Shown: in pieces, positions 1 through 48,129 of the stretch | How positions within the stretch are numbered: the stretch's first letter is position 1 | Layout of the letters: each line of letters opens with the position of its first letter | Source: Fibrobacterota bacterium | GTDB taxonomy: Bacteria; Fibrobacterota; Fibrobacteria; UBA11236 | Length of the DNA stretch: 48,129 nt | NCBI GenBank assembly: GCA_947466585.1 | Contig: CANIEU010000017.1 | Location: 1 to 48,129, forward strand | Direction of reading: 5' to 3' | Notes under the pieces: model-generated | Database searches by the model: none | The model's input: the letters and a program-made list of their open reading frames with translations, nothing else | Told to the model about the DNA's origin: nothing | Position numbers and translations under genes: made by a program

Positions 1-4
1 AAAG

Positions 5-80
<76 letters not shown>

Positions 81-91
81 ACTGAGGCGGG

Positions 92-121
92 AAAATATAA
101 CCGTTCCGACCAAGATTTCAA
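92..121 (-). promoter_or_regulatory. Promoter of tRNA-Lys
   Basis: On the minus strand TTG (121-119), a 19-nt spacer and TATATTTT (99-92) stand about 12 nt before the tRNA 5' end. The layout matches the Bacteroidetes-type -33 TTG and -7 TAnnTTTG elements seen at recA, rpmE and the right-end leader. Confidence 0.55.
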
Positions 122-318
122 CGCCTCCGGGGCGGCCAAACCCGGGAAAAACTGCTCGGGATGCAGCGCGAACCGGTCTGCGGGGCGATATATTCACCCA
201 AGCCGGCGGAACGTGCGCGCAGATTCCCGAACAGGGAACAAACCACGCAGCGCCTCGACCTCTCCGAACTTTATTCGCGCCTTCGGATCCCGTCCGCAAG
301 CTGCTGCAAAGGTGATTC

Positions 319-1422
319 ATGAACCCTGCCACACGCCTCGGAATTCTCATCGGCGCCCTCGCCCTGCTCGCACCTGCTGTGCGCGCCCAAACCGCCGCCG
401 ACTCGGGATGGCGCCCGCTCTTCAACGGCGCGAATTTCAACGGCCTCTACGTATATGCCGTGGGCACAGGCGTGGTGAACATTGCCAACGACTCGGCCGT
501 GGTGCGCATCGGAAGCCAGACGACCTCCAATGCGATGTTCCGCGTAGACAGCGGTTACATCCGCGTGAACGGCTCGCCGAACGGATATATCGGCAGCATC
601 CGCCAGTATTCGCATTACCGCCTGCGCGTGCAGTACCGTTGGCCCGCCGGCACATCTGCCACCGCCAATGCGGGAATGCTGGTGCACATCGATAGCGCCC
701 AGGTGCGCGCGCCCGGTTTCAGCAATAGCAACAACCGTCCGCGGTCCATCGAGGTCAACATGAAGCGCGATCTGAACGATCCGATGAGTCTCTGGGCCGC
801 GTCAAACCTGGGTCCGACGATCGCCACGAACGTGCAGGATTCCTCCATCGCCATTCCGCTGTACGTGCCGACAGGCGGCATCCGGTGGATCGCCAACCCT
901 TCTAACAAGCGCACCATCCGTTCTTCGCTGACCAATCCCGAGTTGGCACTCGGCCAGTGGAATCAGGGAGAGTACCTGTTGCGCGGCGCAGACAGCGGCG
1001 TCTTCACCTTGAACGGTCAGGTGCGCACGCGGGGTTACGACTTCCGTGCTTCGGCCGTCTCCACCGGTGCCGACACCGCAAAAAAATACGGGCGCGGAAA
1101 CGTGGTGCTGCAATCGGAGGGCGCCCAAATCTGGTACCGCAACTTCGAGATTCAGGAACTGGACTCGATCACCGGTATCCCTTTGTTTGCGACTACCGCC
1201 ATCCGTTCCACGCTATTGAAACGGATCCCGACGGGGCGGTCGGGCGCATGGATCGCGCATACCGGAACCTTCGCGCGCCTCACCGTTCCCGAAGGCTATT
1301 CCGGCGTCGCCCTTTACAATCTCACCGGTCGTCAGGTGTGGCTGTACCGCGGCAAGGCAGGTAGCGTGAACGTTCCCTCGGGAGTTGAGAAAGGCGCCTT
1401 GCGCGCCCTCTACTTACGCTGA
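319..1422 (+). CDS. Secreted DUF1080 (3-keto-disaccharide hydrolase-like) protein with C-terminal sorting-type domain
   Basis: 367 residues. Residues 1 to about 23 form a signal peptide (hydrophobic LGILIGALALLAP ending VRA). The body, about 30-275, has DUF1080/concanavalin-like features: a start like WRPLFNGANFNGLYVY, an internal GMLVHID strand and the closing IWYRNFEIQELDS motif typical of this family, members of which hydrolyse 3-keto-glycosides or bind carbohydrate. Residues about 300-367 form a small beta-rich domain with the LTGRQVW pattern of type IX-like sorting domains. The ATG follows AAGGTG at a suitable distance. It converges with the DUF5683 gene and probably stands alone. The substrate cannot be told. 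A paralogue of the same architecture lies at 41819-43150. Confidence 0.75.
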   Translation: MNPATRLGILIGALALLAPAVRAQTAADSGWRPLFNGANFNGLYVYAVGTGVVNIANDSAVVRIGSQTTSNAMFRVDSGYIRVNGSPNGYIGSIRQYSHYRLRVQYRWPAGTSATANAGMLVHIDSAQVRAPGFSNSNNRPRSIEVNMKRDLNDPMSLWAASNLGPTIATNVQDSSIAIPLYVPTGGIRWIANPSNKRTIRSSLTNPELALGQWNQGEYLLRGADSGVFTLNGQVRTRGYDFRASAVSTGADTAKKYGRGNVVLQSEGAQIWYRNFEIQELDSITGIPLFATTAIRSTLLKRIPTGRSGAWIAHTGTFARLTVPEGYSGVALYNLTGRQVWLYRGKAGSVNVPSGVEKGALRALYLR

Positions 1423-1439
1423 GGGATGCACTGAATTTG

Positions 1440-1470
1440 ATGCCGAAGCGGGCGCGCCCGCAACCGCATT
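1440..1470. terminator. Possible bidirectional terminator
   Basis: A perfect 14-bp palindrome GCGGGCGCGCCCGC (1448-1461) is flanked by ATGC and GCAT that extend the stem. It sits between the stops of two convergent genes. There is no clear T-run on either strand, so it may only be a 3'-end stabilising hairpin. Confidence 0.45.
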
Positions 1471-1471
1471 C

Positions 1472-2515
1472 TTAGAAGGTGACCGTCGCGATGAAGGAGA
1501 GCGGCTCAAGTCCCGGACCGATGGCATAACGGTTCGGGCTGTCGAAATCGGATAGCGCCGCATCCACCATACCGTCCATGATCGAATACACGTGCAGCAC
1601 GGCGATGCCCCAGAAATACTGGTTACGCTTGCGCCGGTATAACGTGCGATCCACTTCCAGGTCCGAAACATTGGAGCTGTAACCCTCCCCCGCTTCGGCC
1701 CGTGCTGCCGCCAGCGATACGTTGAGGGAACGCACCACGTTTTGGCGCGACCATGCCGATACAGCCGAGGCGCCGTGCGCCATCCATAGCATGCCGAACT
1801 TTCCGTAGCTCGCGTTGTATAACTGGCCGCCCCCGGGAAATAACAAGCCGTAGACGAAGGCGCGCTTCACCGAACGCGGCGGCGGCACAGGGTTGCGGCT
1901 GCGCAGGGCGATGTCGATCGCATCGGCCATACCGTAAAAATGCAGGCCCGCCGCCCACGCCCTCTGCGAGTTCGCCAGGTCGCGATATTGCGTATGCAGG
2001 GAGGCGTTGCGCCGGGCTTCCTGAGTCCACCCATCCAGATCTGCGCGCGCCGTGGCATCGTCGGGATGCAGCGCCCAACGTTGCGCGGCCGCATCAACTG
2101 AATCGAGGTTGCGACGGATCTCGCGCGAGCGGGTCGGCAGGTCCACGTGGTAGGTGTAGAGCGACAACCCGAAGAGCACCGTTTCCATGCCGAGCAAGAA
2201 GGAGCCGCGCACCGTATGGCCGCCGTAGAACTGGCCTCCGCCCGGAAACACCGTCGACAGGCCCAGTGCGAGCGGCAAGGAAATCGGATGATCGGGTACG
2301 CCCCAATCATGCACGGGCATGCTGTCGAGCGCGGGAATGCCGGAGAGCGGACGGGACGCTAGCTGCGCATCTGGCTTGGTTTCTGCTAGGGATTCTGCCT
2401 GGGCGCGCGGGACGAAAAATATCCCCAGCGCGAGTGTGGCGACCAGCACCCAGCGCGGGGCGACGGACACGCCGAGAACCGCTTTTTTAAAGCCGAATAA
2501 ACGCATTGCCATCAT
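1472..2515 (-). CDS. DUF5683-like membrane protein with duplicated FPGGGQ motif
   Basis: 347 residues. The N-terminus is a signal peptide or anchor (hydrophobic 21-36, then RAQA|ES). The core motif FPGGGQ(F/L)Y occurs twice, at about 90-97 and 226-233, each followed by a hydrophobic segment (SFLLGMETVLFGL and FGMLWMAHGASAVSA). A third such segment, YFWGIAVLHVYSIMDGMVDA, follows at about 300-319. This is the signature of DUF5683 proteins, common and uncharacterised in Bacteroidota and relatives. The open frame begins ATG-ATG-GCA-ATG. A TATCTTAT element abuts the first ATG, so the third ATG (2506) is an equally good start. It is divergent from cinA, 34 bp away. Confidence 0.65.
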   Translation of the reverse strand: MMAMRLFGFKKAVLGVSVAPRWVLVATLALGIFFVPRAQAESLAETKPDAQLASRPLSGIPALDSMPVHDWGVPDHPISLPLALGLSTVFPGGGQFYGGHTVRGSFLLGMETVLFGLSLYTYHVDLPTRSREIRRNLDSVDAAAQRWALHPDDATARADLDGWTQEARRNASLHTQYRDLANSQRAWAAGLHFYGMADAIDIALRSRNPVPPPRSVKRAFVYGLLFPGGGQLYNASYGKFGMLWMAHGASAVSAWSRQNVVRSLNVSLAAARAEAGEGYSSNVSDLEVDRTLYRRKRNQYFWGIAVLHVYSIMDGMVDAALSDFDSPNRYAIGPGLEPLSFIATVTF

Positions 2516-2537
2516 AAGATAGAACCGGCAATGTCCC

Positions 2538-2545
2538 TATATTTG
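2538..2545 (+). promoter_or_regulatory. -7 element TATATTTG directly before cinA
   Basis: TATATTTG is a perfect TAnnTTTG. Only 4 nt separate it from the cinA ATG at 2550 and there is no Shine-Dalgarno, so transcription would begin at or next to the start codon. No TTG is present 19-20 nt upstream. Confidence 0.55.
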
Positions 2546-2549
2546 AAAG

Positions 2550-3878
2550 ATGCGCGTAGGACTCCTCAACATCGGTGACGAACTGCTGGCCGGCAAGATC
2601 CTCAACACCAACGCCCGGGACTTAGGGCTTTGGCTCGGGGAGTTGGGACACGAGCTGGTTTTCATGGAGACGATACCCGATGGCGTCGAAGCGCTGGTCG
2701 GTACGCTGCGCCATCATCTCGAGGGGCCCTCCGGGCAACCCGATCCGTCCGGTCATGCCACGGCGGCAGCAAGCTGCGATCTGCTCATCGACATGCTCAT
2801 CGTAAGCGGCGGCCTCGGCCCCACCCACGACGACTTCACCCGCGAGGCCCTGGCTGCCTACCTGAACGTGCCGCTTGAACGCAATGCGGAGGCCACCCGC
2901 TGGCTCGCTGCGTTTCTCCGTATCGAACCGGAAGCCATCGGTGCCGGCCAGGCCACGCAGCTGCTCGTGCCGCAAGGGGTCACTCCGCTGCACAACACCG
3001 CCGGCACCGCCTGCGGCCTGCACTTCGAAAAAAACGGCTGCGGAGTCTTCGTCTTCCCCGGCGTGCCGCGCGAATTCCGCATGCTCTTCGACGGCTACTG
3101 CCGGCCCTTGCTCGGGCGCCGTGACGCCGCACTCTTGCGCCGACGGGCCGTCACCTACGGCCTTTCCGAAAGCCGTCAGCGCGACTTCCTGCGCGACTTC
3201 AAGCTGCCGGAGGGCTTTCGCTTCTCCTCTCTGCCCAACGCCACCGGCGTGACCCTCGCGCTCGAAACCTTTGCGCCGACCTCGCCGTCTTCGGAAACCG
3301 AACGTTTGCAAGGCGTGCTCGACGCAGCTTGGGAGGATCTGCTGGGGCGTCTTCCGCAAGAATGCATTGTGAATCGCGACGGCACTCCGCTGGTGCCCAC
3401 CGTCGTGGACCTGCTGCGCCGCAACGGCGCCACCGTGTCGGTGGCCGAATCGTGCACGGGCGGTCTTGTCGGCCACCTCCTCACGGGCGTGCCGGGAAGC
3501 TCTGCGGTTTTCGAACGCGGGTTCCTGACCTACTCCGATGCGGCCAAACACGACCTGCTAGGAGTGCCGCTCGAGGTGCTGCACACACACGGTGCCGTCT
3601 CGGAAGAGACCGCGCGGGCCATGGCCCGCGGCTGCCTCACAGCCGCTCGATCCGACTATGCGATCTCCGTAACCGGCATTGCAGGACCCGATGGGGGTAC
3701 CCCCGAAAAACCCGTGGGCTTGGTGTATGTCGCCGTGGCCTCTGCAAGGGGTGCACAAACGGTGGAATGTGCACGTTTTTTGTTCCGCCAAGACCGCATC
3801 GGAAACCGGAACCTGAGCGCCCACTCCGCGATCAACCAACTCAGGCTATTGATTTTAAAGGACTTACAGGAAATTTAA
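2550..3878 (+). CDS. cinA: CinA: MoCF-like domain plus NMN deamidase domain
   Basis: 442 residues, the usual length for two-domain CinA. The N-terminal part (1 to about 170) is the molybdopterin-binding-like domain, starting [16 protein letters not shown] and containing GGLGPTHDD. The C-terminal part (about 290-440) is the PncC-type nicotinamide mononucleotide amidohydrolase, with AESCTGG and [18 protein letters not shown]. CinA recycles NMN to NaMN in pyridine nucleotide salvage; its link to competence is historical. recA follows 76 nt downstream, the classical cinA-recA pairing, although recA has its own promoter and operator. The start seems to be leaderless: a TAnnTTTG element ends 4 nt before the ATG. 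Confidence 0.95.
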
Positions 3879-3896
3879 AAAATACCCAAAAATGCA

Positions 3897-3928
3897 TTGC
3901 ACAACTGTGCAGTGCTCATTAGATTTTG
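3897..3928 (+). promoter_or_regulatory. recA promoter with overlapping LexA operator
   Basis: The palindrome TGCACAACTGTGCA (3898-3911) has perfect TGCAC/GTGCA arms around AACT. I recall TGCNC-N4-GTGCA as the LexA box of Fibrobacter succinogenes. It overlaps a -33 TTG (3897-3899), which lies exactly 20 nt before a -7-like TAGATTTTG (3920-3928). Repressor bound here would cover the -33 element. The predicted leader is about 20 nt and contains AAGGAG for recA. Confidence 0.75.
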
Positions 3929-3954
3929 CTCCATCACCATCAAGGAGTGCCGCA

Positions 3955-5094
3955 ATGAGCGAGAAAACCGAAAAGTCCAAGAAGAACGAAAACCGCCCCC
4001 AGGTCAACGAAGAGACCACCAACAAAAAACGTGCGATCGACGCCGCCGTCGCCCTGATCGAAAAGAATCACGGCAAAGGCTCGATCATGTCGCTTGGCTC
4101 GCAGGAAGCCACCGATGTGCCCGTCATCAGCACGGGATGCATCCAGCTCGACATGGCACTCGGGGTGGGCGGTCTCGCCAAAGGCCGCGTCATCGAAATC
4201 TACGGCCCCGAATCTTCGGGTAAAACCACGCTGACCCTGCATGCCATCGCCGAGGCGCAAAAAGCCGGCGGCGTCGCCGCCTTCATCGACGCGGAACACG
4301 CCTTCGATGCGCTCTATGCCCGCCGCCTCGGTGTGGACATCGACAACCTGCTCGTGTCGCAGCCCGACACAGGCGAGCAGGCGCTCGACATTTGCGAAAC
4401 CTTGGTGCGCAGCGGTGCGGTGGACATCATCGTGATCGACTCCGTGGCCGCTCTGGTGCCCCAGGCCGAAATCAACGGCGAAATGGGCGACTCGCACATG
4501 GGTCTGCAGGCGCGCCTCATGTCGCAGGCCTTGCGCAAGCTCACGGGCATTCTGAGCCGCTCCAACTGCTGCTTGGTCTTCATCAACCAGCTCCGCATGA
4601 AGATCGGCGTGATGTTCGGAAACCCCGAAACCACGACAGGCGGCAACGCTCTCAAGTTCTACGCCTCGGTACGTCTCGACATCCGCAAAATCGCCTCGCT
4701 CAAAGAGGGCGATGATGTGGTGGGCAACCGCACACGCGTGAAGGTCGTCAAGAACAAACTCGCGGCTCCGTTCAAACAGTGCGAGTTCGACATTCTGTAT
4801 GGCACGGGTATCTCCCGCGAGGGCAGCTTGCTCGACATGGCGGTCGAACTCGAGATCGTGCAAAAGTCCGGCACTTGGTTCTCGTACGGCAAGGAGCGCA
4901 TCGGTCAAGGCCGTGAAAAAGCGCGCGACTTCCTCCGCGAGAACAAGGAACTGGCTTCGGAAATCGAGTCAAAGATCCGTCAGGCGCAAATCACCGGTCG
5001 CAACGACATCAACGCCAAACTCAACGCCGGCTCCGCCGACGCGGGCGACGCCGGGAATGAGGACTGGAGCGACATCCGCGTCGCGGCGGAGTAG
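3955..5094 (+). CDS. recA: RecA recombinase
   Basis: 379 residues. The ATG at 3955 is chosen over the upstream in-frame ATG at 3892 because AAGGAG (3942-3947) stands 7 nt before it and the 3892 start would run through the LexA operator. Walker [10 protein letters not shown] is at about 84-92, and the DNA-binding and polymerisation motifs [26 protein letters not shown] are intact. The N-terminus is lysine-rich and the tail acidic, as usual. RecA forms the filament for homologous recombination and stimulates LexA self-cleavage, consistent with SOS control by the operator upstream. Confidence 0.98.
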
Positions 5095-5102
5095 ACCCTC
5101 AC

Positions 5103-5125
5103 AAATCGCTTAAAATCAGCGATTT
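5103..5125 (+). terminator. Possible recA terminator
   Basis: A perfect 7-bp inverted repeat AAATCGC/GCGATTT with a 9-nt loop begins 8 nt after the recA stop. It is AT-rich and followed by AACCC rather than a T-run, so termination strength is doubtful. Confidence 0.4.
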
Positions 5126-5159
5126 AACCCAAATTTTCCATCGAATTTCATTGGCCCAA

Positions 5160-5600
5160 CCCGGGCATGCGATGGGTATATTGGATTCAGTGGATCCCCC
5201 TGGATTGCCCCCCTCCCTCACGGGGGGAGACGGTTACCCGGGGTGCTCCAAAGTTTTTCGGTGGTTCCCCGAGTGGGGCCACCCCGCGGTCAGGAGCAAC
5301 GGATTTATCCGGCGGCTCCGACCCCGGTGAGTTTGAGTCGGGCATAACTGCCTCTTCTCTTTTTGGAGGGGAGCAGGGTAGCCGGAGCGAGAACGAGCGA
5401 GGCAAGGAGGCTGAGGAAGCGATACTTACAGTATCGCGACGGAAGCCGACACCGCATCGCGAAGTTCGCAGCCCGGCGGACAGCCCGGCGACGAGCTTCC
5501 TCCGGATGGGTGGAAGACCGCGGGGAGAACCCTACCACGGGCACGGTGTCCGGCGGGGGGATCTCCGCCGCGGCTCTCCCCATCGGATCGGATCCGTCCC
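5160..5600. repeat. Highly structured intergenic element (candidate structured RNA or dispersed repeat)
   Basis: No credible gene lies between recA and the lipoprotein, but the stretch is packed with inverted repeats. Seen directly: GGTGG..CCCC/GGGG..CCACC (5260-5283); a nested stem GGTC-GGAGC-CGGAT/ATCCG-GCTCC-GACC (5288-5323); GGCA/TGCC (5341-5352); GGCT..GCGATACT-TAC-AGTATCGC..AGCC (5409-5447); a tandem 12-mer CAGCCCGGCG (about 5468-5491); and an outer GGGGAGA/TCTCCCC (5522-5528 with 5575-5581) enclosing CGGCGG/CCGCCG. A TATATTGG at about 5173 could be a -7 element on the plus strand. The codon pattern of overlapping ORFs is not gene-like. The strand is unknown. Confidence 0.55.
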
Positions 5601-5611
5601 TTCCAAATTCC

Positions 5612-6091
5612 TTATCGCTTAAAGTCCACCGTCTTGGCTGCGGCATGGCAGCAATCGACTGTCGGAATCTCGAACCAACCCGTGGAATCCACGATCACAC
5701 CGTTCTTCCGAAAGAAAATGCGCTGAACACCGCGCGCCTCGCCAAAACATTGCGGAGCCGACGCATTGACCGCAATCGAAACCGCATCTACGGTATCTCT
5801 CCATCCATCTTCGTGTTGACGCTGGAAGGAGAGCCCGGCGGGAATCGAATCGCGACCGTTGACCGTGAGGCAGAGATTGCGACGGAATTCCTGGGTGCAG
5901 GCGCAATCGGGTGCGTTCATGCCGTTGCGCGCCGGAATCTTCGCATGCACGGAATCCTTGCGGCACCACGAGGCGCAACCGGAGAGGGCAAGCGCGAAAA
6001 TCACGGCAACGAACACCGCAAAGATCATAGGAATAGAGGCCCCGAACGTAGGAAAGCCCGCACGGAGTCTCGAACGGAGGGAGGTCGACAT
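5612..6091 (-). CDS. Small cysteine-containing lipoprotein of unknown function
   Basis: 159 residues if started at the ATG at 6091. An arginine-rich start (RSRLRAG) is followed by a hydrophobic stretch (22-36) and a lipobox LSGC, with the lipidated cysteine at 39. The mature part is about 120 residues and holds several further cysteines (CRKD, CAC, NLC, QCF, DCC), perhaps in disulfides. I do not recognise a family. The longer open frame to 6358 is rejected because it overlaps the upstream gene antisense to nothing useful and lacks a signal at its N-terminus. It starts 10 nt after the stop of the YdjM-like gene and is probably cotranscribed with it. Confidence 0.6.
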   Translation of the reverse strand: MSTSLRSRLRAGFPTFGASIPMIFAVFVAVIFALALSGCASWCRKDSVHAKIPARNGMNAPDCACTQEFRRNLCLTVNGRDSIPAGLSFQRQHEDGWRDTVDAVSIAVNASAPQCFGEARGVQRIFFRKNGVIVDSTGWFEIPTVDCCHAAAKTVDFKR

Positions 6092-6101
6092 GGAGTCCGA
6101 C

Positions 6102-6791
6102 CTACCCTTGCGTCGGAATATTGAGAATGTTGGGTACGGTGCGGTTGCGGTCGATCCAGTAGCCCCACAGCACGAGGAGCCACATGGCGTGACCCGCGAT
6201 GGCGATGGCCTTGACGCTCGGTGGCGGCGGGCCGAAGACGTTGCCCAGGTATATGGCGGCGAGGAACCCGACAAGGCCCCAAAGTGCCCAGGTTCCGGTG
6301 CGGTTTTTGGCGACGGTCGCACGGACGTAAAGCCAGACCCCAAGGATGAAGAGGGCAATTTCGACGATCAGCGTCCAAGTGACGGAGTTCCAGAGGCCGA
6401 GGCCGACGAAGACGCGGCCGCCGGGGACGAGGGGAAGGTCGGGGCGGTGAGTGAGCAGGTCGAGGAACCAGTGGCTGAGCACCAGGAGCGGGACGGTGAC
6501 GGCGGCGGCTATGTTGCGACGGATGAGCATGACGGCCATTCCGAAGAGGCTGGCCCAGAAGACGACGGCAACGAGGCTGTGGGTGATCGGATAGAAGAGA
6601 AAGTTGAGCGGGGTGAATGCCGTGTTGCCGGGCTCGATGGAGACGCGTTCGATGCCCACGAGCAGCAGCGTGGGCCAGAGCAGGTCGATGAACTGCGCGG
6701 CGATGAAGAGCGTGCCGAGCGAAACCGCCGGCGCGGATTTCTTCAGGATGTTTTTAGCCGCGAATCCTGCGGCGAAGTGTCCGATGAACAT
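6102..6791 (-). CDS. YdjM-like membrane-bound metal-dependent hydrolase family protein
   Basis: 229 residues with five to six predicted membrane segments. The N-terminus FIGHFAAGFAAK, followed by LGTLFIAAQFIDLLWP and later PITHSLVAVVFW and LSHWFLDLLTHRPDLP, gives the conserved membrane-embedded His/Asp pattern of the YdjM (PF04307) group. The biochemical role of this family is poorly known; in enterobacteria ydjM is LexA-controlled. I see no LexA-like palindrome here. The short lipoprotein gene follows directly, suggesting a two-gene operon. Confidence 0.6.
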   Translation of the reverse strand: MFIGHFAAGFAAKNILKKSAPAVSLGTLFIAAQFIDLLWPTLLLVGIERVSIEPGNTAFTPLNFLFYPITHSLVAVVFWASLFGMAVMLIRRNIAAAVTVPLLVLSHWFLDLLTHRPDLPLVPGGRVFVGLGLWNSVTWTLIVEIALFILGVWLYVRATVAKNRTGTWALWGLVGFLAAIYLGNVFGPPPPSVKAIAIAGHAMWLLVLWGYWIDRNRTVPNILNIPTQG

Positions 6792-6882
6792 GGGGGCTCC
6801 AGAGGATAAACAATCTGCCGGGGCCGTTGGTCAGCATACGACAGGTGCGGTGGATAAAAGCATAGGAATGATCGAGCTCGAA

Positions 6883-7530
6883 TCAGGACTCGAGTTTTTG
6901 TTGGTAATCGGAGATATCGGCCAACAACTCCCGCGTCCGCGCTTCGACATCCTCCGCCAAACTGATCTCCGTCACCATCGATACCGTGCGCACACCGCCG
7001 CGGAACAGGTCGGGAAGATGATCGCGTTTGATGCCGCCCATGGTCGTCCACGCATAGCGGGTGATGCGGGAGAGACGCAGCACTTCGTCGAGACCGAGGT
7101 GGTGCAGATGTTCTTTCGTGTTGGTCGCGAACATCGGCCCGATGTTGATATTGCTCACCGGCAGATCCTGCGCGGCGAGCACTTCGGCTTCATTGTGCGT
7201 GGAGAGACCGATGATCGCATCAGGACCGAGAATGCGCCGCGCTTCGACGGGGCTCATGTCCTCCTGCCCGAGATGGACGCCGTCGGCGCCGATGCGCGCG
7301 GCGATCTCGACATGGTCGTTGATGATGAGCGTGGCCTTGTAGCCGTGACAGAGAGCCAAGGCTTCGCGGGCCTCGGCTTCGAAGGTCGCATCGGAGAGTT
7401 GTTTGTCACGGAACTGAATTAAACGCGCACCGCCGCGCAGAGCCGCGGCAATGACGTCGATTTTGGAGCGGCCGTTGTTGAGATTGCCGTCGGTGACGAA
7501 GTAGAGGGGAAAGGTTCCAGGAAGATCCAT
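6883..7530 (-). CDS. thiE: Thiamine-phosphate synthase
   Basis: 215 residues, the usual ThiE length, from the ATG at 7530. The longer frame to 7782 runs through palindromic repeats and the argG start and is rejected. ThiE couples HMP-pyrophosphate with the thiazole phosphate to give thiamine phosphate. Visible motifs: LYFVTDG, IQFRDKQLSD, INDHVEIAARIGADGVHLGQED, IGLSTHN, NIGPMFATNTK and GGIKRDHL, in TIM-barrel order. A -7-like TATCTTTT (7544-7537) ends 6 nt before the start and there is no Shine-Dalgarno, so the mRNA may be nearly leaderless. No TPP riboswitch is seen upstream. thiG lies far away at 37.1 kb. Confidence 0.93.
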   Translation of the reverse strand: MDLPGTFPLYFVTDGNLNNGRSKIDVIAAALRGGARLIQFRDKQLSDATFEAEAREALALCHGYKATLIINDHVEIAARIGADGVHLGQEDMSPVEARRILGPDAIIGLSTHNEAEVLAAQDLPVSNINIGPMFATNTKEHLHHLGLDEVLRLSRITRYAWTTMGGIKRDHLPDLFRGGVRTVSMVTEISLAEDVEARTRELLADISDYQQKLES

Positions 7531-7573
7531 ACGGGGAAAAGATAGCCGGGTAGGTGACGCGGAAAGCCCTCCT

Positions 7574-7745
7574 CCCCACCTCGGCGGGGACAGGCTCCGG
7601 CCTCGACACACGCCTGCCCCGGCGCAGGCCGGGGCGCCCGAAAATCCCGACAAATCGCTACCTTTGACCACAATCCCAAGAAAGGCCCGGATCCTCCGGA
7701 CACACGAACATGGCCACGAAGACTTCAGTCCCCGCGAAGGCGGGG
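7574..7745. repeat. Cluster of three REP-like palindromes
   Basis: Three GC-rich inverted repeats stand in 170 bp: CCCC..GGGG (7574-7589), CCCCGG-CGCAGG-CCGGGG (7617-7634) and CCCCGC-GAAG-GCGGGG (7730-7745). The first two lie between thiE and argG. The third is inside the argG reading frame and encodes part of its N-terminal extension. No other occurrence was counted by computation. Confidence 0.5.
7659..7666 (+). promoter_or_regulatory. -7 element TACCTTTG of argG
   Basis: A perfect TAnnTTTG stands 43 nt before the argG ATG, giving a leader of about 40 nt. There is no TTG at the expected -33 position. Confidence 0.45.
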
Positions 7746-9050
7746 AAGACTGCCGCAAAGAAATCCTCCAAGCCCTCCGCAAACGCTCCTGGAAAATCCG
7801 GTAAAAAGGGCGCTCAATCCGGCGAGAAGAAGCTGAAGGTCGTGCTTGCCTATTCCGGCGGCCTCGACACCTCGGTGATCATTCCGTGGCTGGTGGAGAA
7901 CTACAACGCGGAAGTGATCGCGTATGCGGCCGATGTGGGCCAAGGCAAGATCGAGGTCGATCCTTTGAAGAAGAAGGCTTTGGCGACCGGCGCGTCGAAG
8001 TGCTACGTGCTGGATTTGCGGAAAGAGTTCCTCGAAGAGTACGTGTGGCCCACGCTGCGTGCGGGCGCAAAGTACGAGGGACAGTACTTGCTGGGCACGT
8101 CGATGGCGCGTCCGCTGATCGCGAAGCACCAGGTACTGATTGCCGAGAAGGAAGGCGCCACGGCCGTTTCGCACGGTGCGACGGGCAAAGGCAACGATCA
8201 GGTCCGCTTCGAACTGACCTACCGCGCAATGAACCCGCGCCTCAAGATCATCGCACCCTGGAAGGATCCCCTGTGGAAGATCCACTCGCGCGAGGACGCG
8301 ATCGAATACGCCGAGGCGCGCAACATTCCGCTAACGGTTTCGAAGAAGAAGATTTATTCCGAAGACGGCAACTTGTGGCACTTGTCGCACGAAGGCGGCG
8401 TGCTGGAGTTCCCGGACCAAGAGCATAATTTCGACATGCTCAAGATGGGCGTGACGCCCGAGAACGCGCCGAATAAGGCTGAGTACGTGCTGATCGAGTT
8501 CGAGAAGGGTACGCCCGTGGGCGTGAACGGCAAGAAGCTCGGTGCGGTGGCGCTGCTCGAGAAACTGAATGAAATCGGCGGCAAGCACGGCGTGGGCCTA
8601 GTGGACATGGTCGAAAACCGCCTCGTGGGAATGAAGTCCCGCGGCGTGTATGAAACCCCGGGCGGCTCGTTGCTGTACCGCGCGCATGAATATCTAGAGC
8701 AGTTGGTGCTCGACCGCGACACACTGTCGTACAAGCAGCAGGTGGCGCAGAAGTACGCGCAGATGGTGTATGACGGAATGTGGTTCACGCCGCTGCGTCA
8801 GGCGCTGGATTCCTTTGTCGACAAGACGCAGGAAGTAGTGACGGGCTGGGTCAAGCTGAAACTCTACAAGGGCAACTCCAGCCTCGCCGGCATGGACAGC
8901 GCCTACTCGCTTTACGACGCGGGCCTCGGCGGCTTCAGCGACGTGGAGACCTACAACCAGCAGGACGCGAACGGATTCATCCGCTGCCTCGGCCTGCCGA
9001 TGCAGACGCGGGCTCTCTTGCTCGGCAAGAAGAACCCGGTCAAGTTTTAA
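7710..9050 (+). CDS. argG: Argininosuccinate synthase with lysine-rich N-terminal extension
   Basis: 446 residues. ArgG joins citrulline and aspartate with ATP in arginine synthesis. The catalytic part begins at about residue 47 with [13 protein letters not shown], the PP-loop. [30 protein letters not shown] and [12 protein letters not shown] follow as in the family. Residues 1 to about 45 are an unusual Lys/Ala/Ser/Gly-rich extension with no predicted fold. Part of it (SVPAKAGK) is encoded by a REP-like palindrome. No other ATG precedes the PP-loop, although a GTG at the VVL strand could serve as an alternative start. ispD follows 48 nt downstream, probably in the same transcript. Confidence 0.95.
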
Positions 9051-9098
9051 CGGGAATCACTCGATGCGCGGCGGAATGAAAATCCCGAGGAAGTCCCG

Positions 9099-9824
9099 AT
9101 GAAACTCGGAGTTGTCCTCACCGCCGGAGGATCCGGGGCCCGTTTCGGCGGCCCCATTCCGAAGCAGTTCCTCGAAATTAAACCCGGGCTACCGCTGCTC
9201 CGCTGCGCGCTGGAAACCTTCAACGCCTTTCCGGGCGTAAAGGCCATCGCGCTCACGCTGCCGCCCGACCGGGTGGAAGATTGGGCCCCGCTCACCGCGA
9301 CCTTTCCGAAGCTGCGTGTGGTGGCGGGTGGTCCCGAACGCTGGATCTCCGTCAAGCACGGCGTCGACTCACTTCCCGACGATGTCGACCACGTACTCAT
9401 CCACGATGCCGCGCGGCCGTTCACTCCCTGGAGCGTGATCCGTCGATGCATGGAGGCTTTGAAACAGGGCAACTCCGTGATCGCAGCCGTCGGCGTGACC
9501 GACACGGTCAAGGAAGTCGCGGGATCCACCGTTGTAAAAACTCTCGACCGTTCGAAGCTCATCCGCGTGCAGACCCCGCAGGGGTTTCCGCGTAAGGTGC
9601 TGAATGAAATTTACGCGCGCGGCGTGCCGTCGAACCCCGCTCCCGGCATTAAAGTGGGCGTTCCGCCCACGGACGAGGCCATGATCGTGGAAGCCGCTGG
9701 CATTCCTGTCGAATGGGTCGAGGGCAGCTTCCTTTCGCGCAAGATCACGACGCCTGAGGATTGGGAATGGGCCGAGTGGACGCTCACGAGAATCGAAAAA
9801 GGAGTGCTCCACCTTGAAGATTAA
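9099..9824 (+). CDS. ispD: 2-C-methyl-D-erythritol 4-phosphate cytidylyltransferase
   Basis: 241 residues. IspD transfers CMP to MEP, the third step of the MEP isoprenoid pathway. The nucleotide-binding start LTAGGSGARFGGPIPKQF is followed by VHGVDSLP-type sequence, HDAARPF, VTDTVKE and QTPQGFPR, all in family order. The ATG has a good GAGGAAG site 5 nt upstream. The gene overlaps ispF by 11 nt, so the two adjacent-step enzymes are translationally coupled. Confidence 0.95.
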   Translation: MKLGVVLTAGGSGARFGGPIPKQFLEIKPGLPLLRCALETFNAFPGVKAIALTLPPDRVEDWAPLTATFPKLRVVAGGPERWISVKHGVDSLPDDVDHVLIHDAARPFTPWSVIRRCMEALKQGNSVIAAVGVTDTVKEVAGSTVVKTLDRSKLIRVQTPQGFPRKVLNEIYARGVPSNPAPGIKVGVPPTDEAMIVEAAGIPVEWVEGSFLSRKITTPEDWEWAEWTLTRIEKGVLHLED

Positions 9825-10305
9825 AACGGGTATCGGCCAAGACAGCCACCGCATTCGCGAGACGACGGAGAAGCCCTTCGTGCTCGGAGGCGTCACCTTT
9901 GAAGAGCCATATTGCCTCGAGGGCAACAGCGACTCCGATGTGATTCTGCATGCGATCACCAACGCGATTTCTGGCGTGACAGGCAAGCCGGTTCTCGGTC
10001 CGGTCGCGGACAAGCTGTGCAAGGCCGGAGAGACGGACAGCGCGACTTACCTAAAGGTGGCACTAAAGGATTTGGTCGAGATCGGTTACCGGGTCTCGCA
10101 TGTTTCGGTTACCGTGGAATGCGCACGGCCGAAGATTCTTCCGAAGCTCGAGGCGCTGCGCGAAAACGTGGCGTACCTGCTCGGCGTCACCATCGCCGAT
10201 GTGGGCATCACCGCCACCACGGGCGAAGGCCTGACCGATTTCGGGAAGGGCTTGGGCGTGCAGGTGTTTGCGGTAGTTACTGTAAATACCGCGGAAAATC
10301 CCTAG
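9814..10305 (+). CDS. ispF: 2-C-methyl-D-erythritol 2,4-cyclodiphosphate synthase
   Basis: 163 residues, started at a TTG (9814) inside the end of ispD, with AAAGGAG 9 nt before it. IspF cyclises CDP-ME 2-phosphate to MEcPP. The metal-site pattern GIGQDSHRI stands in for the common GxGxDxHxF, and SDSDVILHAITNAI supplies the other histidine. ARPKI and the ATTGEGLTDFGKGLG segment match the C-terminal signature. Several otherwise common residues differ (QDSHRI for FDVHRF; ALGDIGxHFPD-like text replaced), so it is a divergent member, but context with ispD makes the call secure. Confidence 0.92.
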   Translation: MKIKTGIGQDSHRIRETTEKPFVLGGVTFEEPYCLEGNSDSDVILHAITNAISGVTGKPVLGPVADKLCKAGETDSATYLKVALKDLVEIGYRVSHVSVTVECARPKILPKLEALRENVAYLLGVTIADVGITATTGEGLTDFGKGLGVQVFAVVTVNTAENP

Positions 10306-10322
10306 GAGACTGCGGAACCGGT

Positions 10323-11477
10323 TTAACCCGTCGTCTTCATCCGCAATTTGGCCACCGCCTCGATGTGGCTGGTCTGCGGGTAAAAATCGAACACCCGCAT
10401 ATCGTCCAACTCGTACGGCCCAGCAAGCAATTCCTTGAGATCGCGCGCCAGCGTCACCGGATTGCACGACACATACACCAACTGCGGTACCGGCTTTGCG
10501 ATCAACCAGGCGCGCACCATCTTATCCAGCCCCTCGCGTGGCGGGTCGATCACCGCAGCCATCGGAGCCACCTTGTCGAGCGGGTTCCCGCCCGGCGTGG
10601 TCACCACCTTCTCGAGCGCTTCCGAGAAAAACAACCCGCTCTCCCCCACGTTGCGGCGGGCGTACGCCAAGGCATGACGATTGAACTCGATGCAGACCAC
10701 ACGCTCGAAGCGGTCCTTGAGGAAGGCACCGAAAAGTCCCACGCCCGAGTACAGATCAAAGGCCACGGTTTCAGAACCGCCGGTCAACCCCGCCAAGGCG
10801 AACGGAATCAGTTTCTGCGTCATCTCCAAATTGCTCTGGAAGAACCCGCGCAACGGGAAAACGATGTCGCGGTCGAGTACACGGACGGTGATCTCCGTGT
10901 CGTTGGCCTCGTCGGCGCGGGCGAGGTGCGATTTACCCTCGGCATCCTCATGCCCGTAGGCGAGGAAACGCTCCGGGCTGCCAGCGCGCACCTTCTCGGC
11001 GAACACCGGTGCGAGCGCGGGATGGGCGACCGGACACTCCGGAACACGCACAAAACTGTGTCCTCCGCGCCCTAAGAACCCGGTTTGATCGGCCCGGTTG
11101 ACGTGCACCTGGATACGGTTGCGGTAGCCCAGAGGTTCGCCGGACTCGATCTTCAGATCGGGCAGGTCGAAGCCCGCCATGCGGCGCAGCGAGTCGCGCA
11201 CGAGTTCCAGTTTGAGCCGTGTCTGAGCGACGGGGTCGATGTGCAGCCAGTCGCAGCCGCCACAAATACCCACGAGTTTGCAGGGCGGCTCGACGCGATC
11301 GGGCGAAGATTTTTCGATGGAAACCAGGCGCGCGCGTGCGAAGTCTTTCTTCGCCTCGAGAATCTCGACCGTCACGTCTTCATCGGGAAGCACGCCGGGA
11401 ACGAAGACCACGCGCCCTTCATGACGGGCAAGGCCGTCGCCACCGGGGATGAGTTTCTCGATATGGAGTCGAATCAT
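10323..11477 (-). CDS. RlmD/RumA-type 23S rRNA (uracil-5-)-methyltransferase (TrmA family)
   Basis: 384 residues from the ATG at 11477, which overlaps the hrpB stop as ATGA; a TTG at 11498 would add seven residues. An N-terminal TRAM-like domain (IEKLIPGGDGLAR..VFVPGVLPDE) precedes the iron-sulfur ligands C-x5-C-x2-C (CKLVGICGGC) and a later PECPVAHP cysteine. The SAM-binding DLYSGVGLFGAF is followed by the catalytic end IDPPREG and YVSCNPVTLARDL, whose cysteine is the nucleophile. The enzyme methylates a uridine in 23S rRNA; which site (U1939 or U747) cannot be decided from sequence alone. Coupling with the RNA helicase HrpB hints at a shared RNA role. Confidence 0.85.
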   Translation of the reverse strand: MIRLHIEKLIPGGDGLARHEGRVVFVPGVLPDEDVTVEILEAKKDFARARLVSIEKSSPDRVEPPCKLVGICGGCDWLHIDPVAQTRLKLELVRDSLRRMAGFDLPDLKIESGEPLGYRNRIQVHVNRADQTGFLGRGGHSFVRVPECPVAHPALAPVFAEKVRAGSPERFLAYGHEDAEGKSHLARADEANDTEITVRVLDRDIVFPLRGFFQSNLEMTQKLIPFALAGLTGGSETVAFDLYSGVGLFGAFLKDRFERVVCIEFNRHALAYARRNVGESGLFFSEALEKVVTTPGGNPLDKVAPMAAVIDPPREGLDKMVRAWLIAKPVPQLVYVSCNPVTLARDLKELLAGPYELDDMRVFDFYPQTSHIEAVAKLRMKTTG

Positions 11478-14005
11478 GCGGGGGGAGGTTCTGGCCAAGG
11501 ATGTTTGGGATACCGACGCTTCAATTCTTTGCGGATCTCAATGTAAGACCCTTTCCAGAACGCGGTAAGGTCCGAAGTTTTCTGAACGGTCCGATAGTTC
11601 GGCGCGAGAATATCGTAAGTGACGTCCTGCCGGCCCATCAGCACTTTGTACCGGCCTTGCATGCCCACGAAGTCGCCGAGCCGAGCCGCAATCTCCGGCG
11701 GCGACTTTTCGAAGTAAGTGATCTTGGCGCGCCGCGGGCCGGGAACTTTCGCGGAGGTCGGGGCCTCCCTCTCCAGAAACGACACCATCGCATAACCGAG
11801 ATAATCCTTGAGCACGGTGGAAACGTTGACATCTTCCAGCTGCTTCAAGCTTTTCTTTCCCGTCACGGCTTCATGCCAAATCAGTTCCCAGTCCTCGTCT
11901 CCAAGCTCCGGAATGCCGCTTTCGGGGCAGATGCGGTGCGCCAACTTGATGCGGTAAATCCATTGCTGCGCGTCCTCGTCGATCGGGAGACTGATTTCTC
12001 CGGAACGCAGTTTGGCGAGCAGCATTTCGGAAGCGTCGACGCCCCTCGGAATGGTTTTCTCACGGCGTTCGAGAATCAGCCCGCGAAACATCAGCCGTTC
12101 TTCGCGCCGGATCTGACCCTTCTTCTCATCGAATTCTTCCACAAGGTTCCACGCGCACTCTTCCGGAAACAACTCGCGCACCCACGCCGATTCGACGGGA
12201 AGGAACAGTGGAAGGGTCGTTTGTTTCGCGCGATCCTTGCCGCCGGATTCGTGGATCTCGAGCGCGATCAACATCTGCACCCCGGCCGGCGCGGTCGCCA
12301 CACCCTTGCGTCCATCGGCCATCTGAAAACTGTTGCCGCCCTCAATGCGTGCCGCGAGTCGTTCTGTGTAAACCGGGAGGAAAAGGCGTGTCGCAGTTTC
12401 CCTCAAGTTGGATTCTCCCGTCGATGACAGGGTTGTGGAGGTGCCCGGCTTCCGGGGTTGTTTATCCATCAAACCCAGGAATTGTTGAAACGCCCCGACG
12501 GCTTCTCGATCCGCCGTCCGGGGTTCGGACGCAAGGTCTTCTCCGAGGACGAAAAGGTCGGCAATGTTCTTTCCTGTGGGACCCGCGCCACCCCGCTTGC
12601 CCGATGACAGGCACGCCGCCATGGCTGCGATCTGGCGTCGAAGATTACGGTCGGAAGAGCCCGATGCGTCATGCAGCACGCGCGCAAGGTCGGGTGCGGC
12701 TGGCCAGTTCAACAAGGAGGTCCCCAAGGCTGTCACAGCACCATTGCGCAGCGCCGCGATGCGTTCAAGCTTTGCTTCCGCACGACTCCATTGCGCCGCT
12801 TCCGGCGGAGTCGGCCAATCGCTCAAAGAAAGGGTCGCCGCGTTGTCGAGTGCGCCCGGTTCTCGGTCGCGGAGTACATGGAACGCTAGTGCGGTTTCGG
12901 AAAGCTCGATGCGCCGAATCTCGGGTTCGAGGCGCGCGGCCATCACCGACTCGCGCATGGCGTCCCAAAGACGGATGCATGTGCCCGGCGCCGTGCGGCC
13001 GGCGCGGCCCGCACGCTGCACCGCGTTGGCGGTCGCGATGGGGCGCAGATAAAGCGTGTTGAGGTCGCGCTCGGCGTCGTATGAAGCCACGCGATGCAGC
13101 CCCGCGTCGATGACGGCGGTGACGCCGGGCACAGTCAGCGAGGTTTCGGCGACATTGGTGGTGAGGATCACAGCGCGCCCCCCTTCGGCGATGCGCAAGG
13201 TGTCCTGTTGCGCCTGAAGCGGAAGTGAACCGTGCAACTCACGCAGAATCAGACCCTGCTCACGACAGAAGGCGCCTATGGTGTCGCCACACCATTTGAT
13301 CTCCCCCGCTCCGGGAAGGAAGACGAGGACTGATCCCGACTGAACGGTCTGCAAGGTTTTAAGCGCACGCAAAACCTGCTGGGGCAACGGTTCGTTCAGG
13401 CGCGGTGGCTGATGGTCGAGCGTCACGGGAAAAGCATGGCCTTGCACCGAGACCGTGTGTGCATCGGGGAGATAGGCCGCGAGTCCTTCGCCGTCGAGTG
13501 TGGCCGACATGACCACGAGACGCAGCTCGGGACGCCCCTTCTCATCCTTTCGGGCGCGCAGGTGCCGACACCAGAGCAGGCAGAGGTCGGCCTCCCAGGC
13601 GCGTTCGTGAAATTCGTCGAGCACGACCGTATGCACGCCCTTCAGTTCCGGATCGCGCGCGAGCCGTTGACGGAACATTCCGTAGGTCTGAAAGAGCACG
13701 CGCGTTTCGGGGCCGAAGGCGCTTTCGAATCGGACCTGATAGCCGATGGTTTTGCCGAGCGCATCGCCGTGTTCTTCGGCCACGCGGGCGGCGAGCGCAC
13801 GCGCCGCGATGCGACGGGGCTGCAAAACGAGCACCTGGCCAGCGTCCTTCTCTGTGCGGAGAAGCCAACGCGGCACCTGCGTCGATTTACCGGTACCCGG
13901 CGGCGCGGAGAGAATCAGGGCCCCGGTGGCTTCCAATGCCGCGAGGATTTCGGCGCGGGCAGCAGTAACCGGCAAAGGGACGCCGGAAGAAGGGGAAATG
14001 GACAT
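11474..14005 (-). CDS. hrpB: ATP-dependent DExH helicase HrpB
   Basis: 843 residues from the ATG at 14005; a TTG nine bases upstream is in frame. The order is complete: Walker A PPGTGKST (about 36-42), PRRIAARALAARVA, DEFHER (DExH box), SATLDG, TNVAETSLTVPGV and QRAGRAGR. A long HrpB-specific C-terminal region ends with YDILAPNYRTVQKTSDL..FW and KELKRRYPKHPWPEPPP. HrpB is a DEAH/RHA-type helicase of poorly defined RNA function. A TACTTTTT element lies 7 nt before the ATG and no Shine-Dalgarno is seen. The downstream rlmD overlaps by four bases. Confidence 0.93.
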   Translation of the reverse strand: MSISPSSGVPLPVTAARAEILAALEATGALILSAPPGTGKSTQVPRWLLRTEKDAGQVLVLQPRRIAARALAARVAEEHGDALGKTIGYQVRFESAFGPETRVLFQTYGMFRQRLARDPELKGVHTVVLDEFHERAWEADLCLLWCRHLRARKDEKGRPELRLVVMSATLDGEGLAAYLPDAHTVSVQGHAFPVTLDHQPPRLNEPLPQQVLRALKTLQTVQSGSVLVFLPGAGEIKWCGDTIGAFCREQGLILRELHGSLPLQAQQDTLRIAEGGRAVILTTNVAETSLTVPGVTAVIDAGLHRVASYDAERDLNTLYLRPIATANAVQRAGRAGRTAPGTCIRLWDAMRESVMAARLEPEIRRIELSETALAFHVLRDREPGALDNAATLSLSDWPTPPEAAQWSRAEAKLERIAALRNGAVTALGTSLLNWPAAPDLARVLHDASGSSDRNLRRQIAAMAACLSSGKRGGAGPTGKNIADLFVLGEDLASEPRTADREAVGAFQQFLGLMDKQPRKPGTSTTLSSTGESNLRETATRLFLPVYTERLAARIEGGNSFQMADGRKGVATAPAGVQMLIALEIHESGGKDRAKQTTLPLFLPVESAWVRELFPEECAWNLVEEFDEKKGQIRREERLMFRGLILERREKTIPRGVDASEMLLAKLRSGEISLPIDEDAQQWIYRIKLAHRICPESGIPELGDEDWELIWHEAVTGKKSLKQLEDVNVSTVLKDYLGYAMVSFLEREAPTSAKVPGPRRAKITYFEKSPPEIAARLGDFVGMQGRYKVLMGRQDVTYDILAPNYRTVQKTSDLTAFWKGSYIEIRKELKRRYPKHPWPEPPPA

Positions 14006-14089
14006 GGAGACCAAAAAGTAGCAGACCGAGGCACGATTCTTCCCGAATGCTTTCCGAATTCCAGCGGTTAACTTAATGAAGGAATCCCT

Positions 14090-15220
14090 ATGAACCTCAA
14101 TTTTCGGAAGATGGCCTCGATCGCCGCGCTGCTTGCTTCCTTGGCGATCCCCGCATGGTCCGGATCCGGCAATCCGGAAGGAAAGCCCGGAGAAAAGCCT
14201 TTACCCGAACAACGGCCGGTGAACGAGTTCCTTCCGTACTCTTACGTGCAATTCGTGCCATACAAACATCTTGAAAACATCGAACCGGACAACGGGTACT
14301 CGGCCCATGCGGTGTTTCCCTATTATCTCGAAGGCAGCATCGCCCCCAATCTGATTCTGTATGAAAGTCACACCCGCGTGCTGCTGGACAGCACAGACCG
14401 CAAGTCCACCCGCATCGGGTCGGACCTAATCATCACGCCGCAAATCGATCTGAGGCTCTATCGGACGCCGTCGTTGCCCGTGCGACATCCCAGCTTCAAA
14501 CCCCAACTCACAGGGGATGTCACCTTTTACATTCCCGAAGCGCAAGGCAACGTTTTGAAGGGTGTGCACAAGCTGGATTTCCAGCTGAAATTCCAGCATT
14601 ACTCAAACGGCGCGGAACAGTGCTTGTTTCAGGAAGATACCGCCGCCGTCGAGTTCGAACATGGGGAGTGGCGAAAAGTCTGTCGCCAAAAGAGCGGGAA
14701 AACCCTCAATAACCTCGACGGAGAATTCACCACCTCGTTTCTTGCGCTCGGAGTGTTTTATCACTACTCGTGGCTGGACAAAGTGGGGAGCGAACGCCAG
14801 GCTCTTCGCACCCACCTCCAGGTCGATCTGCAGCCCGGCTGGCTGCGTCTCCCGGGCGCCTCGGTGCCCACGCAGCGGCACATCTACAACCCCGACCTCA
14901 AAATCACCGCCACCGGTGCGCTGTACTCGCGCACCTATGGGGCCCTCGGCGGATTCAAGTATTTCGGCAAGGCGGACGTTGAATATTTCCCCATGATCGC
15001 GTACTCGAACGGAATACACCGCGCGCCCTATGTCACGCCTTACGGCATCGAGGGACAGGTTGGCTGGTTACCCGATAACAAAAAGTTCTTGCGGGGTTGG
15101 GCTTTTTACACCGGGCTGTACCATGGCCAAGACCCATACAACATCGAGTTCCGCCACAAGATCACGCAGGTGCAGCTTGGCTTCATTTCCACCTCCGCGC
15201 TACAGTTCCGCATGCGGTAA
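14090..15220 (+). CDS. Outer-membrane phospholipase A-like beta-barrel protein
   Basis: 376 residues. The signal peptide covers about 1-24 (MASIAALLASLAIPAWS). The rest is made of alternating strands like a barrel. Residues 170-174 read H-Y-S-N-G, matching the H-x-S-N-G motif that holds the catalytic His and Ser of OMPLA (PldA). Near the end, YHGQDPYNIEFRHKITQVQLGF resembles the OMPLA end GYGESLIDYN..QTRVGLG. I infer an OMPLA-fold enzyme that may hydrolyse outer-membrane phospholipids. The barrel is longer than E. coli PldA and the catalytic Asn is not assigned with certainty. The start has AAGGA 6 nt upstream, and TAACTTAA a little before that may be its -7 element. It stands alone. Confidence 0.6.
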   Translation: MNLNFRKMASIAALLASLAIPAWSGSGNPEGKPGEKPLPEQRPVNEFLPYSYVQFVPYKHLENIEPDNGYSAHAVFPYYLEGSIAPNLILYESHTRVLLDSTDRKSTRIGSDLIITPQIDLRLYRTPSLPVRHPSFKPQLTGDVTFYIPEAQGNVLKGVHKLDFQLKFQHYSNGAEQCLFQEDTAAVEFEHGEWRKVCRQKSGKTLNNLDGEFTTSFLALGVFYHYSWLDKVGSERQALRTHLQVDLQPGWLRLPGASVPTQRHIYNPDLKITATGALYSRTYGALGGFKYFGKADVEYFPMIAYSNGIHRAPYVTPYGIEGQVGWLPDNKKFLRGWAFYTGLYHGQDPYNIEFRHKITQVQLGFISTSALQFRMR

Positions 15221-15256
15221 CTGTAGACGGTAGTGTGGGATTTTTCCGGAGTAAAC

Positions 15257-15298
15257 TTTACGGAATCAACCTTGGGTGATCAACCTTAGGGAATCAAC
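15257..15298. repeat. Three 14-bp tandem repeats over the 3' end of the glycosidase gene
   Basis: Read on the minus strand, GTTGATTCCCTAAG, GTTGATCACCCAAG and GTTGATTCCGTAAA follow without gaps. The first unit contains the last codons and the stop of the glycosidase gene; the other two lie just beyond it. Confidence 0.6.
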
Positions 15299-16848
15299 TT
15301 CAGAACTTCGCGTTCCGCTCCAATGTGAAGATCGAGGAGGCGCACCCCTTCTACTTCAGGCGCTGGCAAAAGGACGGTGTGAGAGCCCGGCACAACAGAC
15401 TTGTCGGATACGAACAGTCGCTTACCGTGCAGGTCGCGGATCTCGATGCGAACCCGCTGGGTATGCTCCAACTGGAATCTCAATACCCTGCCGCCCTCGA
15501 CCCCGGCGCCGAGAGACGGGCGGCCCGCCGGGGGGAACGCGCTGCCGATGCGCACGACATCGGTGCAGGCAACTCCGACCACGCTTTGGTAATACATCTG
15601 GCCGATCTCACTCAGTTCGGAACAGGAGAAATTACCGTCTACGGGCGAAAACGCTGAATCGATGGAAAGACGCGTCAACGGATTGGCAGGCGCACCCGCA
15701 CCGAACCCGGCCAGAAATTCCAAGGTGGCGGAGCCGGTGGCCTTGTAGTAGAACAAGTTGCCGATGCCCGCGTTCGACGTGAGCACATCGATGAGTTCCG
15801 ACATTTTCGCCGCCACCTCCCCAGCGTTGAGTGCGGGGTTGATGTTGCCGAATTCCGTGATCCATACCGGCTTGCCACCGGTGATCCCGGCCAATTCCGA
15901 CACAAGGGTATTCACTGCAACCTGGATATCCGTCTTCGTCTGCAGGGGAAGCCGGTCGTCGTACGGATAGACATGTAAAGACAGATAATCCGGACGCACA
16001 TCGGGCGGTAATGCCGCGAAGGCCTGCCGCGCGTATTCCGCCGTGCCAAGTTTGAAAATATGATCGGTAAGAACGCTGTCTATGGTGGCCATCAACGAAT
16101 CGAAGCGGGACTGCCCCAGCAGGGCGAGCGCCCCCGCGTTGACGAACTTGGAGGTCAGCAGTTCCCGGGTCATGGGTTTGAAATCAGCGCCCGTCTCCAG
16201 AATGAACAGCGGACCGAAGGCGACCTTGGCGGTGCTGTCTTCCGCTTTGATGATGCGGTGATAGTTTGCGTAAATGGCCGCGTATTGCGTGGGCTGAATC
16301 GCCGGAAAAAAGTTCGGCTCATTGCCGATCTCCCAGACGGTGCCGGTGACGGGAGGAACGAGCTGCTTTTCCCGGCGGATGGTGGCCACGATTTGAGAAC
16401 TCTCCGCCGCGGCGAGCGCAGACGCATTGGGGATGAACCCGGATAACAGGGGCTTCGGAGGCCGCGCACCGTTGATGCTATACCAACCAACGAGCTGCTG
16501 TCCGTAAGCCTCGAAAGCTGCTTGGGCCTGTGCATCGCTTTGACCAAGCGAGTCGGTACGCACATTCAGCTTGGCGACCTTGCGCAACACCTTGTGGCCG
16601 GGTGGCGGATCGTTGTCGGGGTGTACCGAGGAGAACAGCGCACCGGTGGAAAACGTATAGTTGCCTTCCAGGGCATAATACGGAACCCCGAACTTGAGCG
16701 CAAAGGCCTTTCCACCGGTCCCCACGAAGCCGAAGCGCGCGTCCGAAGCTGACGGAGCCGTCGCACCGGACGCAGAGAACGCCGCAAATGTGGTACAAGC
16801 GAGCATGCAAGCCGCGAGACCGAAGGCCGTGGAAATCGCGCGATTCAA
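15286..16848 (-). CDS. Secreted clan GH-A-type glycosidase with C-terminal sorting-type domain
   Basis: 520 residues. The start is a TTG that overlaps the argJ stop (TTGA), with GGAAG upstream. It gives a good signal peptide (1 to about 28), whereas the next ATG (16806) would truncate it. The (beta/alpha)8 pattern shows a candidate acid/base Glu177 in WEIGNEPN, LSLHVYPYDD in the middle and a candidate nucleophile Glu332 in VWITEFGN, about 155 residues apart as in clan GH-A. The exact family is not clear. Residues about 445-520 form a beta-rich C-terminal domain (FQLEHTQRVRIEIRDLHGKRLF) like those of type IX secretion cargo. It sits behind argJ, which is an odd operon partner. Confidence 0.7.
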   Translation of the reverse strand: MNRAISTAFGLAACMLACTTFAAFSASGATAPSASDARFGFVGTGGKAFALKFGVPYYALEGNYTFSTGALFSSVHPDNDPPPGHKVLRKVAKLNVRTDSLGQSDAQAQAAFEAYGQQLVGWYSINGARPPKPLLSGFIPNASALAAAESSQIVATIRREKQLVPPVTGTVWEIGNEPNFFPAIQPTQYAAIYANYHRIIKAEDSTAKVAFGPLFILETGADFKPMTRELLTSKFVNAGALALLGQSRFDSLMATIDSVLTDHIFKLGTAEYARQAFAALPPDVRPDYLSLHVYPYDDRLPLQTKTDIQVAVNTLVSELAGITGGKPVWITEFGNINPALNAGEVAAKMSELIDVLTSNAGIGNLFYYKATGSATLEFLAGFGAGAPANPLTRLSIDSAFSPVDGNFSCSELSEIGQMYYQSVVGVACTDVVRIGSAFPPAGRPSLGAGVEGGRVLRFQLEHTQRVRIEIRDLHGKRLFVSDKSVVPGSHTVLLPAPEVEGVRLLDLHIGAEREVLKLIP

Positions 16849-18023
16849 GATCGATAGCTTCCGTTGATCTTCACGTAGTCATAACTGAAGTCACAGGTCC
16901 AATAGGTCCACGCCGCGTTGCCGATGCCGAGGTCGAGGCGTACGGTAACCTCACGGGCCTTCATGCGCTCGGCCATGTCGTCTTCGTTCACCGGAAGCGG
17001 CAATCCGTTCTCGAAGACGCGGACGCCGCAGAATTCGAGCGCGAGCTTTTCCATCACGAGGGAAGCGCCCGAATAACCGGCCGCCGCGAGCACGCGGCCC
17101 CAGTTGGCGTCGCCACCGAAAAACGCGGTCTTGACCAAAGGAGAATTGGAGACCGCACGGCCAACCGACTTGGCATCCGTCTCCGTCAGGGCACCGACCA
17201 CTTCCACCGTAATGAGTTTGGTCGCGCCCTCGCCGTCGCGCACGATCGCCCTTGCAAGATCACCCATGAGACCCGACAGCGCCGCGTCGAACGCCATCTG
17301 CTCCGTTACCGGAAGATCCGCATAGTCCACTCCCGAAGCTCCATTGGCAAGCAGGATGACGGTGTCGTTGGTGCTCATGTCGCCGTCCACCGAAATGGAG
17401 TTGAACGTACGCTCGACCGTGTCGAGAAAGCCTGCGTTGTAGGAGACGGGTAGTGCGATGTCGGTGGTGAGATAGGCAAGCATCGTGGCCATGTTGGGGC
17501 AGATCATGCCCGCGCCCTTGGAAGCGCCACCGAGACGTACCTCGCGGCCCCCCAGCGTCAAGGACACCTCGGCGATCTTGGGAAAGGTGTCGGTGGTCAT
17601 GATGGCTTGATGAAACCGGGCTTCGCCCTTGCGCGCTCCGAGCGTGTCGATGCCGCGCTTAAGTGCGTCCATCGGCAAGGGCTCACCGATCACGCCGGTG
17701 GAGGAGACCAGCACTTCCCCTGCGACGTGCGTTGCCGCGCGCAAGCGGGTTACGGAATCCAAGGCATCCTGATATCCGCGCACACCTGTGGCGGCGTTGG
17801 CGTTTCCGCTGTTCACGAGGATGTGCGAGACGAGCTTACCGGCGGCGATGACCTCGCGGCAGAGCTTGACGGGGGCGGCGGCGGCGGCATTGCGCGTGAA
17901 GGCTCCGAAAGCCCTGGCGGGGGGCTCGCTGCACAGCAGGCCCGCATCGGGTTTGCCGTTCTTCTTGATGCCGCAGGCGGTGCCGGCAGCGTAAAAGCCG
18001 ACCGGGAAGGTGACGTCTTGCAT
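16845..18023 (-). CDS. argJ: ArgJ: glutamate/ornithine N-acetyltransferase
   Basis: 392 residues from the ATG at 18023, which has GGAG 10 nt upstream; a TTG at 18080 gives a longer frame that would run into the repeats upstream. ArgJ moves acetyl from N-acetylornithine to glutamate, and bifunctional forms also use acetyl-CoA. The autocleavage region GMICPNMATMLAYL is present, with the conserved Thr that becomes the nucleophile of the beta chain. Also present are FPVGFYAAGTACGIKK at the start and NANAATG, DGDMSTNDT and the C-terminal YDYVKINGSYRS. argG lies separately at 7.7 kb. A glycosidase gene overlaps its stop by four bases. Confidence 0.95.
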   Translation of the reverse strand: MQDVTFPVGFYAAGTACGIKKNGKPDAGLLCSEPPARAFGAFTRNAAAAAPVKLCREVIAAGKLVSHILVNSGNANAATGVRGYQDALDSVTRLRAATHVAGEVLVSSTGVIGEPLPMDALKRGIDTLGARKGEARFHQAIMTTDTFPKIAEVSLTLGGREVRLGGASKGAGMICPNMATMLAYLTTDIALPVSYNAGFLDTVERTFNSISVDGDMSTNDTVILLANGASGVDYADLPVTEQMAFDAALSGLMGDLARAIVRDGEGATKLITVEVVGALTETDAKSVGRAVSNSPLVKTAFFGGDANWGRVLAAAGYSGASLVMEKLALEFCGVRVFENGLPLPVNEDDMAERMKAREVTVRLDLGIGNAAWTYWTCDFSYDYVKINGSYRS

Positions 18024-18053
18024 GAACTCGGGACTCCGTATTCTGGGCGGTGC

Positions 18054-18089
18054 CAATTCGGGGGTAAATTTGGGGGTCAATTCGGGGAA
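18054..18089. repeat. Three 12-bp repeats upstream of argJ
   Basis: CAATTCGGGGGT, AAATTTGGGGGT and CAATTCGGGGAA stand in direct tandem 31 nt upstream of the argJ start. They have the even spacing of an operator array, but the protein that might bind is not known. They do not look like the ArgR box. Confidence 0.45.
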
Positions 18090-18177
18090 AAAGTGCTTAA
18101 AAAAATGCCGTAATAATGCTCCGAATACGCCTTAAAAGGAAGCGAACAGCGGCTAAAACCACCTCGGTCGCGCAAAC

Positions 18178-18207
18178 TTGGAATTCCGGGGAAAGAGGCT
18201 ATGTTGA
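18178..18207 (+). promoter_or_regulatory. Promoter in front of the greA leader terminator
   Basis: TTG (18178-18180), 19 nt and TATGTTGA (18200-18207) match the promoter layout used elsewhere in the window. Transcription would start near 18212 and meet an intrinsic terminator about 20 nt later, before greA. Confidence 0.45.
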
Positions 18208-18231
18208 CGGTACGAAATATGCAACAGACCG

Positions 18232-18267
18232 GAACGTGGGCCGCCAACGGCTTACGTTCTTTTTTTT
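18232..18267 (+). terminator. Intrinsic terminator in the greA leader
   Basis: GAACGT (18232-18237) pairs perfectly with ACGTTC (18254-18259), an inner GCCG-CCAA-CGGC extends the hairpin, and eight Ts (18260-18267) follow. There is no gene on this strand between the divergent argJ and this point, so the signal must act on a leader or small RNA ahead of greA, which starts 53 nt later. Confidence 0.75.
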
Positions 18268-18319
18268 CCCCGGTTCGGCTGCCCCCGCTTTTAAGATTTC
18301 AGGATGAAGGAGTTCTCAC

Positions 18320-18790
18320 ATGACCGACAAACTTCCCATGGGCCGAGCCGCTTACGACAAGCTGCTCGTCGATCTGGAACACCTGAAAAAAAACGATCGC
18401 CCGTTCATCATCAACGAGATCGCGGTCGCGCGCGCGCAGGGTGACCTGTCTGAAAATGCGGAATACCATGCCGCCAAAGAAAAGCAGGGCATGATCGAAG
18501 ACCGCATCCGCGAGATCGAAGACAAGATCGCGCGTGCGGAGATCATGACCGCCGATCCTTCGAACAGCCCCCACATCATTTTCGGCGCGGTGGTTTCGGT
18601 CAAGAATCTGGCCACGGGCAAGTCGATGGAATACACCTTGGTGGGTTCGGACGAAGTCGATCCCATGACCGGCAAAATCTCCAGTGCATCGCCGGTTGGT
18701 CAAAGCCTGATCGGCAAGAAAACCGGCGATGTGGTCGAGGCCCAATTGCCTAAGGGCAGTTTGAAGCTGGAAATCCTCGGGTATCGTTAA
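18320..18790 (+). CDS. greA: Transcription elongation factor GreA
   Basis: 156 residues, standard length. GreA enters the RNA polymerase secondary channel and stimulates cleavage of backtracked transcripts. The N-terminal coiled coil holds the acidic tip (ARAQGDLSENAEYHAAKEKQ, the GreA signature), and the C-terminal FKBP-like domain has the expected VGSDEVDP and SPVGQSLIGKKTGDVVE. AAGGAG stands 8 nt before the ATG. The leader holds a strong intrinsic terminator, so greA is probably controlled by attenuation. holA follows 31 nt downstream. Confidence 0.97.
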   Translation: MTDKLPMGRAAYDKLLVDLEHLKKNDRPFIINEIAVARAQGDLSENAEYHAAKEKQGMIEDRIREIEDKIARAEIMTADPSNSPHIIFGAVVSVKNLATGKSMEYTLVGSDEVDPMTGKISSASPVGQSLIGKKTGDVVEAQLPKGSLKLEILGYR

Positions 18791-18821
18791 GAACGTTTCC
18801 ACACGGACGGACGGAAACGCC

Positions 18822-19799
18822 ATGTCGGTCTTTGCATTCACGGGTGACGACGACCTCAAGCGCCAGGAAGCGCTCGAGGCCGAAGCGGAACGCTGGGAAG
18901 CCGAGGGAGAGAAATCCGGCGCCGGCGCCAGCGCGCGCGAAGTGTACCACGGCGAAGAGCTGAACGCCTACGAAGTCGCAGAGTCGTACCAGACACAAGA
19001 CATTTTCTCGGCGCGCAAGCTTCTCATCATCCGCAATTTCGACAAGGTCCGCGCCGAGGGGCGCGAGTTGTTACAAGCCGCCTTCCGCACGGCCAATCCG
19101 AACGCGCAAGTATTGATCGAGGCCGAAAAACTGGACGCTCGGCAGTCGTGGGTGCAATCCCTGAAAAAATCCGGGCATCTGCAGGACTTCAAACTTCCGT
19201 ACGGGGATAAAATTCCCGGGTGGCTCGTGGAACGCGCGAAATCGCATCACGGCCGCACGCTATCGCTCGCCGATGCGCGCCTGTTGCACGAGATCGTGGG
19301 GAACGATACCGCCGAGCTCGACCACGAACTCGAGAAGCTCGACACCTTTTTGCCCAAAGGCGCGCCGGTCACCGCCGAAGCCATTCACGGCGTGGTGAGC
19401 CCGCTCAAGGTGCACACCATGTTCGAATTCCAGAAGGCCGCCGGATTGCAGGACATGGCGGCGTTCCTGCCCGCCTTGCGCAGCTTGCTGATCGAGCAAG
19501 GCAGCAAGGAAAGCGGCATCGGCCCATCCATTCTACTTTACAATCACTTCCTACGACTCGCGCGCATCCGCGCCTTGCTCGACGAAGGCGCGGGCAAAAC
19601 CGAGATTCTCGCCGCCAGCAAAATCAACCCTTACATCTTCGACAAAGAAGCGTATTTGGAACAGGCCCGCAAGCGCTCGATGGTCAAATGGAAGAAGGTG
19701 CTCGCGCGTCTCGCGGGTTTGGAGCGGGAGATGAAGCAGGGCCGCTATGCGCAGCGCTTCGAAATCGAAGTCGCCTTGGCGGGCGTGGCGCTGGGATAA
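18822..19799 (+). CDS. holA: DNA polymerase III delta subunit
   Basis: 325 residues, the expected HolA length. Delta opens the beta clamp within the clamp loader. The sequence is divergent but shows the family course: FAFTGDDDLKRQEALE, DIFSARKLLIIRNFDK, IPGWLVERAKSHHGRTLSLADARLLHEIVGNDTAELDHELEKL, and the C-terminal helical collar GIGPSILLYNHFLRLARIRALLDEG and INPYIFDKEAYLEQARKRS. It probably shares the greA transcript. It ends convergent with the gene at 19827. Confidence 0.85.
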   Translation: MSVFAFTGDDDLKRQEALEAEAERWEAEGEKSGAGASAREVYHGEELNAYEVAESYQTQDIFSARKLLIIRNFDKVRAEGRELLQAAFRTANPNAQVLIEAEKLDARQSWVQSLKKSGHLQDFKLPYGDKIPGWLVERAKSHHGRTLSLADARLLHEIVGNDTAELDHELEKLDTFLPKGAPVTAEAIHGVVSPLKVHTMFEFQKAAGLQDMAAFLPALRSLLIEQGSKESGIGPSILLYNHFLRLARIRALLDEGAGKTEILAASKINPYIFDKEAYLEQARKRSMVKWKKVLARLAGLEREMKQGRYAQRFEIEVALAGVALG

Positions 19800-19826
19800 A
19801 ACCGGTCAGGTTCTTCCCCCCTTCGG

Positions 19827-20573
19827 TTACTTCGTCGACCCCGGAAGAAATTCTCCGTAAGCGAGACGGACGGCGCGCATGTCGCCGTACACCTCCAAAA
19901 ACTCCGCCGTCCATTCCGGCTGCAGGTCGGCAAGGCGGCGCAGCATTTCCGCCACCGCCTTGTAATCGTTGTACGGGCCCGCAGGACGGTCTTCGGAGGC
20001 CGAGGCGGGCCTGCGCCGTGCCCAAGCCGCCAAGCGTCCGCACTGGCGCTGATAGCGCGCCGCGCGCAACAGCCTGTCTACCAGACGACGCCGCAAATCG
20101 GAGACGGGCGCGGCGTCGGAGCCTTCGAGCGCGGCGCGATAGCTCTCGCGTTCGGCGGGCGACAAACGTGCCGCATGCTTGAGAAGCATTTCGAGGTAGC
20201 GGGCGCGGTTCGCACCACCGCGTCGCATCGCAAGGTCGGCGAGCGGCGAATTCCGCGGTGCGGACGGTGAAGCGGGCGGTACCTGCGGGTGGCTTGAAGA
20301 ACCAGTGGATGCGATTCCGGTTGCGGACGTCGCGGAGGTAGAAGAGGTGTCAGCCGGGAAACCCTTCAATTCCGTTTCGGTGCGCGTGAAACAATGCGAA
20401 GCCAGCGCAGAACGATCCGCCGCTTCGGCTTCGCGGCCCTGACGAATGAGCGAAACGAACCATGCACGACGATAGCCGGGAATGCCCGCACCTGCGACGC
20501 GCGCTTCGAGCGCGTCCCAATCCAGCCCGCCTTGCGGCGCGCCGGTCACGGTGTTTTCCCCGGATTGCGTCAT
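19827..20573 (-). CDS. DUF2894-like protein, third gene of the coiled-coil operon
   Basis: 248 residues, no signal or membrane segment. The N-terminal helical part (1-75) is joined by a Ser/Thr/Pro-rich linker (about 76-110) to a helical C-terminal domain. That part, from SPLADLAMRRGG to GPYNDYKAVAEMLRRLADLQPEWTAEFLEVYGDMRAV, resembles the end of DUF2894 proteins as I remember them (GPLNSH..L..L.LM.DLSP.YL..F...VD). The start codon lies 3 nt after the stop of the preceding gene, so translation is probably coupled. DUF2894 genes in proteobacteria sit next to DUF802 and OmpA/MotB genes. The function is unknown and the family call is from memory. Confidence 0.5.
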   Translation of the reverse strand: MTQSGENTVTGAPQGGLDWDALEARVAGAGIPGYRRAWFVSLIRQGREAEAADRSALASHCFTRTETELKGFPADTSSTSATSATGIASTGSSSHPQVPPASPSAPRNSPLADLAMRRGGANRARYLEMLLKHAARLSPAERESYRAALEGSDAAPVSDLRRRLVDRLLRAARYQRQCGRLAAWARRRPASASEDRPAGPYNDYKAVAEMLRRLADLQPEWTAEFLEVYGDMRAVRLAYGEFLPGSTK

Positions 20574-20576
20574 GAT

Positions 20577-22040
20577 TTAGGCTGCTTCCACCGTTTCCGA
20601 AGTATCGCGCGCCCCGGCCTGATCGAGCGCGTCGAGCAGCGATTCCTGCGCCTTGAGTGCGGTCTCCTCGATCAGATCGGCGGAGCGTTCCTCGAACGCG
20701 CGGATGGTCTCATCCATGCGCTTGAGCAGCGCTTCCTGCGCCTGGGCGTAGGACCCTAGCGCCTGCAATCGGTCGAGCAAACCGCCCATGCCCTGGTGGA
20801 ACATTTCCACCGTGGCGCGCCATTCGGCCTGCCCCGCTGCCTGCTGCACGGAGGTCTCTTCGCCGCTGCGGCGCATGCCTTCGATCGCTTCGCCGATGGT
20901 TCCCGCCGCGGCCGACAGATTCCGCAACCATTCTTCCGCCTGTGCGGAGGTCGCCCCGAGACGGGCATCGACCTCTGTGGCGATGGACTGCACGGAGGAG
21001 GATGCTTCTTCGGATGCGGAGCGCACCGCGCCAGCGGCATCGACCGTGACCGTGCGCACCGTGGCGGAAGCCTCGGTGATCGCCTCGCGCACCGTCGTCG
21101 CACCCTGTTCGAGCTGTGCCTGCGACTTCGCAAGCACTTCACGCCACTCGCCCGCAAACGATTCGCGCTGCGCATGCAACGTCTCGTCCCAACGCGACGA
21201 CAGCGACTCGACCAGTCCGCTGACCTTGGCCATCTGCCCGTCGAGCGTGGCCTGAATGCCCTGCGTCGACGCCGTGGCCGACTGTTCCCAGGCGGCGCGC
21301 GCCGATGCGGCCAATTGTTCCCATGCTGCGCGGGCCGAAGCCGTATTCGCTTCCCAGGCGGTACGGGCCGCCGTGTCGCGTGCGCCCAGATCGTTGTGTA
21401 AGGTCGTGCCCTGTTCCCGCAATTGCGTCAGCAGCGCGGAAGAAGCCTTGGACCAATCGGCCTGTGCCGCCTGCAAAGCCGACACGGTGTCGGTGGTGGC
21501 GCGCAGCGAGGCCGCACGCTCTTCGCGATCGCTGCGCAGCGATTCCGAAAGGCCCTTGAGCGATTCCTCGATGCGCCCGGCAAGCGCCGGGGCCATGGGC
21601 GCAAAGCCGCTCTGGATGCCCGATTCGAGCGCCGTGCGCAATTCGTGCGCCTGACGTTCCTGATCGGCGCGGCGGCTCTCGGCCTCGCGCGCGGCCACGC
21701 GAACGCTCTCTTCCATCAGCTCGCGCGGCATGTCCTTCATGCTGTCTTGCAAACGGTCGAGCGAATCCTTCAGACTCTGTTGCGTGCGCTGCGTGCGCTC
21801 CGACGCCTTGCCGAGGCTGAACGCCATCGCCGCGCTCAGCACGCCGAAGATGCCGGTGATGAAGTACGCATCGGCGCGCGCGGGGCGTTTGATCGCCAAA
21901 CGCGTCGTGGCCAGATACACGCACATCGCAGCCATGATCAGGCCGCCCCAGAAAAACACCCGGTACGGGTTGTGCGCCTTCGTCGGTGGGACAGAAGTCT
22001 CTCCGGCAGAGGTGGGGGCGAGGTCTTTGAGGTCATCCAT
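20577..22040 (-). CDS. Membrane-anchored coiled-coil protein (DUF802-like tail), second gene of the operon
   Basis: 487 residues from the ATG at 22040, which has AAGGA upstream; the frame is open to 22115 but that would overlap the previous gene. There are two N-terminal membrane segments (about 28-46 and 58-76), joined by a short loop. About 400 residues of Ala/Glu/Gln-rich coiled coil follow, with internal repeats such as ARAAWEQLAASARAAWEQ. The tail (GLLDRLQALGSYAQAQEALLKRMDETIRAFEERSADLI, split here only for reading) has the rhythm of the DUF802 C-terminus. It lacks the MotA/TolQ-type channel region found in proteobacterial DUF802 proteins. It most likely forms a scaffold or signalling rod in the inner membrane. 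Confidence 0.55.
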   Translation of the reverse strand: MDDLKDLAPTSAGETSVPPTKAHNPYRVFFWGGLIMAAMCVYLATTRLAIKRPARADAYFITGIFGVLSAAMAFSLGKASERTQRTQQSLKDSLDRLQDSMKDMPRELMEESVRVAAREAESRRADQERQAHELRTALESGIQSGFAPMAPALAGRIEESLKGLSESLRSDREERAASLRATTDTVSALQAAQADWSKASSALLTQLREQGTTLHNDLGARDTAARTAWEANTASARAAWEQLAASARAAWEQSATASTQGIQATLDGQMAKVSGLVESLSSRWDETLHAQRESFAGEWREVLAKSQAQLEQGATTVREAITEASATVRTVTVDAAGAVRSASEEASSSVQSIATEVDARLGATSAQAEEWLRNLSAAAGTIGEAIEGMRRSGEETSVQQAAGQAEWRATVEMFHQGMGGLLDRLQALGSYAQAQEALLKRMDETIRAFEERSADLIEETALKAQESLLDALDQAGARDTSETVEAA

Positions 22041-22060
22041 GGTTCGGTATCCTTCGTTGA

Positions 22061-23002
22061 CTATTTCGTTGGGGCGCCGGCATGTTCCGGCAAACCGCGC
22101 AGGTACAATTCCCATTTACGTTCGTAATGATCCAGCATCGCGAGCGCCATGCGCTCGCCCAAGTAAGACAGCACCCGCATGAATCCCGACCATCCGTTGC
22201 GGGTGGGGCTGTGCGCGACCCACGGATGCAAGGTGCCGTGCACCAGGGCCTCGGGATCGGCAAAAGGACGGGTTTCCCAACGCAGCGCCGCCTTGATGAA
22301 GGCCTCTTCGGCGAGTTCGCCGAGGGCGAGACGCATCTTCTTCCACGTTTCGAATTCCGCGTCACGTAAGGCCGCTTCCAGCGTGGGCAGCAGTCGCGTC
22401 GCGTCATCATCGGCGACCACCACGGCCGCATGCCATTCCGAGGCGAAGGAGGACTGAAACACCTGCAGACGGCCCGCGAGCGAGGCCCATTGGCGGGCGC
22501 AATCGGTGGCCATGTCGTGCCCGGTCTGCAGATACAGCATGCGGGCTTCTTTGCGCCCGCCTTTACCGGTCAGCACCACGCCGCCCTCTTCGAAGGGTTG
22601 GATCCATTGGTTGCGATTCAAAAACGGAAGCAAGGCCTTGGGTTCGAGGCGGGCTTCCCAGCGTTCCCGGAATTCTGCGTACTTGAGGCGCGCATCGCGC
22701 CGCAAACCGTCGAGCACGCGTTGCGCTCCTCGGGCCACAGCGGGAACACCGACGGCGCGGACTTCGGGAGTACGGTCGAGTAGGGTGCGGAGAAGCAAGG
22801 TGTGACGCGGCTCCATCCAAGCGGCCAGTTCGGCCAAGGCCGTATCGGGTTCGGATACGGCGAGCGCCGCAGCGTTAGCGGCAGTCGCCGAAGCCGTGTC
22901 GGAAGCGGATGCAGCCTGCTTCGCCTTGGAGGAACCCTTGGCTGGAGCGGAGGAGGCGCCGATGCGAAACGGAGCCAGACTTTTTTCCAGCGGGTGCGGC
23001 AA
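22061..23002 (-). CDS. Uncharacterised helical protein, first gene of the coiled-coil operon
   Basis: 313 residues, TTG start with AAGGA 5 nt upstream. Residues 1-50 are low-complexity Ala/Ser/Lys; the rest is predicted helical and soluble, with no recognisable catalytic motif. Segments include LRTLLDRTPEVRAVGVPAVARGAQRVL, WIQPFEEGG and SYLGERMALAMLDHYERKWELYLRGLP. By position it would correspond to DUF3348 of the proteobacterial locus, but sequence likeness is weak. A perfect -7 element (TATATTTG, 23064-23057) stands about 55 nt upstream. The next gene starts 20 nt after its stop. Confidence 0.5.
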   Translation of the reverse strand: MPHPLEKSLAPFRIGASSAPAKGSSKAKQAASASDTASATAANAAALAVSEPDTALAELAAWMEPRHTLLLRTLLDRTPEVRAVGVPAVARGAQRVLDGLRRDARLKYAEFRERWEARLEPKALLPFLNRNQWIQPFEEGGVVLTGKGGRKEARMLYLQTGHDMATDCARQWASLAGRLQVFQSSFASEWHAAVVVADDDATRLLPTLEAALRDAEFETWKKMRLALGELAEEAFIKAALRWETRPFADPEALVHGTLHPWVAHSPTRNGWSGFMRVLSYLGERMALAMLDHYERKWELYLRGLPEHAGAPTK

Positions 23003-23056
23003 TGACGTCCTTGGAGCCCCGTTTCCGTCCTACCTGGAGGTATCGGAGGCGTTGGG

Positions 23057-23064
23057 CAAATATA
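23057..23064 (-). promoter_or_regulatory. -7 element TATATTTG of the coiled-coil operon
   Basis: A perfect TAnnTTTG on the minus strand, 54 nt before the TTG start of the first gene. No TTG stands at the -33 position. Confidence 0.45.
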
Positions 23065-23171
23065 TCTACGGAGGGGTGCGGTTTCGGGGTAAAAACGCCC
23101 CCGAAGCGTACCGGGCAGGGAACGGCCGAAATCAGTATTTCGACCGTTTTATCCGGTTTTCCGAGTGAATT

Positions 23172-23186
23172 TCGGAAAGATTCCGA
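23172..23186 (-). terminator. Short hairpin just after gcvH
   Basis: TCGGAA-TCT-TTCCGA (minus strand) is a perfect 6-bp stem starting 1 nt after the gcvH stop. It is followed by AATTC without a T-run, so it could be a weak terminator or an mRNA-end stabiliser. Confidence 0.35.
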
Positions 23187-23187
23187 C

Positions 23188-23559
23188 TCAGATCAGTTTC
23201 TGGTACGCCGCTGCGTCGAGCAAATCTTCCGGGGCGCCTTCGACCGTGACCTTCAGGATCCAGCCCTTGCCATACGGATCGGTGTTGATCACACCGGCGT
23301 CGGTCGCGAGTGCGGTGTTGACTTCGGTGACGGTGCCCGTAACCGGTGCATACAGCTCAGCCACGGTTTTCACGGCTTCGATAGTGCCGAAGCTTTCGCC
23401 AGCCTTCAGGGTGGCGCCGACCTTGGGAAGCTCCACGAAGACGATATCGCCCAGCTCATGCTGCGCGTGATCCGTCACACCGACCGTCGCCACGCCTTGC
23501 GTGATCTGGGTCCATTCGTGGTCTTTGGTGTACTGCAGATTGTCGGGAACTGAGGACAT
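23188..23559 (-). CDS. gcvH: Glycine cleavage system H protein
   Basis: 123 residues. The second ATG (23559) is chosen because AGGAG lies 7 nt before it and only 1 nt before the first ATG (23565). GcvH carries the lipoyl arm between the P, T and L proteins of glycine cleavage. The lipoylated lysine is in SFGTIEAVKTVAELYAPVTG. The start YTKDHEW, the GDIVFVELP strand and the end DLLDAAAYQKLI are typical. The other gcv genes are not in this window. Confidence 0.96.
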   Translation of the reverse strand: MSSVPDNLQYTKDHEWTQITQGVATVGVTDHAQHELGDIVFVELPKVGATLKAGESFGTIEAVKTVAELYAPVTGTVTEVNTALATDAGVINTDPYGKGWILKVTVEGAPEDLLDAAAYQKLI

Positions 23560-23590
23560 GCACATTCTCCTGGGATGGAATCCTGAAAAG

Positions 23591-23598
23591 CAAAGATA
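23591..23598 (-). promoter_or_regulatory. -7 element TATCTTTG of gcvH
   Basis: A perfect TAnnTTTG stands 31 nt before the gcvH start, leaving a leader of about 27 nt that carries AGGAG. Twenty nt upstream the trinucleotide is TGG rather than TTG. Confidence 0.5.
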
Positions 23599-23649
23599 CG
23601 CCGTGACTCATCAGGGATCCACCCTGGCGTCCGGAACCGTCAAGTTAGC

Positions 23650-24330
23650 TTACCGCGCAGGTGCTTCAAAATCGGGCGCTACGGTGCTTAGGCGCGATTC
23701 GGCGCTGCGCAACGGGGCTTCGGCCGCATCGACGCCGCGCCGAAATCCCGTCATGAAGCGTTGTTCCTCGGAGCGATCGGTGGCACGGAAAAAACTCTGG
23801 AGATCGCGGGCCGAAGCATTGAGGGCCTGCAGGGCGAGCGTCAGAAATTCTGCCGCCTCTTCGGTTCCCGAAGGCGGGGCCGCCGCCAGACGTGCGGCGC
23901 GTTCGCGCAGCATGCGGGCACGCGTGAGGTAACCGCCGGCGCGGGAATCGAACGCCTGATATTCCGAATCGCTGAGTGCGCGGGCGCGGCCGGGATCTTC
24001 CGCAGCCATGCTATCGCGAAGGCTGCGGGCCGCGGACGTGAGTTCCGCCAAATCCCCCACCCCCGTGAGGCTACCTCCCGGCGGGTTTTCGGGCACGGTG
24101 GTCGCATCGTGGACCACATTGCTATCCGGGGCTGCGGCGGTGACAGCGAGCGCTTCGGTCAGACGGGAGGCCCGGTAGGCGGCCGTGCTCCACAACGCCG
24201 CGCCCAAACAGAACAGGGCCAGCAGGGCGGCGGTGACGGTGCGCCCGACGCCGCGGGCGTTCAAGACCCCGATAAAGGCGACTGCGGCGAGCGAAAATAG
24301 AGCGACAAGCAACAAGGATTCAGGGTGCAC
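23650..24330 (-). CDS. Two-TM protein of unknown function
   Basis: 226 residues, GTG start with AAGGAG 8 nt upstream. Two membrane segments (about 5-23 and 31-50) are followed by a soluble, mostly helical domain rich in Ala, Arg and Ser (ARSLRDSMAAEDPGRARALS, ESRLSTVAPDFEAP). No family is recognised. It is divergent from murD, 43 bp away. With gcvH 84 bp downstream it may read into that gene, though gcvH has its own promoter-like element. Confidence 0.6.
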   Translation of the reverse strand: MHPESLLLVALFSLAAVAFIGVLNARGVGRTVTAALLALFCLGAALWSTAAYRASRLTEALAVTAAAPDSNVVHDATTVPENPPGGSLTGVGDLAELTSAARSLRDSMAAEDPGRARALSDSEYQAFDSRAGGYLTRARMLRERAARLAAAPPSGTEEAAEFLTLALQALNASARDLQSFFRATDRSEEQRFMTGFRRGVDAAEAPLRSAESRLSTVAPDFEAPAR

Positions 24331-24373
24331 GGTGATTCTCCTTCGCGAGGAATATAAGATTTAGGGTTCTACC

Positions 24374-25795
24374 ATGACTTACGCCATTCAACCCATCGAC
24401 CCCATCGACCTTGGCTCCCCCATCGACTGGAAAACCCGGTTCCCCGAACCCGTGGCCGTGCTTGGCTATGGCGTGGAGGGAGCGAGCACGGTGCGCCATC
24501 TCCTGCAAAACGGGTATCGCGACCTCGTGGTGCTCGACCGCGCGGCACCCGCCTCTCCCCTGCCTGAGGGCGTACGCGGCGTCTTCGGACCGGATTACCT
24601 CGCCGCACTCGGTCAGGATTCCGGCATCCGCACCGTCTTCCGGGCGCCGGGCGTACGCCCGTTCGTCCCTGAAATTGAAGCCTTCGTCGCACGCGGCGGA
24701 CTGCTGACCTCGCAGGTGGAAGCCGCCTTCACCCTCATCGGCCCCGCCCGAATCATCGGCGTCACCGGAACCGTAGGCAAGGGCACCTGCTGCTCGCTGC
24801 TTTCCGCCATGCTGGGGGCCGCCGCCATACCCCACCGCCTCGCAGGCAACATCGGAGTTCCTCCGCTCGATGCTCTCGATGGTCTTCCGCAAAACGCGTT
24901 GCTTTTGCTCGAACTCAGCAGCTTCCAACTGTGCACGCTGCGCGAAAGCCCGGCATTGGCCGTGGTATTGCGCACCACCACCGAACATCTCGACTGGCAT
25001 GCTTCGCAGGAAGAATACTGGCAACACAAGGCCAACCTAGTGCGCCACCAGCAGGTCGGTGATGCTTGCGTGTTCTTCGCCGACGTTCCCGGTTCCGCAT
25101 GGATCGGGACTCTCGGCGCGGGCCGCAAAATTCCTGTGGGCCAATCTCCTGTCGGGACCTTGTCGCATTTGCCCAAACACGGGCCCCGCCTCACGGGCGA
25201 CACCGTTGTTTGGGAGGAGCGCGGATTACAACTCGCTCTGTCGGAAACGCAGATGACCGGCACGTTCAATCTGGAGAACATCGCCGCCGCCGCCGCTGCC
25301 GCACTCGTCTGCGGCGCCTCGGTAGAAGCCGTGCGCGCGGGGGCTCGCGCTTTCGCGCCGCTCGAGCATCGCATCGAATTCGTGCGCGCCCTAAACGGCG
25401 TGCGCTTTTACAACGATTCCTATGCGACCCGTCCCGAGGCCACCCTCGCCGCTGTCGGCGCGTTTCACGAGCCGCTTGGGCTCATACTCGGCGGCTCGGA
25501 AAAGTTCGCCGACTTCTCGGCAATGGCCGCCGCGCTAGTCGAACAACCGCATTTGCGCGCCATCGCCTTCATCGGGCATACCGCAGCGAGGCTTGAAACG
25601 GAACTGGGAGCGGCGGGCGCACTTGCAGGGCGCGCTTACCGGCGCTGCGAAGGATTGGAAGACGCCTTGAAATTCCTGCGGAGCGTCCTTTCCGAAGGAT
25701 CGATCCTGCTTTCTCCGGCATGCGCGTCGTTCGGGCTCTTCGCGAATTACAAGGAGCGCGGTAAGGCTTTCAAGAATCTGGTAAACGCGATTTGA
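24374..25795 (+). CDS. murD: MurD-type UDP-N-acetylmuramoyl-alanine-glutamate ligase with variant ATP site
   Basis: 473 residues. MurD adds glutamate to UDP-MurNAc-L-Ala in peptidoglycan synthesis. The Rossmann start (VAVLGYGVEGAST), LELSSFQL, the HLDWHASQEEYWQHK region and the end LLSPACASFGLFANYKERGKAF are all MurD-like. Two conserved sites differ. The P-loop reads GTVGKGT where E. coli has GTNGKST. NDSYAT replaces NDSKAT, so the Lys near the substrate is a Tyr. I recall a subfamily with GTKGKGT and NDSFAT, so this is probably a natural variant class rather than an inactive enzyme. No other mur gene is nearby, unlike the usual dcw cluster. Confidence 0.87.
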   Translation: MTYAIQPIDPIDLGSPIDWKTRFPEPVAVLGYGVEGASTVRHLLQNGYRDLVVLDRAAPASPLPEGVRGVFGPDYLAALGQDSGIRTVFRAPGVRPFVPEIEAFVARGGLLTSQVEAAFTLIGPARIIGVTGTVGKGTCCSLLSAMLGAAAIPHRLAGNIGVPPLDALDGLPQNALLLLELSSFQLCTLRESPALAVVLRTTTEHLDWHASQEEYWQHKANLVRHQQVGDACVFFADVPGSAWIGTLGAGRKIPVGQSPVGTLSHLPKHGPRLTGDTVVWEERGLQLALSETQMTGTFNLENIAAAAAAALVCGASVEAVRAGARAFAPLEHRIEFVRALNGVRFYNDSYATRPEATLAAVGAFHEPLGLILGGSEKFADFSAMAAALVEQPHLRAIAFIGHTAARLETELGAAGALAGRAYRRCEGLEDALKFLRSVLSEGSILLSPACASFGLFANYKERGKAFKNLVNAI

Positions 25796-25822
25796 CGGGC
25801 GTCGACCGCCGGCGATCCCGCT

Positions 25823-26374
25823 CTACTTCAACAGGATAAGCGGCGGCGGGTAATCCATCCCGGACGGATCCTTGCGCGCAGCCTCCTTGAGGTGCGCAAT
25901 TACTTCCTTCGACAACGACCGCACCAAGTGCCGGCCCGCATGCGTCTGGGGAACATTTTCACGCGCCAAAGGACGCCACTCCCAAGCGGAAGCGGCGCTG
26001 TCGTCCGCGCGCAACGCGGCCAAACGGATCGACGCGAAGGCCCCGGCGTTACCGGAGCCCGGCTGCAAATGCCGGAGTTCCACGCGCAGGCGCACGGTGG
26101 CGCCCGCGCTGTCGAGCGCTTCCTCCTGCTTGCGCAGCGCGAATTGATAGCGCAGTTCGGCCTCGAAATCTTCGGCGACGCGCGCGGGATCGAGCCCGCC
26201 GCGGGTCAGCTCGGCGGACACCACCGGATCGAACGGCGCGATCTCCAGGAGCAGGCGTTCTCCCGGTGCGACGCTCAGGGACCCGCCGGACTTGCCCGCG
26301 CCGGTTCCGGCGCAGCCCGAAAGTGAAAATGCGGAAAAGGCCAGCATCGCGGTCAGAAGAGCGTTTTTAAGCAT
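25823..26374 (-). CDS. Small lipoprotein of unknown function
   Basis: 183 residues from the ATG at 26374. Signal peptide with lipobox LSGC, lipidated Cys21. The mature domain has alternating strands and helices (GERLLLEIAPFD, ATVRLRVELRHLQPGSGNAGAF, THAGRHLVRSLSKEVIAHLKEAA), a layout like DUF4410-type or similar envelope lipoproteins, but I cannot assign it. A perfect TATCTTTG ends 4 nt before the ATG, without Shine-Dalgarno, so its mRNA should be leaderless. It is divergent from the cobalamin adenosyltransferase gene and convergent with murD. Confidence 0.65.
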   Translation of the reverse strand: MLKNALLTAMLAFSAFSLSGCAGTGAGKSGGSLSVAPGERLLLEIAPFDPVVSAELTRGGLDPARVAEDFEAELRYQFALRKQEEALDSAGATVRLRVELRHLQPGSGNAGAFASIRLAALRADDSAASAWEWRPLARENVPQTHAGRHLVRSLSKEVIAHLKEAARKDPSGMDYPPPLILLK

Positions 26375-26378
26375 TGCG

Positions 26379-26386
26379 CAAAGATA
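26379..26386 (-). promoter_or_regulatory. -7 element TATCTTTG directly before the lipoprotein gene
   Basis: A perfect TAnnTTTG, 4 nt from the ATG at 26374, the same spacing as at cinA and mscS. Confidence 0.55.
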
Positions 26387-26416
26387 TGATTTTCCTGGAT
26401 TCAGGGTGCGAAGTTC

Positions 26417-26424
26417 TACTTTCC
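26417..26424 (+). promoter_or_regulatory. -7-like element TACTTTCC before the cobalamin adenosyltransferase gene
   Basis: TACTTTCC fits TAnnTTT and lies 5 nt before the ATG at 26430, which has no Shine-Dalgarno. It is back to back with the promoter of the divergent lipoprotein gene. Confidence 0.35.
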
Positions 26425-26429
26425 CCGCT

Positions 26430-27074
26430 ATGAGCGTTCGCATCAATCGTGTTTATACTCGCGCCGGAGACGATGGAAAAACCGCCCTGATCGGCGGAAC
26501 GCGGGTCTCCAAAGACCATCCGCGCGTGGAGGCTTACGGATGCCTCGACGAGTTGAACGCCATGACGGGCGTTTGCCGCGCCGCCGTGGCCGCCGACCGA
26601 AAAATTTCCGCCAAGGAGCGTCGCGTTCTGGATACCACATTGCGCGACATCCAGAACCGTTTGTTCGATGTGGGCAGCGTGCTTGCCGCACCCGACGGAA
26701 AATCCTGGAAGGGAATGCCCCTTCCCGAACCCATCGAAATCGTGACGCTCGAAAAATCGATGGATGCGATGAACCGCATCCTTCCGCCGCTTTCGTCCTT
26801 CGTATTGCCCGGCGGCAACATGGCCAACGCCTGCCTCCACCAATGCCGAACCTCCTGCCGCCGCGCCGAGCGTCGCGTGGTGACCTTGCTGCATCAGGAA
26901 AAAGTCCCCGGCGAAGTGGTCCACTATCTGAACCGGCTTTCGGATTGGTTCTTTGTGGCGGCCCGCTATGTTTCCGCGCTCACGAAATCACCCGAAACGT
27001 TATGGGAATTTCCCCTTGCGAAAAAAACCGTGCGAGCGAAGCCCGTTCCGAAGACCAGATCGCGAAAGCCCTGA
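26430..27074 (+). CDS. PduO-type ATP:cob(I)alamin adenosyltransferase
   Basis: 214 residues from the ATG at 26430; the longer frame overlaps the divergent lipoprotein gene and is rejected. The enzyme makes adenosylcobalamin from cob(I)alamin and ATP. The ATP-binding N-terminus TRAGDDGKTALIGGTRVSKDHPRVEAYGCLDELN is nearly canonical (quoted in part: TRAGDDGKT and VSKDHPRVEAYG). FVLPGG, the CR..ERR motif and NRLSDWFFVAAR follow. The last 25 residues are a Lys/Arg-rich tail outside the family core. No other cobalamin gene is near, so it may serve a remote B12 enzyme. Confidence 0.93.
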   Translation: MSVRINRVYTRAGDDGKTALIGGTRVSKDHPRVEAYGCLDELNAMTGVCRAAVAADRKISAKERRVLDTTLRDIQNRLFDVGSVLAAPDGKSWKGMPLPEPIEIVTLEKSMDAMNRILPPLSSFVLPGGNMANACLHQCRTSCRRAERRVVTLLHQEKVPGEVVHYLNRLSDWFFVAARYVSALTKSPETLWEFPLAKKTVRAKPVPKTRSRKP

Positions 27075-27096
27075 TTTCCACTCCTGATTCTTCAGG

Positions 27097-27912
27097 CTAC
27101 GCCGGTGGTTCGGCGTCCCAAAATCCACCGGACTTACGGTCGCGCAAGGCGGGAAACACCCTTCGCCAATTCCGCACCTGATCGGCGGCAATTTCCCCCG
27201 AAATCACGCATTCCGCATCGCCGGCCGTCGCCACCACCTCGCCCTTGGGCGACACAATACACGAGCCACCCACATACTTTGTGCCGCGTTGCGTGCCGAT
27301 GCAATTCACCCCGACCACGAAACTTTGATTCTCGATTGCGCGGGCGCGCAGCAGCACGTCCCAATGTTCGCGGCGGCTCTCGGGCCAATTGGCCGGAATC
27401 GCAATGAGATCTACTCCCCGCTGTGAGCCCGCCCGAAAGAGTTCGGGAAAGCGGAGGTCGTAACACACTGCGGCCTGCACGGTAAACCCTTCCACCGGTG
27501 CGGTTGGTACCGCATCTCCACCCTCGAAAATCAAATGCTCGCCACCGAGCGAAAACGGATGGATCTTGGCGTAATCCAAAATCTCCACCCCATCCGGATC
27601 AAACAATGCGGCGATGTTGAAAGGTTTTCCGGAATCCGCCGACGCCTTTAAAATGCCCGCGAGCACGTAGGATCCGGTTTCACGCGCCAACGACGCGAGA
27701 AAATTGCGGTCTGTTTGCGCCAGCGCCGAAGCCGAAGCCGTGTCGAAGTCGGCCGGCAGGGTTCCGGTGCTGAACAATTCGGGAAGTACCACGAGCGAAC
27801 GCGGGGGAATCGGATCGAGGACATGGTGGGCGCGCAGCAGCCCTGCGGCCCGCTCCCTGTTCTGTTCGGGATCGTGATTGTCGATCGCGAACTGGACGAG
27901 AAGAACGCGCAT
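27097..27912 (-). CDS. Nitrilase-superfamily carbon-nitrogen hydrolase
   Basis: 271 residues. The catalytic triad is visible: Glu45 in LPELFSTG, Lys116 in DYAKIHPF and Cys150 in AAVCYDLRFPELF. GGSCIVSPKGEVVA closes the core. The closest functional group by pattern is the omega-amidase/YafV type (deaminated glutamine repair), but carbamoyl-putrescine-type or general amidases share the motifs, so the substrate is open. The gene begins 12 nt after the stop of the TerC gene, so the two are probably cotranscribed. Confidence 0.85.
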   Translation of the reverse strand: MRVLLVQFAIDNHDPEQNRERAAGLLRAHHVLDPIPPRSLVVLPELFSTGTLPADFDTASASALAQTDRNFLASLARETGSYVLAGILKASADSGKPFNIAALFDPDGVEILDYAKIHPFSLGGEHLIFEGGDAVPTAPVEGFTVQAAVCYDLRFPELFRAGSQRGVDLIAIPANWPESRREHWDVLLRARAIENQSFVVGVNCIGTQRGTKYVGGSCIVSPKGEVVATAGDAECVISGEIAADQVRNWRRVFPALRDRKSGGFWDAEPPA

Positions 27913-27924
27913 GCGGGGCCTCGA

Positions 27925-28620
27925 TTACCCCTCGGAGCGGGCGTGTTCGATGCGACGCTTGCGTCGCAGCCACAAGCCGTAGCCGGTAACCACCACGATG
28001 CCGATGAATTCGAAGGCGCGATGCACGTAGGGTGCTTCGAGGGCAAACCGTGCCAGCGCCGGGTCTCCGGCGATCATTTCACCCGCGACCTTGCCGAGTA
28101 CGGCGGCGCCGATCAATACGATCACGGGAAAGCGTCCCATCAGTTTGGTCAGCAGACTGCTGGCGAAAATCACCAGAGGAATGGAAAGGCAAAGACCGAA
28201 CCAAAGCAATTCAATGCTGCCGTGCGCAGCACCTGCGACGCCGAGCACGTTGTCGAGCGACATGGTGAAATCGGCGACAAGAATCATCCACACCGCATGC
28301 CACACCGAACGCGCCTCGCGATGCTCGGCATCGGTGTCGGTATCTTCACCCAACAGTTTGAGCGCGATCCACAGGATGAGAAAGCCGCCCACCAATTTCA
28401 GGTAGGGTACCCCCATCAATTTGGAAGCGAGTATCGTGAAGATGACGCGCAGGATGGCCGCGGTTCCCGCTCCCAGAACGATTCCGATGGCGCGCTTACG
28501 CGCCGGCAGAGAACGCACCGCCATCGCGATCACGATAGAGTTGTCTCCGGAGAGAATGATGTCGATCAGCACGATGCTGAATAGACTGGTGAAAAACGCA
28601 GCGTTAAATCCAATTTCCAC
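27925..28620 (-). CDS. TerC family membrane protein, YjbE type
   Basis: 231 residues, GTG start with a GGAGG site 4 nt upstream. There are seven predicted membrane helices. The two TerC signatures are VLIDIILSGDNSIVIAMA near the N-terminus and LVADFTMSLDNVLGVAGAA in the middle, with Asp/Asn pairs thought to bind metal. YjbE-type members are linked to Mn2+ export and are often under yybP-ykoY riboswitches, but none is visible in the 94-bp gap upstream. A TATATTGA about 18 nt before the start may be the -7 element. It is divergent from mscS. Confidence 0.88.
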   Translation of the reverse strand: MEIGFNAAFFTSLFSIVLIDIILSGDNSIVIAMAVRSLPARKRAIGIVLGAGTAAILRVIFTILASKLMGVPYLKLVGGFLILWIALKLLGEDTDTDAEHREARSVWHAVWMILVADFTMSLDNVLGVAGAAHGSIELLWFGLCLSIPLVIFASSLLTKLMGRFPVIVLIGAAVLGKVAGEMIAGDPALARFALEAPYVHRAFEFIGIVVVTGYGLWLRRKRRIEHARSEG

Positions 28621-28702
28621 GGGACCTCCGGAGCATCAATATAACCGGAGAGCGCGCAACCTGAGAGCGCATCAGGGAAAAGCGTCGTCGCGGCTTCCTT
28701 GC

Positions 28703-28710
28703 TAGTTTTG
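28703..28710 (+). promoter_or_regulatory. -7 element TAGTTTTG directly before mscS
   Basis: A perfect TAnnTTTG, 4 nt from the ATG at 28715, with no Shine-Dalgarno. Confidence 0.5.
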
Positions 28711-28714
28711 CACT

Positions 28715-29791
28715 ATGACCCTACCCCTGCTTGGATCCTTCGTCTTCGGCAACTCCCTCCGCGCCTATTTCATTTGCCTTTTGACGATCGTCATCGGCGG
28801 CCTGATCGTCTGGGTCGCCGATAAAACCCTGATCCGGGGGCTCAAGCGGCTCGCTACGCGCACCACCTCCACGTTCGACGACTTTTTCTTCGTTACAGTT
28901 GAAAAATTTCTGCTACCCGCTCTGTACGTGCTGGCCATTTACCTCGGCGTGCGGGAACTGTCGCTGAACCACGCTGTAGCGCGCCTTCTGCAAGCCGCCG
29001 TGGCGATCCTGCTCGCCATTCAAAGCGTCCGTTTCCTCTCCGGGATCGCGCGCAAGCTGCTCGAACGTTACATGCTGCGCCGCGCCGAATCGCCCGAGGC
29101 GGCGGAACTGGAAATGCGCAGCGTACGCGGCATCCTGGTTTTCGTGAACATCGTGGGATGGGTGATGGCGTCCATTCTGGTGATGGACAACCTCGGAATC
29201 AAGGTTTCCACCTTTGTCGCCGGCCTCGGCATCGGCGGTATCGCCATCGCGCTGGCCGCACAGGCCGTGCTGGGCGACCTATTCTCCTACTTCGTGATAT
29301 TCTTCGACCGGCCCTTTCAAGTAGGGCATTCCATCAAGGTGGGCAATTTCCAAGGCGAAGTCGAAAGCATCGGCATCAAAACCACGCGTCTGCGCAGCGT
29401 GAGCGGCGAAACCATAGTGATGTCGAACAAATACCTTACCGACAATCAGGTGCAGAATTTCCGCCTGTTGCAGCGCCGTCGCGCCCTGCTGACGTTCGAT
29501 ATCGACTACGCCACCCCCGAGGCGAAGTTGCGAGAAGTTCCGGCACTCATCGCCGCGGTCGTGAACGGCTTGCCGCAGGCGACGCTGGAACGGGCGCACC
29601 TGCGCAGCTTCGAGGATGCGGGACTGCGTTTCGAGGTGGTGTTCTTCGTGGAAGCCGCCGATTACGGGGTGTACATGGATCACATCCAGGAATTCAACTT
29701 CCAGATCAAGGAAGCCCTCGAAGCGCGCGGAATCGCCCTCGCCTACACTGCGCGCCTGCTGCGAATGTTGCCGGGCGATGCACCCCGATAA
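28715..29791 (+). CDS. MscS-family mechanosensitive channel
   Basis: 358 residues. Four hydrophobic segments precede the MscS beta domain: about 12-33, 65-85, 90-110 and 137-160. The pore helix is the Gly/Ala-rich VAGLGIGGIAIALAAQAVLGDLFSYFVIFFDRPFQVG, with GSI-type continuation (HSIKVGNFQGEVESIGIKTTRLRS). VIMSNKYL matches the conserved vPN-x-L segment. The C-terminal domain is a ferredoxin-like fold. It is a small-to-medium member that releases solutes at hypo-osmotic shock. Apparently leaderless start. Confidence 0.93.
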   Translation: MTLPLLGSFVFGNSLRAYFICLLTIVIGGLIVWVADKTLIRGLKRLATRTTSTFDDFFFVTVEKFLLPALYVLAIYLGVRELSLNHAVARLLQAAVAILLAIQSVRFLSGIARKLLERYMLRRAESPEAAELEMRSVRGILVFVNIVGWVMASILVMDNLGIKVSTFVAGLGIGGIAIALAAQAVLGDLFSYFVIFFDRPFQVGHSIKVGNFQGEVESIGIKTTRLRSVSGETIVMSNKYLTDNQVQNFRLLQRRRALLTFDIDYATPEAKLREVPALIAAVVNGLPQATLERAHLRSFEDAGLRFEVVFFVEAADYGVYMDHIQEFNFQIKEALEARGIALAYTARLLRMLPGDAPR

Positions 29792-30134
29792 ATCCGCCCC
29801 GGGGCGCCACGGGCGGCCTCCGGGTCGGCGGGCCGAGGAAGGTTCTCGGACCACTGGCGTTTCCGAAGCTTTTTCGACCCCTCATTTCCGCTATATTTCG
29901 CTAAAATTGCCATTCCATGCCCATGTCGTAACAACGAAACGTTACTGAAACATTCCTGAAACATCAGAAGGCTTAATTCTGCCCCGTCGGAAAAAGATTT
30001 CCGGCACCGGGGGGCGTAGGTCCGCCGGAAACCTCAAGGAAACCGAGCGGCAACTCCGGGGTCACAGCCGGATTCCATCTTAGCCCTCGTTTTACAGGAA
30101 CCCCGGGGCCACTAAAATCCCCCAAGGAGATACG
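29792..30134 (+). promoter_or_regulatory. Control region of the phosphate operon
   Basis: There is no gene in these 343 bases. The left part contains a short CCGAG/CTCGG hairpin (about 29833-29849) that may end mscS. The middle holds the Pho-box-like array and promoter (29934-29981). The right part, about 150 nt, would be a GC-rich 5' leader with the pairable segments CCGGCACCGG and GTCCGCCGG; I could not match it to a riboswitch. It ends in AAGGAG before the porin ATG. Confidence 0.5.
29934..29981 (+). promoter_or_regulatory. Pho-box-like triple repeat with -7 element
   Basis: Three direct 11-bp units stand end to end: ACGAAACGTTA (29934-29944), CTGAAACATTC (29945-29955) and CTGAAACATCA (29956-29966). 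The 11-bp period is that of PhoB boxes, whose E. coli unit is CTGTCAT plus four AT-rich bases. TAATTCTG (29974-29981), one change from TAnnTTTG, follows 7 nt later, and the repeats cover the -33 position, as expected for a PhoB-activated promoter. Confidence 0.65.
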
Positions 30135-31508
30135 ATGAAATACATGTCACACCTGATTTTTGCGGCGAGCCTCGGCTTCGCCGGCTTGGCGTCGGCACAG
30201 AGCGACTCCGCACTCAAAGCCACCCAGGAAAAGCTCACCCTTCTCAAGGGCGAGGTCAACGGCCTCACCGAAAGCTACCTCGAAACCAAGGGCACTGTGG
30301 ACAAGCTCGCCAAGATCAAGGTGAGCGGATACATCCAGGGCCAGTGGCAGCATGCGGACTCGAGCGGCGTCGGCGGCTTCGCGGGCGGCGGCTTCCCCTC
30401 CACCTCGAACCAGCGTCTGCAATTGCGCCGGGTGCGCCTTAAGACGATTTACGATAACGTCACCAGCCAGTATGTGATGGAATTCGAAGCGCGCCCGTCG
30501 GGTGTGGGCCTTAAGGATGCCGAAATCATCCTGAACGAACCTTGGTTGAAGACTTTCAGTCTTGCCATGGGTTTAATGGACCGCCCCTTCGGCTTCGAAA
30601 TCCCCTACTCCTCCTCCGCGCACGAAGCGCCCGAGCGCACCCGCGTCTACCAGACCGTCTTCAAGGACGAGAAGGACCTCGGCGTGAAGCTCGAAGCCAA
30701 TCCCGGTGAAAACATGGGTCTGGCGCAGTACTTCAACTTCAAGGGCGGCCTTTACACCGGTACCTCCGGCTACAACGGCAACACCACCGCGACCGCCGGC
30801 ACCGGCGACGAAATCGACAGCACGCTCGACATCATCGGCCGCGTGGGCTTCAAGCTTCCGTTCAATGATCTCAACCTCGCGGTGGACGGCGGCGTGTCGT
30901 ACTACGGTGGCAAGGTATTGGCGGCCAACGACAGCTTGTACCAGATGAACGGAACGAAGCTCGTGGATTCGACCACCAGCCCCTTTAAGAAGCACAAGAA
31001 CCAGACCTTCGACCGCAACGTGATCGGCGTCGATCTGCAGACCTACTACACCATCCCGGTGATCGGTGACTTCGTGGGCGGCACCTCGCTGCGCGGCGAA
31101 TACCTGACGGGCAAGACCATCGGCACCCTGTCGGGCAGCATGCCCTACGGTACCGCGAAGGACGCCTTGGCGGAGCGCAACTTCATGGGCTGGTATCTCT
31201 CGTGGATCCAGAACTACGGCACGAAGTTCCAGAGCGTCGTCAAGTACGACGTGTATGACCCGAACACCGACGTGGAAGGCAAGAACATCGGCCTCGCCGC
31301 CAACGGCAAGCTCGGCGCGGGCGACGTCAAGTTCACCACGCTCGGGCTCGGCGTTTTGTACTACTGGGATGACATCGTGCGCCTCACGGCCTACTACGAC
31401 ATGATCACGAACGAGACGGTGAACAGTGCCGCGACCGGTAGCCTACTCCCTTACACCAAGGACCTGAAAGACAACGTGTTCACCCTGCGTGCGCAGGTCA
31501 AGTTCTAA
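30135..31508 (+). CDS. Phosphate-selective porin (OprO/OprP-like)
   Basis: 457 residues. Signal peptide 1 to about 21 (FAASLGFAGLASA). A short coiled coil (about 24-55: LKATQEKLTLLKGEVNGL) precedes the barrel, which begins VSGYIQGQWQHAD. The barrel contains QLRRVRLKTIYDNVTSQYVMEFEA and AMGLMDRPFGFEIPYSS, typical of the O/P porin family, and ends VFTLRAQVKF with a terminal Phe. It should let phosphate pass the outer membrane. AAGGAG stands 6 nt before the ATG. As the first gene of the pst operon behind the Pho-box array, it pairs with PstS. Confidence 0.9.
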   Translation: MKYMSHLIFAASLGFAGLASAQSDSALKATQEKLTLLKGEVNGLTESYLETKGTVDKLAKIKVSGYIQGQWQHADSSGVGGFAGGGFPSTSNQRLQLRRVRLKTIYDNVTSQYVMEFEARPSGVGLKDAEIILNEPWLKTFSLAMGLMDRPFGFEIPYSSSAHEAPERTRVYQTVFKDEKDLGVKLEANPGENMGLAQYFNFKGGLYTGTSGYNGNTTATAGTGDEIDSTLDIIGRVGFKLPFNDLNLAVDGGVSYYGGKVLAANDSLYQMNGTKLVDSTTSPFKKHKNQTFDRNVIGVDLQTYYTIPVIGDFVGGTSLRGEYLTGKTIGTLSGSMPYGTAKDALAERNFMGWYLSWIQNYGTKFQSVVKYDVYDPNTDVEGKNIGLAANGKLGAGDVKFTTLGLGVLYYWDDIVRLTAYYDMITNETVNSAATGSLLPYTKDLKDNVFTLRAQVKF

Positions 31509-31560
31509 ACCAGTTCTTGCAACCGGCACACCAAACAACCAGAACAACAAGGAACAATCC

Positions 31561-32382
31561 ATGAAAATCCAGAAAATTGCAGCGGCGCTGCTGCTCGGGG
31601 CTCTGCCCCTGTTCAGCGCCACCACGATCACGGTCAAAGGTTCCGACACAATGGTCATTCTCGCCCAGCGTTGGGCAGAAGCCTACATGTCGACCCACCC
31701 CGATGTGACCATCCAGGTCACCGGCGGCGGTTCGGGCGTCGGCATCTCTGCGCTGATCAACGGCGCCACCGACATCTGCAACGCTTCGCGTCCCATGAAG
31801 GCCGCCGAGCGCGAAAAACTCAAGACCCGCTTCAACAGCCTCGGCATCGAAGTGAAGTCGGCCAAGGACGGCTTGTCGGTTTACCTCGACGAGAACAATC
31901 CGGTCAGCGAACTCACGCTCGACCAGATCAAGGATATCTACACCGGCAAAATCAAGAACTGGAAACAGGTCGGCGGTGAAGATGCCAAGATCGTGGTCTA
32001 CGGCCGCGAGAACAGCTCCGGCACCTACGTGTACTTCCGCGACTTCGTGTTAAAGGGAGAGGATTACACCTCTTCGATGCAGAGCCTGCCCGGCACGGCG
32101 GCGGTGGTGAACGCCGTTTCCAAGGACAAGTACGGCATCGGCTTCGGCGGCGCGGCATACGCAAAGGGCATCAAGTTCGCAAAAGTGAAGAAAGATGCGT
32201 CTTCCCCCGCCTACGAACCGAACGCAGAGACGGTGAAGGCCGGAACCTATCCGATCACCCGCTACCTGTACATGTACCTCAAGAGCCGTCCCACAGGCGA
32301 ACTCAAGAATTACATTGACTGGACGCTCAGCCCCGCTGGCCAAGAGATCGTCTCCAAGGTCGGTTACTTCCCGATCCGCTGA
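31561..32382 (+). CDS. pstS: Phosphate-binding protein PstS
   Basis: 273 residues from the ATG at 31561, with AAGGA 7 nt upstream. The signal peptide is about 1-20 (ALLLGALPLFSA). Phosphate-ligand regions are VKGSDTMVILAQRW, ASRPMK and GRENSSGTYVYF, as in short-form PstS proteins. It captures periplasmic phosphate and delivers it to PstCA. There is no lipobox, so it should be soluble in the periplasm. It follows the porin by 52 nt and precedes pstC by 60 nt. Confidence 0.96.
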   Translation: MKIQKIAAALLLGALPLFSATTITVKGSDTMVILAQRWAEAYMSTHPDVTIQVTGGGSGVGISALINGATDICNASRPMKAAEREKLKTRFNSLGIEVKSAKDGLSVYLDENNPVSELTLDQIKDIYTGKIKNWKQVGGEDAKIVVYGRENSSGTYVYFRDFVLKGEDYTSSMQSLPGTAAVVNAVSKDKYGIGFGGAAYAKGIKFAKVKKDASSPAYEPNAETVKAGTYPITRYLYMYLKSRPTGELKNYIDWTLSPAGQEIVSKVGYFPIR

Positions 32383-32442
32383 TTTTTCGATTCGCTTCGC
32401 AGGCGGCCGCTCTCTCCCAAATCGGGAACGCGGTCTCCGAAT

Positions 32443-33537
32443 ATGGCTGAACAACCCAATCCGGCTCTCTCGTTCATGAGGGGGCCGGATGTTTTAGCAA
32501 AGGCCCATCCGGTGAAGGAACGACCTTTCCAGAATTCCAAGACGCGCAAGCGGATTGTTGAGTTCCTCATTGAAAAAGCCATTCAGGGAGTGGCTTATAT
32601 CTCCCTCATTTTTATTTGCCTCATTTTCGTCTTCGTGTTTCGCGAAGCCTATCCGATTTTCACCCAAAAAGCTCAAGCCGTTCAAACTGAGGTCACCGGC
32701 GCCGCAGAATCCTACGGCGACGAAACGGGACTGACGCCTTCCAACGACGCGGTCGAACTCGTTCAAAACGAACATGACTTCTCCCCTACCGACCTCGCCG
32801 GAAAGACCTGGCAACCCGTTTCGCTCGACCCTAAATACGGTTTGATTCCTTTGTTGTTGGGCAGTTTGAAAGTCACGCTCATCGCCCTCCTTCTCGCCGG
32901 ACCCATCGGCATATTTGCCGCGCTCTACACTTCCAGCTTCGCCCCGCGCTGGGCGCGCGAAGGCATGAAGCCCATCATTGAAATTCTGGCGGGCATCCCG
33001 TCGGTGGTGATCGGATTTTTTGCCTTAGTGATTCTCGCCACTGGATTGCAAAATCTGTTCGGGTTTGAATTCCGCCTTAACGCTTTCGTGGGAGGCGTGG
33101 CGATGGCGCTCGCCGTGATCCCGATCATCTATACCGTCTCCGAAGACGCTTTGGCCGCGGTGCCCAAGGTCATGACAGAGGCGAGCCTCGCTCTCGGCGC
33201 CAGCCGCTGGGAGACGGCATTATTCGTTGTTTTACCCGCCGCGACTCCCGGAATTTTCGCCGCCGTAATCCTCGGCTTCGGTCGCGCCTTTGGGGAAACC
33301 ATGATCGTGCTGATGGCGACCGGCAATGCCGCGTTGATTACCGCGTCGATTTCTGACCCGGTGCGCACACTTTCGGCCACCATCGGCGCAGAAATGGCCG
33401 AAGTGGTATTCGGTGACCTGCATTACCGCGTGCTATTCTTTATTGGCGCACTGTTGTTCCTCATCTCCTTTGGCCTTAACGCCATCGCCGAATTCTTCGT
33501 TCGCAACCGTCTCATGAAGAAGTTCAAGGGAATCTGA
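32443..33537 (+). CDS. pstC: Phosphate ABC transporter permease PstC
   Basis: 364 residues. A cytoplasmic N-terminal arm of about 40 residues leads to the first membrane helix (about 48-68). A periplasmic insert of about 60 residues (TEVTGAAESYGDET..KTWQPVSLDPKYG) then separates it from the five-helix permease core. The coupling loop is [26 protein letters not shown], the EAA-type motif. The insert is longer than in the E. coli protein. There is no clear Shine-Dalgarno, and pstA begins 3 nt after the stop. Confidence 0.95.
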   Translation: MAEQPNPALSFMRGPDVLAKAHPVKERPFQNSKTRKRIVEFLIEKAIQGVAYISLIFICLIFVFVFREAYPIFTQKAQAVQTEVTGAAESYGDETGLTPSNDAVELVQNEHDFSPTDLAGKTWQPVSLDPKYGLIPLLLGSLKVTLIALLLAGPIGIFAALYTSSFAPRWAREGMKPIIEILAGIPSVVIGFFALVILATGLQNLFGFEFRLNAFVGGVAMALAVIPIIYTVSEDALAAVPKVMTEASLALGASRWETALFVVLPAATPGIFAAVILGFGRAFGETMIVLMATGNAALITASISDPVRTLSATIGAEMAEVVFGDLHYRVLFFIGALLFLISFGLNAIAEFFVRNRLMKKFKGI

Positions 33538-33540
33538 CCT

Positions 33541-34440
33541 ATGCTGTCCAAACGCATCAAAGGCAGGCTATTCGTCGGATTCACCGCCTTCTGCGCCTTT
33601 ATCGGGGTCGCAGCTGTGGCTTGGATCCTCGGCACCATCATCTGGGGTGGCGCGAGCCACATCACCTGGCAGTTCCTTTCCGCCGCACCCACCGAGGGCA
33701 TGACTGAAGGCGGCATCTTCCCTGCCATCTTCGGCACCTTTATGCTCGTGATCATCATGTCGATCGTCGGCGTGCCGGTGGGCACAATTACAGCCATCTA
33801 CCTCAGTGAATACACGAACCGACAGTCCAAACTCGCCCAAGTCATCCGGTTTGCCGTAAATACTTTAGCGGGAATCCCAGCGATCGTTTTCGGCCTCTTC
33901 GGCCTCGGTTTCTTCATCCAGTTCACCGGTGGACACCTCGACAGATTGTTCTACTCGGGAGAACTTCATTGGTCGCAACCCAATATTTTGTGGGCCAGCC
34001 TCACTTTGGCGTTACTCACACTACCCGTCGTAATCGTTTCGGTGGAAGAGGCCATCAAGACCGTGCCGCGGGAGCTTCGCGAAGCCTCCTTGGCCCTCGG
34101 AGCCACTCGATGGGAAACGATCTGGAACGTGGTGTTGCCGGGTAGCTTCAGCGGTATTCTCACAGGGGCCATACTCGCCGTGAGCCGTGGTGCGGGCGAA
34201 GTCGCCCCGATTCTATTTACCGGAGCGGCGTACTTCCTGCCTCATTTGCCCACCCAGTTTTCAGATCAGTTTATGGAACTCGGATACCACGTCTTCATTA
34301 TGACCACACAGTCCACGGACGTGGAAAAAACCATCGGCATACAATATGCCACCACCTTGGTTTTGTTAGCCCTTACATTCACTCTCAACTTTTCCGCCAT
34401 CGCGCTCCGTGCGCGCCTACGGAAACGCACGGCGGCCTGA
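33541..34440 (+). CDS. pstA: Phosphate ABC transporter permease PstA
   Basis: 299 residues, six predicted membrane helices. The EAA-type loop is [31 protein letters not shown]-like text is replaced by [19 protein letters not shown], a PstA trademark. It forms the channel with PstC. Overlap and spacing of only 3-4 nt on either side show tight coupling within pstCAB. Confidence 0.96.
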
Positions 34441-34444
34441 CCTT

Positions 34445-35215
34445 ATGACCGACTCGAACAAAACGCTAAAACTCACTGTGCGGGATCTAAACCTGCACTA
34501 TGGAATCAAGCACGCTCTGCAGGACGTCAGCATCGATATCCGCGAGCATCGCGTCACGGCCTTCATCGGTCCCTCCGGATGCGGCAAATCGACCTTCTTG
34601 CGCACTCTCAACCGCATGAATGATTTGATCGACGGGGTAAAGATCAAGGGTTCCGTGAAGCTGGATGGGCAAGATATCTATGCCAATGGCGTCGACACGG
34701 TGGAACTGCGCAAGCGCGTGGGCATGATCTTCCAAAAATCGAACCCGTTCCCGAAATCCATTTACGAGAACGTGGCCTACGGCCCGCGCATCCATGGCCT
34801 CAAGGATAAAGCGACGCTCGATGCGCTGGTAGAAAAAAGCCTGCGCCAGGCCGCCATTTGGGACGAAGTCAAAGACGAGCTTCACAAAAGCGCTCTCGCG
34901 CTTTCAGGCGGACAACAGCAGCGCCTCTGTATCGCTCGTGCTCTGGCCGTGGATCCCGAGGTTCTACTCATGGACGAGCCCGCTTCGGCCCTCGATCCTC
35001 TCGCGACTTCGAAGATCGAAGAGCTTGTTTATGAACTCAAGGACCGTTACACCATTGTCATCGTCACGCACAACATGCAGCAGGCCGCTCGCGTGTCGGA
35101 CGATACGGCGTTCTTCTACATGGGCAAGCTGATTGAATTTGACGCCACAGAGCGTATTTTCACCAGCCCCAAGGAACGTCAAACGGAAGACTACATCACC
35201 GGGCGGTTCGGCTAA
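34445..35215 (+). CDS. pstB: Phosphate ABC transporter ATPase PstB
   Basis: 256 residues from the ATG at 34445, 4 nt after the pstA stop. Walker [10 protein letters not shown], the Q-loop [20 protein letters not shown] (PstB-specific), the signature [16 protein letters not shown] and Walker [14 protein letters not shown] are all intact, as is the switch histidine in [13 protein letters not shown]. It powers phosphate import. Confidence 0.98.
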
Positions 35216-35282
35216 ACCGGCCGTACGCGCAATTTCGGATTTCAAGCGACCCAACCGGATAACGGAGAGACACGGAGACCAT

Positions 35283-35945
35283 ATGGAACGGCATTTTGAA
35301 CGAGACCTCGACCAACTGCGCCGCAAGTTGGAAGAAATGGTGGGCCTTTGCACGGATGGCATGAACGCGGCGGCACAAGCCTTCGTCGAAGGCAACGCCC
35401 AGGCGGCCGAACGTGCATTTTTGAACGAGCGCCGCATCAACCAACTCGAGATCGAAATCGACCACGATGTGGTCGATTGCTTCGCGCTCTTTCAGCCTGT
35501 CGCAGTAGATCTGCGGTTCCTGCTTGCGATTCTCAAGATCAACAACGATCTGGAACGCATCGCCGACCACGTCGTGAACATCTCCCAATCCGCGGTCTCG
35601 TGCGCGGCGCAACCCCCGGCAACCCGCCTAGAACTGCCCCGCATGTTCATGCTCGCGCAAAACATGTTCGCGGACGCCTGCCGCAGTTTCTTCGAAAAGG
35701 ATTTGCAGACCGCACGCATGGTGCTCGAAACCGACGATATGGTGGACGGACTCAACCGTTCCACCACTCGCGAGGCGGTGCAGATGGTAAAGGCTGGAAC
35801 GCTGAGCCTCGAAGCCGCGCTGGAATTGATGCGGATCGCCCGCAATCTGGAGCGTATCGGCGATCTATCCACCAACATCGCGGAAGAAGTGATCTTCCAC
35901 GTGCAGGCCAAGGTGATCAAACACCACGGCGACGAAAACAAGTAG
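35283..35945 (+). CDS. phoU: Phosphate signalling protein PhoU
   Basis: 220 residues from the ATG at 35283 (CGGAG upstream). Two three-helix PhoU repeats are seen: LRRKLEEMVGLCTDGMNAA..AILKINNDLERIADHVVNI and MFMLAQNMFADACRSFF..LMRIARNLERIGDLSTNIAEE. Each carries the E-R-I-x-D metal-binding motif. PhoU links the Pst transporter to the PhoR/PhoB two-component system; those genes are not in this window. The operon ends at a hairpin 6 nt downstream. Confidence 0.97.
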   Translation: MERHFERDLDQLRRKLEEMVGLCTDGMNAAAQAFVEGNAQAAERAFLNERRINQLEIEIDHDVVDCFALFQPVAVDLRFLLAILKINNDLERIADHVVNISQSAVSCAAQPPATRLELPRMFMLAQNMFADACRSFFEKDLQTARMVLETDDMVDGLNRSTTREAVQMVKAGTLSLEAALELMRIARNLERIGDLSTNIAEEVIFHVQAKVIKHHGDENK

Positions 35946-35951
35946 GCTATC

Positions 35952-35993
35952 GGCCGCCCAGATCTGATTCATTCAGACGGGTGGCCAGGTTTT
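35952..35993 (+). terminator. Terminator of the phosphate operon
   Basis: GGCCGCCC pairs with GGGTGGCC (one G-T), and an inner CTGA-TTCAT-TCAG extends the stem. GGTTTT follows. The 3' arm lies within the last codons of the convergent acetyltransferase gene (stop at 35973-35975). Confidence 0.6.
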
Positions 35994-36557
35994 AATCACG
36001 TACCCGGTGGATCCCGCCTCAGAAATCACCCGGGCCGGCACGCCGGCTGCCACGGCATGATCGGGCACATCCTTGGTGACCACGGAGTTCGCGCCGATGG
36101 CGGCATGGTTGCCGATGCGCACGTTCCCGATGATTTTCGCACCGGGCCCCACATAAACATTATCACCGATTACTGGCGCACCCTTGTGCGGCCCGCGCAT
36201 GCTTTTCCCCAACACGATTTCCTGGTCGATCGTGAAGTTGCTGCCAATGCGGCTTTTGTGGTACACGTAAATCCCGCCGAAATGGGCGATGTAAAGACCC
36301 GGTCCCACCGAGGTATTGTACGGCAGGTAGATGCCGTACTTGTGGGAATAGTGACGCAATATCCAGCGTGCAAACAAATAGGACGGTAGAAGACGCAGCC
36401 CGGCGTGCGAAGCCATGTAAGCGCATGTGCGCATCCAGAAGGCGTATTGGAAACCCGGATGCAGCAGAAGATATTTCAGCAGGCTGGGGACCGAAAATCC
36501 AGCGGTATGCCGGTACAAGTCCGAGCGAACCAAGGTTCGGTATGTTCCGAAATTCAT
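35973..36557 (-). CDS. Serine acetyltransferase-like hexapeptide-repeat acyltransferase
   Basis: 194 residues. The first 75 residues are basic and helical (YRTLVRSDLYRHTAG, FARWILRHYSHKYGI). Left-handed beta-helix turns follow: SVGPGLYIAHFGGIYV, IGSNFTIDQEIVLGK, VIGDNVYVGPGAKIIGNVRIGNHAAIGANSVVTKDVPDHAVAAGVPARVI. The His in YIAHFGG and the pattern after it are CysE-like. The shorter N-terminus is more like acetyltransferases of polysaccharide clusters, so the acceptor may be serine or a sugar. It stands alone. TTG-N19-TATCTTCC ends 5 nt before the ATG, so the mRNA should be almost leaderless. Confidence 0.82.
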   Translation of the reverse strand: MNFGTYRTLVRSDLYRHTAGFSVPSLLKYLLLHPGFQYAFWMRTCAYMASHAGLRLLPSYLFARWILRHYSHKYGIYLPYNTSVGPGLYIAHFGGIYVYHKSRIGSNFTIDQEIVLGKSMRGPHKGAPVIGDNVYVGPGAKIIGNVRIGNHAAIGANSVVTKDVPDHAVAAGVPARVISEAGSTGYVIKTWPPV

Positions 36558-36562
36558 GACGG

Positions 36563-36592
36563 GGAAGATAGTTTCACCACAGGCCGGGGCAA
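36563..36592 (-). promoter_or_regulatory. Promoter of the acetyltransferase gene
   Basis: TTG (36592-36590), 19 nt and TATCTTCC (36570-36563) on the minus strand, with the start codon only 5 nt further on. Confidence 0.45.
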
Positions 36593-36629
36593 CAAGATGC
36601 CGCGGTTCCGATTCCCGGTTTAAGGGGAA

Positions 36630-37103
36630 TCAGCCGCCCATCAAGGGGCCGCAGCATTTCTTGAATTTTTTTCCGCTGCCGCAGAAGCAGGGATCGTTGC
36701 GGCCTACTTCGGCGGAGGCTTTGCGAAAGGTCTCCCCCTTCACGGAACCGTCCTCGCGCAAGGCCCCACGGAATTTGCCCGCCAGCGCCTCGGCGCAAAC
36801 CTGCAAGGCTCCAGCCGCAGGAAAACGCCCGCTCTCCTTGAGGAACCCGAAAAAGCCTTCGAGCAATTCGGGTAGGGCTTGTTTCGCCGCAAGCGGCAGG
36901 TTCAGCCGCCCCATGTCTTGGAGCAGTACGACCTCAACGATTCCCGGTGTGACTTGCGCGAGAGAATGCGCGCCCCGTTCTGCGGCGCGATCGAAGAACG
37001 CCGACAAAACCGCCTCGGCGTGTTCCTTTACGGCGGAAGACAAAAACAGGAACTGGGGAGACTCGGCATATTCCGAGACAAAGGATTCCGGGCTCTCCAA
37101 CAC
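36630..37103 (-). CDS. SEC-C motif protein
   Basis: 157 residues, GTG start 5 nt after the thiG stop. Most of the chain is helical and unassigned. The C-terminus [19 protein letters not shown] is the SEC-C zinc-binding motif (Cys-x-Cys and Cys-Cys) found at the end of SecA and in many small proteins of unknown job. It might bind ribosome or SecB-like partners, but nothing here shows that. It is probably cotranscribed with thiG. Confidence 0.8.
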
Positions 37104-37108
37104 GGGGG

Positions 37109-37894
37109 CTACCCCAAACCTTCTTGCGGGCTGCTCGCCGATCCGTAGATCTTGCGCGGAATGCGGCCCGCCAGCCAGGCCTCGCGCCCGGCTTCGGTGG
37201 CGAGGCGGAATGCGCGCGCCATGCGCACCGGGTCGTCGGCGCAGGCGATGCCGGTGTTGCAGAGAATCCCGTCCACACCGAGTTCCATGGCGCGGGCGAG
37301 GTCGGAAGCCGTTCCCATTCCCGCATCCACGATCACCGGGCAGGCCAAGGATTCCATGATCATGCGGATGTTGTTCTCGTTGATCACCCCTTGGCCGCTG
37401 CCGATGGGAGAACCGGCGGGCATCACCGCCGCCACGCCGAGATCTTCCAGCCGCTTGGCCAGCACCGGATCATCGCTGGTGTACACATAGACCGTGAAGC
37501 CTTCGTCCACGAGGATTTTGGAGGCCGCGTAGGTACCCAAAGGATCGGGCAACAGGGTCTTCGCCTCGGCGAGCACCTCGAGCTTGATCAAGTTCATGCC
37601 CTGTGCGCGCGCGAGGCGGGCGATGCGAACCGCGTCCTCGACCGAATACGCCCCTGCGGTGTTGGGTAAAAGCGTGTACTTCTTGGTGTCGATGAAGTTG
37701 AGGATGTTTTCTTCTTCGGGGCCGTCGAGCTTGACACGGCCGAGGGCGACCGTGACCATATCCGCGCCCGAAGCCTCGTGGGCCTGGAGCATGATCTCGA
37801 AGGTGGGATACTTGCCGGTACCGACAATAAGGCGGGACTTGTGGGCCCGACCGCCGATGACGAGGGGCTTATCGTGAATCTTTTCTGGGGTCAT
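37109..37894 (-). CDS. thiG: Thiazole synthase
   Basis: 261 residues. ThiG builds the thiazole phosphate from deoxyxylulose phosphate, dehydroglycine and ThiS thiocarboxylate. Motifs: [16 protein letters not shown], the Schiff-base lysine region [54 protein letters not shown] and [12 protein letters not shown]. thiS, thiH/thiO and thiF are not adjacent, and thiE is 30 kb away, so the pathway is scattered. No TPP riboswitch is visible in the 134 nt upstream. Confidence 0.96.
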
Positions 37895-37960
37895 AGGGGA
37901 AAAATGCCTTTTTTGAGGGGAGGACAGGGTCGGCGAAGCCTTTTCGGTTCAAATTCCCGG

Positions 37961-37991
37961 TTGATTCCCGGGGCAGAAGGAATTACGTTTG
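37961..37991 (+). promoter_or_regulatory. Promoter of rpmE
   Basis: TTG (37961-37963), exactly 20 nt and a perfect TACGTTTG (37984-37991). The leader would be about 33 nt. The same 20-nt spacing occurs at recA and at the right-end leader. Confidence 0.65.
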
Positions 37992-38028
37992 TTTCCTCAT
38001 TTTTTTAGCGAAAACTGGAGTTTGGGCC

Positions 38029-38418
38029 ATGAAGACCGACACTCATCCGAAATACACTGCGCAGAACTTTACTTGTTCCTGTGGCAATGTCATCGAACTG
38101 CCTTCGACCACCAACGGTCAGGGTATTGAAATTTGCTCGAACTGTCACCCGTACTACACGGGCAAGCAGAAGATGATCGATTCCGGCGGCCGTATCGAGA
38201 AGTTCACTTCGCGTTACACCACCGTGGTCGGCGCCGCGCGCAAGACCCGCAAGGAAATTCCGGCCAAAGTGGCTTCCGCCGCTCCGGCCGCGCCCGAAGC
38301 TCTTTCCAAGACCAAGGCCAAGGCTGCCAAGCCCAAGGCTGCGGCCAAGGAAGCGCCCGCTGCCGAAGCTACTGCAGCTGCGGATTCGGTCGTCGAAGAA
38401 GCCCCGGCCGCCGAGTAA
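38029..38418 (+). CDS. rpmE: Ribosomal protein L31 with Ala/Lys-rich tail
   Basis: 129 residues; ordinary L31 has about 70. The core begins MKTDTHPKYT and keeps the zinc ligands C16-x-C18 and C36-x2-C39 (the zinc-bearing C+ form), then HPYYTGKQK and GRIEKF. From about residue 75 an added tail of Ala, Lys, Pro and Glu (AAPEALSKTKAKAAKPKAAAK) runs to an acidic end. The tail is probably disordered. GGAG lies 9 nt before the ATG. The DUF1385 gene follows by 24 nt. Confidence 0.95.
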   Translation: MKTDTHPKYTAQNFTCSCGNVIELPSTTNGQGIEICSNCHPYYTGKQKMIDSGGRIEKFTSRYTTVVGAARKTRKEIPAKVASAAPAAPEALSKTKAKAAKPKAAAKEAPAAEATAAADSVVEEAPAAE

Positions 38419-38442
38419 TCGGCCCGGCCTTCGGAGGTTCCC

Positions 38443-39540
38443 ATGCGTTTCTTCCGATCCCTCCCGCTGCGCGTGCATGTGGGCTGGATGCATCTTCTGA
38501 ATCTTGAGGCCGACGCCGACTCGATCACTGGGGGCCCGGCCTCTTTCGTTTCCCCCCCGTCTTCTCCTTCCGAGCTTTCCGTCACCACCGTCACCACCGG
38601 CACGGAACCTGCGATCCACCTCGACCCCATCGGCGGTCAGGCCGTCGTTGAAGGCGTTCTGATGCGCGCCCCCGGTCGCATCGCCATCGCAGCCCGGGCA
38701 CCCGACGGCACCATCGCCGTGCAAAGCCGCGCCTTCGTACCGTTTGCCAAGCGCCATCCGCTGCTCCGCTTTCCCGTTTTGCGCGGCGCGGCCTCGCTGA
38801 TCGAAGCGTTGTACGTGGGCACGCAAGCCCTCAACTGGTCCGCTGGCGTGCAGGAAAAAACCACCGAGCCCGCCGAAGAACTTTCCGCGCCCACCAGCAT
38901 GCGCGAAAAGGCCGCGCTGGTCGGCACCTTGGTGATCTCCTTCGCGCTCGCACTCGGCTTGTTCCAATTGTTGCCTTACGGAATCGCGTCCCTGGTAACG
39001 GGTGGCAGCAAATCGCACCCCAACAATCCCTTGTTGTTCAACGGCACGGCCGGAGCGGTGCGCATCTCGCTGCTCGTCGTCTACATGTGGGCGCTTTCCT
39101 TCGTGCCCGATGTGCGCCGCTTGTTCCAATACCACGGCGCCGAACACAAATCGATCTTCGCGCACGAAAGCGGCGCGGGTCTCACGCCGGCTGCGGTGGA
39201 GCGCCAAACCCGGTTTCACCCGCGCTGCGGCACCTCATTCATTCTGATCGTCGCGCTGGTATGCGTACTGTTCTTCTCCCTGTTCGATGCGTTGTTGGCG
39301 AATGGTTTCGGTTATCACTATCCGAACTTCCTGATCCGTTTTGCGATCCACCTTCCTTTCGTTCCGTTGGTGGCGGGCCTCTCCTTTGAATTGCTGAAGC
39401 TTTCTGCCCGGCATCAGGAATCCGCGTGGATGCGTCCCCTGATTTTGCCCGGATTGTGGTTGCAGCGCATCACCACGCGCGAGCCCGACGTCGACCAGAT
39501 CGATGTTGCGATCGTCTCCGCCAAAGCGGCGATAGCATAG
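38443..39540 (+). CDS. DUF1385 family membrane protein
   Basis: 365 residues. After a variable N-terminus of about 60 residues the family core begins, GGQAVVEGVLMRAPGRIAIAARAPDG. Then come VPFAKRHPLLRFPVLRG, membrane segments at about 160-182, 200-225 and 265-300, and the strongly conserved YHGAEHKSI and HPRCGTSF motifs, which look like metal ligands. The biochemical role of DUF1385 is not established. CGGAGG precedes the ATG. In Firmicutes this gene lies between rpmE and prmC/prfA; here prfA-prmC is 6 kb further right. Confidence 0.9.
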   Translation: MRFFRSLPLRVHVGWMHLLNLEADADSITGGPASFVSPPSSPSELSVTTVTTGTEPAIHLDPIGGQAVVEGVLMRAPGRIAIAARAPDGTIAVQSRAFVPFAKRHPLLRFPVLRGAASLIEALYVGTQALNWSAGVQEKTTEPAEELSAPTSMREKAALVGTLVISFALALGLFQLLPYGIASLVTGGSKSHPNNPLLFNGTAGAVRISLLVVYMWALSFVPDVRRLFQYHGAEHKSIFAHESGAGLTPAAVERQTRFHPRCGTSFILIVALVCVLFFSLFDALLANGFGYHYPNFLIRFAIHLPFVPLVAGLSFELLKLSARHQESAWMRPLILPGLWLQRITTREPDVDQIDVAIVSAKAAIA

Positions 39541-39715
39541 ACGGTAGTAGGTAGTAGGTAGTAGGTAGAGATTACTGTAGTTCGCGTCCATTCGATTCGG
39601 AACTGTGGCGCCTTCCCATTCATTTACATCCGGTCAAATACTGCTCATAACGAGTATTTTCCGACCTTTTCTACCTTCTACCGTCTACTGGCTGTTTGAT
39701 TTAAACTGAAAACAG
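39541..39715. repeat. GGTAG heptamer repeats between DUF1385 and the antiporter gene
   Basis: Four 7-mers, ACGGTAG then TAGGTAG three times (39541-39568), begin right after the DUF1385 stop. An inverted match CTACCTTCTACCGTCTACT lies at 39671-39689. The two could pair over a loop of about 100 nt, or be separate copies of a dispersed repeat. A single related GTAGACGGTAG also occurs at about 15223-15233. Confidence 0.55.
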
Positions 39716-41797
39716 ATGCATCAGCTCGCTTTTTTACAAGATCTCGCCGTGGTGATGATCGTGGCAGGTTTGGTCACGATCCTGTGCCACCGTTTCAAAC
39801 AGCCGGTGGTGTTAGGCTATATCATCGCCGGCTTGCTGATCGGGCCCCATACCCCACCGTACAACCTGATTCATGACATGGAGACCATCCACATCCTTTC
39901 GGAATTGGGTGTGATCTTCCTCATGTTCAGCTTGGGCCTCGAATTCAGCCTGCGCAAGTTGCGGCAGGTGGGTTCGACCGCTTTCATCGCGGCCTCACTC
40001 GAAATCCTTCTGATGTTGTTCGTGGGTTACCAGATCGGCAAATTTTTCGGCTGGCGGCCGATGGACAGCCTGTTTCTCGGGGCCATTCTCGCCATCTCCT
40101 CAACCACGATCATCATGAAAGCCTTCGGCGAACTGCGTCTCGGCAAGCAGAAATTCGCCAGCCTCGTTTTCGGCATCCTGATCGTGGAAGACATGCTGGG
40201 CATCGTTCTCATCGCCCTGCTTTCCGGAATCGCCAAAACGGGATCGCTCCAGGGCGTCGACACCTTCGTCACGATCGCGCAACTCGGCGTGTTTCTGGTG
40301 GTCTCTCTGGTGATCGGATTGCTCACGGTACCTCGCCTGATCGGATTCGTGGCCCGCTTCGCCAGCCCCGAAATGCTGCTGATCACCGTTCTCGCCCTGT
40401 GTTTCGGATTCACCTTGATCACGGTCAAACTCCAGTACAGCGTGGCTCTGGGCGCCTTTTTGATCGGAGCCATACTCGCGGAGGCAAAGGAACTCGGAAA
40501 GATCGAAGCGCTGCTCCACCCCATCCGCGACATGTTCAGCGCGGTGTTTTTCGTTTCGGTAGGCCTGCTCATCAATCCGGCTCTTATCGTGCAGTACATC
40601 ATACCCATCACCGTTATCTCGGTGGCGGTGGTGTTGGGCAAGGTCATCACCTGCAGCATCGGTACTTTTTTGGCGGGTCACGACATTCCCACCTCGACGC
40701 GTGTGGGGATGAGCCTGTCGCAGATCGGCGAATTCTCCTTCATCATCGCCGCATTGGGCCTGACGCTCGGCGTGACCAGCGATTTCCTCTACCCCATCGC
40801 GGTGAGCGTGTCCGCCATCACCACCCTGACCACGCCTTACCTCATTCGGGCATCCGATCCGTTTACAGGTTGGTTACTTCGGCGGGCACCAGCAACTGCG
40901 GTTTCCTACGCCAACCTCTATACCCGGTGGTATGGCCATCTGCATCGCGAACGGCAGAACAGTCATGTACGTAAAATCCTGCGCCGCATCATGGGCCAAC
41001 TCGGGATTTTCCTGAGCCTCATCGCGGGCGCATTGTTCGCTGCCGTGTTCCTTTCCCGTGTGGTGCTGCGGTTTTTGCCTGACCTGCGCATTTGGGAAAA
41101 TATTATCAAGTCGCTGTTTTGGGGGATTGCGATCGTGGCCGTTCTCCCGGTTTATATCGCAGCCATCCGCAAGCTCCGTGCACTCGGCATGATCTTGGCC
41201 GAGCTTGGTCTACCCGATCGCGTGAACGGCGAGCGCAAGGTGGAATTACGCGCCGTGGTGGCGAATGCATTTTGGGCCTTTACCCTGTTGCTTTTGGCGG
41301 GATTCACTTTCGGCTTGAGTTATGCGGCCTTGCCTTCCGCTTATCTCGTGGTGGCGTTGGTGCTTGTGGTGGGCGCTTTGGCGTGGTTCCTGCGCGATTC
41401 CTTCAACAAGATTTATTTCCAGGGGAAAAGTGCACTGGCGGATACCTTCAGTAAATCCGCCCATGAACCATCGCATCGCGACGGAGATCCGGGTGAGATC
41501 ACCACGGAGAATCCTTCTGTGGCTCTGCTCAGCAAAGAAGGGCGTTTGGAATCCTTGACCTTGGGAGCGAACATGCCCTGCGTATCGCGGACCATCCGCG
41601 AGCTTGCGTTGCGGACGCAGACGGGGGCGCTGATCGTGGGGATTCAGCGCGAAGGTCGTGATCCGATTGTGAATCCTTCGAACGAGGAGTACTTGCTCCC
41701 GGGCGATCAGGTGATTTTATTCGGCAATGCGGGGCAACTTGAAGATGCGGTGCAACTGCTTTCCGGCGGCAGCGAGCAAATCGCCTCCGCCGGATAG
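39716..41797 (+). CDS. CPA2-type cation:proton antiporter with C-terminal RCK_C (TrkA-C) domain
   Basis: 693 residues. Residues 1 to about 385 are the antiporter core of 12-13 helices, with PVVLGYIIAGLLIGP, FSLGLEFSLRKLR, AISSTTIIMKAF, and the ion-site SQIGEFSFIIAALGL of the KefB/YbaL type. Two further membrane blocks follow (about 420-500 and 515-560). The end (about 605-690) is a TrkA-C domain (SLTLGANMPCVSRTIREL, GDQVILFGNAGQLEDAV). The nucleotide-binding TrkA-N domain seen in KefB/C is missing. It probably exchanges K+ or Na+ for protons. No Shine-Dalgarno is seen. Confidence 0.87.
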   Translation: MHQLAFLQDLAVVMIVAGLVTILCHRFKQPVVLGYIIAGLLIGPHTPPYNLIHDMETIHILSELGVIFLMFSLGLEFSLRKLRQVGSTAFIAASLEILLMLFVGYQIGKFFGWRPMDSLFLGAILAISSTTIIMKAFGELRLGKQKFASLVFGILIVEDMLGIVLIALLSGIAKTGSLQGVDTFVTIAQLGVFLVVSLVIGLLTVPRLIGFVARFASPEMLLITVLALCFGFTLITVKLQYSVALGAFLIGAILAEAKELGKIEALLHPIRDMFSAVFFVSVGLLINPALIVQYIIPITVISVAVVLGKVITCSIGTFLAGHDIPTSTRVGMSLSQIGEFSFIIAALGLTLGVTSDFLYPIAVSVSAITTLTTPYLIRASDPFTGWLLRRAPATAVSYANLYTRWYGHLHRERQNSHVRKILRRIMGQLGIFLSLIAGALFAAVFLSRVVLRFLPDLRIWENIIKSLFWGIAIVAVLPVYIAAIRKLRALGMILAELGLPDRVNGERKVELRAVVANAFWAFTLLLLAGFTFGLSYAALPSAYLVVALVLVVGALAWFLRDSFNKIYFQGKSALADTFSKSAHEPSHRDGDPGEITTENPSVALLSKEGRLESLTLGANMPCVSRTIRELALRTQTGALIVGIQREGRDPIVNPSNEEYLLPGDQVILFGNAGQLEDAVQLLSGGSEQIASAG

Positions 41798-41818
41798 TTG
41801 TGATCCCTTAATATTCCC

Positions 41819-43150
41819 CTAGCGTACGGACCAATCCACGCGCAGATTTTCCACGCCCAGAGCCGTCCTGATTTCCACCAACACAACGGAAGGAGACCGA
41901 CGCGTCAACACATAATGTATCGGACCGGCCGGGCCCGAGAAGCTTTCCAAAACACGGCCGCTCACATCGCGCACCTTGATTTCATGGGCCAGGGCCATCG
42001 TTCCAAAAATCGTGTGGGCTTTGAGATTCAGGTTATACGCGATCCGTCCGATCCCGTTTTCTCCTGAGTTGCCCGGTGCGCCTCTACCGATGGAAGTGGG
42101 AATCTGGCCCGGCAAAACGTTCCCCAAAGAATCCAGTTCGCGAATGCGGATGTTGCGGTACCAATTCGGGCTGGTGTACTGGGTTCCGCTATGCATCTGC
42201 AAGCCGATGGGGTTGGCCGGCGATGTGTTCGCTTGGGAATTGGTGAGCACTACCGAATCGATGAAGAGCGGGACCCATAACATGGAGTCCGCCAACATCC
42301 CGGTATACGTATCCTGCCGGCTGCGGAAGAATGAATACTGATGCACCTTGTCACCCGTCGAAGACTGACCCTGGCTTAATCCACCGAAATACATCACGCG
42401 CAGGGTGACCCAGCCCGAGTCATTCCCCGCCACGGTGGAAGTCCGCCACATGCGCCGCCAATCGGCCTGGGTGCAGCCGGTGAGTGCGCAGCCGGTGTTC
42501 GTGCAGCCCTTGTAAGGGCACGTCTCGGCGGTTTTTGAGGCCATGGCCGCGGTGATGCTGGTCCAACCGGTTGCGCCGGAGGTGACGGTGATCGTCGTGT
42601 CATTTCCGTTGAAGGCAAAGGGCTTGGTAAGAGCCTTGCCTTGCGAGTTCTGACCGTAGCCGCCGCCCATGTTGCCGTTGTTCATCGGCCAGAGGATCGT
42701 TTCATATGCCACGCCGGTCAGATTCACGCGGTTCAAAATCCCACCGTCGTTGCCCCAGGCGCCCCAGTAATCGAGGATCACATCGTAATGCTTATAACGC
42801 TTTTTCGTTTCCAGCACACCGCCGGTATTCGTGTTGCGTTGGGCCGAATAAATGGCCTTATACCCCTTTGTGGAGTCTGTCCGGAAAACGCCGCCATTGA
42901 CACGGTCGACACTGGAAAACGAGGTGCCGCAGTTTTGCCACCAGCCCTTGAATGTGCCGTCGAAAATATTCCGGAAACCTTCGGCATCCGGATTGGAGGC
43001 CAACGTATCCTGGCGCGCTACAGCGCTGGTATCCACGCTGCAAAGCTGGTCGCCGGTGGAAGGAACCGGTGTGGGCGAGGCGAACGTCATGGTTGCGCTC
43101 AACAAGGCCGGGAAGAGAAAGTATGCCACCCGTTGGGCGAAACGATTCAT
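41819..43150 (-). CDS. Secreted DUF1080-like protein with Cys-repeat loop and C-terminal sorting-type domain
   Basis: 443 residues. Signal peptide 1 to about 24. The DUF1080 fold runs from GFRNIFDGTFKGWW (about 58) to IGLQMHSGTQYTSPNWYRNIRIRELDSLG (about 325-353), with an ILNRVNLTGVAYE strand region. A loop at 211-226 has four cysteines exactly five residues apart (each unit ending Gly-Cys), which I have not seen in the family. The last 75 residues form the same type of beta domain (HEIKVRDVSGRVLESF) as in the protein at 319-1422 and the glycosidase. It is transcribed alone from a region with GGTATATAGTG about 80 nt upstream. Confidence 0.72.
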   Translation of the reverse strand: MNRFAQRVAYFLFPALLSATMTFASPTPVPSTGDQLCSVDTSAVARQDTLASNPDAEGFRNIFDGTFKGWWQNCGTSFSSVDRVNGGVFRTDSTKGYKAIYSAQRNTNTGGVLETKKRYKHYDVILDYWGAWGNDGGILNRVNLTGVAYETILWPMNNGNMGGGYGQNSQGKALTKPFAFNGNDTTITVTSGATGWTSITAAMASKTAETCPYKGCTNTGCALTGCTQADWRRMWRTSTVAGNDSGWVTLRVMYFGGLSQGQSSTGDKVHQYSFFRSRQDTYTGMLADSMLWVPLFIDSVVLTNSQANTSPANPIGLQMHSGTQYTSPNWYRNIRIRELDSLGNVLPGQIPTSIGRGAPGNSGENGIGRIAYNLNLKAHTIFGTMALAHEIKVRDVSGRVLESFSGPAGPIHYVLTRRSPSVVLVEIRTALGVENLRVDWSVR

Positions 43151-43404
43151 TTTTTACTCCAAATTGGGTCGGGAATTTCATCCCGCTTCGACTCCGACCG
43201 AACGATTCGGTCAACGGGCACTATATACCGCGCAACAGGGAGGAATTCGTCGAGTATTAAAGACAATTTCGGAAGTCAGCCAAAATCGCACTATCTTGAT
43301 TCAATTCTACTAGAGATTCTCCGACGAATTCAGAGTCAGCGAATCTCATTCTACCAGTGAAGGAAAACCTTCCGAAACGGCAACCCATTCCGTGGCCTGA
43401 AGGT

Positions 43405-45231
43405 TTAACCCTCCAACTCCTCCCACCGCTGATAAGCCTTTCCCAACTCCGCTTCGAGCTCGGCCTGTTTCGCATTCGCGGCATTGATCTCGGCCGCAGC
43501 CTGTTTGTAAAACTCCGGCGTTCCCATCTGCTCTACCATCGCGACCTGCTTCGCTTCCAGCTCTTCAATTTTGCCCGGTAGCGCGTCGTATTCCTTCTGT
43601 TCCTTGAAGGACAACTTGCGCTTCGTAGCAGTACCGGACGCAGAGTTCGAGGAAGAATTCGATCCACTGCCTTGTTGCGATTTCTTCGCTTTCTCAGCCC
43701 GGGCAGCCTCTTCACGCGCCAGCTTTTCGAGCCGCTCTTCGTGTTGGCGCTTCCAGTCGCTCCAGCCACCGACGAAGTCTTCGACCACGCCATCCGGGCC
43801 GATGGCCAGCGTCGATGTCGCCACGTTATCGAGAAACTCGCGATCATGGCTCACCACCAGAACGGTGCCCTCGAACTCCACCAGCAGCTCTTCGAGAAGT
43901 GCCAGCGTCTCGATGTCGAGATCGTTGGTCGGTTCGTCGAGCACGAGCACGTTGCCCGGGCGCGTGAACAGCTTCGCCAGCAGCAGGCGGTTGCGCTCGC
44001 CGCCGGAGAGCATGCCTGCCTTGATCATCGAACGTTTGGGATCGAACAAGAAGCTCTGCAGGTACGACATCACGTGGGTGCGATTGCCGCCCACTTCGAC
44101 CCACTCCTGGCCGCCGCCGATGTTTTCACGCACCGATTTTTCCTCATCAATCTGCGCGCGCAGCTGGTCGAAATACAACACCTGCAGCGAAGAGCCCAGC
44201 TTCACGGTACCGCTATTCGGCTGCAATTGCCCGAGCAGCAGGCGCAAGAGCGTCGTCTTGCCCGCACCGTTCGCACCCAGCAGCGCCACCTTGTCGCCGC
44301 GTTGAATCACCGTATTGCAAGAGGTGATGATCGGCTTGTCACCGTATGAAAATTTCAGGTCGGTCACTTCCACGATTTTGTCGCCCGAACGATCCGTCTC
44401 GCCGAAAGCCAAGGTGGCGGTGCCCTGCCGTTCGCGGCGCTTGGAACGCTCCATCCGCTTGGCCTCGAGCGCGCGCACGCGCCCTTCGTTGCGGGCCCGG
44501 CGGGCCTTGGGGCTGCGCCGCGCCCACGTTTCCTCCTGCGCCAGCTTCTTGTCGAAGTCGGCCCACTCCTTCTCCTGGGCCTCCAGCAGCGCTTCCTTGC
44601 GAACCAGAAACGTATCCCAGTCGCAGGTCCAGTCGTAGACCTGCCCGCGGTCGAGTTCCAGAATGCGCGTCGCCATCCGGCGCAAAAAGGCGCGATCGTG
44701 GGTGATGAACAACAATGCCGTCCGTGACGACTTCAGCAAATCTTCCATCCAGTCGATGGACGCGATGTCGAGATGGTTGGTCGGTTCATCGAGCAGCAGC
44801 ACGTCCGGGTCGGAGGCCAGCGCCCGGGCCAGCAGCACGCGCCGCTTCTGCCCACCGGAGAGCGACGTGAACACTGTCTCCGGCTTCAGGCCCACCTTGT
44901 CGATCCAGAGTTCAGACTCCATCTCGACCTTCCAGTCGCCCTCGTGCTCGTGATGCGCCGCGCCCTCGGCCACGATTTCGGCGATCGTGCCCGGCAAACC
45001 GTCGGGAATATCTTGCGGGAGGTACGCGATGCGTGTGCCGGGCGTCACAATGATCTCGCCCGAGTCTGGTTTATGTTGCCCCAGCAAAAGTCGCATCAGG
45101 GTCGTCTTGCCCGCGCCGTTGCGCCCCGTCAAACACACCCGTTCGCGCGCGTCGATCATGAACGAGATGCCGTCCAAAAGTGCCGGCCCGCCTACGTGAA
45201 AACGCACATCCCGCATCCCCAATAACGCCAT
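43405..45231 (-). CDS. uup: ABC-F ATPase, Uup type
   Basis: 608 residues. Two ABC domains in one chain, with no membrane part. Walker A motifs are GRNGAGKTT and GANGAGKTT, signatures LSGGQKRRVLLARAL and LSGGERNRLLLAKLF, and Walker B LLLDEPTNHLD and LVLDEPTNDLD. An arm/linker (about 195-275) rich in Arg/Lys lies between them. FVGGWSDWKRQHEERLE leads into a C-terminal coiled coil (about 545-605), the mark of Uup. Uup-type proteins act on ribosomes or branched DNA. TACCTTTA (45270-45263) is a probable -7 element about 30 nt upstream. Confidence 0.9.
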   Translation of the reverse strand: MALLGMRDVRFHVGGPALLDGISFMIDARERVCLTGRNGAGKTTLMRLLLGQHKPDSGEIIVTPGTRIAYLPQDIPDGLPGTIAEIVAEGAAHHEHEGDWKVEMESELWIDKVGLKPETVFTSLSGGQKRRVLLARALASDPDVLLLDEPTNHLDIASIDWMEDLLKSSRTALLFITHDRAFLRRMATRILELDRGQVYDWTCDWDTFLVRKEALLEAQEKEWADFDKKLAQEETWARRSPKARRARNEGRVRALEAKRMERSKRRERQGTATLAFGETDRSGDKIVEVTDLKFSYGDKPIITSCNTVIQRGDKVALLGANGAGKTTLLRLLLGQLQPNSGTVKLGSSLQVLYFDQLRAQIDEEKSVRENIGGGQEWVEVGGNRTHVMSYLQSFLFDPKRSMIKAGMLSGGERNRLLLAKLFTRPGNVLVLDEPTNDLDIETLALLEELLVEFEGTVLVVSHDREFLDNVATSTLAIGPDGVVEDFVGGWSDWKRQHEERLEKLAREEAARAEKAKKSQQGSGSNSSSNSASGTATKRKLSFKEQKEYDALPGKIEELEAKQVAMVEQMGTPEFYKQAAAEINAANAKQAELEAELGKAYQRWEELEG

Positions 45232-45262
45232 TCCAAACCACCCGATCCGTAAGAGAAGGTGG

Positions 45263-45270
45263 TAAAGGTA
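45263..45270 (-). promoter_or_regulatory. -7-like element TACCTTTA of uup
   Basis: One change from TAnnTTTG, 31 nt before the uup ATG on the minus strand; the same octamer precedes prfA. Confidence 0.35.
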
Positions 45271-45424
45271 GCGTCTTTACAGGGTCAGGATAGCGCCTTT
45301 GACACGCGGCCGCATTGGCCCCCGGCGCTCCTTCGCCGGCTTTTTCACTGTGACCGGCGTCACACCCTTTTGACGCCGGATGCAGTATGCTGTGCGAAAC
45401 CCTTTTCCGGCACCGGAGGCCCCC

Positions 45425-45832
45425 ATGATACGACCCCGCAAAGACTACCGCGACCTCGGCGTTTGGCAGGAAGCCGTCGCCTTGTTGTCCGATATCCACC
45501 TTCTCGTCAAACGGCTTCCCCAAGACGAACAAATCCTGCTCGGCACGCAACTCTTCCAAACCGCGCTTGCTCCGCCCGCGTTGATCGCGGAAGGGCAACA
45601 ATCGGGCGACCGGAACCGCTTTCTCGAATTGCTTCGGAAGGCCGGGGAGCGCTTGGCGGAATTGGAAGCGCTGCTGATCGTTGCCGAACAGGCCGGGCAA
45701 CTCTCCCAAAGGGAGCTCGAAGCCCTAGAATTCAGCCGCCGGAACGTGCTGAACCCCCTGCAGGGCTTGATCGGCAAGGTTCGGAGAGACGTCGCCGTGT
45801 TGCAGGTCGAAGACGCGCGATCGATCTCCTGA
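45425..45832 (+). CDS. Four-helix bundle (S23/IVP-type) protein
   Basis: 135 residues from the ATG at 45425, with GGAGG 5 nt upstream; the longer frame has no ribosome site. YRDLGVWQEAVALLSDIHLLVKRLPQDEQ, LLGTQLFQTALAPPALIAEG and RNRFLELLRKAGERLAELEALL (quoted in parts) fit the TIGR02436 four-helix bundle, first found inside 23S rRNA intervening sequences of spirochaetes. Here it is a stand-alone gene. Charged residues usual near the third helix (SIPANIAEG) are changed to LAPPALIAEG. The function is not known. It lies 51 nt before prfA. Confidence 0.8.
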   Translation: MIRPRKDYRDLGVWQEAVALLSDIHLLVKRLPQDEQILLGTQLFQTALAPPALIAEGQQSGDRNRFLELLRKAGERLAELEALLIVAEQAGQLSQRELEALEFSRRNVLNPLQGLIGKVRRDVAVLQVEDARSIS

Positions 45833-45868
45833 CGCGGAACACCGCGCCCCAAAAAGCCTACAAAAGCC

Positions 45869-45876
45869 TACCTTTA
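45869..45876 (+). promoter_or_regulatory. -7-like element TACCTTTA before prfA
   Basis: TACCTTTA ends 7 nt before the prfA ATG, which has no Shine-Dalgarno. It suggests a very short leader. Confidence 0.35.
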
Positions 45877-45883
45877 CCGTCCC

Positions 45884-46969
45884 ATGGATCTCCGCGACCA
45901 AGCCCGCAAGGCAATCGAACGCTACGAGGAAATCGAGCACAAGCTGCAAAGTCCCGACACCCTCGCGGACCAGGCGAAAGTGCGCGACCTGTCAAAGCAG
46001 CACAAAGACCTGCAAGAGACCGTGGAGCAGTCGCGCGTCTATCTGGAAACGCTGGGCGATCTGGACAATTGGCGCAAGGCCATGAACGATTCGTCCGACC
46101 CCGAAATGGCCGCCCTGGCGCGCGAGGAAGCCAACCGCATCACCGAATCGCTTCCTGAGTTTGAACATGCACTCAGCTTCCTGTTCATTCCCAAAGACCC
46201 CGCCGATTCGCGCGGTGCAGTGCTCGAAATCCGCGCAGGCACGGGGGGTGACGAGGCCAGTATCTTCGCCGGTGATTTATTTCGGATGTATCAGTATTAC
46301 TGTGACTCGCGCGGTTGGAAGGTCGAAGTGCTCAGTAACAGCGAGGGCACCGCAGGCGGGTTCAAGGAAGTGCTGGCCGAGGTCACTGGCGACGGCGTTT
46401 ACGGCGTGATGAAGTACGAGAGCGGCGTGCATCGCGTGCAACGCGTACCCGACACCGAAACCCAGGGCCGTGTGCATACCTCCGCCGCCACCGTGGTGAT
46501 AATGCCCATCGCCGACGAAATGGACGACATCCAGATCAAGGATGAAGACCTGAAGATCGACACTTTCCGCGCCGGCGGCGCGGGCGGACAGCACATCAAC
46601 AAAACCGATTCGGCCGTGCGCATCACGCACCTGCCCTCGGGTATGGTGGTGGCCTGTCAGGACGAGCGTTCGCAGCACAAGAACCGCGCGAAGGCCATGA
46701 ATGTGCTGCGCTCCCGCCTTCTTGACGCCCGGCTGGCCGAGTCCGAAGCCAAAGAATCTGCGGCCCGCAAGGCCCTCGTAGGCACGGGCGACCGCTCGGC
46801 GAAGATCCGTACTTACAACTTTCCGCAAGGCCGCCTCACGGACCATCGCATCAACCTCACCATCTACAAGCTCGATGCGGTGATGAAGGGCGACATCCAG
46901 GAAATCATCGACGCGCTCGCGCTCGAGGCCAGCGCCGAAAAGCTACGCGCCCTAGAACGCCAAGGCTGA
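45884..46969 (+). CDS. prfA: Peptide chain release factor 1
   Basis: 361 residues, normal length. The GGQ loop is [22 protein letters not shown]. The codon-recognition tripeptide is P-x-T ([17 protein letters not shown]), so it is RF1 (UAA/UAG), not RF2. [22 protein letters not shown] and the end [19 protein letters not shown] complete the signature. prmC, which methylates the GGQ glutamine, follows by 22 nt, so the modifying enzyme and its substrate are cotranscribed. Confidence 0.98.
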
Positions 46970-46991
46970 TCTGCCCGAAGCGGCGAATCCA

Positions 46992-47843
46992 ATGTCCACC
47001 TCTCCCCTTCTCGAAGTCGTCACCAAGGCCGCGACGTACCTCAAAGACAAGGGCGTCCCCAATGCACGCCTCGACGCCGACCTGCTTTTGGCCCGTGTTT
47101 TGGGGCTGAAACGCCTCGACCTGTATCTTCAGTTCGATCGACCACTCACCGAATCCGAGCTGGAGTCGTACCGCACCGTCATTCGCCGCCGCGGGCTGCG
47201 CGAGCCGCTGCAGCATATCGAAGGCGTCACTGCGTTTCGTGAATTGCAACTCATCACGGATCGCCGCGCACTTGTGCCGCGTCCCGAAACCGAACTGCTG
47301 ATCGACGCGCTCAAAAAGCTTCTACCTGCAGTCGAACGCCCGCGCGTGCTCGATGTGGGCACGGGAACGGGCGCGATCATTCTCTCCGTCGCACGTGAAT
47401 TGCCGCATTGCGAAACCTGGGCGTGCGACATTTCGCCCTTGTGTCTCGAGCTCGCACGCGCGAACGCCGCACACAACGGGCTCGCGGTACCGCATCTCGT
47501 CGAAAGTGACTTGTTTTCCGGTTTCCCTGCGGATCAACTCTGGGATGCGATCGTCTCCAACCCCCCGTATATCGCGGCCGGCGATGTTTCGGCTTTAGAA
47601 CCCGAGGTTCGCGATCACGATCCGGTCACAGCGCTGGTGGGCGGCAACCACGGTTGGGAGCTTCCTGCGGCACTTTTGCAGGCCGCCTGGAGCCGTTTGG
47701 CGGAAGGGGGCATCCTGATTCTGGAAATCGCGCCGCCGCAATTCCCTTTCTTGGCAAAAAAAGCGGAAGAAATCGGTTGGAAAAAAATTCAGGGCATCCC
47801 AGACTATCAACAGTCAAATCGCTTTATAAGCGCAGAAAAGTGA
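46992..47843 (+). CDS. prmC: Release factor glutamine methyltransferase
   Basis: 283 residues. PrmC (HemK) methylates the glutamine of the GGQ motif in RF1 and RF2. The helical N-terminal domain has ARLDADLLLARVLGLKRLDLYLQFDRPL and RRRGLREPLQHIEG. The SAM site is VLDVGTGTGAIILSVA and the catalytic motif SNPPYIA. It ends the transcript that starts at prfA or before. Confidence 0.97.
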   Translation: MSTSPLLEVVTKAATYLKDKGVPNARLDADLLLARVLGLKRLDLYLQFDRPLTESELESYRTVIRRRGLREPLQHIEGVTAFRELQLITDRRALVPRPETELLIDALKKLLPAVERPRVLDVGTGTGAIILSVARELPHCETWACDISPLCLELARANAAHNGLAVPHLVESDLFSGFPADQLWDAIVSNPPYIAAGDVSALEPEVRDHDPVTALVGGNHGWELPAALLQAAWSRLAEGGILILEIAPPQFPFLAKKAEEIGWKKIQGIPDYQQSNRFISAEK

Positions 47844-47957
47844 ACTTTTAAGCAATTTTGGCCGCTGTTACGTGATTTATAAACACCAGTTTACTTTATG
47901 TGCATTGTTTTGGGGATTTTTACCAAAATTCTCCGTATTTTCCTGCTTTACAACCCC

Positions 47958-47988
47958 TTGCAAGGCACGATAAGGCTTTGTAACTTTG
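47958..47988 (+). promoter_or_regulatory. Promoter of the operon leaving the window (probably rRNA)
   Basis: TTG (47958-47960), exactly 20 nt and a perfect TAACTTTG (47981-47988). The same positions also read as TTGCAA-N17-TAACTT in the E. coli convention. Confidence 0.6.
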
Positions 47989-48129
47989 CTCTCCCGTTTG
48001 AGACACGCCTAGCGCGACTCAAACAGGCGGTCGCCCTCGCGGTGATCGGCACCTTGACAGTAGAAGAGAGCAAGGAGAAGGCGGATAGGCCTTTTGCCAG
48101 CCGAGTTTACTCGGAGGGTTTATTAAGGA
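47989..48129 (+). other. Structured leader, probably of a 16S rRNA gene beginning at the window edge
   Basis: There is no reading frame of note. Two good hairpins occur: GTTTGAG..CGC-CTA-GCG..CTCAAAC (47996-48024) and CCGAG-TTTA-CTCGG (48101-48114). The last bases, TTTATTAAGGA, are what one expects just before the conserved 16S start GAGTTTGATC. The 16S gene itself is outside, so this is an inference. Confidence 0.45.

What the first reader, a model, noticed from the sequence alone, without database searches (positions are those of the whole stretch)
19827..23002. Three-gene membrane coiled-coil operon, a reduced relative of the DUF3348-DUF802-OmpA/MotB-DUF2894 locus
Three minus-strand genes are spaced 20 nt and 3 nt apart behind one promoter-like TATATTTG. 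They encode a soluble helical protein, a two-TM protein with about 400 residues of Ala-rich coiled coil, and a protein whose end resembles DUF2894. In proteobacteria as I remember it, DUF2894 and DUF802 genes sit with an OmpA/MotB gene and the DUF802 protein carries a MotA/TolQ-like channel. Here the long tail is kept, but the channel part and the OmpA/MotB partner are absent. That would be a channel-less version of a ZorA/MotA-like rod, which could tell what the tail and its two soluble partners do. The function is unknown.
Basis: partly seen in the sequence, partly recalled or inferred. Interest (0 to 1): 0.62.

Follow-up and report, generated by a model that had tools for sequence, protein, structure and literature searches.

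The report
Zorya III-like locus without motor
Three adjacent genes in a bacterium of the Fibrobacter class are what remains of a four-gene "Zorya type III" (phage-defence, rotary-motor-like) locus after the ion channel and its cell-wall anchor were lost together, which suggests that the long tail and its two partner proteins do something without the motor.

Summary
The three-gene operon is real and its description correct (except the promoter). P1 and P3 are in practically every genome of the window's class (105 of 109 sampled carry P1; the four without are 65-88% complete). In two families (79 + 2 genomes) the order is P1-ZorA-ZorB-P3, with a clear type III ZorB (PADLOC ZorB3, best 9e-48) and a ZorA with its channel. 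In 24 genomes, the window's family included, the ZorA channel helices and zorB are both missing, while P1, P3, a membrane anchor and the ZorA tail tip stay (window-family P2 versus channel-bearing ZorA, last ~115 aa: E = 9e-24). Channel and zorB coincide in every scorable genome; the P1 tree needs two changes of state. P3's C-terminus matches DUF2894 (E about 1e-4; 0 of 200 shuffles as good). P1 occupies the DUF3348 position without detectable similarity to it. Published work on Zorya I/II shows that ion flow, ZorB's wall binding and the tail are all needed, so this version cannot work as that motor. Best reading: a conserved, channel-less derivative of Zorya III acting as a membrane-anchored helical scaffold for P1 and P3. 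Function untested.

The parts
22061..23002 (-). P1: soluble helical protein in the ZorF (DUF3348) position; 313 aa
   Evidence: no detectable DUF3348 similarity
20577..22040 (-). P2: channel-less ZorA-like protein, 487 aa: N-terminal membrane hairpin plus long coiled-coil tail
21813..21959 (-). P2 membrane hairpin (two TM helices, about residues 28-46 and 58-76); no TM3-TM4 channel motif follows
   Evidence: hydropathy; channel profile finds nothing in this genome
20607..20954 (-). P2 tail tip, about residues 363-478: homologous to the tail tip of channel-bearing ZorA of sister families; inferred docking platform for P1/P3
   Evidence: E 9e-24; 0 of 60 shuffles as good
19827..20573 (-). P3: ZorG-position (DUF2894-like) protein, 248 aa
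19875..19988 (-). P3 C-terminal GPYN...DPxW...FLELY motif shared with DUF2894 (GPLN...SPxYL..F)
   Evidence: 0 of 200 shuffles as good

Best explanation
Shown: the operon is a channel-less, ZorB-less derivative of a Zorya type III-like locus, inherited vertically in the class, in which the pore helices (TM3-TM4) of ZorA and the whole zorB gene are missing together. Inferred: P2 is now a membrane-anchored helical rod that holds P1 and P3 at or near the inner membrane, with the conserved tail tip as their docking site; P1/P3 act (or are held inactive) there without ion flow or cell-wall anchoring. Because the set is single-copy, nearly universal in the class, at a fixed chromosomal place within the window's order and under purifying selection, I think a core membrane-linked role (housekeeping, or standing innate defence) more likely than a mobile defence cassette or a decaying remnant. 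Probabilities: derivative of a Zorya III-like locus 0.88; scaffold mechanism 0.5; core housekeeping rather than anti-phage role 0.5.
For: Order P1-ZorA-ZorB-P3 in families f3 and f4 equals the annotated DUF3348-DUF802-OmpA-DUF2894 order in Azoarcus, Variovorax, Caballeronia, Aquabacterium and Paraburkholderia. f3 ZorB hits PADLOC ZorB3 in 12 of 12 (best 9e-48); its 27 best plasmid hits are betaproteobacterial, and the five annotated ones I opened are all zor III loci; profile comparison E 5e-38. f3 ZorA: ZorA3 models hit 12 of 12, DUF802-protein TM region E 3.5e-12, solved ZorA 8qyd E 9e-13. Window-family P2 tail tip versus f3 ZorA: E 9e-24. P3 versus DUF2894: E 1e-4, 0 of 200 shuffles. P1 present: 81 genomes with strong zorB, 24 without; channel hit in 80 of the 81 (the other, G092, has P1 cut by a contig end) and in 0 of the 24. 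P1 tree: two changes of state. dN/dS about 0.15-0.36. holA-greA are convergent neighbours in all 11 loci of the window's order.
Against: P1 shows no similarity to DUF3348, so one of the three genes is tied to Zorya III by position only. No binding between P2 and P1/P3 has been shown; both AlphaFold models have low confidence. P2's N-terminal helices align poorly between genera, and its positively charged inter-helix loop (KRPARAD) leaves the topology uncertain. The middle of P2 is compositionally biased coil, where profile scores are inflated (apolipoproteins also score). The root of the P1 tree is a midpoint, so ancestral presence of the channel rests on the shared gene order with Proteobacteria.
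Confidence: 0.65

Rival explanations
1. Decaying remnant: the system lost its motor and is on the way out, with no function.
For: Two motor elements are gone; in genus g10 P1 and P2 are shorter still.
Against: P1 reads without an internal stop in all 24 channel-less genomes, and all three genes are intact in the channel-less loci opened; dN/dS 0.15-0.36; kept across two families of one order, a further family of another lineage and one genus inside f3.
Confidence: 0.06
2. Still a phage-defence system: P2 is a membrane sensor and P1/P3 the effectors, triggered without ion flow.
For: Type III Zorya from Stenotrophomonas protects E. coli (PMC8565338), and core (all-member) type III Zorya is reported in R. 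solanacearum (PMC13064858), so near-universality does not exclude defence.
Against: In types I and II ion flow, ZorB wall binding and the ZorA tail are all required (PMC11890865); window neighbours are housekeeping genes (gcvH, holA, greA), not defence genes; no known effector domain in P1 or P3.
Confidence: 0.35
3. The three-gene form is ancestral and families f3/f4 gained the channel and zorB (or got a four-gene copy by transfer).
For: The P1 tree has only a midpoint root; P1 and DUF3348 are not detectably related.
Against: The four-gene order is shared with Proteobacteria; zorB sits between the same two genes; f1/f2 and f3 P2 share the tail tip; genus g10, inside f3, is channel-less and so needs a loss anyway.
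Confidence: 0.12
4. Unrelated coiled-coil operon; the likeness to ZorA is compositional bias.
For: ZorA3 hits of the window's P2 are weak (3e-6) and fall in the coil; apolipoproteins score similarly.
Against: Tail-tip match to channel-bearing ZorA E 9e-24, 0 of 60 shuffles; flanked by the same P1 and P3 that flank true ZorAB in sister families.
Confidence: 0.03

Closest known systems
Zorya type III (zorF DUF3348, zorA DUF802-type, zorB OmpA/MotB, zorG DUF2894)
   Same: Gene order; ZorA-type tail and tail tip (through the sister families); DUF2894-like last gene; one short operon
   Different: No TM3-TM4 channel, no zorB; the first gene shows no DUF3348 similarity; found here as a near-universal class-wide locus
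Full four-gene locus of families f3 (Fibrobacter-like) and f4
   Same: Homologous P1 and P3, tail tip, order; vertical inheritance by the P1 tree
   Different: These keep the channel and ZorB; the window's family does not
Zorya types I and II (ZorA5B2 motor; ZorC/ZorD or ZorE)
   Same: Long ZorA cytoplasmic tail (published); weak profile hits of the coil
   Different: No motor, no wall anchor, no ZorC/D/E next to the locus
MotAB / TolQR / ExbBD 5:2 ion-driven motors
   Same: Only through the ZorA ancestry
   Different: No channel; the window genome has separate PF01618 genes

Membership tests
Zorya type III | ZorA with MotA/TolQ-like channel helices | tested here: not met
   two TM only; no channel-profile hit in the genome at 1e-5
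Zorya type III | ZorB (OmpA/MotB) gene in the operon | tested here: not met
   no gene between P2 and P3, no hit at 1e-10 in the genome
Zorya type III | Long ZorA tail with the type III tail tip | tested here: met
   E 9e-24 to channel-bearing ZorA of f3, which is ZorA3; the direct match to beta-proteobacterial ZorA is weak
Zorya type III | ZorG / DUF2894 protein last in the operon | tested here: met
   C-terminal motif, E 1e-4 to 2e-4, 0 of 200 shuffles; below Pfam/PADLOC detection
Zorya type III | ZorF / DUF3348 protein first in the operon | tested here: inconclusive
   Position met; sequence profile not
Zorya type III | Anti-phage activity | not testable with these tools
   Needs a plaque assay
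Zorya type I/II | ZorC/ZorD or ZorE effector genes | tested here: not met
   Neighbours are gcvH, holA, greA

The most novel reading that the evidence does not exclude
A motor-free Zorya III derivative that has become a core cellular system of part of a bacterial class: the ZorA tail plus its two partner proteins form an autonomous membrane-anchored machine, and the ion-driven motor of Zorya III is an add-on that was shed at least twice.
Probability: 0.4. Interest if true: 0.75.

Novelty: new variant of a known kind. Interest (0 to 1): 0.58.

Why it matters
What ZorF, ZorG and the ZorA tail of type III Zorya do is unknown as far as I found; published mechanisms cover types I and II. Lineages that dropped the channel and the wall anchor but kept the tail tip and both partners are a natural deletion experiment: they say which parts form the separable working unit, and they point to a roughly 115-residue tail tip as the place to look for partner binding. 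They also raise the question whether type III Zorya is in part a core cellular system rather than a mobile defence cassette.

Tried and rejected
Pfam, NCBIfam and PADLOC scans of the three window proteins gave nothing specific beyond weak ZorA coil hits; PADLOC/Pfam scans of all P1 and P3 homologues likewise. P1 against DUF3348 by profile, in two alignments, was not supported. Two AlphaFold jobs (only window and one fetched relative allowed) gave models too poor for a fold search, so none was run. A tblastn of f3 ZorA against plasmids found nothing. One genome-contig scan found only one close relative. A first script for the shuffle control failed on a parsing fault and was rewritten. Considered and dropped: a lipoprotein upstream as a fifth member: linked in f3 and in genus g2 but absent from the window's genus, and with distant relatives elsewhere in the phylum in genomes without P1.

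Full report
The observation. P1 begins with TTG behind a good ribosome-binding site. P2 has a membrane hairpin and about 400 residues of coil. The TATATTTG promoter was not supported by a consensus scan. The neighbours are gcvH upstream and, convergent, holA and greA downstream (gcvH and greA named from sequence, holA by Pfam).

Where it is. The window lies in a 2.24-Mb, 98%-complete genome. P1 is found once per genome in 105 of 151 sampled genomes of the phylum, all in the same class; the four class members without it are 65-88% complete. P3 shows the same distribution in all 168 genomes held of the phylum, 117 positive, all in the class. Organism names are withheld for these genomes; gene content and the group structure suggest Fibrobacterota, with f3 corresponding to the Fibrobacter family (my inference; the only named relative is 'bacterium isolate AM_1606').

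The key intermediate. In most of family f3 and in f4 a fourth gene lies between P2 and P3. It is a MotB/OmpA protein with the invariant N-terminal aspartate, hits the PADLOC ZorB3 model in 12 of 12 (best 9e-48, against 4e-23 for ZorB1), and its 27 best tblastn matches in plasmid records are betaproteobacterial OmpA genes (1e-32 to 1e-24; the next group, MotB and others, starts near 1e-14). Five annotated ones were opened and all lie in DUF3348-DUF802-OmpA-DUF2894 operons. Profile comparison of the two ZorB sets gives E 5e-38. The f3 P2 has two further helices with LLGLMGTFFGLM and MKGIFGTSLCGL motifs; the two main ZorA3 models hit all 12 members, best 1e-17, the DUF802 protein aligns over the membrane part at E 3.5e-12, and the best solved structure is ZorA 8qyd, 9e-13. 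So f3 and f4 carry a Zorya type III-like locus, the type defined in PMC8565338 as ZorA, ZorB, ZorF (DUF3348) and ZorG (DUF2894), shown there to protect E. coli from phages.

The reduced form. In the window's family (f1), in f2, in f5 and in genera g10/g16 of f3 there is no zorB and no channel. With the P1-positive genomes as the base, strong zorB hits (E below 1e-36) occur in 81 (79 of f3, 2 of f4); channel-profile hits (E below 1e-36) in 80 of these, the missing one (G092) having P1 cut by a contig end; both are absent from the remaining 24 (10 f1, 1 f2, 2 f5, 10 g10, 1 g16) (counted by hand from the tables). The window genome's PF01618 genes lie elsewhere, on contigs C6, C10 and C21. What remains of P2 in all forms looked at is a membrane anchor (two helices in f1; one in f2, f5, g10, g16) and the tail: the f1/f2 alignment matches the tip of channel-bearing ZorA over 114 columns at E 9e-24, with 0 of 60 column-shuffled controls near it.

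The two partners. P3 matches DUF2894 in its C-terminal GPxN...(D/S)P...F motif, E 1e-4; control comparisons gave 0.09 to 0.39, and 0 of 200 shuffles reached the observed score. P1 has no detectable relation to DUF3348 (shuffles reach the observed value in 1 of 200 and 30 of 100). P1 is therefore a ZorF by position only.

History. A P1 tree follows the families and needs two changes between channel and no channel: one separating f1/f2/f5 from f3/f4, one for g10 inside f3 (midpoint root). Since Proteobacteria share the four-gene order, two losses is the simplest reading; other histories are not strictly excluded. dN/dS is about 0.15-0.36 in four pairs of channel-less loci (synonymous sites are near saturation in some). 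Within the window's order the locus is convergent with holA and greA in all 11 loci. This looks like vertical inheritance of a core locus.

How it may work. In types I and II, ZorB wall binding, the ZorA tail and ion flow are all needed (PMC11890865). Neither wall binding nor an ion channel exists here, so a rotating, wall-anchored motor is excluded. What selection kept is anchor, tail tip, P1 and P3. The simplest mechanism is a membrane-anchored scaffold whose tip binds one or both partners. That step is inferred; nothing here shows binding. Whether the outcome is defence or another membrane-linked function is open: type III Zorya is cited as a core system in R. solanacearum (PMC13064858), so universality does not by itself decide it.

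Verdict. I file this as a new variant: a Zorya III-derived, channel-less locus. It is not a member of Zorya type III, because two defining parts were tested and are absent.

Noticed in passing
L036-L041 (upstream of P1) and L049, L050, L051, L055 (two genes upstream of P1): A ~280-aa lipoprotein gene precedes P1 in channel-less genus g2 and in channel-bearing f3; the two sets are homologous (blastp best about 1e-16). Absent from the window's genus, f2, f4, f5 and g10; weaker relatives occur in other classes without the locus.
   Followed up: partly
L056-L058, L062, L076 (genera g10/g16): The most reduced P2 (about 209-239 aa): one TM helix, then repeats of the type PKIEIPKIEIPPAKEVVLDLNPVVEAV, then a tail tip.
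   Followed up: no
PADLOC-DB model PDLC00654: The database labels its ZorF3 model 'DUF2894 domain', whereas the PADLOC paper calls the DUF3348 protein ZorF and the DUF2894 protein ZorG: the names seem swapped in one of them.
   Followed up: no
window 21870-21902 (loop between the two P2 helices): The loop is rich in positive charge (KRPARAD) in the window's genus, unlike in relatives, so the membrane topology of P2 is not certain.
   Followed up: no
L037-L042, convergent with P3: A KaiC-like ATPase gene (PF06745, checked in L040) lies between P3 and holA in most of genus g2 and in f2 but is absent from the window's genus.
   Followed up: partly
window 23100-23115 (-): Terminator-like hairpin followed by a T run between gcvH and P1.
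   Followed up: no
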